Assembly: GCA_021737785.1 (NCBI GenBank)
Contig: JAIPDI010000051.1
Location: 1 to 36,118 of the forward strand
DNA: 36,118 nt
Direction: 5' to 3'
Source of the DNA: Deltaproteobacteria bacterium
GTDB lineage: Bacteria; Desulfobacterota; DSM-4660; Desulfatiglandales; Desulfatiglandaceae
This document shows, piece by piece, positions 1-36,118 of this stretch (position 1 is its first letter; every line of letters starts with the position of its first letter). The notes below the pieces were generated by a model, which ran no database searches, was not told the DNA's origin, and saw only the letters and a list, made by a program, of their open reading frames with translations. The position numbers and the translations under genes are program-made.

Positions 1-1277
1 TACAGCGGGAGGTTGAGGAGATTTCCATCTCTTCTCAGATTAAGGAGATTTGTGCGAATCAAACATTCCGGCCGGAACTGGTCATGGTAAGACCTCAAGC
101 TCTTACTTTTTGGATTAATCCCCGCCTTAACCTCCAGAGGATAGATCTTGCCTGCAAATTCACAAAGGAAATCGATCTCGCCCTTGCCGCCCTTGCTTCG
201 CCAGTAATAGAGGGACTGCCCGAAATGTGAAACCAGTTGTTGTGCAACATAGCTCTCCACAAAGGCGCCTTCATACTCATTGAAAAGCCGCTCTCCACGC
301 ACCAGGAGATCAACCGAAGACCCGGCCATAGCCCCTAATAATCCGATGTCCAGGGCATACACCTTGAAACAATTGCTGTCTGAATAGTGCGCGAGGGGAT
401 GTCTCACGGTTTGAACAGCCTCTGCTCGATGAATAAGACCGGAATCGTTCAACCACATCAGGGCGTTTTCAAATTCGCGGGCACGCGCCCCTTTTTTAAC
501 CGCAGAAAAAACGAACTTCTTGTTTTCCCTTGCGAGATGTTTTGGTATGGAGCCCCAGACAAGCGTCAGCTTGGGAATGTCAGTGGCCGGTGCGTGTTTG
601 GCAAAATCCAGGACATAGGATTTGATAATTTCTTTATGGATCTCCCGGATCTCCACTCCGTCACCCGTCTCGGCGAAGCGCCTTACCGCTTCCGGCATAC
701 CTCCAACAAAATAGTAGCGGCGCAGCATGTCGATCAGATGGGTGTGAAAGGCATCGGTCAGAGGTTCAGCCTTTTCAATATGTTCAATCAGGTCTCTGTA
801 TCTGGATTCTCCCATGGCGTCGAGGAATTCCAGGAAAGACATCGGATAGAGTTGGAGGAAATTGACCTTTCCTACGGGGAAAGACCCGGGGCCCGATAGC
901 TTCAGACCAAGGAGAGACCCTGCAGCAGCGATGTGAAGGTCGCTCCTTTTTTCGGCGAAATATTTCAATGAGTTCAGGGCACGATCAGCGGCCTGGATTT
1001 CGTCGAAGATGACCAGGTCGGTCCCCGGTTCAATCTGCACGTTCAAATACACAGAGAGTTCTGACAAAATTCGCTGCGAATCCAGGTCCTTCTCAAAAAA
1101 ACCTGCCAGAAGAGGGTCTTCCTCGAAATTACAGTAGGCCGTGTTTCTGTACTCAGTGCGGCCGAATTCCTTCAGGATAAAGGTTTTCCCCGTCTGCCTC
1201 GCACCCTGCAGCAGAAGCGGTTTTCGCCTGGAAGACGATTTCCATGCCAGCAAGTCAGCGTAGATATCTCTTTTCAT
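1..1277 (-). CDS. AAA ATPase with DUF4143 C-terminal domain (3' end cut by window edge)
   Basis: The reverse strand from the ATG at 1277 reads open to the window edge (425 codons). The N-terminal half is a P-loop ATPase: Walker A GARQTGKT at about residues 25-32 and a Walker B-like strand LVIFDEIQ near residue 93. A middle stretch (LQLYPMSFLEFL) and the C-terminal part (YYWRSKGGKGEIDFL, then PLEVKAG) match the DUF4143 domain, whose E-I-D and V-K residues look like a degenerate PD-(D/E)xK nuclease core. The visible end (NLLNLPLY) is close to where such proteins normally stop, so probably only a few residues are missing. These proteins are common, poorly characterised and often sit near toxin-antitoxin or mobile genes. 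A perfect inverted repeat lies about 64 bp upstream of the start. Confidence 0.9.
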   Translation of the reverse strand, partial: MKRDIYADLLAWKSSSRRKPLLLQGARQTGKTFILKEFGRTEYRNTAYCNFEEDPLLAGFFEKDLDSQRILSELSVYLNVQIEPGTDLVIFDEIQAADRALNSLKYFAEKRSDLHIAAAGSLLGLKLSGPGSFPVGKVNFLQLYPMSFLEFLDAMGESRYRDLIEHIEKAEPLTDAFHTHLIDMLRRYYFVGGMPEAVRRFAETGDGVEIREIHKEIIKSYVLDFAKHAPATDIPKLTLVWGSIPKHLARENKKFVFSAVKKGARAREFENALMWLNDSGLIHRAEAVQTVRHPLAHYSDSNCFKVYALDIGLLGAMAGSSVDLLVRGERLFNEYEGAFVESYVAQQLVSHFGQSLYYWRSKGGKGEIDFLCEFAGKIYPLEVKAGINPKSKSLRSYHDQFRPECLIRTNLLNLRRDGNLLNLPL

Positions 1278-1340
1278 AATGCAGAATTTTGACAGGTGAA
1301 AAGGCTTTTGTCAAGATATTCGGACGAATTATGTGCATAA

Positions 1341-1370
1341 AATCACTTTTTTCGTATGTAAAAAGTGATT
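1341..1370. promoter_or_regulatory. Perfect 11-bp inverted repeat upstream of the DUF4143 ATPase
   Basis: AATCACTTTTT (1341-1351) and AAAAAGTGATT (1360-1370) are exact reverse complements around an 8-base spacer. The palindrome lies 64 bp upstream of the ATPase start codon and could be an operator for a dimeric repressor or an mRNA hairpin. The T-run lies inside the stem, so it does not look like a standard rho-independent terminator. Confidence 0.5.
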
Positions 1371-1563
1371 GATCTCACAAAATATGGCCATAGAGGAGGG
1401 TCATTTTAAATTTCTTCAACAGGTAACCCTAAAAATATGCGAGAATTTGGTCCCCGCCGCACCGGAGTTGCGGAAGACGGGTTAGGCCTTCCCATGCGGT
1501 AACAGTGTCCGTAATGGTCAATTTTAATCGCACCCTTAAGCGCTTTATCAAGGAGGCGTTCCC

Positions 1564-1642
1564 TGTGGGAGCGGTTTTCCCCGCTAAAGATGGGGTCTGC
1601 GACCAGCCGCGACGAGTCGTGGCAAGATGCCACTCACACGGA
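1564..1642 (-). repeat. Dispersed two-hairpin repeat, copy 1
   Basis: Read on the minus strand this stretch begins with GTGTGAGTGGCATCTTGCC and ends with AAAACCGCTCCCACA. The same roughly 77-base unit occurs on the plus strand at 3745-3821 with a modest number of substitutions. Each copy can form a GCCGCGA/TCGCGGC-type hairpin and an AGCGG/CCGCT-type hairpin. It resembles a REP-like intergenic element; no open frame in it looks like a gene. Confidence 0.7.
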
Positions 1643-1697
1643 TTTTTTTTGTCCGGGTTCACTTCATAATGAGAATTGCCGTTATCCATCTGTTCCG

Positions 1698-1726
1698 TTT
1701 GCATGGAACTCCTTTTCTGGTATAAT
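1698..1726 (+). promoter_or_regulatory. Sigma-70-like promoter
   Basis: TTTGCA (1698-1703) and a perfect TATAAT (1721-1726) are separated by 17 bp. The predicted start of transcription is around 1733, about 20 bases before the presumed TTG start (1753) of the decayed nucleotidyltransferase-like gene. Its survival suggests that the downstream small gene at 2196 could still be transcribed. Confidence 0.45.
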
Positions 1727-1752
1727 GGGTTGATCCAAGTGAAAGGGTTCGT

Positions 1753-2199
1753 TTGCGGCCGGAACACCCAGCAATACCCGAATTTCGTGCAGACGGCTAT
1801 CTGCCTTAAGGGCTTTACAAGGCATCAGAAGCCGAAGTGGTTTTTCGGTTTGGCGCATCGTCTCGCCGGCGTCGAAGTCTGGTCATTCGAGTTCGTCGAT
1901 GGATAGACCTGGCCCGTCGGGTCCACGCCATCAAGCTCCTGATTGATGGGAGTTTCGTCACCGCAAAATCTGCTCCCGATGACGTTGACGCGGTTGTTCT
2001 GCTTCCCGTGGATTTTCAGCACCAGATTGAACAGGGAATTGAGGCGGCACTGGAACTGGAGGAAATGGTTTTGACGCGTCGCCCAGAAGAAATATTCGCC
2101 GGGGAAGATGAAATCGACTGGAGCGAGTGGATCGCGTTTTTCAGCCGCACACGTGAAGCCGATGGTCGGCGCAAAGGACTTGTGGAGGTTAAACTATGA
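1753..2199 (+). pseudogene. Nucleotidyltransferase-like (DUF6932-type) gene with an in-frame stop
   Basis: In frame from a TTG at 1753 (AAAGGG just upstream) the translation reads ...IPEFRADGYLP, then a TAA at 1807-1809, then GLYKASEAEVVFRFG and on to the end at 2199. Sequence on both sides of the stop fits one family: a start like F-R-x-D-G-x-L-P-x-G-x-Y, then LLIDGSFVTAK and PDDVDAVVLLP, the GSF...D-x-D pattern of nucleotidyltransferase-fold proteins, and a C-terminal FFSRTREADGRRKGLVEVKL. One base change in the glycine-proline turn region probably created the stop. An internal start at the ATG at 1837 would drop the N-terminus but keep the catalytic-looking core, so a shortened product is possible. 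The end overlaps the next gene by ATGA, typical of a two-gene unit. The family name is from memory. Confidence 0.6.
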
Positions 2200-2399
2200 T
2201 TCACAATTTGAACGAATACGAAAAAGCGCAAGAAGAAATGCGTATCCTTGAAAAGCGGTTGGAAGGGCTGCAGAGGGACCACCCTGTCGGTTCGAAGGGA
2301 TTCACGAAGGCCGGCGTTCGGAAGATGATTGCGCGTCTTCACGAAAAACTGGCCGTTTTTGAGGGGAGCGAAGAGGCAAGGCAATCTGTTCCGAATTGA
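2196..2399 (+). CDS. Small coiled-coil-type partner protein of the nucleotidyltransferase-like gene
   Basis: A 67-residue acidic/basic helical protein (MIHNLNEYEKAQEEMRILEK at the start) whose ATG overlaps the previous stop codon as ATGA, so its translation is coupled to that gene. The start resembles the short 'MIxNExEY' domain found in proteins encoded beside nucleotidyltransferase-like or toxin genes, including some HigA-like antitoxins, but there is no helix-turn-helix here. The likely role is partner or antitoxin-like protein; this is inferred from position and start only. If the upstream gene is truly dead, this gene may be a leftover. Confidence 0.6.
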   Translation: MIHNLNEYEKAQEEMRILEKRLEGLQRDHPVGSKGFTKAGVRKMIARLHEKLAVFEGSEEARQSVPN

Positions 2400-2442
2400 T
2401 TATCCGCTGTGGGGCTGCCGACCGTGATACGCGGTTTATCCC

Positions 2443-2465
2443 GTTCCCACGCTCCGCGCGGGAAT
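2443..2465. repeat. Imperfect GTTCCCACGC hairpin in the 2400-2737 intergenic region
   Basis: GTTCCCACGC (2443-2452) faces GCGCGGGAAT (2456-2465), 8 of 10 positions complementary. It resembles a short palindromic element seen between genes in many bacteria with repeat-rich genomes. The rest of 2400-2737 contains only low-complexity, non-coding-looking sequence; I see no gene there. Confidence 0.35.
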
Positions 2466-2737
2466 GCAGGTCTGAAATGTTTGCTTCGGTACCTTTGTGG
2501 TTTTCCCGCTTTTCGTTTACCCTTCCCCCGCCTTCATCCTGTCGATTCCCCTAAATCCTTTTCGGCGCTTTGCAGGAAATTTTTAATCTGCAAATAGCCT
2601 TCTTTGCGTGCGGCAATTTTTAAACACCGGTTTCCATCTCAACCGCCGCGCCGATAATCAGCATCCCATTTTTTCATGATTTTGTGTGCTCCATGTCTTT
2701 GTGTGAGTCCCGCCGGGATTGGCTGCGGTTATCCGTT

Positions 2738-3529
2738 CTATTTAACACTCATCAAAAACGCCATCAATTCATGGTTAAAGGCCTCGGCCTGTTCGATGTT
2801 GGAGAGATGGGCCGCAGAGGGGATGATTACCAGTCTGGATTGCGGGATGCGGTCGTGCATGGCCCGGGAGGCGTCCACAGGCGTTCCAGGATCATCCTCG
2901 CCCACCATGATGAGGGTGGGGACCCTTATTCCATGCAGGCGATCCAGGTAGTCGAGGCGGCGAATGGCCTCGCTGCAGCCGACATAGCCGTCTACCCTCG
3001 TCGCGAGAATTTGCTGCCGGATCATATCCACCATGGGAGGGTTGAGGGCGATAAAGGGAGGGGTGAACCACCGTTCCAGCGTGGGCTGAACCGTGGGCGC
3101 CATCCCCTCTTTTCGGACCAGGTCGATCCGTTCCTGCCAGATCGGGTCGGCGTCTTTGGGAACAACGGCGGCCGTATCGCACAGGGAGAGGCTGTGGAGC
3201 CTTTCAGGGTAATCGAGGGCCACGCTCTGACCGATCATCCCGCCCATGGAGAGTCCGACCCAGTGGACCGCATCGATACTCAAGGCATCCAGCAAGGCCA
3301 CGGCGTCTTCCCCTAATTGTGAAAACGTGTAAGGGGACGCAGTCGCCTCGGAACCCCCGTGCCCCCGGGTATCATAGGCGAGCACACGGAGATGCCGGCT
3401 CAGGACATCCATCTGGGGCTGCCACATCACCAGGCTCGATGCGAGGGAATGGCTCAGCACCACCACCTCTGCGTCTTTCTTTTCCGATAGTTCGTAATTT
3501 ATCCGAATCCCGTTCGCTTTGATTTCCAT
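2738..3529 (-). CDS. Alpha/beta hydrolase, 3-oxoadipate enol-lactonase-like
   Basis: A 263-residue alpha/beta-hydrolase. The nucleophile elbow is GLSMGG with Ser94; the likely acid is Asp212 or Asp213 (VGEDDPGTP) and the base is His241 (SAAHLSN). HSLASSLVMW near residue 27 and YDTRGHGGS near 52 are the usual oxyanion and early loops. The overall pattern is that of PcaD-type enol-lactonases and related esterases, but no other protocatechuate gene is present, so the substrate is open. The start is set at 3529 (MEIKANG), because GGTGGAG lies 8-9 bases upstream; a longer frame to 3565 lacks such a site. It stands alone on the minus strand. Confidence 0.88.
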   Translation of the reverse strand: MEIKANGIRINYELSEKKDAEVVVLSHSLASSLVMWQPQMDVLSRHLRVLAYDTRGHGGSEATASPYTFSQLGEDAVALLDALSIDAVHWVGLSMGGMIGQSVALDYPERLHSLSLCDTAAVVPKDADPIWQERIDLVRKEGMAPTVQPTLERWFTPPFIALNPPMVDMIRQQILATRVDGYVGCSEAIRRLDYLDRLHGIRVPTLIMVGEDDPGTPVDASRAMHDRIPQSRLVIIPSAAHLSNIEQAEAFNHELMAFLMSVK

Positions 3530-3744
3530 AGCTTTTCTCCACCTAAATGCAAGGTCCTTAAACATTTTTTGAAAATCGGCGTTTACCCCGCAGAAAGCTG
3601 CGAGGAATCGGCTCGCAGATCATTTCCAATAATTTTGATACCATGGAAACGGACTGCGTTCAATGCATATTCCTGACATGATGGCGAAAGTAACGGTCTG
3701 TCCTTGCAGCAATTCTCACTATGAAATAGAATCGGCGTCAAAAT

Positions 3745-3821
3745 TCTGTGTGAGTGGCATCTTGCCGCGACTTTTCGCGGCCCGTCGCAGATCCCGTATA
3801 GCGGGAGAAGCCGCTCCCACA
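3745..3821 (+). repeat. Dispersed two-hairpin repeat, copy 2
   Basis: Same unit as 1564-1642, in the opposite orientation. It contains GCCGCGA-CTTT-TCGCGGC, a perfect 7-bp hairpin, followed by a weaker AGCGG/CCGCT hairpin. It occupies most of the 3530-3901 gap between the hydrolase and the DciA-like gene; the rest of the gap shows no gene. Confidence 0.7.
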
Positions 3822-3901
3822 TAGCTGTTTTCCCGAAATGCGAATTGTTTCTGTCCTTGATAAGCGTTTTTGAAAAGAATATAGTGCGGAGCATCTGCCG
3901 C

Positions 3902-4240
3902 ATGAATAACGCTATGGAAGTGTCTCAAGATATGGACCCATCCAAAAATGAACTGACCCCCCTGAGGGACATCATCTCGGGACTGCTCACCGACGGAACC
4001 CTGTCGTTCAATCCGGATGACGTGGATATCTGGAAGGTATGGAACGAGGTGGTGGGTGAAACCATTTCAGAGAGTGCCCGGCCGTCCCGGATCAGGAAGG
4101 GTCGTCTGAGCGTCACGGTTTCAGATCCGATCTGGCTTCAGGAACTCAATTTTTTAGAATCCACCATCAGGGAAAAGCTGAACAGCAAATTGGGCCGCAT
4201 GGCCGTTGACAAGATCGACTTCAGGGTCGGCCGGCGATAG
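3902..4240 (+). CDS. DciA-like protein (DUF721)
   Basis: A 112-residue protein with the DUF721/DciA pattern: an N-terminal helix (LRDIISGLL), the VWNEVVGETISESARPSRIR stretch with its conserved W and G, then a beta strand GRLSVTVSDPIWLQELNFLE and a closing helix. DciA proteins load or assist the replicative helicase DnaB, and many short DUF721 proteins are assumed to act similarly. I chose ATG 3902 (CGGAG about 10 bases upstream); ATG at 3914 or 3932 are alternatives, while a TTG at 3845 is unlikely. Its last 20 bases overlap the end of the convergent methyltransferase gene. Confidence 0.8.
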   Translation: MNNAMEVSQDMDPSKNELTPLRDIISGLLTDGTLSFNPDDVDIWKVWNEVVGETISESARPSRIRKGRLSVTVSDPIWLQELNFLESTIREKLNSKLGRMAVDKIDFRVGRR

Positions 4241-4994
4241 AGAAATTCCCCTGGCCCAGGAGGGGGGGAAGAACCTCCATCCCGGGCCGCCCCCCCTGCG
4301 TCGCTTCGATCAATGCAAGTTTGGCGCCCGAATCGATATTCGGGTAATTCAACTGAATCCGCTTCGGTTCGAGGTTGAACTGCCTCAGCCGGACGAAGAT
4401 ATCTGTCAGGCGGACGGCCGGATAGATCAGAGCAACCCTTCCTTTTTTCTTCAGAAGATAGCCGGCGGCAGACAGGATGTCGTCAATGGATGCCAGGAGT
4501 TCGTGTCTTGCAATGGCCCTTCGCGGATCGGGATTAATGCGGCCGCTTCGCATCTTTCGGTAGGGAGGATTGCATATGACCACGTCCGCCGAGGCGCCGG
4601 CCATGGGCGGATATCGGATATCCCCCAGAACGATGCCCATCCTCTGGTCCAAACCGTTCAACTGAACATTGCGCAAGGCCTGGGAGGCCAGATCTTCCTG
4701 GATTTCCAGCCCTACGGCATGGCCCACCGGCCGTGTGAGGAGGAGGATAAGGGGGATGATGCCGCACCCGGTCCCGAGATCGATCACCCTATCCCCAGGC
4801 CGGACGGTCACGAATTGGGACAGGAGGATCGCATCAATGGAGAAACGGTAACCATCTCTGGATTGAATGATCTGGAGCCGGCCGTCCAGAAATGGGTCGA
4901 TGGACTCGCCGGGAAGGAGCTCTGGACGGCTGATGGCTGATGGCTGATGGCTGATGGCAAAAATCTCCGAAATGGAACTGCCTAAAATTTCCAA
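4221..4994 (-). CDS. TrmN6-like N6-adenine methyltransferase
   Basis: A class I SAM-dependent methyltransferase: SAM motif IDLGTGCG at residues 71-78 and the catalytic NPPY at 142-145, which marks amino-group methylation of adenine (or glutamine). The N-terminal DGYRFSIDAILLSQF segment is typical of the tRNA1(Val) m6A37 enzyme family (TrmN6/YfiC). The start is uncertain: the frame opens with TTG at 4994 inside a palindrome, and residues 13-21 come from four exact copies of a 7-base repeat. The family core begins around residue 30, so a later non-ATG start is possible, but I find no good ribosome binding site. The end overlaps the DciA-like gene by 20 bp in convergent orientation. Confidence 0.8.
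   Translation of the reverse strand: MEILGSSISEIFAISHQPSAISRPELLPGESIDPFLDGRLQIIQSRDGYRFSIDAILLSQFVTVRPGDRVIDLGTGCGIIPLILLLTRPVGHAVGLEIQEDLASQALRNVQLNGLDQRMGIVLGDIRYPPMAGASADVVICNPPYRKMRSGRINPDPRRAIARHELLASIDDILSAAGYLLKKKGRVALIYPAVRLTDIFVRLRQFNLEPKRIQLNYPNIDSGAKLALIEATQGGRPGMEVLPPLLGQGNFSIAGRP
4931..4958. repeat. Four perfect tandem copies of TGATGGC
   Basis: Heptamers at 4931, 4938, 4945 and 4952. They lie inside the annotated 5' end of the TrmN6-like gene. Seven is not a multiple of three, so a gain or loss of one unit would shift the frame between the TTG start and the catalytic core. Confidence 0.85.
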
Positions 4995-5176
4995 ACGCTA
5001 ATCAGCGTTTGAGGCGCAAGGCATAAGGCTGCAAGGCACAAGTTGTTAAGTTGATGAGCTGTTAAGCTTTTAAGCTGTTAAGCGGTTTTATCCCCGCCTA
5101 TCAGCCGTCAGCTGTCAGCCATGGGCCAATTCTCAATATCCAGTATCGAGTATCCAGTATCCAGCACCCAGCATCC
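4993..5176. repeat. Intergenic cluster of degenerate short repeats
   Basis: The interval holds a perfect AAACGCT-AATC-AGCGTTT hairpin (4993-5010), then reiterated GTTAAG/CTGTTAAG words (5041-5085), CAGCCGTCAGCTGTCAGCC words (5100-5120) and repeated CAGTATC/GAGTATC/CAGCATC words (5137-5176). None is a precise tandem array. It looks like slippage-prone non-coding DNA between the methyltransferase and the DUF1015 gene. Confidence 0.6.
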
Positions 5177-5180
5177 AGTC

Positions 5181-6536
5181 TCACGGCACCTGGATGATTT
5201 CATACGGATCGATCTTATTTAACACCAGACCCGTCAACACCTTGGGATAGAAATAGGTCGACTTTCTCGGCATGACCAGGCCGTTCCCGGCGACCTCGGT
5301 GACATGGGCCATCCGTGTGGGATTCAGGAGAAATACCATCCGGTATTTTCCCGATGCCACCTCTGAGACTGCCTTGGAGATATTGCTCTGATACTGAAAT
5401 ATCTCCTCATCATCCAGATCCTCTTTGCTGAACCCGAGGCCTTTCTGGAAAATAAGCCGGGAGAGGACGAGGACGTCGAGGGCCTTGAGGGAAGGATGAA
5501 GATCATCTCCCATCTCTCCTCTCATCCCCGGTTTCAATGAGAGGAGATGCCATCGGTCGCTATCCTGTGCATACCAGCCGAAAGCGGTCCGCTCCTTCCC
5601 CGCTTCCTCCAGTCTCTGCTTCAGTTCGGCCGATGTCTGGGGGGTGCCTGGAACGGTGATGGGAAATGTTTCCACATCAAACCATTGCTTCACCTTTTCA
5701 AGGAAGGCCTTGGTCTCGAATCCGGGAATCTTTCTTATCATTCTGTGGGAAGGGAGGATGGTAAGCCCCTTGTCGTTCATGCTGGAAAGATACATCATGA
5801 CAAATTCATAGGATCGGTTCGCCGGTCTCTGACCGTACCTGGCCCGCATCATGTCCCGGTAATTTCTCGCAGTCTCATAGCGGTGGTGGCCGTCGGCGAT
5901 AAAGATGGATTTATGGGCCATGGCCTCGGACACCTCTTTAAACAGACTCCTTCGATTGAGGACCCAGAGTTGGTGCCGGGTACCGTCCTCCAGACGGAAA
6001 TCCATCTGAGGGGTGTTGGACAGGGCCTCGGTGCAGGCATTCAGCACCGCGTTTTCAGGGTCTTCATACAGCCCGAAAATCTGACTGAACTGGGCGTTGC
6101 ACGCCCTGAACAGCTTGAGCCGATCGTCCTTGTGGGCGGAGAAGGTCCTTTCATGGGGGAGGATCACGCCGGAAGAAGGATCCTCGATACGCGCAAGGGC
6201 GATGATGCCCCATCGGACCCTTTCCGGCTCGCCGTTTCCAGGGTCGTAGGTCATGGCGGTAACGTAAAGAGACGCTTCCTTGGAGCGGATCAGGGTCCCG
6301 TCTGACTGCCATCTCTGAAAATGGTCTGCTGCACGGGTATAAACATTGTCCCAATCCGAGTCCCCGGTCCGTTTTTTGCCTAATATCAGCCGGATGACAT
6401 TGTGGGGGTCTTCCTCATAATATCGAAGCTGTTCCTCTTCCGAGATAACGTCATAGGGGGGCGCTACCAGGCGGAAAAGATCTTGTCTCTGGTGGAAGTT
6501 ATAGGTTAAACCTTTAAACGGTGCGACAATAGCCAT
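5181..6536 (-). CDS. DUF1015 family protein
   Basis: A 451-residue cytoplasmic protein of the DUF1015 family, full length for it. Recognisable signatures are VAPPYDVI (residues 24-31), HNVIRL (45-50), LPHERTFSAHKDDRL (126-140) and FIADGHHRYETA (212-223). The function is not established; these genes are frequent in anaerobes and clostridia, and the conserved D-G-H-H-R-Y block suggests an enzyme. The start at 6536 is supported by AGGAG about 7 bases upstream. A GC-rich hairpin lies at 6590-6610 in the upstream region. Confidence 0.9.
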   Translation of the reverse strand: MAIVAPFKGLTYNFHQRQDLFRLVAPPYDVISEEEQLRYYEEDPHNVIRLILGKKRTGDSDWDNVYTRAADHFQRWQSDGTLIRSKEASLYVTAMTYDPGNGEPERVRWGIIALARIEDPSSGVILPHERTFSAHKDDRLKLFRACNAQFSQIFGLYEDPENAVLNACTEALSNTPQMDFRLEDGTRHQLWVLNRRSLFKEVSEAMAHKSIFIADGHHRYETARNYRDMMRARYGQRPANRSYEFVMMYLSSMNDKGLTILPSHRMIRKIPGFETKAFLEKVKQWFDVETFPITVPGTPQTSAELKQRLEEAGKERTAFGWYAQDSDRWHLLSLKPGMRGEMGDDLHPSLKALDVLVLSRLIFQKGLGFSKEDLDDEEIFQYQSNISKAVSEVASGKYRMVFLLNPTRMAHVTEVAGNGLVMPRKSTYFYPKVLTGLVLNKIDPYEIIQVP

Positions 6537-6589
6537 TGATCACTCCTGAATGGACCCCCTAACCCGAGGGCCCTGTATGTTTTCGGCGT

Positions 6590-6610
6590 TTCCGGGCAGA
6601 ACTCCCGGAA
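6590..6610. other. GC-rich hairpin between divergent genes
   Basis: TTCCGGG (6590-6596) and CCCGGAA (6604-6610) form a perfect 7-bp stem around 7 bases. No T-run follows on either strand, so it is not a clear terminator; it could be an operator or a leader structure of the DUF1015 gene. Confidence 0.35.
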
Positions 6611-6738
6611 TGCCCGTGGATTGATGACCTCTGCAAAGAGCTGCAGGGCTTTCCCAAGCATAAGAAATCTCGGACTTTTTTACGTCCGCTCATTATCCCC
6701 GCAGGAAGCCAGAGGAATGGGCTTTCTAAAAATTTCAA

Positions 6739-6768
6739 TTGACGGACAAGTTGAGACGAAACTAAAAC
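6739..6768 (+). promoter_or_regulatory. Possible sigma-70 promoter of the deaminase gene
   Basis: TTGACG (6739-6744, 5/6 match) and TAAAAC (6763-6768, 4/6) are 18 bp apart, ending about 62 bases upstream of the deaminase ATG. Prediction by eye only. Confidence 0.3.
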
Positions 6769-6830
6769 TCAATAATCTCTCTCAGTGCGCGGAATGTGTC
6801 AAGTAAATTTAAAGGGAGGAGGGACAGTTC

Positions 6831-8204
6831 ATGATTTTGACGGAGGATAATCATGAGTTTCAGGTACGGGATCGACAGGGGGATGTAAGCCTGGTCATCG
6901 AAGGGGGAACCGCCGTTACCATGGCCCAGGGCGAAGCGCCCATTCGAGGGGCAAGGATTGTTATATCCGATGGGCGAATTGCGGATATCGGAAGGATGGC
7001 AGCGGTGCCGCTTCCCCTGGAGGGTCGAGTGGAAACCATAGATGCCGCAAATACCCTTGTACTGCCTGGACTGATCAACGCCCATACCCATGCCGCCATG
7101 ACATTATTCAGGGGGTTGGCGGACGATCTCCCTCTGAAGCAATGGCTGTTTGAAAAGATCTTTCCGGCGGAAGCCGCGGGTCTGAACCCCGAGACAGTCT
7201 ACTGGGGGGCCCTGCTCGGATGTCTCGAAATGATCGCCTCGGGAACCACCTGTTTTGTGGACGGCTATTTTTTTCAGGACCAGACCGTTCGGGCCGCCCA
7301 CGCTGCCGGGCTCAGGGGGATCATGGCCCAGGGGGTGATCGATTTCCCTGCACCCGGCGTCCCCGATCCCCAGGACAATCTGAGGGTTGCCGGGGATTTC
7401 ATCCGGAAATGGACCGGCGTCTCCAATCTCATCACCCCGGGAGTCTTCTGTCACAGCCCTCTCACATGTTCAGCCCGCACCCTGAAAGCGGCGTGGGACC
7501 TGTCCGAAGCGTATGATCTCCCTCTGCAGATTCATCTCTCCGAGACGGGCCAAGAGGTGAGTGACACGATCAAGCGGTACGGCAAACGCCCGGTTCACTA
7601 CCTGGATCAATTGGGTCTGTTGGACGGATCGCTGATTGCGGTCCACGGTGTACACCTCGACGCCGGGGAGATGGCGCGCCTCGCGGAAAGAGGGGTCAAG
7701 ATCGTGCATGTCCCGGAGAGCAATATGAAGTTGGGATCGGGCGTGGCCCCGGTCGCCGCCATGATGCGCTCCGGGGTCACCCTCGGATTGGGCACGGACG
7801 GGTGCGCCTCCAATAATGACCTGGATCTTTTCTGTGAAATGGAGACCGCTGCCAAAGCGGCCAAGGTCTTTGACCGGGACCCGCTGAGTCTGGGTGCAGG
7901 GACGGCCCTCGGCCTGGCCACCACCGGGGGCGCGGCGGTTATGGGGCTGGAAGGGGAGCTTGGAACCCTCGAAAAGGGAAAAAAGGCGGATATTATCATT
8001 GTCGATCTTGACAAGCCCCATCTCTGTCCCATGTATGACCCTGTCTCCACCCTGGTCTATTCCGCCAATGGGAGTGATGTGAGGGACGTCATTGTAAACG
8101 GTCGGATCATAATGAGGAAAAAACAATTTATGACCATCGATGCGGATGAGGTCATGGGGAAGGTGAGGGAGATCGGTAAGCGGATTGGGAATTTGAAAAT
8201 TTAG
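6831..8204 (+). CDS. mtaD: 5-methylthioadenosine/S-adenosylhomocysteine deaminase
   Basis: A 457-residue amidohydrolase of the MtaD/SsnA/TrzN group, which deaminates S-adenosylhomocysteine and methylthioadenosine in the salvage of SAM by-products. Zinc and active-site residues are in place: NAHTH (His85, His87), IHLSE (His235, Glu238), VHGVH (His272, His275) and GTDGCASN (Asp323). The closing KADIIIVDLDKPH and IVNGRIIM strands are the small beta-sandwich domain of the family. GGAGGAGGG lies just upstream of ATG 6831. Related cytosine or guanine deaminases are possible, but the GTDGCASNN motif and length fit MtaD best. No SAM-cycle gene is adjacent. Confidence 0.88.
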   Translation: MILTEDNHEFQVRDRQGDVSLVIEGGTAVTMAQGEAPIRGARIVISDGRIADIGRMAAVPLPLEGRVETIDAANTLVLPGLINAHTHAAMTLFRGLADDLPLKQWLFEKIFPAEAAGLNPETVYWGALLGCLEMIASGTTCFVDGYFFQDQTVRAAHAAGLRGIMAQGVIDFPAPGVPDPQDNLRVAGDFIRKWTGVSNLITPGVFCHSPLTCSARTLKAAWDLSEAYDLPLQIHLSETGQEVSDTIKRYGKRPVHYLDQLGLLDGSLIAVHGVHLDAGEMARLAERGVKIVHVPESNMKLGSGVAPVAAMMRSGVTLGLGTDGCASNNDLDLFCEMETAAKAAKVFDRDPLSLGAGTALGLATTGGAAVMGLEGELGTLEKGKKADIIIVDLDKPHLCPMYDPVSTLVYSANGSDVRDVIVNGRIIMRKKQFMTIDADEVMGKVREIGKRIGNLKI

Positions 8205-8572
8205 GGATTCAGGGATTCAGGGATTGGGAATGAAGTGTGAACGCGGAACATCTCGCACCCTAGTTTCCTCGCAAGTTCGTACGTGGGGGGAGGGCACGCA
8301 CCGGCCCCTGCAACGGCGATTTACGGGTTCATTTCCACAGAACCTCCCTCTCTTCCGGAAAAACCATTGCCTTGAGACGGCTTTATTTGCTATTTAGAGG
8401 TCTCAGGATAATCGCAGCACTTTCTGAACACGATTCTAAAAGCAGCGTGACGGGAACAGAGATACAGGAGAACCGTTGTTCTCTGCCAACTCATATCCGG
8501 AAGCGCATATAACTTCAAGCCCAATCTTACCTCTTTGGGCCATAACATCAATACACACAGGGTGAACAATAT
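8203..8572. other. Intergenic region with AGGGATTC direct repeats
   Basis: Two exact AGGGATTC units (8203-8210, 8211-8218) and a third with one mismatch (8219-8226) begin at the stop codon of the deaminase gene. The remaining 345 bases show no convincing gene, terminator or promoter. Confidence 0.5.
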
Positions 8573-9940
8573 ATGGCTAAAAAAAGAAATATAGGGCTTA
8601 TCGCGGCCGTCATCTCAATCGTGGTGGTATTAGGTTTTCTGGGCTGGTTCTTAATGATGATTTTTGAGTCGGAGAAACCGAATATCCAATTGGCGCCGCT
8701 CCCCGAATATTTTGCTGAAAAGCAGGAACTCTTGCTTACCGTTACGGATGCGAAAAGAGGCATCCGGCGGATAGAGGTATCTGTAAAGCAGGAAGGGAGG
8801 GTCATGACTGTTCTTGAAAAGACCTTCTCCTTTGTCGGCCTTCTCAACCGCGAGGGAACCCATCGCTTCGAGACCCGTTTTCCGGTGGATCTCTCCAGCC
8901 TCAATCTGGCCCAGGGCCGGGCGGACTTTTATGTGTCTGTATGGGATTATTCAAGAAGAAATGGGGGCGACGGGAACCATTCCATATTCGAACACAAGAT
9001 GATCGTGGATACCATCCCCCCGGCCATCAGGTCTCTGAGCAGTCTCAATTACGCCAATATGGGCGGAAGCGGACTGGTGGTTTACCAGACCAGCTCTGAT
9101 GCGACAGAGAGCGGACTGTTTGTCAATGACACCTTCTTCCCCGGCTTCCCTGCAGGAGAAGGCGCTCAGGAGGGGATGTATGTCTGCTATTTCGCTATTC
9201 CGTTCGATATCCAAGGGAAACCGGAGATCTATCTCTGGGCGGAAGATCGGGCCGGCAACCATTCAAGGGGCATCTTTAACTGTCGTATTCGCCAAAAGCG
9301 TTTCCGTAAAGATAAGATGAACATATCCGACCGGTTTCTGGAACAGATCCTTCCCTATTTTTCCTCATATCTAAAAAATATGACCGGGCCGGATATCGAT
9401 AAGTTCCTTAAAATAAATAAGGACTTACGACTGGAAAATGCACGCACCTTCTACGAGCTGAGAACAAAAACAAGTCCGAAGATGCTCTGGGACGGGGTCT
9501 GGATCAGGCTCAAGAATGCCGCCAATATGGCAGGGTTCGGAGATCATCGGACCTATTACTACAACGGGGAGAAGATCGATGAACAGACGCATATGGGCCT
9601 GGATCTGGCCTCTTTGGCCAATTCCGAGGTCCAGGCCGCCAACAACGGCCGGGTCGTTTTCGCCGGCGACCTCGGCATCTACGGGCTGACCGTGGTCCTG
9701 GATCACGGCCAGGGGTTGGCCTCTACCTATTCCCATCTCAGCGGCATCGGCGTACAAATGGACCAGGAGGTGATGAAGGGCGATATCATCGGAATCACCG
9801 GACAGACCGGGTTGGCGGGGGGCGACCACCTCCATTACGGGGTGATGGTCAACGGCCAGTTCGTCAATCCCATCGAGTGGTGGGACAGTCACTGGATTCA
9901 GGACAATGTCACCAAAAAACTGGATATGCTGAAGAAGTGA
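8573..9940 (+). CDS. Membrane-anchored M23 family metallopeptidase
   Basis: A 455-residue protein with one N-terminal transmembrane helix (about residues 8-30), so the rest lies in the periplasm. Residues 35-240 look like beta-rich, immunoglobulin-like domains (IYLWAEDRAGNHSRG). The C-terminal LytM/M23 domain holds the zinc ligands His340 and Asp344 (HMGLDLA) and the HLH motif with His419 and His421 (GGDHLHYGV). M23 enzymes cut peptidoglycan cross-bridges; with all ligands present it should be active, though some act only as amidase activators. An AGGGTGA ribosome site precedes ATG 8573. The gene stands alone. Confidence 0.9.
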   Translation: MAKKRNIGLIAAVISIVVVLGFLGWFLMMIFESEKPNIQLAPLPEYFAEKQELLLTVTDAKRGIRRIEVSVKQEGRVMTVLEKTFSFVGLLNREGTHRFETRFPVDLSSLNLAQGRADFYVSVWDYSRRNGGDGNHSIFEHKMIVDTIPPAIRSLSSLNYANMGGSGLVVYQTSSDATESGLFVNDTFFPGFPAGEGAQEGMYVCYFAIPFDIQGKPEIYLWAEDRAGNHSRGIFNCRIRQKRFRKDKMNISDRFLEQILPYFSSYLKNMTGPDIDKFLKINKDLRLENARTFYELRTKTSPKMLWDGVWIRLKNAANMAGFGDHRTYYYNGEKIDEQTHMGLDLASLANSEVQAANNGRVVFAGDLGIYGLTVVLDHGQGLASTYSHLSGIGVQMDQEVMKGDIIGITGQTGLAGGDHLHYGVMVNGQFVNPIEWWDSHWIQDNVTKKLDMLKK

Positions 9941-10039
9941 GGCACTTCTGGACGCGGAACGCGGAACGAAGAGGGCTATGAATTTGTCATGCGTCGTCAA
10001 ACCTCATGACAGTGAAGCGACTGACCATACATGACCATT

Positions 10040-11497
10040 TCATGACTTTTTTCCAGCCGGAATCCCGAGCAATTTTTTTGCCAGTTTAATCTTCTTGTCC
10101 AATTGACCCTCCCTGAAGATCATCACCCGCTGCGCCTGGGGGGACCCGGCCCCGTGCATGGATTCCACCAGGGCGGTCCCCCCGGTCATGGCCTCGATCA
10201 GGCGGGCGATCTTGATCCGGTGCTTCGTAGGGATGCCTTTGGCCCCTGAGAAATATTTTTCAACCAGATGCCCGATCTCTTCGCTTTCCAGGTCGTACTG
10301 GCTGGGAAGGGTCGCGATAAACCCGCCCGCCAGGTCAACGGCCAGACGGGCGATCTCGAAGTGAAAACGGGTGACATTCTGCTTGCACACGTTGGCCAGC
10401 ATGGTATCCACCATAAAGGCCCCGGAGGGGGTGGGCCAGCCTTCTGCCGAGCAGGCGATGGAGGAGCTGTAGAGGGTTTCGCACAGGTGGATCATCTCCG
10501 TGACCTTATCCTTGACATGGGAGGCCTTTGCGGTTCCCTGGATCTGGGCCAGGTAGCTGACGGCCCCGGTCAGGACGTCCATGAGGCCGGTCTTGCAGGC
10601 CCCGTAATTGGCGCGGTGGTGGGCGGCGAATCGATAGACCAGGGCCCCTGTAAAATCCGTCTCGCCGTCCATGAACACCCTCTCTGCGGGAACAAAGACA
10701 TCCTCAAACGCGATGACCGCCTCCCCGCCCACGGCCCCGAAGGAGGGCTTGCCCACGTCAATCCGCTCCCGATTGTCGCGGCGGTCGTCGTTGGCCTGGC
10801 GGCCGAAGATCATGGTGATCCCCGGCGCATTCACCGGAACGGCGCAGACCACGGCATAGTCCTTTGAGCGCTCATCCATGGCCGACGTGGGCATGACCAG
10901 GATCTCGTGGGAATTCACGGCCCCGGTCATATGGATCTTGGCCCCCCGGATAACGATCCCGTCATCCCGCCGCTCCACCACATGGAGATACTGGTCCGGA
11001 TCGGGCTGGTCCGCTGCACTCTTGGACCGATCGCCTTTCGGGTCCGTCATGGCCCCCACCACCATCAGGTTTTCATCCTGGATCCGGATCAGCCAACGCT
11101 TGAATCGTTCCAGGTAGTCTGTCCCGTGCGTTTCATCGATTTCGTAGGCCACGGAGTAAGTGGCGTTGATCCCGTCATGGCCCACACACCGCTGAAAGCA
11201 GGTGGCGGTCTTTTGGCCCAGCACCCGCAGGAGCCTGATCTTCTTGATCAGGTCCTCGATATTCTGATGCACGTGGGTGAACCGGCTGATGGTCCGGCCG
11301 GTCAGGTGTGAGACCGCGGTGGCCAGGTCCTTGTATTCATCATCATTGGCCAGGGCATAGGTCATGGCCGCGGCCCGCACATGGGGGGCCGTGGCCGGGT
11401 GACGGGTCACATCCTCAATCTTCTTGCCCTTGTAATAGATGCAAGGGTGTAACTGCCTGAGACTCTCGATATATTCGGCGCCGTTTTTAAGTTTCAT
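10040..11497 (-). CDS. abfD: 4-hydroxybutyryl-CoA dehydratase / vinylacetyl-CoA delta-isomerase
   Basis: A 485-residue flavin- and iron-sulfur-dependent dehydratase of the 4-hydroxyphenylacetate-3-hydroxylase fold. The clostridial enzyme binds its [4Fe-4S] cluster with Cys99, Cys103, His292 and Cys299; the equivalents are visible here as Cys100 and Cys104 (CFQRC), His294 and Cys301 (HHRANYGAC), with the same spacing. That separates it from flavin-only hydroxylases. The reaction converts 4-hydroxybutyryl-CoA to crotonyl-CoA. It is the last gene of a three-gene operon, 10 bp after the CoA ligase, with AGGAG before ATG 11497. A paralogue acting on another 4-hydroxyacyl-CoA is possible. Confidence 0.88.
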   Translation of the reverse strand: MKLKNGAEYIESLRQLHPCIYYKGKKIEDVTRHPATAPHVRAAAMTYALANDDEYKDLATAVSHLTGRTISRFTHVHQNIEDLIKKIRLLRVLGQKTATCFQRCVGHDGINATYSVAYEIDETHGTDYLERFKRWLIRIQDENLMVVGAMTDPKGDRSKSAADQPDPDQYLHVVERRDDGIVIRGAKIHMTGAVNSHEILVMPTSAMDERSKDYAVVCAVPVNAPGITMIFGRQANDDRRDNRERIDVGKPSFGAVGGEAVIAFEDVFVPAERVFMDGETDFTGALVYRFAAHHRANYGACKTGLMDVLTGAVSYLAQIQGTAKASHVKDKVTEMIHLCETLYSSSIACSAEGWPTPSGAFMVDTMLANVCKQNVTRFHFEIARLAVDLAGGFIATLPSQYDLESEEIGHLVEKYFSGAKGIPTKHRIKIARLIEAMTGGTALVESMHGAGSPQAQRVMIFREGQLDKKIKLAKKLLGIPAGKKS

Positions 11498-11507
11498 GGG
11501 TGCTCCT

Positions 11508-13199
11508 TTATCGGTTTGTTGCTGCTCCTTTTTCTCTGAGGGTGCGGCGGAGAAATTTACCTGTCAAGGTCTTGGGAATTTCAGAGACAAATTCCACCTT
11601 TCTCGGGTACTTGTAGGCGGCCATGCGGGCCTTGCAAAAGGATATGATATCCTCGGCCGTGACAGATTCCTTCATCCCTTCTTTCAATGCAACAAAGGCC
11701 TTGACCGTTTCCCCCCGGTAAGGATCCGCCTCCCCCACCACCGCGGTCTCTTTTACCGCTGGATGCTGATAGATCACATCTTCCACATCCCGGGGCCAGA
11801 CCTTGTAGCCGGACGCCACGATCATGTCTTTTTTCCGGTCCACCACATAGAACCAGCCGTCCTCATCCATCTTGCCCACATCTCCGGTATAGAGCCAGCC
11901 GCCGCGGATGGCATGGGCGGTTTCTTCGGGCTTCTGCCAGTATCCCGGTATGAGGATGGGACCGGAATCAATGATCTCCCCGACCTCACCGGGAGAGAGT
12001 TCCCGGGTCCCCTCCTCCAGATCCATGATTTTCATGACGCAGTTGGGGACAGGGACCCCCACCGAGAGTGCCCCGCTTTCCGGGTCCACCGGGGCCCTCC
12101 TGCCCCAGGGCACGATATGGGAAGGGGAGTTGGTCTCGGTCATGCCATAGACATTATACAGATACAGCCCGGTCTGTTCCTGAAACTGCTTTACGGTGGC
12201 CTCGGACACAGGGGCCCCGCCGCTGTAGGCCTTGATGAAACTGGAGAGGTCCCGTTTCCCCATATCCGGATGATTCAATAAGGCGATGTATACGGTAATG
12301 GAGGCCACGGTTACCGTCACCTTCCACTGTTCGATCAGACGGAGGGTCTCTTCCGCATCAAAGCGGTAATAGAGAACCACCGGAATCCCGGTTAAGGCTG
12401 CGGCGGCCAGGTGGGCCACCTCTCCGGTGACATGGAACAGGGGAGCCACGCCCAGCACCACATCATGAGCATCGATTTTCTGCATGGCCTGATACACTCG
12501 GGCGTTGAAGGCGATGTTGCCGTGGGTGTTCATGGCGCCCTTGGGAGAACCGGTGGTCCCCGAGGTGTAGGTCAGGTAGGCCACGTCTTCAGGAGCAACC
12601 CCTGGATCACTCGGTTTTCTGCCCAGAAATTTCTCGATCAACTGAAGCATGTCCATGGCACCGGACACAGGGGCCTTCCTGATCTTTTTCAAAAGCCCGG
12701 GCAGGTCGGTTCCAGGAGGAAGAAAATCGAGGGGGGATGTGGTAATGACAGCCTTGACAGCGGTGCCGTCCAAAAAGGAAAGATCGAGATCGGATGCGGT
12801 TTCATCCAGGGTCACAAATAGCTTGGCGCCTGAATCCTGGCAGAAATAGGCCAGCTCCTTCTCCTTGTACATGGGGTTGAGGGGCACCACAATGGCCCCT
12901 GCCTTCCATGCGGCATAGGCGGTGATGGGGAACTGAGGGACATTTTGAAGATCGACCACGATCCGGTCTCCCTTTTTAATCCCCATATCCTGAAAGGCTG
13001 CGGCCAGCTGATTTGAAAGCGTGTCGATTTCTCCGTAGATGATAACCCGGTCGAAATAGATTATGGCCGTGGCATCGGGAACCCGGGCCGATGTTCTTTC
13101 AAAGTCGTGGATAGCGGTATCATCTGTTATCTCCAGATCGCCGGGGGACCACTCGGGGTAATTCTTCAGCCAAGGCCGTTTTTCATAAAGGGATTCCAT
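11508..13199 (-). CDS. Acyl-CoA synthetase (AMP-forming)
   Basis: A 563-residue ANL-superfamily ligase. The P-loop TYTSGTTGSPKGAM, the YNVYGMTETNS motif, YTGDVGKMDEDGWF, the hinge DRKKDMIVASGYKVWP and the C-terminal catalytic lysine region PKTLTGKFLRR are all intact. It activates a carboxylic acid to its CoA thioester through an acyl-adenylate. Between an SDR and 4-hydroxybutyryl-CoA dehydratase, a short hydroxy acid such as 4-hydroxybutyrate is a reasonable guess, but motif data do not fix chain length. The start at 13199 has a strong GAGGAGGA site; the frame is open further upstream without one. Confidence 0.88.
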   Translation of the reverse strand: MESLYEKRPWLKNYPEWSPGDLEITDDTAIHDFERTSARVPDATAIIYFDRVIIYGEIDTLSNQLAAAFQDMGIKKGDRIVVDLQNVPQFPITAYAAWKAGAIVVPLNPMYKEKELAYFCQDSGAKLFVTLDETASDLDLSFLDGTAVKAVITTSPLDFLPPGTDLPGLLKKIRKAPVSGAMDMLQLIEKFLGRKPSDPGVAPEDVAYLTYTSGTTGSPKGAMNTHGNIAFNARVYQAMQKIDAHDVVLGVAPLFHVTGEVAHLAAAALTGIPVVLYYRFDAEETLRLIEQWKVTVTVASITVYIALLNHPDMGKRDLSSFIKAYSGGAPVSEATVKQFQEQTGLYLYNVYGMTETNSPSHIVPWGRRAPVDPESGALSVGVPVPNCVMKIMDLEEGTRELSPGEVGEIIDSGPILIPGYWQKPEETAHAIRGGWLYTGDVGKMDEDGWFYVVDRKKDMIVASGYKVWPRDVEDVIYQHPAVKETAVVGEADPYRGETVKAFVALKEGMKESVTAEDIISFCKARMAAYKYPRKVEFVSEIPKTLTGKFLRRTLREKGAATNR

Positions 13200-13215
13200 G
13201 TTATCCTCCTCCTCA

Positions 13216-13980
13216 TCAGCACGCCGTCCACCCGCCGTCGATATAGATGGTCTGCCCGGTGATGAAGTCGGACGCCGGGGCCGCCAGAAAGATGACAATC
13301 CCTTCCAATTCCGGCAAATATCCCCATCGGCCCATGGGCGTTCGCTCGTTGATGAATGTGAAGCGCTCCGGATCGTTGCGGATTTGTGTCACCATCTCGG
13401 TCTCGAAATAGGTGGGGCCGATGGCGTTCACCCGAACCCCCTGTTTGGCCCACTCGATGGCCATGACCTTGGTCATCTGATCCACCCCGCCCTTGGCAGA
13501 GGCATAGGCAAGCTGATTGGGGAGCCCGATTTTCCCCAGGATGGAACTCATGTTGATGACCTTGCCGTAGCCCCGCTCGAGCATTTGGGGCGCCACGGCC
13601 TGGGCCACCAGGAAATAACCCTTCAGGTTGGTGGTGAGGACCAGGTCCCAGGCCTCTTCAGAGTATTCGAGGGCCGGCACCCTGTGGTTCAACCCCGCGT
13701 TGTTGACCAGGATGTCCACCCTGCCAAAGTGCTTCAGGATTCGGTCTACCCCGTCATGGACACTCTGTTTGGAGGTCACGTCCAGAACGAACCCTGCCGA
13801 GTTTCTTCCCAGCTCCCTGATGACTCCGGAGACCCGCTCCAGATCACCGGTGTTCCTTCCGCATACGGCCACATCAGCGCCTGCCTTGGCCAGGGCCATG
13901 GCGGATACCTCTCCCAGGCCTCTCGTGCTGCCGGTCACCATGGCGACCTTGTTGTTCAGGTCAAAAATATCTGACGGCAT
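13216..13980 (-). CDS. Short-chain dehydrogenase/reductase (SDR)
   Basis: A 254-residue classical SDR, length typical. Cofactor loop TGSTRGLG at 16-23, NNAG at 93-96, catalytic Ser146, Tyr159 and Lys163 (YASAK), and the usual C-terminal YIDGGW. The VCGRN segment after strand 2 (Arg42) is compatible with NADP preference. It resembles FabG- or gluconate 5-dehydrogenase-like enzymes, so the substrate is a hydroxy or keto compound not resolvable by motif. It is the first gene of the operon with the CoA ligase (16-bp gap) and dehydratase; GAGGAGAGGA precedes ATG 13980. Confidence 0.88.
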   Translation of the reverse strand: MPSDIFDLNNKVAMVTGSTRGLGEVSAMALAKAGADVAVCGRNTGDLERVSGVIRELGRNSAGFVLDVTSKQSVHDGVDRILKHFGRVDILVNNAGLNHRVPALEYSEEAWDLVLTTNLKGYFLVAQAVAPQMLERGYGKVINMSSILGKIGLPNQLAYASAKGGVDQMTKVMAIEWAKQGVRVNAIGPTYFETEMVTQIRNDPERFTFINERTPMGRWGYLPELEGIVIFLAAPASDFITGQTIYIDGGWTAC

Positions 13981-14620
13981 ATTATCCTCTCCTCAAGCAG
14001 AGTGGCCGGTGTTTGACCTTGGGCCAGACGGCGGTGCATCCGTCCTCACATCCGGAAGGCTGCACACAGACTCTATGATTTGTTACCTTCATTCACCCAG
14101 GGTGTCAAGGCGTCATCATCTGGCTGGATGAGGTCACCATATCGTCTTCACCTCAATTTAGCACAGGCTTGGGATAGATGCAATTGTCTGTTCGATTACC
14201 GGAAATATGGCCCTGACAAGTGAAAAATATTTTCCCAAGGCGGCCTGACCGTGGTACTCCAGCCAGAGTTTTCCCGCTTCTTGGATTTACCTTTTTCGGT
14301 CCCCTGGTCTTTGGCTTGACAACACTTCGATACAAGGTGTAACTATATGATATTATATAATGATGTTGGGAACCCCGATATGGTTGCATGAAATGGGAGG
14401 TCGGTCTGAAGTAGACATCCGGATACGGAATCAGTATCATAAGATTCGCTCCGAGGTATGTGAATTGGGGATATCACAGATTTTTCACCCTTACCGGGGC
14501 GGTATGAATTCGGATTTCTCACTAAAAGATGGAAAACGATTATCCCCTCATGTCCACATCCGTGATCTTTGATGATGGGCCACAAAATGATTTGACCGCA
14601 TGGGCCATACAGGAGGAGAT
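13981..14620. other. 640-bp divergent intergenic region
   Basis: This gap separates the minus-strand SDR operon from the plus-strand LolA-like operon and should hold both promoters. A TTGACA lies at 14316-14321 followed by an AT-rich stretch (14341-14362), but no well-spaced -10 accompanies it. I see no gene or RNA. The few short open frames have no coding character or ribosome site. Confidence 0.5.
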
Positions 14621-15412
14621 ATGATGAGAACCGGGATGCGGAAGACAAGGAAGAGATGGACGGTGTTTGCTGTGGTGGTTCTCTTTCTTGCGGCCTCGTC
14701 CATGACAGATGTTGCCCGGTGTGAAACAGCCAAGGAAATACTGGAAAAGGCCTTTGATTATTACCGCGGCGAGTCTTCAGAAACAGAAGTAGACATGATC
14801 ATCCACCGTCCCGATTGGGAGCGCAAGATGACACTCAAGGGCTGGAGTAAGGGGAGGGAGGACGCCCTGTTTCGCGTCATCGCCCCGGCCAAAGATGCGG
14901 GAAACGGCACTCTCAAGAAGGACCGTGAGATGTGGACCTACAATCCCAAGGTAAACCGTGTTATCAAGATTCCCCCCTCCATGATGTCTCAGGCATGGAT
15001 GGGGTCTGACTTTTCCAACGATGACCTGGCCAAGTCCGACACCATCCTTCAGGACTACACCCATGAGATGATGGGGGTGGCCTCTCAAGACAACCACAAG
15101 GTCTATACGATTAAGCTCATGCCCAGGCCCAACGCCCCTGTGGTTTGGGGAATGCAGCACATGAAAATCCGAGACGATCATATCCTCCTGCAGCAGAGCT
15201 TTTTTGACGAAGACATGCAGCTGGTGAAAGCGATGACCACGTCCGACATCGTCATGCTGGGAGGGAAGCTGTTTCCTCGAATCTGGTACATGAGAAAGGG
15301 CGAAGACCCTGACGAATATACGCAGGTAATATACAAAGAGGCAAAATTCGACATCCCGATAACGGATGGCTTCTTTTCCATATCCAACCTGAAAGACCCG
15401 AGAGTCCGATGA
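14621..15412 (+). CDS. Outer-membrane lipoprotein-sorting (LolA-like) protein
   Basis: A 263-residue exported protein. A basic start (MRKTRKRW) and a hydrophobic core (VFAVVVLFLAASS) form a signal peptide, probably cut near residue 34. The mature part has the LolA-like lipoprotein-sorting pattern: KGWSKGREDALFRVIAPAKD, REMWTYNPKVNRVIKIPPSM and SDFSNDDLAK, the last two nearly diagnostic of this family, commonly annotated 'outer membrane lipoprotein-sorting protein'. It should be periplasmic and bind a lipid or acyl chain. It heads an operon with two FtsX-type permeases, an ATPase and a beta-barrel. AGGAGGAG precedes two adjacent ATGs (14621 and 14624); either may be used. Confidence 0.85.
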   Translation: MMRTGMRKTRKRWTVFAVVVLFLAASSMTDVARCETAKEILEKAFDYYRGESSETEVDMIIHRPDWERKMTLKGWSKGREDALFRVIAPAKDAGNGTLKKDREMWTYNPKVNRVIKIPPSMMSQAWMGSDFSNDDLAKSDTILQDYTHEMMGVASQDNHKVYTIKLMPRPNAPVVWGMQHMKIRDDHILLQQSFFDEDMQLVKAMTTSDIVMLGGKLFPRIWYMRKGEDPDEYTQVIYKEAKFDIPITDGFFSISNLKDPRVR

Positions 15413-15483
15413 CCATGCACGATAAAGGATGATGACTACGCCCGGTTCCCAGGGTTTTTCCAGGGGCAAGGAATCGATCGCCC

Positions 15484-16722
15484 ATGTCCATTAATACAAA
15501 AATCGCCTGGCGCAACATCTGGCGGAACAAGAGACGGTCCCTGCTGACCATCTCCGCTATCCTGTTCGCTTCTTCGCTGCTCATCTTTTCCATCTCCCTG
15601 CAATTCAGTTCCTACGACACCATGATTGACGCTGCGGTCAAACGGCATACGGGCCACCTCCAGGTGCAGGCTGACGGGTACAACAAGGACAAGAAGATTC
15701 GTCTGGTAGTAGAATTTCCCATGCAAGTCATCCAGGCCATTCAAGATCTCCCCCTGATAAGTGCCATATCCCGCCGCGCCAATTCCTTTTGTCTGGTTTC
15801 CTCGGACCGGCGCACCTACGGCATCTGGGTGGTGGGAGTGGACGTTGCCAGAGAAAAGGAAGTCACCACCATTTTCCAGGTCATTCGCAAGGGAAGCTAT
15901 CTTGAGAATGAGAACGGTTATGAAGCCATCATCGGGACCATTCTCGCCAAGAATCTGGCGGTTGACGTGGGCGATGAACTGGTTCTGCTGGGGCAGGGCT
16001 TGGATGGCTCCATTGCCGCGAGTGTCGTCAGGGTTAGAGGGATTTTCAGTACCGGCCAGCCCGACTTCGATCGCTCTTCTCTTCAAATGCCTCTGAAGAC
16101 ATTTCAAGAAACCTTCAGCATGGGGGACTCTGTTCACGAGCTTGTGGTCATCACAAAGGATTTGGATAAGCTACCGGCCCTCGCCCAGGCGGTCAGGGAG
16201 CGACTTCGATCTTCCTTCCCGTCGGATTCCTTGCAGGTCCTGACCTGGCAAGACCTGTTGCCGGGTCTGGATCAGTCTATTCAGGTGGATATGGTCAGCG
16301 GCTGGATCAATTACAGCATCCTGGTGATTATTGTGGCCTTCGGCATCATGAACACCTTTGTGATGTCCGTTATGGAAAGGACCCGGGAATTCGGAATGCT
16401 TCTGTCGTTGGGCATGAGGCCTGGTCAGGTAGTAAAACTGGTGCTTCTGGAATCGACTTTCATGAGTCTGCTGGGCATTTTTTTTGGGATTATCGGCGGA
16501 TGTCTCCTCACCTATTATTTTCAGGTTCATGGGTTTGAAATCCCCGGGGCCGGCGATATCATGGCCCAGTGGGGCATGCCTTCGCGGATGTGGCCGAGAC
16601 TCAGTCTCATCTCTATCCTTATGGGCCCGGCGGTGATCCTGATGGTCACCTTGGTCATGGCCGTGTTTCCTGTCCTGAGGATATTCAGACTGGAACCTGC
16701 GAAAGCCCTTCGGGCAGTTTGA
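15484..16722 (+). CDS. ABC transporter permease, FtsX/LolCE type (1)
   Basis: A 412-residue permease with one N-terminal transmembrane helix (after the IAWRNIWRNKRRS start), a large periplasmic domain (about 45-270, MacB-PCD-like), and three C-terminal helices (from about 280, 325 and 375), the standard MacB/LolC/LolE layout. The cytoplasmic motif MERTREFGMLLSLGMRPGQV is the FtsX-family coupling region that meets the ATPase. Together with the next permease and the LolD-like ATPase it forms a heterodimeric transporter that extracts lipid or lipoprotein from the inner membrane rather than importing solute. The upstream gap is 71 bp; an AAGGAA site lies before ATG 15484. Confidence 0.87.
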   Translation: MSINTKIAWRNIWRNKRRSLLTISAILFASSLLIFSISLQFSSYDTMIDAAVKRHTGHLQVQADGYNKDKKIRLVVEFPMQVIQAIQDLPLISAISRRANSFCLVSSDRRTYGIWVVGVDVAREKEVTTIFQVIRKGSYLENENGYEAIIGTILAKNLAVDVGDELVLLGQGLDGSIAASVVRVRGIFSTGQPDFDRSSLQMPLKTFQETFSMGDSVHELVVITKDLDKLPALAQAVRERLRSSFPSDSLQVLTWQDLLPGLDQSIQVDMVSGWINYSILVIIVAFGIMNTFVMSVMERTREFGMLLSLGMRPGQVVKLVLLESTFMSLLGIFFGIIGGCLLTYYFQVHGFEIPGAGDIMAQWGMPSRMWPRLSLISILMGPAVILMVTLVMAVFPVLRIFRLEPAKALRAV

Positions 16723-16809
16723 AAAATAGTGCCCTGTCGACAGGATAACGGGCACACGGCGATGGAAGATGTCTGAGACAAAACGACAAAGGCAAGGCGG
16801 AGTGTAGAC

Positions 16810-18033
16810 ATGCTTGGACTACTGGCCTGGAGGAATTTATGGCGGATGCCGAGGCGCACCATCATCATATTGATCTCGATCATCATCGGCACCTGGGGCA
16901 TGGTCTTCATGAAGACCCTTATGACGGGACTCATGCACCAGATGATCGAAAGCAGCATTCGCACGCTGACCGGCCATGTCCAGGTCCACAGAACGGGGTT
17001 TTTCAATGATCCGAGCATCGATTATACCATGGACTCGGTAAGAGATATCACCCGGAAGCTGCAAGGACTTCCCGAAAACGTATATTGGACGCAACGGGTG
17101 AGGGTTCCCGGTGTGGTGAGCAATGCCCGGAATTCAGCAGGGATCGTCATTGTCGGAATCGTGCCTGAAGATGAAGCCCGGGTGTCTTTCATCGGATCCG
17201 CTGTTGCGGAGGGGCAATATCTTACGAATGAGGATGAATACGGTATCCTCATCGGGGAATCACTGGCCCGGAAATTCGAGACCGAACCTGGCAAAAAACT
17301 GGTTCTGACCTCCCAGGATAGGGAAGGAAGAATCGCATCCGGGGGATTTCGCATCACAGGCATCTTTCGCGCTGAGACGGATGAAACGGAGGAGCATTTC
17401 GCTTTCATTCTTCTTCCATCGGCACAGAGAATGCTCAAGATGGGAGATGCCGTGTCCGAGCTTTGTTTTATGGCTCCGAATATGGACCAGGTCCCTCCTC
17501 TCCGCCAATGGCTCCAATCCCGGATAGGGAACGACACTTATGAGGTGATGTCCTGGAAGGAGCTGTTGCCGTTGATCACCTCCACCCTGGAGATATGGGA
17601 CGGTTTTATCTACATCTGGTATGCCATCCTTTTTGTTGCCATGGCTTTCGGCCTGGTCAACACCATGCTCATTGCGGTCTATGAGCGATTTCGAGAGCTC
17701 GGCGTCCTGAGAGCCATCGGCATGAAGTCCCGGTGGATTATCACCCAGATCACCATCGAAGCCGTGTGGCTCCTCATCATCGGAATCGTATTGGGGGATT
17801 TGCTGACCCTCGCGGCGGTCCAATGGCTTGTACACGCCGGCGGCATCAATTTGAGCGCCTATGCGGCCAGTGCCGAGCAGCTGGGCTTTCCCAAAATCAT
17901 CTTTCCTGTTTTCAAGGTGACGGAATTAATTGTCCCCAACGCCTTGGTTCTCTTTCTGGGAATCGTCGTCAACTTGTATCCTGCCTTCAAAGCCGGTGGT
18001 ATAGCCCCTGTGCAGGCGATGACCCACAACTGA
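16810..18033 (+). CDS. ABC transporter permease, FtsX/LolCE type (2)
   Basis: A 407-residue paralogue of the preceding permease with the same layout: N-terminal helix (TIIILISIIIGTWGMVF), periplasmic domain with a central IVIVGIVPEDE strand, and three C-terminal helices. The coupling motif is YERFRELGVLRAIGMKSRWI. The two permeases differ enough to suggest a heterodimer like LolC/LolE. GGAG lies 8 bases before ATG 16810. Its stop is followed after 11 bases by the ATPase start, so the two are one transcription unit. Confidence 0.87.
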   Translation: MLGLLAWRNLWRMPRRTIIILISIIIGTWGMVFMKTLMTGLMHQMIESSIRTLTGHVQVHRTGFFNDPSIDYTMDSVRDITRKLQGLPENVYWTQRVRVPGVVSNARNSAGIVIVGIVPEDEARVSFIGSAVAEGQYLTNEDEYGILIGESLARKFETEPGKKLVLTSQDREGRIASGGFRITGIFRAETDETEEHFAFILLPSAQRMLKMGDAVSELCFMAPNMDQVPPLRQWLQSRIGNDTYEVMSWKELLPLITSTLEIWDGFIYIWYAILFVAMAFGLVNTMLIAVYERFRELGVLRAIGMKSRWIITQITIEAVWLLIIGIVLGDLLTLAAVQWLVHAGGINLSAYAASAEQLGFPKIIFPVFKVTELIVPNALVLFLGIVVNLYPAFKAGGIAPVQAMTHN

Positions 18034-18044
18034 TGAGGAAAAAA

Positions 18045-18734
18045 ATGACCATCGTAAAATGCAATGGCGTCAAGAAGACCTACCAGCAAGGCAAGGTGGA
18101 AGTAAAGGCCTTGCGAGGCATCGACATGGAAGTGGAAAAGGGTGAGTTTATCGCCATCGCCGGGCCCTCCGGATCCGGAAAGACAACGGTTCTAAATCTC
18201 ATCGGCGGTCTGGACGATGTCTCTCAAGGGAAGATCGTGGTGGATGGCCAGGACATCACCAGACTGAAGTCATCGCAACTTGCCGATATGCGGCTTCATA
18301 AGATCGGGTTCATTTTCCAATCCTACAATCTCATACCCGTCCTGTCGGCGATTGAAAATGTCGAATTCATCATGATGCTTCAAGGCATTCCTTCATCCGA
18401 GCGATTGAAAAGGTCTCGCGCCATTCTGCGAGACGTGGATTTGGAGGATCTTATGACGCGTCGTCCCGCCGAAATGTCCGGGGGGCAGCAGCAGCGGGTG
18501 GCCGTGGCCCGAGCCATTGTCTCGGAGCCGGCCATTGTCCTGGCGGATGAGCCCACTGCCAACCTGGACTCGAAAACCGGAGAAAAACTCCTGGACCTCA
18601 TGAAAAAGCTCAATGAGAACAATGGAATTACATTCGTTTTCTCCACCCACGACAAGATGGTCATGGAACGCGCTCAGAGGATCATCCTGTTAAAGGACGG
18701 GACGGTCGTGGAGACCGTCGTCAACCGCAATTGA
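18045..18734 (+). CDS. ABC transporter ATP-binding protein, LolD/MacB type
   Basis: A 229-residue ATPase, typical LolD length. Walker A is GPSGSGKTT, the Q-loop is IFQSYNLIP, the signature MSGGQQQRVAVARA, Walker B plus catalytic glutamate LADEPTANLD, and the H-loop FSTHD. It powers the two preceding permeases. ATG 18045 has GAGG six bases upstream; an in-frame ATG at 18033 overlapping the previous stop would add four residues (MRKK) and cannot be excluded. Confidence 0.9.
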   Translation: MTIVKCNGVKKTYQQGKVEVKALRGIDMEVEKGEFIAIAGPSGSGKTTVLNLIGGLDDVSQGKIVVDGQDITRLKSSQLADMRLHKIGFIFQSYNLIPVLSAIENVEFIMMLQGIPSSERLKRSRAILRDVDLEDLMTRRPAEMSGGQQQRVAVARAIVSEPAIVLADEPTANLDSKTGEKLLDLMKKLNENNGITFVFSTHDKMVMERAQRIILLKDGTVVETVVNRN

Positions 18735-18759
18735 GTCTTGCCGCGCAGGGATTTGAGAC

Positions 18760-20163
18760 ATGGAATCCGGTTCTGCCTCCCGTCCGCATTTCTCTGGAGG
18801 GTGCCGCAGTTTCTTATGGAAACTGTTTTGGTTCCTGTGGTTTCTGTTCAACTGCCTCAATGCCTCTGCCCAGGACGTTTCTTCACAGAACACCGTCTCA
18901 TCGAACCCTTCCTCGCTCAGCGGCCTTTTTTCCATGGAAAACATGGAACTGGGAGGTCATTTCAAAACGCGTCTGGCTCTCAGCCGTCCTGCTTCAGGGA
19001 GCATCTATCACGCAACAGAGAACGGCGTGGTGTGGGACGCCCAGAATGAACTCCGTTTGAAAGGGCGCTACAGTTTCAATGGCGTGGCGGAACTGGAGGT
19101 CCACAACGAAAGTTTCCTTGTATGGAGCGAGACTCGAGGAATACTGTCGGAATTTCAGGAAGGCCAGGGCGGGGGAAGCTCGGATATCCTCATTCCGCAA
19201 TCGCTGATCAATGACCGGAGACGTCTCATGAACCTGACCTGGACATGGGAGGAGGGGGAGAAGCTTTACGCGGTTAACCGGTTCGACCGGTTATCCCTGT
19301 CCCTGTTTCCCTCGTGGGGCGTCATTAAGGGAGGTCGCCAGGCCATCAGTTGGGGGGATGGAATGCTCTTCAATCCCTTTGATATTTTCACCCCTTTTGC
19401 GCCCACCACCCTGGATCGCGACTACAAACAGGGGGAGGACGCCCTATCCGTTCAAGTGAATCCCGGCGATCAATACGGAGACCTTCAATTGCTCTATATC
19501 CCCCGCAGAAACGTTGTAACACGGGATCTCAGTTGGGAAGAATCCTCGGTGGCCGCCAACTATCATCTTATGATTCCCGATACCGAATGGGAACTCAGTT
19601 TTATAGGCGCCTGCCATTACCAGGATTTCCCTGTGGGAGCGGGTGTCGTCGGTTATATGGGAGGCAGCGCCCTGCGTCTGAACACCACGTGGACATATCT
19701 GAAGGAGGACGCCTCCGGGTTCGTGAGCCTCGTAGCCAATGTGGATTATGGTTGGGTGTGGTGGGGAATGAATTTCTATGGATGGGTGGAGTATTACTAC
19801 AACGGCCTGGGCGAGAGTCGGGACCATTATTCGGAGGCGTTTGAAAACGAGGCCCTCCGAAAACGACTCTTAAGGGGTGAAATCTATGTCCGGGGACGCC
19901 ATTACATGGATGCTCTGGTAAGGGTGGAACTGCACCCTCTGGTGAATTTCCAGTTGGTTGCCATCACCAATATCGCCGATCCCAGCGGCGTCATCCAGCC
20001 CTATCTCACCTGGGATATGTTAGACAACCTCCGGTTGAACGTATCGGCCTCCTTGTATTGGGGCGGGCATAACACGGAATACGGCGGAGGGGAAATCCCC
20101 GGGACCGGCCTTACCGACCGGCCGTCAAACAACATCCTCGCCTGGGTGGCTTTCTATTTCTAA
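18760..20163 (+). CDS. Outer-membrane beta-barrel protein
   Basis: A 467-residue protein with a signal peptide whose core is unusually aromatic (FLWKLFWFLWFLFNCL), probably cut after NASA at about residue 37. The mature chain alternates hydrophobic and polar residues in short strands, is rich in W/Y/G/N, and ends with AWVAFYF; a C-terminal phenylalanine is the Bam recognition signal of barrel proteins. KGGRQAISWGDGMLFNPFD resembles the DUF1302-like barrels. It follows the Lol-like ATPase by 25 bases, so it may be the outer-membrane end of the same lipid or lipoprotein route. No ligand can be named. Confidence 0.8.
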   Translation: MESGSASRPHFSGGCRSFLWKLFWFLWFLFNCLNASAQDVSSQNTVSSNPSSLSGLFSMENMELGGHFKTRLALSRPASGSIYHATENGVVWDAQNELRLKGRYSFNGVAELEVHNESFLVWSETRGILSEFQEGQGGGSSDILIPQSLINDRRRLMNLTWTWEEGEKLYAVNRFDRLSLSLFPSWGVIKGGRQAISWGDGMLFNPFDIFTPFAPTTLDRDYKQGEDALSVQVNPGDQYGDLQLLYIPRRNVVTRDLSWEESSVAANYHLMIPDTEWELSFIGACHYQDFPVGAGVVGYMGGSALRLNTTWTYLKEDASGFVSLVANVDYGWVWWGMNFYGWVEYYYNGLGESRDHYSEAFENEALRKRLLRGEIYVRGRHYMDALVRVELHPLVNFQLVAITNIADPSGVIQPYLTWDMLDNLRLNVSASLYWGGHNTEYGGGEIPGTGLTDRPSNNILAWVAFYF

Positions 20164-20275
20164 TGACCGTTGCCCAAGGGCCTGCCGATGAATCCGAGGC
20201 GCTTGAAGCCCGGGCTGGGGGCACAATGGCGCCCATCAGGGCTATCTGACTGAAATGGTTCACGATACTTTCAAG

Positions 20276-20293
20276 GACGCCCTCCAGGGCGTC
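20276..20293. other. Hairpin in the 20164-20557 intergenic region
   Basis: GACGCCCT and AGGGCGTC form a perfect 8-bp stem with a 2-base loop, about 110 bases after the barrel gene. No T-run follows. It may be a palindromic repeat or weak processing signal. The remainder of the 394-base gap, which should hold the liv operon promoter, shows no gene. Confidence 0.4.
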
Positions 20294-20557
20294 TCTGGGA
20301 TGATCAGGAGGGCACCAAAGCACTTTGAATATCGTGGGATTTCGTCTTGACACTGTGTAAGTGAGCTGTTATGAGTAAAATCAGTGTTAGCGATCGATAT
20401 GCCTCCAATTCTTTTCCGGCCGACCGTGCCGACATCTTAAGCGGATGAACACATCTCCTCTTCATAGGAATCCAAATGCATAAGCTGCCGTCTTATTTCT
20501 AAGAGGGTTTCGGGTACGGAAAACATCAGAAACTTTTAGACCAAGAGGAGGATGGCT

Positions 20558-21841
20558 ATGGGAAACAAAGGGATAACCAGAAGGGATTTTATGAAGGCCG
20601 GCGTTTTCACGGCCGGTGCGATCGCCTTAGGCCCGGGTGTTTTAAAGCCGATCGGTGCATGGGCGGCGACTCCCGCCATCAAAGGCCCCATAAAGGTGGG
20701 GTACCAGGCGGTCATGTCCGGGACCCTGGCCGGTTACGGAGAGTTCCACAAGATGGGTGCGGTCATGGCCATGGAGGAGATCAACGCGGCCGGCGGCATC
20801 GCCGGGGCCAAGCTGGAGATCGAGTTCAGGGACTCCACGCTGAAGGCCCCCGAGGCCATTAAGAACGCACGCTACTTTGTGGACAGCTGGGGGGCTGATT
20901 TTTTAGGGGGTATCGATTCATCCGGCCAGGCCCTGGCCCTGGCCCCTGTTATGAAGGAACTGGATCGGATACTGATGGTCACCCACGCGGCCACGGAAAA
21001 GTTGACCGAAGACCAGGTTTTCAAAAACGGCATCAAACAGGTCTTCCGCATCTGCACCCCCACCTACCAGGACGGCAATGCCGCGGCATTTATCGCCAAG
21101 GATCTTTCTGCCAAGACATGGGCAACTGTCAGCCCCAAGTATGAATACGGCTACACCTGTTGGGAGATGTTCAAGAATACGCTGGGCAAACTCAAACCGG
21201 ATGCGCAATTCACAGCAGAATCGTGGGCCCCCTTCGGCACCACTGATTTCCGATCCCACATCAACACCATTATGGACGCCAGCCCGGATGGATTTTATTC
21301 CACCGAGTGGGCCGGGGAACTGATCACCTTTGTCAAACAGGCCAAACAGGCCGGGATGTTTGACAAGATCAAACACGTGCTCCTTCCGGTAGGCGCCGCC
21401 ATGGATGTGCTGGAAGGTCTCGGAAACGAAATGCCCGACAATATCTGGATCTCCGGCCGGTACTTCTTCCAGTATCCGGACACGCCGATGAACAATGACT
21501 GGGTGGCCCGGTTCCACAAACGGTGGAATCATTATCCGGCCTATGTATCTGAAACAGGATATTCCACCATGTACGCCTTCAAAAAGGCGGTGGAAGCGGC
21601 CGGATCCAAAGACACCGCCAAGGTGATCAGCGCCTTGGAAGGGATGACGCTGGCATCGCCTGCCGGTGACCGGGTTTTCAGGAAAGAGGATCATCAGGCC
21701 ATGTACGAAGTCCCCTGGGGCCTGACCAAATCCGATCCCAAGTATCCGTTTAAGGTGATGGGCAAACAGGTGGTCATCCCGGCCAAAGAATGCTTCAACC
21801 GTCCGCCGTTTGAAGGCCCGGGCACCAAGCCGCCTTTCTAA
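20558..21841 (+). CDS. Branched-chain amino-acid-type ABC transporter substrate-binding protein (Tat signal)
   Basis: A 427-residue type I periplasmic binding protein of the LivK/Leu-Ile-Val family. The N-terminus carries a twin-arginine signal (TRRDFM followed by AGVFTAGAIALG), so it is exported folded by Tat. The mature start IKVGYQAVMSGTLAGYGEFH and the AMEEINAAGGIAGAKLEIEF block are typical. The ligand may be an amino acid, amide or short carboxylate. ATG 20558 is preferred, six bases after GAGGAGG; the ATG at 20552 abuts that site. It heads a five-gene importer operon, with a strong hairpin after it that should keep its transcript more abundant than the permease part. Confidence 0.9.
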   Translation: MGNKGITRRDFMKAGVFTAGAIALGPGVLKPIGAWAATPAIKGPIKVGYQAVMSGTLAGYGEFHKMGAVMAMEEINAAGGIAGAKLEIEFRDSTLKAPEAIKNARYFVDSWGADFLGGIDSSGQALALAPVMKELDRILMVTHAATEKLTEDQVFKNGIKQVFRICTPTYQDGNAAAFIAKDLSAKTWATVSPKYEYGYTCWEMFKNTLGKLKPDAQFTAESWAPFGTTDFRSHINTIMDASPDGFYSTEWAGELITFVKQAKQAGMFDKIKHVLLPVGAAMDVLEGLGNEMPDNIWISGRYFFQYPDTPMNNDWVARFHKRWNHYPAYVSETGYSTMYAFKKAVEAAGSKDTAKVISALEGMTLASPAGDRVFRKEDHQAMYEVPWGLTKSDPKYPFKVMGKQVVIPAKECFNRPPFEGPGTKPPF

Positions 21842-21866
21842 GACATCTGTTTTCCATGGGGGCTGA

Positions 21867-21906
21867 CCCCTGTCCGCCAAGGGCACCGTATCCGGGCGGA
21901 CAGGGG
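21867..21906 (+). terminator. Strong intercistronic stem-loop after the binding-protein gene
   Basis: CCCCTGTCCGCC (21867-21878) pairs perfectly with GGCGGACAGGGG (21895-21906) around 16 bases. It lies between the binding-protein and permease genes. Only CCTTT follows, so it is more likely an mRNA-stabilising or attenuating structure than a full terminator, as expected where a binding protein must be made in excess. Confidence 0.65.
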
Positions 21907-21939
21907 CCTTTCCACAAACGCTTACGGAGATTGATTCCG

Positions 21940-22809
21940 ATGCTGGAGTCCATCGTCCATGTGTGTCTGGCCGGTCTGTCCACCGGGATGTTCATCTGGC
22001 TGGTGGCCAGCGGGCTGACCCTTATCTTTGGTGTGTTGGGGGTCCTTAACTTCGCACACGGCAGTTTCTATATGTTAGGGGCCTATTTCTGTTATACCCT
22101 CCTCGGTTTCCTGGGGCACAATTTCTGGTTGGGTCTTTTGTTTGGACCCCTCTGCGTCTGTGTGGTCGGCTTTGTGGTGGAGAGATATTTCCTCCGCTAT
22201 GTGTATCACCTTGCGCTTCCTTACCAGCTGTTACTGACGTTTGCCTTTGTGCTTCTCTTTGATGATCTGGTTAAGGTGATTTGGGGGGGCGGATCCATCG
22301 GCTCGCCCACGGTTCCGGGGCTTTCCGGATCCATCCCCATCCTGGGCCGTAACTTCCCCGTATACAACCTTTTTATCATCGGCGTGGGTCCTCTGGTGGC
22401 CGTGGGCATGTGGGCGCTTCTGGAGAAAACCTGGTGGGGCCGCACTATCCGCGCCGCCTCTTCAGACCGGGAGATGGCCTCGGCCATAGGGGTGCGGGTC
22501 CCGGCGCTCTTTACAGCTGTATTCGTCTTCGGAACCTGGCTGGGGGCCATGGGCGGCGGGCTTGCGGTGCCGTATGTAGGCCTGTTAACCCCGGGAATGG
22601 GGGAGGCCATTATCATCGATGCCTTTGTGGTGGCTGTCATAGGGGGTCTCGGCAGCCTCAAGGGCGCCTTTTTAGGCGCCCTGATCATCGGGCTTTTGTC
22701 CTCCTTCGGCACCCGATTTATCCCTACCTTCGACATGTTTCTGACATTCATCCTGATGGCCGCGGTGCTGCTCTGGAGACCGCAGGGCCTGTTTGGGGAG
22801 GCCGCGTAA
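21940..22809 (+). CDS. livH: Branched-chain amino-acid ABC transporter permease (LivH type)
   Basis: A 289-residue integral membrane protein with about eight helices. SGLTLIFGVLGVLNFAHGSFYMLGAY is the LivH signature region (G-V-x-x-x-x-FAHG, residues about 24-45), and AVIGGLGSLKGAFLGALIIG is the cytoplasmic loop that meets the ATPase. It pairs with the LivM-type permease that follows directly. The start is set at ATG 21940 (GGAG about 10 bases upstream); the frame upstream overlaps the intercistronic stem-loop and is unlikely to be coding. Confidence 0.9.
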   Translation: MLESIVHVCLAGLSTGMFIWLVASGLTLIFGVLGVLNFAHGSFYMLGAYFCYTLLGFLGHNFWLGLLFGPLCVCVVGFVVERYFLRYVYHLALPYQLLLTFAFVLLFDDLVKVIWGGGSIGSPTVPGLSGSIPILGRNFPVYNLFIIGVGPLVAVGMWALLEKTWWGRTIRAASSDREMASAIGVRVPALFTAVFVFGTWLGAMGGGLAVPYVGLLTPGMGEAIIIDAFVVAVIGGLGSLKGAFLGALIIGLLSSFGTRFIPTFDMFLTFILMAAVLLWRPQGLFGEAA

Positions 22810-23787
22810 ATGAAGCGCTTCTGGCCCTATATATGTGTCGCCTTGATTCTGGCGGGTCTGATGGCCATCGGTCTTTTTGCAGGGAGATTTGTGGTCTATA
22901 TGAGCATGCGGGTCTTGATCCTCTCCATCTTTGCATTGGGGTACAATCTCCTCCTGGGACGTACCGGCCTTCTCTCCTTTGGCCACGCCGCCTTCTACGC
23001 AGGCGGTGCTTATGGATTGGGATTGCTCTCCATCCATGTGACGACAAATCCCCTGCTGGGAATCATGGCGGGGATGGGATTGGCCTGCATCATGGCCCTG
23101 GTGATCGGGTTTTTCTGCGTCCGGCACACGGAAATCTATTTTGCCATGCTGACGCTGGCCTTTGGAATGATGGTCTTTTCCCTGATCTGGAATCTGCGGG
23201 AGGTGACCGGCGGAGATGACGGGCTGGTGGGAATTGTTCGGGCGCCGATCTCTTTGGGGATTGCCACGTTCTCTATCTCCGAGACAAGCCACTACTATTT
23301 CTTTGTTCTTTTCTGCTTCCTCCTGACGGTTGTTCTTGTTTACCTTATCAGAAAGTCTCCCTTCGGGCTGGTTCTGTCAGGAATCCGTGAGAACGACCGC
23401 CGCGTTGAATTCGCAGGTCTATCGGTCAGGAATTATCGACTGGCCGCATTTGTGATCTCCGGGTCGTTCGCAGGGTTGGCGGGTGCATTGGGAGCGCTCC
23501 TTGAGAGTTACACCAATCCCTTTTCAGCCCACTGGAGCCACTCGGCCGAGCCGATCCTGGTGAGCCTCATCGGCGGGATACAGACCTTCACCGGACCGAT
23601 TGTGGGGAGTATCATTTTTATCGGCTTCCGGGAGATCATCGAACGCTTCACTCAGAACTGGATGCTCTGGTTCGGTCTCATCCTCCTGGTTATCATTATG
23701 GGCCTCAGGGGAGGAGTTGTGGGCGGGGTCGCCCAATTATTTCGTGGCGAAAAAAGTCATGTTGCCGCATCAGGGGGTGCCCGGTGA
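22810..23787 (+). CDS. livM: Branched-chain amino-acid ABC transporter permease (LivM type)
   Basis: A 325-residue membrane protein with about eight to nine helices. It begins on the base after the LivH stop. LILSIFALGYNLLLGRTGLLSFGHAAFYAGGAY is the LivM core, VLSGIRENDRRVEFAGLSV the conserved cytoplasmic loop, and SLIGGIQTFTGPIVGSIIF the coupling region. It forms the heterodimeric channel with LivH. Its last bases overlap the LivG start (GTGA). Confidence 0.9.
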   Translation: MKRFWPYICVALILAGLMAIGLFAGRFVVYMSMRVLILSIFALGYNLLLGRTGLLSFGHAAFYAGGAYGLGLLSIHVTTNPLLGIMAGMGLACIMALVIGFFCVRHTEIYFAMLTLAFGMMVFSLIWNLREVTGGDDGLVGIVRAPISLGIATFSISETSHYYFFVLFCFLLTVVLVYLIRKSPFGLVLSGIRENDRRVEFAGLSVRNYRLAAFVISGSFAGLAGALGALLESYTNPFSAHWSHSAEPILVSLIGGIQTFTGPIVGSIIFIGFREIIERFTQNWMLWFGLILLVIIMGLRGGVVGGVAQLFRGEKSHVAASGGAR

Positions 23788-24545
23788 ACGCGCCGCTTCT
23801 GGAGATCAAGGGGCTGAGCAAGGCATTCGGCAGGGTTATCACAGCCAATAACCTGGACCTGACCATTGACCAAGGGGTCTTGACGTCCATCATCGGTCCC
23901 AACGGCGCCGGGAAATCCACTCTTATTAATATGCTGTCCGGTTCTCTCCCTGCGGACTCAGGACAGATCCTCTTTGAAGGCACGGATATCACCCGTTTGT
24001 CGATCCATCATAGGGTAAAGATGGGTCTGTGTCGCTCTTTTCAGGTGGTGAATATCTTCCCCGACCTGACGGTTTTTGACAATGTCCAGATCCCGGTCCT
24101 GGCCGTGCGGCGAAGGGCCCGGGGGCTGTTTCGCCCTGTGGCCCGGGAAGCCGGCGTTCACCAAGAGGTGGGCCGGGTCCTGGACCGCGTGGGGCTGGCG
24201 GCAGAAGCCCACACCATTGCCGGTGCCCTTTCCCATGGGGACCAGCGGTCGCTGGAGGTGGGCATCGCCCTGGCCGTGAGACCCCGGCTTCTCTTGTTGG
24301 ATGAGCCGACCGCAGGCATGAACCCTGTTGAACGGGTGAGGGTTCTGGAAAATATCAGGGGATTATCAGCGGAGGGGAAGACGACGTTTGTTATTGTGGA
24401 GCATGACATGGATATCGTGTTTTCTCTTTCCGAGCGGGTGATCGTTCTCCATCATGGGGAGATTATTGGAGACGGCACCACACAGGAGATCCAGAACAGC
24501 CCTATTGTAAGGGAGGTCTACTTGGGTGAAGAGGTGGCGGCATGA
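23784..24545 (+). CDS. livG: Branched-chain amino-acid ABC transporter ATPase (LivG type)
   Basis: A 253-residue ATPase starting at GTG 23784, which overlaps the LivM stop by four bases. Walker A GPNGAGKST, Q-loop SFQVVNIFPDLTVFDN (typical of LivG), signature LSHGDQRSLEVGIAL (H in place of the usual second G of LSGG, seen in many LivG proteins), Walker B LLLDEPTAGM and H-loop VEHDMD. Works with LivF to power the permease pair. Confidence 0.9.
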   Translation: MNAPLLEIKGLSKAFGRVITANNLDLTIDQGVLTSIIGPNGAGKSTLINMLSGSLPADSGQILFEGTDITRLSIHHRVKMGLCRSFQVVNIFPDLTVFDNVQIPVLAVRRRARGLFRPVAREAGVHQEVGRVLDRVGLAAEAHTIAGALSHGDQRSLEVGIALAVRPRLLLLDEPTAGMNPVERVRVLENIRGLSAEGKTTFVIVEHDMDIVFSLSERVIVLHHGEIIGDGTTQEIQNSPIVREVYLGEEVAA

Positions 24546-25243
24546 TCCTCCGGGTGGCAGCCATTAATGCATACTACGGGACGTCGCATATCCTTCAGGA
24601 TGTCTCCTTCCAGGTGGATTCCGGAGAAGTCGTTGCCCTGCTCGGCCGAAACGGCGTGGGCAAGACCACCACCTTGCGATCCATTATGGGCCTCACGCGG
24701 CCCCGTAGCGGCTCTATCCGCTTCAGAGATGCGGAGATTCTCGGAAAGGCCCCGGATGCCATTTCCCGGCTGGGGTTGGCCTATATGCCCGATGATCTGC
24801 GCATCTTTCCCGATCTCACCTGCGAAGAGAACCTGGAGATCGCCCGCCGGCTCTCGCCCCATTCGGGTCATTGGACCCGCGAGCGGGTGGAGGCGCTCTT
24901 TCCCGTGCTGCGGGCACGGCGTAGACAGAAAGGGCTGAACCTCTCGGGCGGTGAGAAAAAGATGCTGGGTCTGGGACGGACCCTCATGGCCAACCCCGGC
25001 CTGATTCTCCTGGATGAGCCTTCCGAGGGTCTGGCCCCATTGATCGTGCGCAGCCTGATTGATGTTATCCGGGAGATACGGGAGAGGGAGATGACCCTTC
25101 TCCTGGCCGACCAGAATCTGAAATTTTGCCGACGGATCTGTGACAGGGGGTATATCCTTGAGAAGGGATGCATCGTGCACGAGGGGACCATGGATGGCAT
25201 CTGGGGTGATGATGCGGTGATCAAGAAATATCTGGTACTGTAG
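24542..25243 (+). CDS. livF: Branched-chain amino-acid ABC transporter ATPase (LivF type)
   Basis: A 233-residue ATPase whose ATG overlaps the LivG stop (ATGA). Walker A GRNGVGKTT, YMPDDLRIFPDLTCEENL (LivF Q-loop region), signature LSGGEKKMLGLGRTL, Walker B LLDEPSEGLAP. In place of the usual H-loop histidine it reads LLADQNLKF, the normal LivF 'EQN' variant with D for E. It closes the importer operon; no terminator hairpin is obvious just downstream. Confidence 0.9.
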   Translation: MILRVAAINAYYGTSHILQDVSFQVDSGEVVALLGRNGVGKTTTLRSIMGLTRPRSGSIRFRDAEILGKAPDAISRLGLAYMPDDLRIFPDLTCEENLEIARRLSPHSGHWTRERVEALFPVLRARRRQKGLNLSGGEKKMLGLGRTLMANPGLILLDEPSEGLAPLIVRSLIDVIREIREREMTLLLADQNLKFCRRICDRGYILEKGCIVHEGTMDGIWGDDAVIKKYLVL

Positions 25244-25545
25244 CCCCCTTCAGAACCTTGACGAAATTTTCAGAGGTGACTCCCCGCCGGGCATAAAAAG
25301 GAATCCCTTCAACTGACCCATTATACCGCCTGCCCTGCCACGAATTCCCCACCATCCGATGAAAACAGGATTCAATGTTCAGGACGGGTGTCGCGGGAAA
25401 CGGCCCTTCCAAAGGGGCTGAACTTCATCATTCAGGATCTTGAAGACGGCCATATCTTCTTTGATGAGGTGGTCCGGGAAGAATCTGCAGAGCGCGGCAT
25501 CCCTTGTAATCTTCTTGTTCTCTTCGAAGATGCTCAATGAAAATC
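25221..25545 (-). pseudogene. Degenerate gene remnant (two frames), function unknown
   Basis: Between the liv operon and the M6-like gene, two overlapping minus-strand frames look like one protein broken by a frameshift near 25400. The first reads LSIFEENKKITRDAALCRFF and DMAVFKILNDEVQPLWKGRFP; the second begins near the same DNA (PFPATPVLNIESCFHRMVGN) and runs through GRRYNGSVEGIPFYARRG to VTSENFVKVLKGA. Both have coding-like composition but neither has a good start site. I do not recognise the family. The second part overlaps the LivF 3' end slightly, so its true limit is probably near 25250. Confidence 0.35.
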
Positions 25546-25548
25546 CGG

Positions 25549-26754
25549 TCAGAGAGGGCTGACAGTAATCCTGTAAGTACCCCCTATCTTTTCCCTGAGC
25601 TGAATCCTTATCTTGTTTTTTGGATCCTCGAAAGTATCCTTTCCACCGATGTCGTATGCCGCTCCTTCCAGATGGGGTATGGAGGGATTTGCGTCCATCA
25701 GCCTGACGGGTGCCTTTCCATGGCGGCATTCGGCGATCCGATCATCGGCAACCATGATCAGGATACCGCTTCCGGGCAGGTTCTTGTCGAATCCGATGGG
25801 CTGGCGGTTTTCCACCAGATAATAGGTGGCAGCAGAAATCGGAATTTTGACCACCAGGGTTTCAGCCGAGCCTTCTTCGAGAGGGTCCAGCATGAGTTCA
25901 GCCCTCTCTCCCGGTCTCACGATCTTGATCTTGGATGTATCCAACCAGTTCAATCGCATCTTGGTCCAGGAGGAGAGGCCGGGCGGCGGCAGGTTCCACC
26001 TATAGAAATGGCACGACATCGGGTCCCAGAAACCCATATTGATGATCGCATCGAGGAAGGTTTTGCGCATAGGGCCGGGTTTTGCCTGCAGATCATGATC
26101 GTACAGGCATGGGACCATTCTTTTTCCTTCCCTCACCCCCCCGAGGATGTGGGCGACATCATGAAACAGGGTTCCAAGATGGGCCTGGAAACAGAAAATA
26201 GCGACCCCTCCCTTGACACTCTCGCCGCTGGCGAGTTTCAGGGAGTCTTTCGAGCCCCATCCAAGCATGCCGGGGTATCCACATAGCCCGATCATCCCGT
26301 ATTCCTGAAGGCTTGCCTTCATGAAGATGACCGTAAAAGAATATCGGGAAAAGTCCACCTCCTTGTCCGCTTGGTGGAGCGCATCATCGATCAATTCCCT
26401 TACCCTGGACTTGTCCACCTGGAGATTCCGGGACGAGATCCTGTATCGACTGACGGGCTTCGGCATTTTTATCCAATCTTTCGTTACATCAACCTCCAGA
26501 GAAACTTTCCCGTAGGACATCTCTCTTATGTAGGCGTTCAAGTGCCTGGTGAATCGCATTTGAACGCGGTTCTTGTCCACGGAATTATCTACGTCGGAAA
26601 AGGTTACCAGGATAACGATACCCTTCACGCTGGTTTTCCCCTGCAGCCCCAATTCTTTCACGGATGCATCCCGTCCGAAGGCAGGGGGCAGGATCGCCAT
26701 GAAAGCAAGAATTGCGGCTCCAAAGAGCAGGAAAGAATAAGCTGTCTTGTTCAT
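25549..26754 (-). CDS. Secreted M6-like metallopeptidase-family protein with HDxxH motif
   Basis: A 401-residue exported protein: signal peptide MNKTAYSFLLFGAAILAFMA with cleavage near AFG (residue 27). The body matches M6 (immune-inhibitor A-like) proteins: GIVILVTFSDVD (45-56), YIREMSYGKVSLEVDV (75-90) and a zinc-site-like segment TLFHDVAHILGG with His198 and His202. The usual HExxHxxGxxH is altered: the catalytic Glu is Asp199 and the third His position is Arg208; a later YDHD (218-221) might supply a ligand. It may be a weak or inactive protease or a binding protein. GGGAGG precedes ATG 26754, which rules out the longer frame. It stands alone. Confidence 0.8.
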   Translation of the reverse strand: MNKTAYSFLLFGAAILAFMAILPPAFGRDASVKELGLQGKTSVKGIVILVTFSDVDNSVDKNRVQMRFTRHLNAYIREMSYGKVSLEVDVTKDWIKMPKPVSRYRISSRNLQVDKSRVRELIDDALHQADKEVDFSRYSFTVIFMKASLQEYGMIGLCGYPGMLGWGSKDSLKLASGESVKGGVAIFCFQAHLGTLFHDVAHILGGVREGKRMVPCLYDHDLQAKPGPMRKTFLDAIINMGFWDPMSCHFYRWNLPPPGLSSWTKMRLNWLDTSKIKIVRPGERAELMLDPLEEGSAETLVVKIPISAATYYLVENRQPIGFDKNLPGSGILIMVADDRIAECRHGKAPVRLMDANPSIPHLEGAAYDIGGKDTFEDPKNKIRIQLREKIGGTYRITVSPL

Positions 26755-26858
26755 CTTTACCTCCCACCTATTCGGTTGCGGTTGCGTCCCAAACGAAGGA
26801 TTGGACAATCTCCTTATACCACGCACTCAGCCCATGGGGTCGGATTTTTTTGCCCTGA

Positions 26859-27288
26859 ATGGCTCAGCCGAGGAAATTGGAATTGGAAGAGTGCATGCAA
26901 CAATTTGGGCTGGAAATGAATTCCCAAAAGACCCGCCTGAATGAGTTCGGCCGATTTGCTATGGAGAACCGAGCGAAGCGAGGTGAAGGAAAGCCTGAAA
27001 CGTTTGATTTTATGGGATTTATGCACATTTGCGCAAAGACCTGGAAGGATGGCTATCGCACTGTGAAGCGCAAGAGTATATCGAGGCGTCTTCGCCGAAA
27101 GGTCAGAGAGGTGGGAGAAAAGCTCAGGACATCAGGCCTGCTATTTTGCCTATGCCGTTCACAGATTTATCGCTACCATACCATGGAACGCTTTTTTCAT
27201 CCAATCAAAATCGAAACACCACAACATATGGCATGATTCCTTGAGTGTTCAGGATTTGGATAGGCGGGGCCATCGTGGCTTTATGTAA
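26859..27288 (+). pseudogene. Fragment of a group II intron reverse transcriptase/maturase
   Basis: The translation contains the C-terminal part of LtrA-type reverse transcriptases: FGLEMNSQKTRLNEFGRF, ENRAKRGEGKPETFDFMGF and MHICAKTW, followed by the basic maturase stretch KRKSISRRLRRKVREVGEKL. The polymerase palm with YADD is absent upstream. After about 27118 the match seems to jump to another frame (GHQACYFAYAVHRF), ending with TAA at 27288. So this is a truncated and frameshifted remnant of a mobile intron. I see no domain V-like structure after it. Confidence 0.75.
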
Positions 27289-27685
27289 TTCCCAAAAACG
27301 GCATATACCAAAATGTATTGTCAACCCGCACTATCTCAGAAATCGTTCAGATATTGAGATCAATTCTTAGCTCAAGACGGTTTCTTAATTTGTGGATACG
27401 AGTGGATGACCTCGTCTTCAACTTATCATAGATGGGTTTGGTATTCTTGAGTTCTTTTGTCATTTGCCGCCCAACAGTATGCCAGTTCTCATGGATACAT
27501 TTGCAATTCCTAATTGTTTGGTCTATCGGATTCATTCTTCGGCTTAGCCGCTGTTTCAATGAATGAATGAGGACTAATGGTCGCTTTCCCCTCTCAACTG
27601 TTTGTTGATAAGGGCCGAGGAATTATAGCAGTTTTAATTTCCCCTGCTCAAGTGCTGGTGCTGAACTGGTGAGTAGATGGGACTG
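27289..27685. other. AT-rich gene-poor gap at the left edge of the cassette
   Basis: About 400 bases, with roughly 40% GC in the 60-base line at 27361, against 55-65% in the neighbouring genes. A 70-codon minus-strand frame (27347-27559) has no ribosome site, no recognisable motif and a lysine/arginine-rich composition; I do not call it a gene. It lies between the intron fragment and the kinase gene. Confidence 0.5.
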
Positions 27686-28768
27686 CTATTGCCCCTTCAG
27701 CTCGCGGTCGCAAACAATGCAGGTGCCCGCGCGTCGACTGCTTCGCCGATACTTTGCCACTGCCGTTTCGATGTGACCGCTCACATCATTCCCCTTCAAC
27801 ATGTCGGAGATGACCGCGACCGCCCCTGCCCTCGGCATGGCGTACATCAGTCCTCGCGCACCCTCATACGAGCAGTTCAACGCAGCAAGAGCCTGCCCCC
27901 AACGCAAGGCTCGGACTACCGCCTTTTGACATCTTGTCAGGTTCAGCAAGCGAGTTCGGTCGGAGAGCAAAGCGTGAACGAATCCAGCGGAACACCAGTC
28001 GCCGCTTCCAGCAGCATCTTTGAGTCGCGGAGCGGGAACAGCGGGCAACTCCTCTTCATGAACAGTCTTCCGACCTTGTCGAATCGTAACCGTCAATCCG
28101 GCACTGCCGCGGGTCTCTATCTCTACTGGAACTTCCGCATCAGTGGCGGCATCCTGCACACTCGACAGTCTCTCGTGGGAATACTTGAAAACGTGGCACG
28201 CATGTAAGCACTCATCAAACAAGCCGGGGTCTTTGATGCCGGACGGCTCGAATACGACAAGTGCCCCATTCTGTCGCGCATGAGTGGCAATCTCAAGGTT
28301 CGCCCGAGCGACCCGATCAAAATAGAACAACGATGCAGATGGTATCGACGCGACGAGTTCGTTGAGATCCCGCTGAAGCCATGGACGATAGTTCGCGGTG
28401 TGAACTCCACATTTGGGACAGATTCGGCTGAACCGGTGCCGTGCAGCCCCCTGTCCGTTGAATACGATCTCCTGAAAGACGATCGGGGTCTGCGCAGTTG
28501 TCTCTCGCAAAAGGAACCGCGTGTCGACCGACCAGTGCTCCAAATCCTTGACGAGCTCACGCCCGGGCTGATCATCGCCAATACGAGCTATCGGTGCGGA
28601 TTTCCACCCAAGGTATGACAAAATCGCCAAGACGTTGCCGCAGGAACCGCCGGCAAAGCGCCGTTCCGTTGTGCGCCCATTGATCGACCGCACGATATCC
28701 AAGGCGACAAAGCCAGCACCAAAGCACCACTCCTTAGCCATTACTCTTGATCTAGATTGTTGGGGCAT
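27686..28768 (-). CDS. PfkB/ribokinase-family kinase with two CxxC motifs
   Basis: A 360-residue PfkB-type sugar/nucleoside kinase. FGAGFVALDIV (16-26), FAGGSCGNVLAILSYLGW (38-55) and ARIGDDQPGRELVKDL (61-76) form the N-terminal substrate region; DAAGSGDWCSAGF (251-263) is the ATP/catalytic motif with Asp257 as the base. Unusual for the family are an insert HRFSRICPKCGVHTANYRP with Cys117/Cys120 and a C-terminal CIVC (350-353), together able to bind zinc. ATG 28768 is chosen for GGAG seven bases upstream; starts at 28789 or 28777 are possible. It is the last gene of the cassette, and a truncated relative precedes it. The substrate is unknown. Confidence 0.82.
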   Translation of the reverse strand: MPQQSRSRVMAKEWCFGAGFVALDIVRSINGRTTERRFAGGSCGNVLAILSYLGWKSAPIARIGDDQPGRELVKDLEHWSVDTRFLLRETTAQTPIVFQEIVFNGQGAARHRFSRICPKCGVHTANYRPWLQRDLNELVASIPSASLFYFDRVARANLEIATHARQNGALVVFEPSGIKDPGLFDECLHACHVFKYSHERLSSVQDAATDAEVPVEIETRGSAGLTVTIRQGRKTVHEEELPAVPAPRLKDAAGSGDWCSAGFVHALLSDRTRLLNLTRCQKAVVRALRWGQALAALNCSYEGARGLMYAMPRAGAVAVISDMLKGNDVSGHIETAVAKYRRSSRRAGTCIVCDRELKGQ

Positions 28769-28873
28769 ATCATTCTCCATACAAATCATGCCTTATAGCA
28801 CTCAAAGGTCGTCTCAGCCGGGACATTGCCGGTCAGGTTATATCCCTGGGCATCGACGTGAACAGCGCCCACC

Positions 28874-29128
28874 TTAATCCGGAGACCCCCCGCGACGCCA
28901 CTGCGACAGCCCGTAGGCAGCAAGTAGAGCCCCCAAAGACAGAAGCTTCGACGACATCGCCGACGAAATCGGAGCCGATTGCCAGCCGAGGTCGCGGAGC
29001 ACGGCGAACACGTTCCCGCACGTCCCGCCCGCCCAGTAGCAGGGCTCTTCCGGCCGTTCCTCGGAGAGAACAAAAGCGAGAGCCAAGAGGCCGATCTCGG
29101 CCGCTAATTGTGCTGCGTCTGCGGTCAT
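28874..29128 (-). pseudogene. Truncated, frameshifted PfkB kinase copy
   Basis: The ATG at 29128 overlaps the stop of the upstream gene (ATGA), as an intact cassette gene would. The product starts like a PfkB kinase (GLLALAFVLSEERPEEP) and contains CYWAGGTCGNVFAVLRDLGW, clearly related to AGGSCGNVLAILSYLGW in the following full-length kinase. After SAPIS the frame leaves the family; a neighbouring frame continues with GSDFVGDVVEA, consistent with a frameshift near 28965. Nothing like the catalytic GAGD end remains before the next kinase begins at 28768. It is a dead duplicate of the downstream kinase. Confidence 0.75.
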
Positions 29129-30246
29129 GGGCTGTTTTTCCATTCGGCGTCTTCCCTGCTGCCGTGCGGCGCGTAAGCCTCGCCACTTAGCCAAACGTGC
29201 ACCAGTTCCGCGGTCTGTGCACCCCAGACCGCATCAAGATGGGCGAAGTTGACCGAATAGCTGAGGGTCTCCACGTACATGATGGTGAAGTCCCGTTCAA
29301 GGGCGGCCATGAGGGCGCCCACTGCAAGCGCCTTGCTGCCCACCGGTGACAGGATAATCTGGGAGCCGCCGATGTCGGCGAAAACCCGCTTCCGAGAGTC
29401 GTCCATCCGGAGGATGGTGCGATAGAGGTCGAGGGGACTCCGTTGGCTGGCATAGACGATGTCCCGGCTATCGACCCGCCAAGTGTTTTCGAATTCCTCC
29501 GAGTAATGCTCGATTAGCCGGTCGGGGAGACGCGGGTCGTCGTCCGCCGGGAATGGGAGGATCGGGCAGAAAGCGTGTGGCTGGACCCGCTGCCGGATTC
29601 GCTCCAGCACGGGCCGCTTTCCCCTGGCGAGTTGGGGCATCCAGAGGCGCGCCGCCCGGGATCTCGCGTCCAGCCCCCAACCGCCCTTGAACCCGTGGAC
29701 CGCGTCCGCTACATCGGTCGGGGTTGAGCGGATCTCGGCGTCCGTCCCCGGATTTTCGGCTACTAAGAGATGGAGGTTCAGGCCCTGGCGCTCTGTCACG
29801 GTGAGGAGGTATCGGACGATTGGGAATGCCACGCCGATGGAGAGCGCGCTGAAATCGACAAAGAGGTCTGTCAGGTCGTCGATAGCGAGATCGCTGACGA
29901 GGCCGACAGCCGTCCGTCCTCCGACGACCGCGTTGTCGGCCGCGAAGACGTCGAGTCGGATGACGGAGCAGTCCGGGAGGAGCCGGCGAAGGGCCTCTTC
30001 GTTTTGGTCACCCCGGGCGACAAGCTCGGCGTCCGGGCGGGGCCGTTCTTCCCGGACAAAGTACCCTCGGGCCCGCCCGTCGGCATATTGGGCTATGTGC
30101 CTTGCGACAGCCGTTGACCGCGGGTCGAATCCGGCGCCGGCTACGAGCAGCACCCGTCGGTCGGGCTGGGAGAGGTATTCCCGCAGAAACTTATCGGTGT
30201 GCTGTCCCAGGTGATAGATGCAGCGGCCCCAGCGCAGATTGGTCAT
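29125..30246 (-). CDS. Cassette protein with Rossmann-like and CARF-like segments, function unknown
   Basis: A 373-residue protein not assignable to a named family by eye. Residues 32-43 (VLLVAGAGFDPR) look like a Rossmann-type strand-loop with a glycine-rich turn; TDLFVDFSALSIGVAFP (126-142) and LNLHLLVAENPG (156-167) look like further parallel strands. The C-terminal part has SPLDLYRTIL (270-279), then VFADIGGSQIILSPVGSKALAVGALMAALE (288-317) and IMYVET, reminiscent of the strand-G-x-K-helix core of CARF-type ligand sensors. That comparison is an inference. The ATG overlaps the ATPase stop, and its own stop overlaps the kinase remnant (both ATGA), so it is an integral part of the cassette. 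GC content is high (41 of 60 in the line at 29941). Confidence 0.75.
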   Translation of the reverse strand: MTNLRWGRCIYHLGQHTDKFLREYLSQPDRRVLLVAGAGFDPRSTAVARHIAQYADGRARGYFVREERPRPDAELVARGDQNEEALRRLLPDCSVIRLDVFAADNAVVGGRTAVGLVSDLAIDDLTDLFVDFSALSIGVAFPIVRYLLTVTERQGLNLHLLVAENPGTDAEIRSTPTDVADAVHGFKGGWGLDARSRAARLWMPQLARGKRPVLERIRQRVQPHAFCPILPFPADDDPRLPDRLIEHYSEEFENTWRVDSRDIVYASQRSPLDLYRTILRMDDSRKRVFADIGGSQIILSPVGSKALAVGALMAALERDFTIMYVETLSYSVNFAHLDAVWGAQTAELVHVWLSGEAYAPHGSREDAEWKNSP

Positions 30247-32168
30247 GGCCGCGGATCCTCAAGCATCGCGGCTAGTGCCTGCGGGGTGCTCTCGACGAAG
30301 CCACCCCGCTTCAGGGCCAAACCATGCTTCAGGACAACCATGCCACCGAGCTCGATGAGGCACCACTCTTTCCGTTTGCACGGGTAGTGCGGTACCAGGG
30401 TGACGGCGTTGTAGGCGACGCCGAACTGGAGCACGTGCGCGAGTTCGGGGTGGGAGTCAGGGAGCGCGTCGAAATCCTCCTGGAGGATACCGAAGGCGTT
30501 CGGCGTGAGCCACCCGTTCGGCTGTTCCGTCACCTCGACGCACCGAGCCGCAATCGCGGTGACCAGCCGGCGGACGAGGAGGTGCTGGGGGAAGTTCCAC
30601 CCTTCGATGATCTGCTCGCCTCGCTTGCGGAGGAGCTGATGCTGAGTGGTGGGGGTCAAAGATGCCGGTTTGGAGCGTATGATCTGCGTCGCGGAGGTCT
30701 CGACGAGAATGGCCGCGAGCTGGAGGAACTGCTCGACATTCTCCGAGCTGGCGTCGCACAGGTCGTCGATGCCGTAGTAAAAGGGTCGGTCGAACCTCTG
30801 GAGGAGGTGGAGCCGCGCCGCCTCGTAAACCGAAGAATTCGCGGAGACCGGCTGTGACGGCTCCTGGTCGTACTCGGTCCCGAAGAGGCTGGGGCCCCTG
30901 CGCCGCTTGTCGTAGCGGTGGAGCATGACGGCGACCATCGCAAGGCCGACGTCCTCGTCGACCGGTCTGCCGCCCACCCGGAACTCGGCGACCTTTCTCT
31001 CGAAGGTCTCTCGGCTGCTATCGGCGACGTTGAGCCGTCGCTGCGCCGCGTCGACCATCTCTCGCAGCCGCCGGCACTTCGACGACGCGAGGGTTGGATC
31101 CTCATCGCTGAGTAAGTCCCCGAGGACCACCAGATCGCGGGCGCTGAGGAGCGGCATCCGCCGGAGGTAGCGGCCGGCCATGTCCTTCGCTATACGGCGG
31201 AAGTTTGTCCGGTTTTCCCGCCGCGGCCCGCTGCTTTGAAGGAGAACCACCTCTGTCTCCCGCTCTTGGCTGAGACCGGGGTAGCTCGCGGCGTCCGAGA
31301 GGTCCTTGGTAACCGCGGCGAGCGCTTCCTGGGGGAGGAGCACGTCGAACCGGGCGATCATCCATCTGGCGATCCGGAGCTCCCGCCGGATAAGCCACCG
31401 CTGTAGTGCGTGGAACTGTTCTGGGTGGAGGACGTGGGCGTCGTCGAGGATCGCGAGTGGGCGGAGCTCGAGGGTACGCTTCTGACCCTCGGGCCCGACC
31501 CGCACCCGGACGTGCTCAATGATGTCGAACGGCTGGTACACGGCAGTCGCCTCCGGCGGGAGGTCGGCCTCGGTCGGAGCTATCAGTGCCCCTATCACCT
31601 GGTAGAGGGCCTTCTCGACCGCCCGGGCGCGGCGCCCGATGTCTTCTCCCTTCACCCCACCTATGGACTCCACGATGGACTCGGCGCCGGCCCGCGGCAC
31701 CACCTCAATGTTGTCCGGCGCCACCCCGGCGGCGGCGAGGTGGCGGAGCCAGCCGAGGACGGCGCGGGCCTGGATGAGGGCGGTCATGAGCCGAAGCTTG
31801 AGCGACTCTCCGTACGGGAACTCCCAGAACTCGCGGTAGTCGGTTTCAAGCGGAAGCCGGCAACCGAGGACAGCCGGCTGCTCGCCGTTTAGCGCCCCGC
31901 ACTCGGTGAGCGCGCCGACTAAGGCATGGTAGGTGGATACTGAGCTGTTCCGGAGGAGCGCGGCGAGACTCGGGAACTCGAAGAGTCGCGCCAGGGTCGT
32001 CTTCCCGCTCCCGGGGGTGCCCCGCATGAGCACGAGCCGGTCGTAGAGCCGGCCGGCATGCCCTGGCTTCTTCAGGTAGAAGGTGACCGGCTCAGGGCTG
32101 ACGATGGCGAGGAAAGCCTCGTCATCGCGAAGGAACTCGGTGGCGCGGCGCTCGAATGGGTTATCCAT
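30243..32168 (-). CDS. AAA+/ORC-CDC6-like P-loop ATPase of the cassette
   Basis: A 641-residue ATPase. Walker A is GTPGSGKTTL at 50-59 (after LVLMR), Walker B is LAILDDAH at 238-245, then a long helical C-terminal part with no transmembrane segment. A region around 335-350 (QSSGPRRENRTNFRRIAKD) is rich in arginines and may hold sensor residues. The architecture, with a single early P-loop and a long all-alpha tail, fits the ORC/CDC6-like or STAND-like ATPases used as switches in conflict systems; I recall an ORC-CDC6-like Pfam family of this kind but cannot verify membership. The start is ATG 32168, with GGGAGGA upstream, 13 bases after the phosphoribosyltransferase-like gene. It ends overlapping the next gene (ATGA). 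GC is very high (48 of 60 in the line at 31681). Confidence 0.82.
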   Translation of the reverse strand: MDNPFERRATEFLRDDEAFLAIVSPEPVTFYLKKPGHAGRLYDRLVLMRGTPGSGKTTLARLFEFPSLAALLRNSSVSTYHALVGALTECGALNGEQPAVLGCRLPLETDYREFWEFPYGESLKLRLMTALIQARAVLGWLRHLAAAGVAPDNIEVVPRAGAESIVESIGGVKGEDIGRRARAVEKALYQVIGALIAPTEADLPPEATAVYQPFDIIEHVRVRVGPEGQKRTLELRPLAILDDAHVLHPEQFHALQRWLIRRELRIARWMIARFDVLLPQEALAAVTKDLSDAASYPGLSQERETEVVLLQSSGPRRENRTNFRRIAKDMAGRYLRRMPLLSARDLVVLGDLLSDEDPTLASSKCRRLREMVDAAQRRLNVADSSRETFERKVAEFRVGGRPVDEDVGLAMVAVMLHRYDKRRRGPSLFGTEYDQEPSQPVSANSSVYEAARLHLLQRFDRPFYYGIDDLCDASSENVEQFLQLAAILVETSATQIIRSKPASLTPTTQHQLLRKRGEQIIEGWNFPQHLLVRRLVTAIAARCVEVTEQPNGWLTPNAFGILQEDFDALPDSHPELAHVLQFGVAYNAVTLVPHYPCKRKEWCLIELGGMVVLKHGLALKRGGFVESTPQALAAMLEDPRP

Positions 32169-32181
32169 GGTTATTCCTCCC

Positions 32182-33303
32182 TCATGTGTGCCGCTGGCGG
32201 CGGCGGAAGAGCGGCCGCATGGAGTGCTTACCCTTCTCGCCCGGGGTGTCGGCCCACAGCAGGGAGAGCGAGTTGTTCGGCGTATTGTGCTCAAGGACCA
32301 GTGGCAGGGCGCACTTCCCGAACCCGAGCCGGGCGTCCTCGCCGCCGAGCTTCATGTGCTTTGTCTCGATCACGTCGTCGTAGTAATTCTCAACGAGCTT
32401 CAGGAATTCTCCGTGATGTGCCTGATCCACCGGGAAGCTCTCCGGGAGGACCATGCCATAGGAGAACTTGACCCGTTCGAACCAGTCCTGGCCGGCATCC
32501 CGCCGCTCCTTGAGCACACCCGCGTGCCGCTGCTCAGCGGTTTCCCTCGCCCGATGCGTCGCGAGGTAGTGGTGGACACAGAGTACCCACGTGGGTTCGA
32601 AGTGGGTGCCCGCCACGCCGGCCTCCTCGACGTCGTCCCAGAACCGGAGCATCTTCCCATTCCAGCGGTTCTTATCCTTCTCCCACCGCAGCAGCGTGGT
32701 ACCGCTAGCAATGAAGTCGTCGACCAGGAAGACGAATGCGAACTGGGCCTCGGGATCTTTCAGGTCATCCTGCAGGTCCTTGAGCAGGTCGTCCCACTTC
32801 GCCTTGTTGATCCGGGGGGCCGTGACGACCTGTTCGTTGCTCACCAAGCCGGCGTTCGCCCGCCGGAACACGTCGATACGCGCCCCATCGCTCAACTCGA
32901 TGAAGAGGGTCTGGCGGAGAAGCCGGTCGTATAGCGCTGCCGCTTTCGTGTTCGCCCACAACCTGTATATAGGGACGTCGGACTGGGCGGCCGCCTTCTG
33001 CATCAACCGCCACTGCACCGTCTCCGGGAAAAAGAGTTCGACCAGGTGGTTCATCTCCCCGGGGCTCACGTACACCAGATACTTTCGGACGAAGCCGTAG
33101 GCCGTCTCCCGCTCGGCGAGGGTCGGGAACTGCTGGAGCCAGTCGGCGAGGCTCTCCACGAACCGCGCCCCGGCTCTGAAGTCCTGATAGCCGTCGTACT
33201 TCATCTTCGACATCAGGTCGAGCCAGGCGAACTCCCTCCGTGACTGGTCGGTGCCCCACTTCATTATCTCGCTCAACTTGCCGAGTATGAATTCCTGGTT
33301 CAT
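32182..33303 (-). CDS. Phosphoribosyltransferase-like protein of the cassette
   Basis: A 373-residue protein, longer than ordinary type I PRTases (about 180-220). The PRPP-binding loop is clear: FVFLVDDFIASGTTL at 190-204, two acidic residues followed by A-S-G-T-T. The N-terminal 110 residues are helical, and the C-terminal region (GKCALPLVLEHNTPNNSLSLLW, then RPLFRRRQRH) looks like a family-specific hood. It resembles a conflict-associated PRTase group I recall as PRTase-CE; this needs a profile search. No purine/pyrimidine salvage partner lies nearby, so ordinary salvage is unlikely. The ATG overlaps the stop of a small upstream frame (ATGA) and the gene is followed by the ATPase. Confidence 0.8.
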   Translation of the reverse strand: MNQEFILGKLSEIMKWGTDQSRREFAWLDLMSKMKYDGYQDFRAGARFVESLADWLQQFPTLAERETAYGFVRKYLVYVSPGEMNHLVELFFPETVQWRLMQKAAAQSDVPIYRLWANTKAAALYDRLLRQTLFIELSDGARIDVFRRANAGLVSNEQVVTAPRINKAKWDDLLKDLQDDLKDPEAQFAFVFLVDDFIASGTTLLRWEKDKNRWNGKMLRFWDDVEEAGVAGTHFEPTWVLCVHHYLATHRARETAEQRHAGVLKERRDAGQDWFERVKFSYGMVLPESFPVDQAHHGEFLKLVENYYDDVIETKHMKLGGEDARLGFGKCALPLVLEHNTPNNSLSLLWADTPGEKGKHSMRPLFRRRQRHT

Positions 33304-33464
33304 TGTCCCCTCACCATTGGTCGCTTTTCCAGACCGAACCGCAGCTCGCTCTCATTCGCCTCCAGTCGCCGACAATGATTCAACAGCAGCCATGCCAGGC
33401 CAGATTTAAGAACGGTTTCAGGTCCGCGCACAGGCATTCCAACAGCGTTACAAAGTCTTACCAT
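33300..33464 (-). CDS. Small hypothetical protein coupled to the PRTase-like gene
   Basis: A 54-codon frame from ATG 33464 (GAGGAG about 9 bases upstream) whose TGA overlaps the PRTase-like ATG. It reads MVRLCNAVGMPVRGPETVLK and continues to RRLEANESELRFGLEKRPM. The same frame stays open to 33557, overlapping the end of the SIS-HAD gene, and the extra residues (YEGASRTYYCEEFG) also look coding, so this could be the C-terminal remnant of a longer lost gene. I do not recognise it. The coupling argues that it is translated. Confidence 0.5.
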   Translation of the reverse strand: MVRLCNAVGMPVRGPETVLKSGLAWLLLNHCRRLEANESELRFGLEKRPMVRGQ

Positions 33465-33504
33465 CCTCCCAAACTCCTCGCAATAATAGGTGCGTGAAGC
33501 ACCC

Positions 33505-35385
33505 TCATACGCTATTCCCCGAGTCTTCGATTGCATCCAGGTTGATGCGCACAGCACCCGAGTGGGGCTGAAGCGCGGTCAAGTACCGAATGGTAGCAGA
33601 AGGTCCAAGACACCCTCGCGGGGTGAGGTTCCAGCATGAGCTTGGGGCCGAAGAAACTTCATCGACGCTTAGGGAGAAACGGTGTCGAAGCAACTCGAAG
33701 TCATTTCCGGGCCACCCCCCTCGGTCGCCGATGCAGAGCAACATTCGAGGGGATACAAGCTCTGCCAATTGTTGCACGACCGCCATTTTGGATGTCTCTG
33801 TCTCAATGATGTCGATGGAATGCGCCGAGCATAGCACTCGAGCACTCGGGACTCCCGCTACCAAAACCATGTCCATGAGATGTTGATGCAGGTCCACGCG
33901 TGGTTCGGCATCGTTCGGGGTTACCGTTATCTGCGAGGGTCGCAGTTCGATGGTAGCAAGGGATGCGAGCAACTTATCCTCGGTGAGTATCTTCTCTATT
34001 GCTATCATCGTGGCTGCGGCGGGCCTCGTCTTGTCGGGTTTTGTGTCGTCTGCAAGGGTGCCTACGTCGGCACCATTGTAGTATCCAACATACACCTTCT
34101 TCCAGATATTTGAGGGAAGTGCATCTCGTAGGGCCTGGCGAACCGAACGCCCCCGCCCAGTTGCAATACCTATGGATAGGCCGAGTTTGAGAACGCGCAA
34201 CAAAACGTCAGCGGTGGCAGACGAAACCGGGTCGAAGCGTTCAGACTGATGGACGAGAGTGCCGTCGTAGTCGAGAACGACTGCACCAATGTCGGCCTCC
34301 GCGAGTTCTTTTCGAAAGGACTCGTACTCACTGATGTAGATGGAGCGAACGGCGTCAGAAGTAGAGTTCAAGCGCCGTAGCTTCCGATCGACGGCAAGGG
34401 GGACATTGATCTTGCTCTTGAAGCTATGGGAGGGTGCAAGATGAAACAACCGCCTCCCGAAGTCAGGCACAGTTGGTTTACCCGGATCGGTGCCAAGGCG
34501 CTCAGCAACCTTTAGCGTCCAGTGAAGGGCTTGGGCGAGGAGATCAATTGTGGCAGAGGGACCCTTTTGTTTTGTAATGAGTCGGACCACTGGCACGTCT
34601 TTGGGGAGGAGCCGAAGGGTCTTCATGGCAAGCGCTTGGGTTTCGGGCGTGATTAACGTAAGAACGAATGTGGATGAATAGCGCTGCGCGAGCCAGAGAT
34701 GCCTCCCATGGCCGAAGTTGCGGTAGTCTGAGATTTGAACATGGAGGAGCGCCGACTCGTGCAATCTCGACTCAAGGTCAGTCGCTATTGGCGACGACCA
34801 ACCAGCGTGAAGAACGACGACGGAATCGCGCCCTTTCCATGAATCGTCAATGAGCGGGCGCTGGGGTTCTGTGAGCGGATCGAAGCAACCATAAGCACGG
34901 GCGATAATGACCATCGTCGCCAACAGTGAGTTCGTGGCAAGATATCCGTCCTTCCCCGACGGAATAGGATCGTCCAACACGTATCCCCGGGAAAATGCAC
35001 AGACAGCAGAAGCAAGCGGGCTACCCTTTTGGGTGCAGATCGCGCCGATGCTAGGGACTTCGGCAGCAACTGCAGCTCGAGCAGCTGCAAGAACGTCCTT
35101 GTTCTTGCCTGAGGCAGACAGAAAAAGGACGCTTCGAGCGTGGAGTGCTGCTTCGTCGAGTAACAGCTCAAGCGGTGTCGCGTGCCTGCTCATGCCACGC
35201 GCGACGCGTCGATGAAGAAGGGCAGCAAAGTGAGCTGCGGCGGATGAACCTCCTGAACCAACTGCGACGAGAGATGCACGGCAGGTTTCATTGACGAAAC
35301 GCTGCATCACATCGATTGGCAAGGATGACGCCCACGTAAGCGTATCCGAGAGCGTCTTGATCTCGGAGGCGTAGCTCTTACCCAC
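33505..35385 (-). CDS. Fusion of SIS sugar-isomerase-like domains and a HAD (Cof-type) phosphatase
   Basis: A 626-residue two-part protein. Residues about 15-310 form a double SIS fold like the isomerase half of GlmS: SLVAVGSGGSSAAAHFAAL (38-56), VLFLSASGKNKDVLAAARAA (86-105) and a second lobe VVVLHAGWSSPIATDLESRL (189-208). Residues about 365-600 are a HAD phosphatase of the Cof/PMM type: motif I LDYDGTL (Asp372, Asp374), motif II ATGRG (408-412), Lys533 and motif IV GDRGGWPGND (553-562). SIS domains bind or isomerise phosphosugars and HADs remove phosphate, so the fusion could convert and dephosphorylate a sugar phosphate. The start is GTG 35385 with GGAGGA upstream. It is the first gene of the cassette, with GC (about 55-60%) nearer the genome backbone than the middle genes. 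Confidence 0.85.
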   Translation of the reverse strand: MGKSYASEIKTLSDTLTWASSLPIDVMQRFVNETCRASLVAVGSGGSSAAAHFAALLHRRVARGMSRHATPLELLLDEAALHARSVLFLSASGKNKDVLAAARAAVAAEVPSIGAICTQKGSPLASAVCAFSRGYVLDDPIPSGKDGYLATNSLLATMVIIARAYGCFDPLTEPQRPLIDDSWKGRDSVVVLHAGWSSPIATDLESRLHESALLHVQISDYRNFGHGRHLWLAQRYSSTFVLTLITPETQALAMKTLRLLPKDVPVVRLITKQKGPSATIDLLAQALHWTLKVAERLGTDPGKPTVPDFGRRLFHLAPSHSFKSKINVPLAVDRKLRRLNSTSDAVRSIYISEYESFRKELAEADIGAVVLDYDGTLVHQSERFDPVSSATADVLLRVLKLGLSIGIATGRGRSVRQALRDALPSNIWKKVYVGYYNGADVGTLADDTKPDKTRPAAATMIAIEKILTEDKLLASLATIELRPSQITVTPNDAEPRVDLHQHLMDMVLVAGVPSARVLCSAHSIDIIETETSKMAVVQQLAELVSPRMLLCIGDRGGWPGNDFELLRHRFSLSVDEVSSAPSSCWNLTPRGCLGPSATIRYLTALQPHSGAVRINLDAIEDSGNSV

Positions 35386-35573
35386 TTGTTCCTCCGAGGT
35401 ATTTTCCTGGTTGAACCCTCTTCATGCTTATCTGTCTCCTTTCTCTTGGTGGGGCGAGTCGGCCGCTTGCTCACCAGTGCCTTTCGCATCGTCGGCGCCA
35501 CCGGACACAACCTACACATCGGCAGCCGACTTCTTGAACTTCCAGAACATGCCGACCCGTCGGCCCGGCATGT

Positions 35574-35645
35574 TCACTGAGAGAGCCAGTTGCAAATGGT
35601 ATCGCGGTTCACACCGTGGTAGCTCGCGATTTCATCGAAAGAGAG
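35574..35645 (-). pseudogene. Possible helix-turn-helix remnant upstream of the cassette
   Basis: A stop-to-stop minus-strand stretch reads LSFDEIASYHGVNRDTICNWLSQ, which has the spacing of a transposase- or repressor-type helix-turn-helix (EIA...GV-x-R-x-T-I-x-N-W). A different frame just upstream (REDAFWKIVDS) could be its broken N-terminus. It is too short to be functional. The rest of 35386-36018 holds no clear gene; a promoter for the cassette should lie here but I could not pick one with confidence. Confidence 0.3.
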
Positions 35646-35947
35646 TCAACGATCTTCCAGAATGCATCCTCTCGAAAAGCAGCGGCGCCAAATCCTAATT
35701 TTATATCCCGATCCCGGCTTTATGGTCAAGCGGAACTTTTCGAACATCATCTGACTGGAGCGAACGGTGCCGAATAGACAGGAACGAGAGGGCAAGAAGC
35801 TGTATTCGCTGCACATCAAGCTCGTATGTCCCAGGTTCTCGCCTGCCCCGGTTCACATGAACTAACCATGCACAACGATGAGAATATCCTCCAGGCGATG
35901 CAAAACGTCGGGGCCGAAGCCTTATTTAGCAAATCGACCTATAGGAA

Positions 35948-35987
35948 TGAAATGGGGGATGAAATGGGGGACGGATGAAATGGGGGA
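35948..35987. repeat. Three copies of TGAAATGGGGGA
   Basis: Exact 12-mers at 35948-35959, 35960-35971 and 35976-35987, the last two separated by CGGA. The motif GGGGGACAATCC that follows resembles sequence commonly seen beside REP-associated (RAYT) transposase genes; that link is from memory. Confidence 0.6.
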
Positions 35988-36018
35988 CAATCCTATATTG
36001 TTCCTGTCAAGAAGAAAA

Positions 36019-36118
36019 ATGGATCAGAAAAAAATCAGAGAAAACAAGAGGTTAGAAACTGAATGGGTTTTTGGACACACGTCAACTGTGCCTGAAAGCC
36101 AGGTTTTTTTGCTGGCGA
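36019..36118 (+). CDS. Partial open frame at the window end
   Basis: From ATG 36019 the frame stays open to the edge (33 codons), beginning MDQKKIRENKRLETEWVFGH. Upstream AAGAAG is a weak ribosome site. Composition is compatible with coding but no family can be recognised from this length. Confidence 0.3.
   Translation, partial: MDQKKIRENKRLETEWVFGHTSTVPESQVFLLA

Follow-up and report, generated by a model that had tools for sequence, protein, structure and literature searches.

What is a run of minus-strand genes for sugar-phosphate-type enzymes, a phosphoribosyltransferase (PRTase) and a kinase doing around a large ATPase and a CARF protein, at positions 27,686–35,385 of a Desulfatiglandaceae contig (JAIPDI010000051.1, assembly GCA_021737785.1)? 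The whole stretch analysed, 36,118 nucleotides, is referred to below as the window, and its genome as G000. The original prediction had proposed a conflict or nucleotide-modification cassette of six or seven genes. Our analysis supports a conserved, mobile cassette of the conflict type that includes a PRTase, an AAA+ ATPase and a CARF protein, as judged from recurring loci and from the anti-phage settings of related PRTases. The further proposal that the enzymes make or degrade a ribosyl- or nucleotide-based molecule, under ATPase control and with invaders as trigger, is still a hypothesis. A role in defence is likely, and we give about an even chance to the specific reading of a two-module cassette that moves horizontally and acts against invaders, most likely phages, with the PRTase as effector.

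Gene content of the locus

Profile matches placed SIS-HAD, PRTase-like, P-loop ATPase, CARF-like and PfkB proteins on the minus strand, as predicted. The proposed gene count was too high: five genes are real, and the two extra open reading frames (ORFs) correspond to a PfkB remnant and a rearranged junction.

33505..35385, minus strand: SIS-HAD fusion (PF08282, 3.8e-07; SIS, PF01380, 7.8e-04)
33304..33504, minus strand: rearranged SIS-HAD/PRTase spacer of 201 bp, covering most of an 85-aa ORF, without a protein match
32182..33303, minus strand: PRTase-CE-type phosphoribosyltransferase, predicted effector (PF24390, 1.2e-15)
30243..32168, minus strand: ORC/Cdc6-like AAA+ ATPase, predicted sensor/switch (PF24389, 1e-07)
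29125..30246, minus strand: tandem-CARF protein of the CARF6 family, predicted nucleotide-ligand sensor (PADLOC CARF6 PDLC01916, 7.6e-109)
28874..29128, minus strand: decayed N-terminus of a second PfkB (ORF 28874–29194; planctomycete PfkB matches, E ~1e-12)
27686..28789, probable start 28744, minus strand: intact PfkB sugar/nucleoside kinase (PF00294, 9.7e-17)

The ATPase and CARF genes overlap by ATGA, 13 bp separate the PRTase and ATPase genes, and a further ATGA overlap joins the CARF stop to the start of the PfkB-remnant frame; the ATPase likely starts at the ATG at 32168 rather than at the TTG at 32294. The gap between SIS-HAD and PRTase is 201 bp in the window, where 65 of the 67 loci sharing its gene order have no more than 25 bp, and this spacer is likely a recombination junction. 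The 85-aa ORF (33300–33557) matched no Pfam or NCBIfam family and no cassette protein, and the readings of it as a sixth gene or as a relic of SIS-HAD, PRTase, CARF, PfkB or NADAR were rejected for want of a significant match. A short ORF after SIS-HAD, considered as the start of a glycosyltransferase, was dropped with nothing in its support.

The SIS-HAD protein joins a double-SIS phosphosugar-binding/isomerase-like domain to a HAD-IIB phosphatase domain, with PDB profile matches to 8eol and 3hba (SIS, ~1.6e-05) and to 1ymq (HAD, 2.2e-06) and with GG, D97, E210, DYDGT and GD..GND invariant in the alignment. The PfkB protein has both the GG motif and the GxGD catalytic motif of PF00294 (G32/G33, N37, G246, G248 and D249 conserved); GG...N and GSGD are kept across the family alignment, whose profile matched the fructokinase 5ey7 in the PDB (5e-19). 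SIS, HAD and PfkB are ordinary metabolic families as well, an observation that counts against a defence reading.

Conservation, mobility and mosaic origin

The genome scan was queried with the PRTase alignment, so its loci are ordered by PRTase similarity, and the best 80 of 292 loci were used; a CARF alignment was dropped as a query since its conservation was too low. With the scan loci limited to these 80, the PRTase-ATPase-CARF trio adjoins SIS-HAD in all 88 assessable loci and PfkB in 86 of them, and a NADAR glycohydrolase joins the cassette in 34 of the 88. The gap between ATPase and CARF is at most 25 bp in 91 of 91 loci. Recurrence of the same genes together had been proposed as a check on the prediction, and because the neighbourhood is conserved, chance grouping is excluded. 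NADAR was found neither in the window cassette nor anywhere else in G000, and therefore cannot be an essential partner.

The loci span at least 11 phyla, plus plasmids and phage-like contigs, and their genes are inherited together: PRTase and CARF searches retrieved essentially identical plasmid sets, and CARF and SIS-HAD searches of 395 genomes found the same three others (G143, G256 and G361), with one extra, marginal SIS-HAD match (6.8e-4). The cassette was not found in 60 close relatives.

The window copy is itself a mosaic, in which a planctomycete-like trio lies between unrelated SIS-HAD and PfkB genes. Its PRTase is 75–76% to that of the planctomycete locus L024, whereas an AU test rejected the grouping of the window SIS-HAD (gene GC3 0.59) with planctomycete SIS-HADs (p 3e-89); the SIS-HAD and the trio thus differ in origin. 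The intact PfkB has a same-phylum homologue as its nearest match (45%), and the remnant frame matches the planctomycete PfkB of L026, L032 and L024 (E ~1e-12) in one frame only, after which the frame is lost: this second, decayed PfkB came in together with the trio. As the window mosaic and two loci with a double trio (L010 and L015) demonstrate, the trio and the SIS-HAD/PfkB module are exchangeable between loci.

Gabija adjoins the cassette in L006, a caspase-like gene adjoins L013, and restriction-modification (R-M) genes are also among the neighbours. In the flanks, 195 PADLOC families were matched by 136 proteins versus 61 by 114 control proteins, a comparison that is not per protein and has a small control, and the enrichment of defence genes is only suggestive. 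These neighbours bear on a non-defence explanation that we hold to be very doubtful, namely a mobile metabolic or stress operon for sugar-phosphate or nucleotide salvage or repair, spread as a fitness island. The SIS, HAD-IIB and PfkB domains do match sugar-phosphate enzymes, and the PfkB is fructokinase-like; however, these genes are tied to PRTase-CE, ORC-like ATPase and CARF6 genes across the assessable loci, the distribution is patchy with carriage on plasmids and phage-like contigs, Gabija and R-M genes lie nearby, and neither transporters nor pathway regulators are conserved alongside. Nor did we find the cassette genes to belong to an established nucleotide-salvage or polysaccharide pathway, the outcome that had been named as refuting the prediction.

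The PRTase and its relatives in anti-phage systems

The PRTase matched PF24390 at 58.5 bits (cut-off 27) over profile positions 3–253 of 253, and the ATPase matched PF24389 at 31.5 bits (cut-off 27), both exceeding the curated cut-offs. These PRTase-CE and ORC-CDC6-like families are already in Pfam; compared with them as defined, the cassette adds conserved SIS-HAD, PfkB and NADAR partners, and what is unusual is the CARF sensor and sugar-phosphate enzyme set around the PRTase. The motifs DDFIASGTT, HNTPNN and RRQRH are conserved, the first being the PRPP-binding acidic loop of type I PRTases (D196 and G201 invariant, D195 in at least 90%), and the enzyme would be expected to move a phosphoribosyl group from PRPP. 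It matched no NCBIfam family at E up to 1, and hence received no assignment as a nucleotide-salvage PRTase. The cassette PRTase had no match in the phage records searched, and the CARF, ATPase and PRTase profiles yielded no informative match when run against PDB sequences.

The prediction had put the function as uncharacterised, which holds for the gene set, but the PRTase has relatives that carry anti-phage evidence or annotation; none of the papers searched describes the five-gene set. The PRTase matched the PADLOC effector profile PRTase_III-A (PDLC02935, 9.1e-13, best stretch C-terminal) of type III-A retrons, in which the PRTase is the probable effector (PMC12548924). Those retrons have a reverse transcriptase and a winged-helix partner where the cassette has an ATPase and a CARF protein, and profile searches found no reverse transcriptase family among the cassette proteins. 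In the DprA-PRTase system, which protects against T7 and lambda, the PRTase is likewise a probable effector (Rousset et al. 2022, PMC9122126). Compared by description rather than sequence, it shares with the cassette a DNA-binding-type partner and a PRTase as proposed effector, but DprA replaces the ORC-like ATPase, and CARF and sugar-phosphate enzymes are lacking.

Distant PRTase-CE relatives also form a bare pair with NADAR in E. coli lambdoid prophages, named in NCBI's newest annotation 'phosphoribosyltransferase-like anti-phage protein' and 'NADAR family anti-phage protein', where "anti-phage" is an annotation label. Both PRTases carry a DD..SG loop together with PNN and PLxxR motifs, and NADAR, the partner in the pair, accompanies 34 of the 88 cassettes but not that of the window; unlike the cassette, the pair has only two genes, without ATPase, CARF, SIS-HAD or PfkB, and its PRTase is very distant. 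Profile alignment of the cassette PRTase with NADAR-paired PRTases covered the C-terminus only (63% probability), and their predicted relatedness rests on the motifs and on shared Pfam and PADLOC profiles.

An ORC/Cdc6-like ATPase and a possible link to DNA

In the ATPase, Walker A residues P52, G53, G55 and K56 and Walker B residue D242 are invariant. The AF2 model (pLDDT 89.6), like that of the CARF protein built on alignments of window and genome-scan loci only, matched PABY2304 (Z 11.5), ORC-Cdc6 (11.3), MuB (10.9) and Sso Cdc6/Orc1 (10.8), which supports a predicted ORC/Cdc6-like fold, though tied with other AAA+ proteins such as MuB and PABY2304.

Such resemblance to DNA-binding proteins would suit an R-M-like role in DNA modification or discrimination, in which a ribosyl-type base modification marks self or attacks non-self nucleic acid. 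In two genomes, a distant PRTase-CE gene lies between hsdM and hsdS of a type I R-M operon whose HsdS carries a fused NADAR; in L161 the trio adjoins a DNA C5-methyltransferase, without SIS-HAD and PfkB; and ADP-ribosylated guanine in DNA is a target of NADARs (PMC11543638, PMC11125620). We nevertheless regard this explanation as quite unlikely: the cassette has no nuclease or glycosyltransferase, the R-M-embedded PRTases are distant from its own, and it is not apparent what SIS-HAD and PfkB would do on DNA.

In the preferred anti-invader reading, the first module comprises PRTase, ORC/Cdc6-like ATPase and tandem-CARF protein. The ATPase would most likely sense invading or replicating DNA and then switch the PRTase, a matching role having been proposed for DprA (PMC9122126), while the CARF protein would bind a nucleotide-type ligand that sets or ends the response. 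The PRTase, as putative effector, would use PRPP to phosphoribosylate a nucleobase or a target resembling one, with a toxic or replication-blocking outcome. The second module, SIS-HAD and PfkB, often with NADAR, may build, recycle or remove a phosphosugar or ribosyl ligand or product, and NADAR may hydrolyse the N-glycosidic bond formed by the PRTase. Three further settings of anti-phage type among PRTase-CE relatives, namely the NADAR pair, the type I R-M operon and the methyltransferase locus, count in favour of this reading, as do the published DprA-PRTase system and the exchange of modules between loci.

PRTase-like effectors recur across several anti-phage systems, and their mode of action has been described as unknown (PMC9122126). 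The cassette is the most elaborate PRTase arrangement in our analysis, combining a DNA-initiator-like ATPase, a CARF sensor and sugar-phosphate/ribosyl enzymes, and the recurring PRTase-NADAR link suggests a concrete chemistry, an N-ribosyl bond made and then broken. If correct, the model could lead to a previously undescribed toxic modification or immune messenger.

The CARF protein and its possible ligand

The PDLC01916 match spans residues 8–354 of the CARF protein. Its AF2 model (pLDDT 94.6) matched Csm6 (Z 11.7, 263 residues aligned, rmsd 7.5), Can2 (Z 11.2, 134 aligned, rmsd 3.3), Cam1 (Z 10.3), Cad1 (9.1) and Csa3 (9.0), the best non-CARF row scoring 8.1, which supports a tandem-CARF fold in the model. 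Foldseek alone ranked ion-cotransporter domains first (TM ~0.25), and CARFs surfaced only after VIA-align re-ranking. The fold is thus that of type III CRISPR sensors (Z 9 to 11.7), but the cassette protein is a tandem CARF without a recognised fused effector domain, in a genome in which no Cas10 was found.

Among 48 cassette genomes, clear Cas10 matches (E under 1e-20) occurred in two, the other, weak matches probably being GGDEF-type cross-hits. CD-NTase (SMODS) exceeded its cut-off in 14 of the 48, with no match in G000 and none among the five cassette families. Type III CRISPR and CBASS were rejected as ligand sources after this search. Because neither Cas10 nor CD-NTase was found in G000, the usual CARF ligands lack an evident source, and a different ligand seems to be needed. 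Neither the cassette nor G000 yielded a source of cyclic oligoadenylates, an observation that speaks against the preferred reading.

These results, with the fold, favour an explanation in which PRTase, SIS-HAD and PfkB, whose catalytic motifs are conserved, make a phosphosugar- or ribosyl-nucleotide messenger for the tandem CARF, the ATPase being the invader sensor and the PRTase not a toxin. This we consider unlikely, as it leaves the five-gene set without a dedicated downstream effector, the retron III-A and DprA systems probably have PRTases as their effectors (PMC12548924, PMC9122126), and the L161 trio stands beside its methyltransferase without SIS-HAD and PfkB. It is unlikely, by our estimate, that the cassette is an immune pathway whose CARF protein senses second messengers of a new class, namely phosphosugar- or ribosyl-nucleotides that PRTase, SIS-HAD and PfkB produce from PRPP-linked metabolites without a CRISPR polymerase or CD-NTase. 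A precedent for such synthesis is the biosynthetic module of the Ter operon, whose PRTases and HAD enzymes have a nucleoside-like signal as their predicted product (PMC7824862); the cassette shares its combination of PRTase and HAD phosphatase, but with different partners and no Ter proteins.

Gene content and predicted structures of the cassette

The region holds five intact genes, all on the minus strand, in the following order of transcription:

35385-33505, minus strand: SIS-HAD fusion (Pfam PF08282 and a weak SIS match)
33303-32182, minus strand: PRTase (Pfam PF24390, PRTase-CE)
32168-30243, minus strand: ATPase (Pfam PF24389, ORC-CDC6-like)
30246-29125, minus strand: CARF-like protein (PADLOC CARF6 profile, 7.6e-109)
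28789 or 28744 to 27686, minus strand: PfkB kinase (Pfam PF00294)

The original prediction had counted six or seven genes; these five stood, and the extra open reading frames were rejected as genes. One, behind the CARF gene, is what is left of the N-terminus of a second, decayed PfkB: a single reading frame aligns with planctomycete PfkBs (~1e-12) and then breaks off. The other, of 85 aa, covers a junction that measures 201 bp here, whereas 65 of the 67 loci sharing this gene order have no more than 25 bp. The contig ends at 36118, 733 bp upstream of SIS-HAD, where our view of that side stops. Elsewhere in the window, 25549-26826 encodes an M6-type metalloprotease-like protein (TIGR03296, 4e-18, under its cut-off), and an open reading frame at 26859-27236, with no Pfam match, looks by eye like the C-terminus of a group II intron maturase.

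A family search gave no Pfam match for the CARF-like protein, and Foldseek by itself was uninformative on its model (pLDDT 94.6); VIA-align placed Csm6 (Z 11.7, 263 residues), Can2, Cam1, Cad1 and Csa3 on top, with the best non-CARF entry at 8.1. For the ATPase, the model (pLDDT 89.6) scores Z 10-11.5 against ORC/Cdc6, MuB and archaeal Walker-type ATPases, a tie between AAA+ folds. SIS-HAD matches phosphosugar isomerase/GlmS-type SIS domains and BT4131-type sugar phosphatases, the closest relatives of PfkB are fructokinases, and catalytic motifs are kept in every enzyme family of the cassette. The window PfkB (27686-28789) also has a CPxCG motif mid-protein and a C-terminal CxxC; many cassette PfkBs share them, and they look like a zinc site, unusual for the PfkB family.

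Conservation and spread

The CARF protein was not found in 60 genomes from the window's genus, family and order; across the phylum, 4 genomes out of 395 have it, including the window's own. Each of the three others carries the cassette, and a SIS-HAD search of the phylum returned the same three plus one marginal match; one same-phylum cassette (L106) has NADAR, a glycohydrolase family, and no PfkB. Among plasmids, CARF and PRTase searches gave 17 and 18 records, identical sets but for one, and when genomes at large were scanned with the PRTase alignment, the best 80 of 292 relatives were retained.

Conservation of the gene neighbourhood, proposed as a check in the original prediction, was confirmed: using profiles built in this analysis, the PRTase-ATPase-CARF trio is accompanied by SIS-HAD at 88/88 assessable loci, PfkB at 86/88 (both exceptions having NADAR) and NADAR at 34/88, a count that omits four loci, on plasmids or window fragments, whose genes are split or doubled and is mildly biased, as short-flank loci entered only when SIS-HAD and PfkB were both seen. 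The order SIS-HAD, PRTase, ATPase, CARF, PfkB occurs bare at 51 loci and with NADAR at 9 more; PRTase, ATPase, CARF, SIS-HAD, PfkB with NADAR on the opposite strand occurs at 21, other orders being rarer. Hosts include Planctomycetota, Pseudomonadota, Actinomycetota, Chloroflexota, Gemmatimonadota, Bacteroidota, Verrucomicrobiota, Myxococcota, Chlamydiota, Thermodesulfobacteriota, Zixibacteria and Poribacteria, and three viral contigs carry the cassette, its neighbours there being genes for Mu-type transposition, a primase with a Cas4-type exonuclease, or DNA methyltransferases. At two loci (L030:13628-15132, L034:12883-14411) the CARF or ATPase gene is interrupted by ~1.5 kb, probably an inserted element. 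A single open frame spans PRTase and ATPase at L075:10001-13060, a possible fusion that, if true, would favour a complex of both proteins.

A mosaic copy and two proposed modules

The window copy is a mosaic. Its PRTase shares 75% identity with that of an Isosphaeraceae MAG (L024), its ATPase 74% and its CARF protein 69%, while its SIS-HAD reaches at most 40% with any relative and its PfkB at most 45%, the best relative being a same-phylum genome. GC3 is 0.77-0.86 in the trio versus 0.59-0.61 in SIS-HAD and PfkB; in trees the window PRTase groups with L024 (support 98), and placing SIS-HAD with L024-L026 is rejected (p-AU 3e-89). In the simplest reading, SIS-HAD and the intact PfkB are resident, and the trio that once stood between them was displaced by a planctomycete-like one, whose accompanying PfkB later decayed. 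Together with loci bearing two trios, one with a single SIS-HAD/PfkB/NADAR set (L010) and one with a patatin between the trios (L015), this mosaic suggests two exchangeable modules.

A likely role in defence

A mobile anti-invader cassette is our best reading, and we consider a defence role in general likely. Gabija, with both genes, adjoins one cassette (L006) and a caspase-like gene another (L013). Flanking proteins matched more PADLOC families (195 by 136 proteins) than random regions did (61 by 114), which is no more than suggestive because one protein may match many models and the control, from some of the same genomes, is small.

For the individual proteins, the chances are about even that the PRTase would be the effector, the ORC-like ATPase a switch, the CARF protein a regulator, and SIS-HAD/PfkB, sometimes with NADAR, a module making or clearing a ribosyl or phosphosugar species; any specific chemistry is doubtful. 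A less likely alternative would have the cassette serve metabolism outside defence; the sugar-phosphatase and fructokinase likenesses of its enzymes speak for this, and the defence genes adjoining some copies speak against it. Another, also less likely, would have it make a signal: profile searches found neither Cas10 nor SMODS CD-NTase in the window's genome, and among 48 cassette genomes Cas10 was clear in 2 and SMODS over cut-off in 14, so the usual CARF ligands lack a general source. Among the papers searched, none describes an association of CARF6, PRTase-CE and ORC-CDC6-like with SIS-HAD/PfkB/NADAR.

The wider PRTase-CE family

PRTases are named probable effectors in type III-A retrons (PMC12548924) and in the DprA-PRTase system, which gives protection from T7 and lambda; there DprA is the proposed DNA sensor, and the mode of action is described as unknown (PMC9122126). 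NADARs hydrolyse ADP-ribosyl-guanine; in riboflavin intermediates, an N-glycosidic bond is cleaved by E. coli YbiA (PMC11543638).

A third, less likely alternative is a DNA-modification role, for which PRTase-CE genes beside methyltransferases speak. Two genomes of the window's phylum (L158:5999-14215, L160:163-8353) have PRTase-CE within type I R-M operons, in the order hsdM, PRTase-CE, hsdS with a NADAR domain fused at the HsdS N-terminus, then hsdR, and a reduced variant of the cassette (L161:5930-11140) combines a DNA C5-methyltransferase with PRTase, ORC-like ATPase and CARF6, without SIS-HAD/PfkB. A HipA-type gene lies upstream of this variant.

Bare PRTase-NADAR pairs occur in three plasmid-collection records and in E. 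coli, where 63 of 5,426 genomes match, 43 over most of the length. In lambdoid prophages the pair lies between replication genes and the nin region (L168:4941-6574, L169:3001-4634, L170:3233-4865), and the newest NCBI annotation (L169) terms both proteins anti-phage. These R-M and NADAR-pair PRTases are distant from the window PRTase, with profile alignment to the NADAR-paired ones limited to the C-terminal GFG/PNN/PLxxR part; the DD..SG loop is common to the window protein and distant PRTase-CE relatives. At L168, a HipA kinase/DUF3037 pair lies near the PRTase-NADAR pair.
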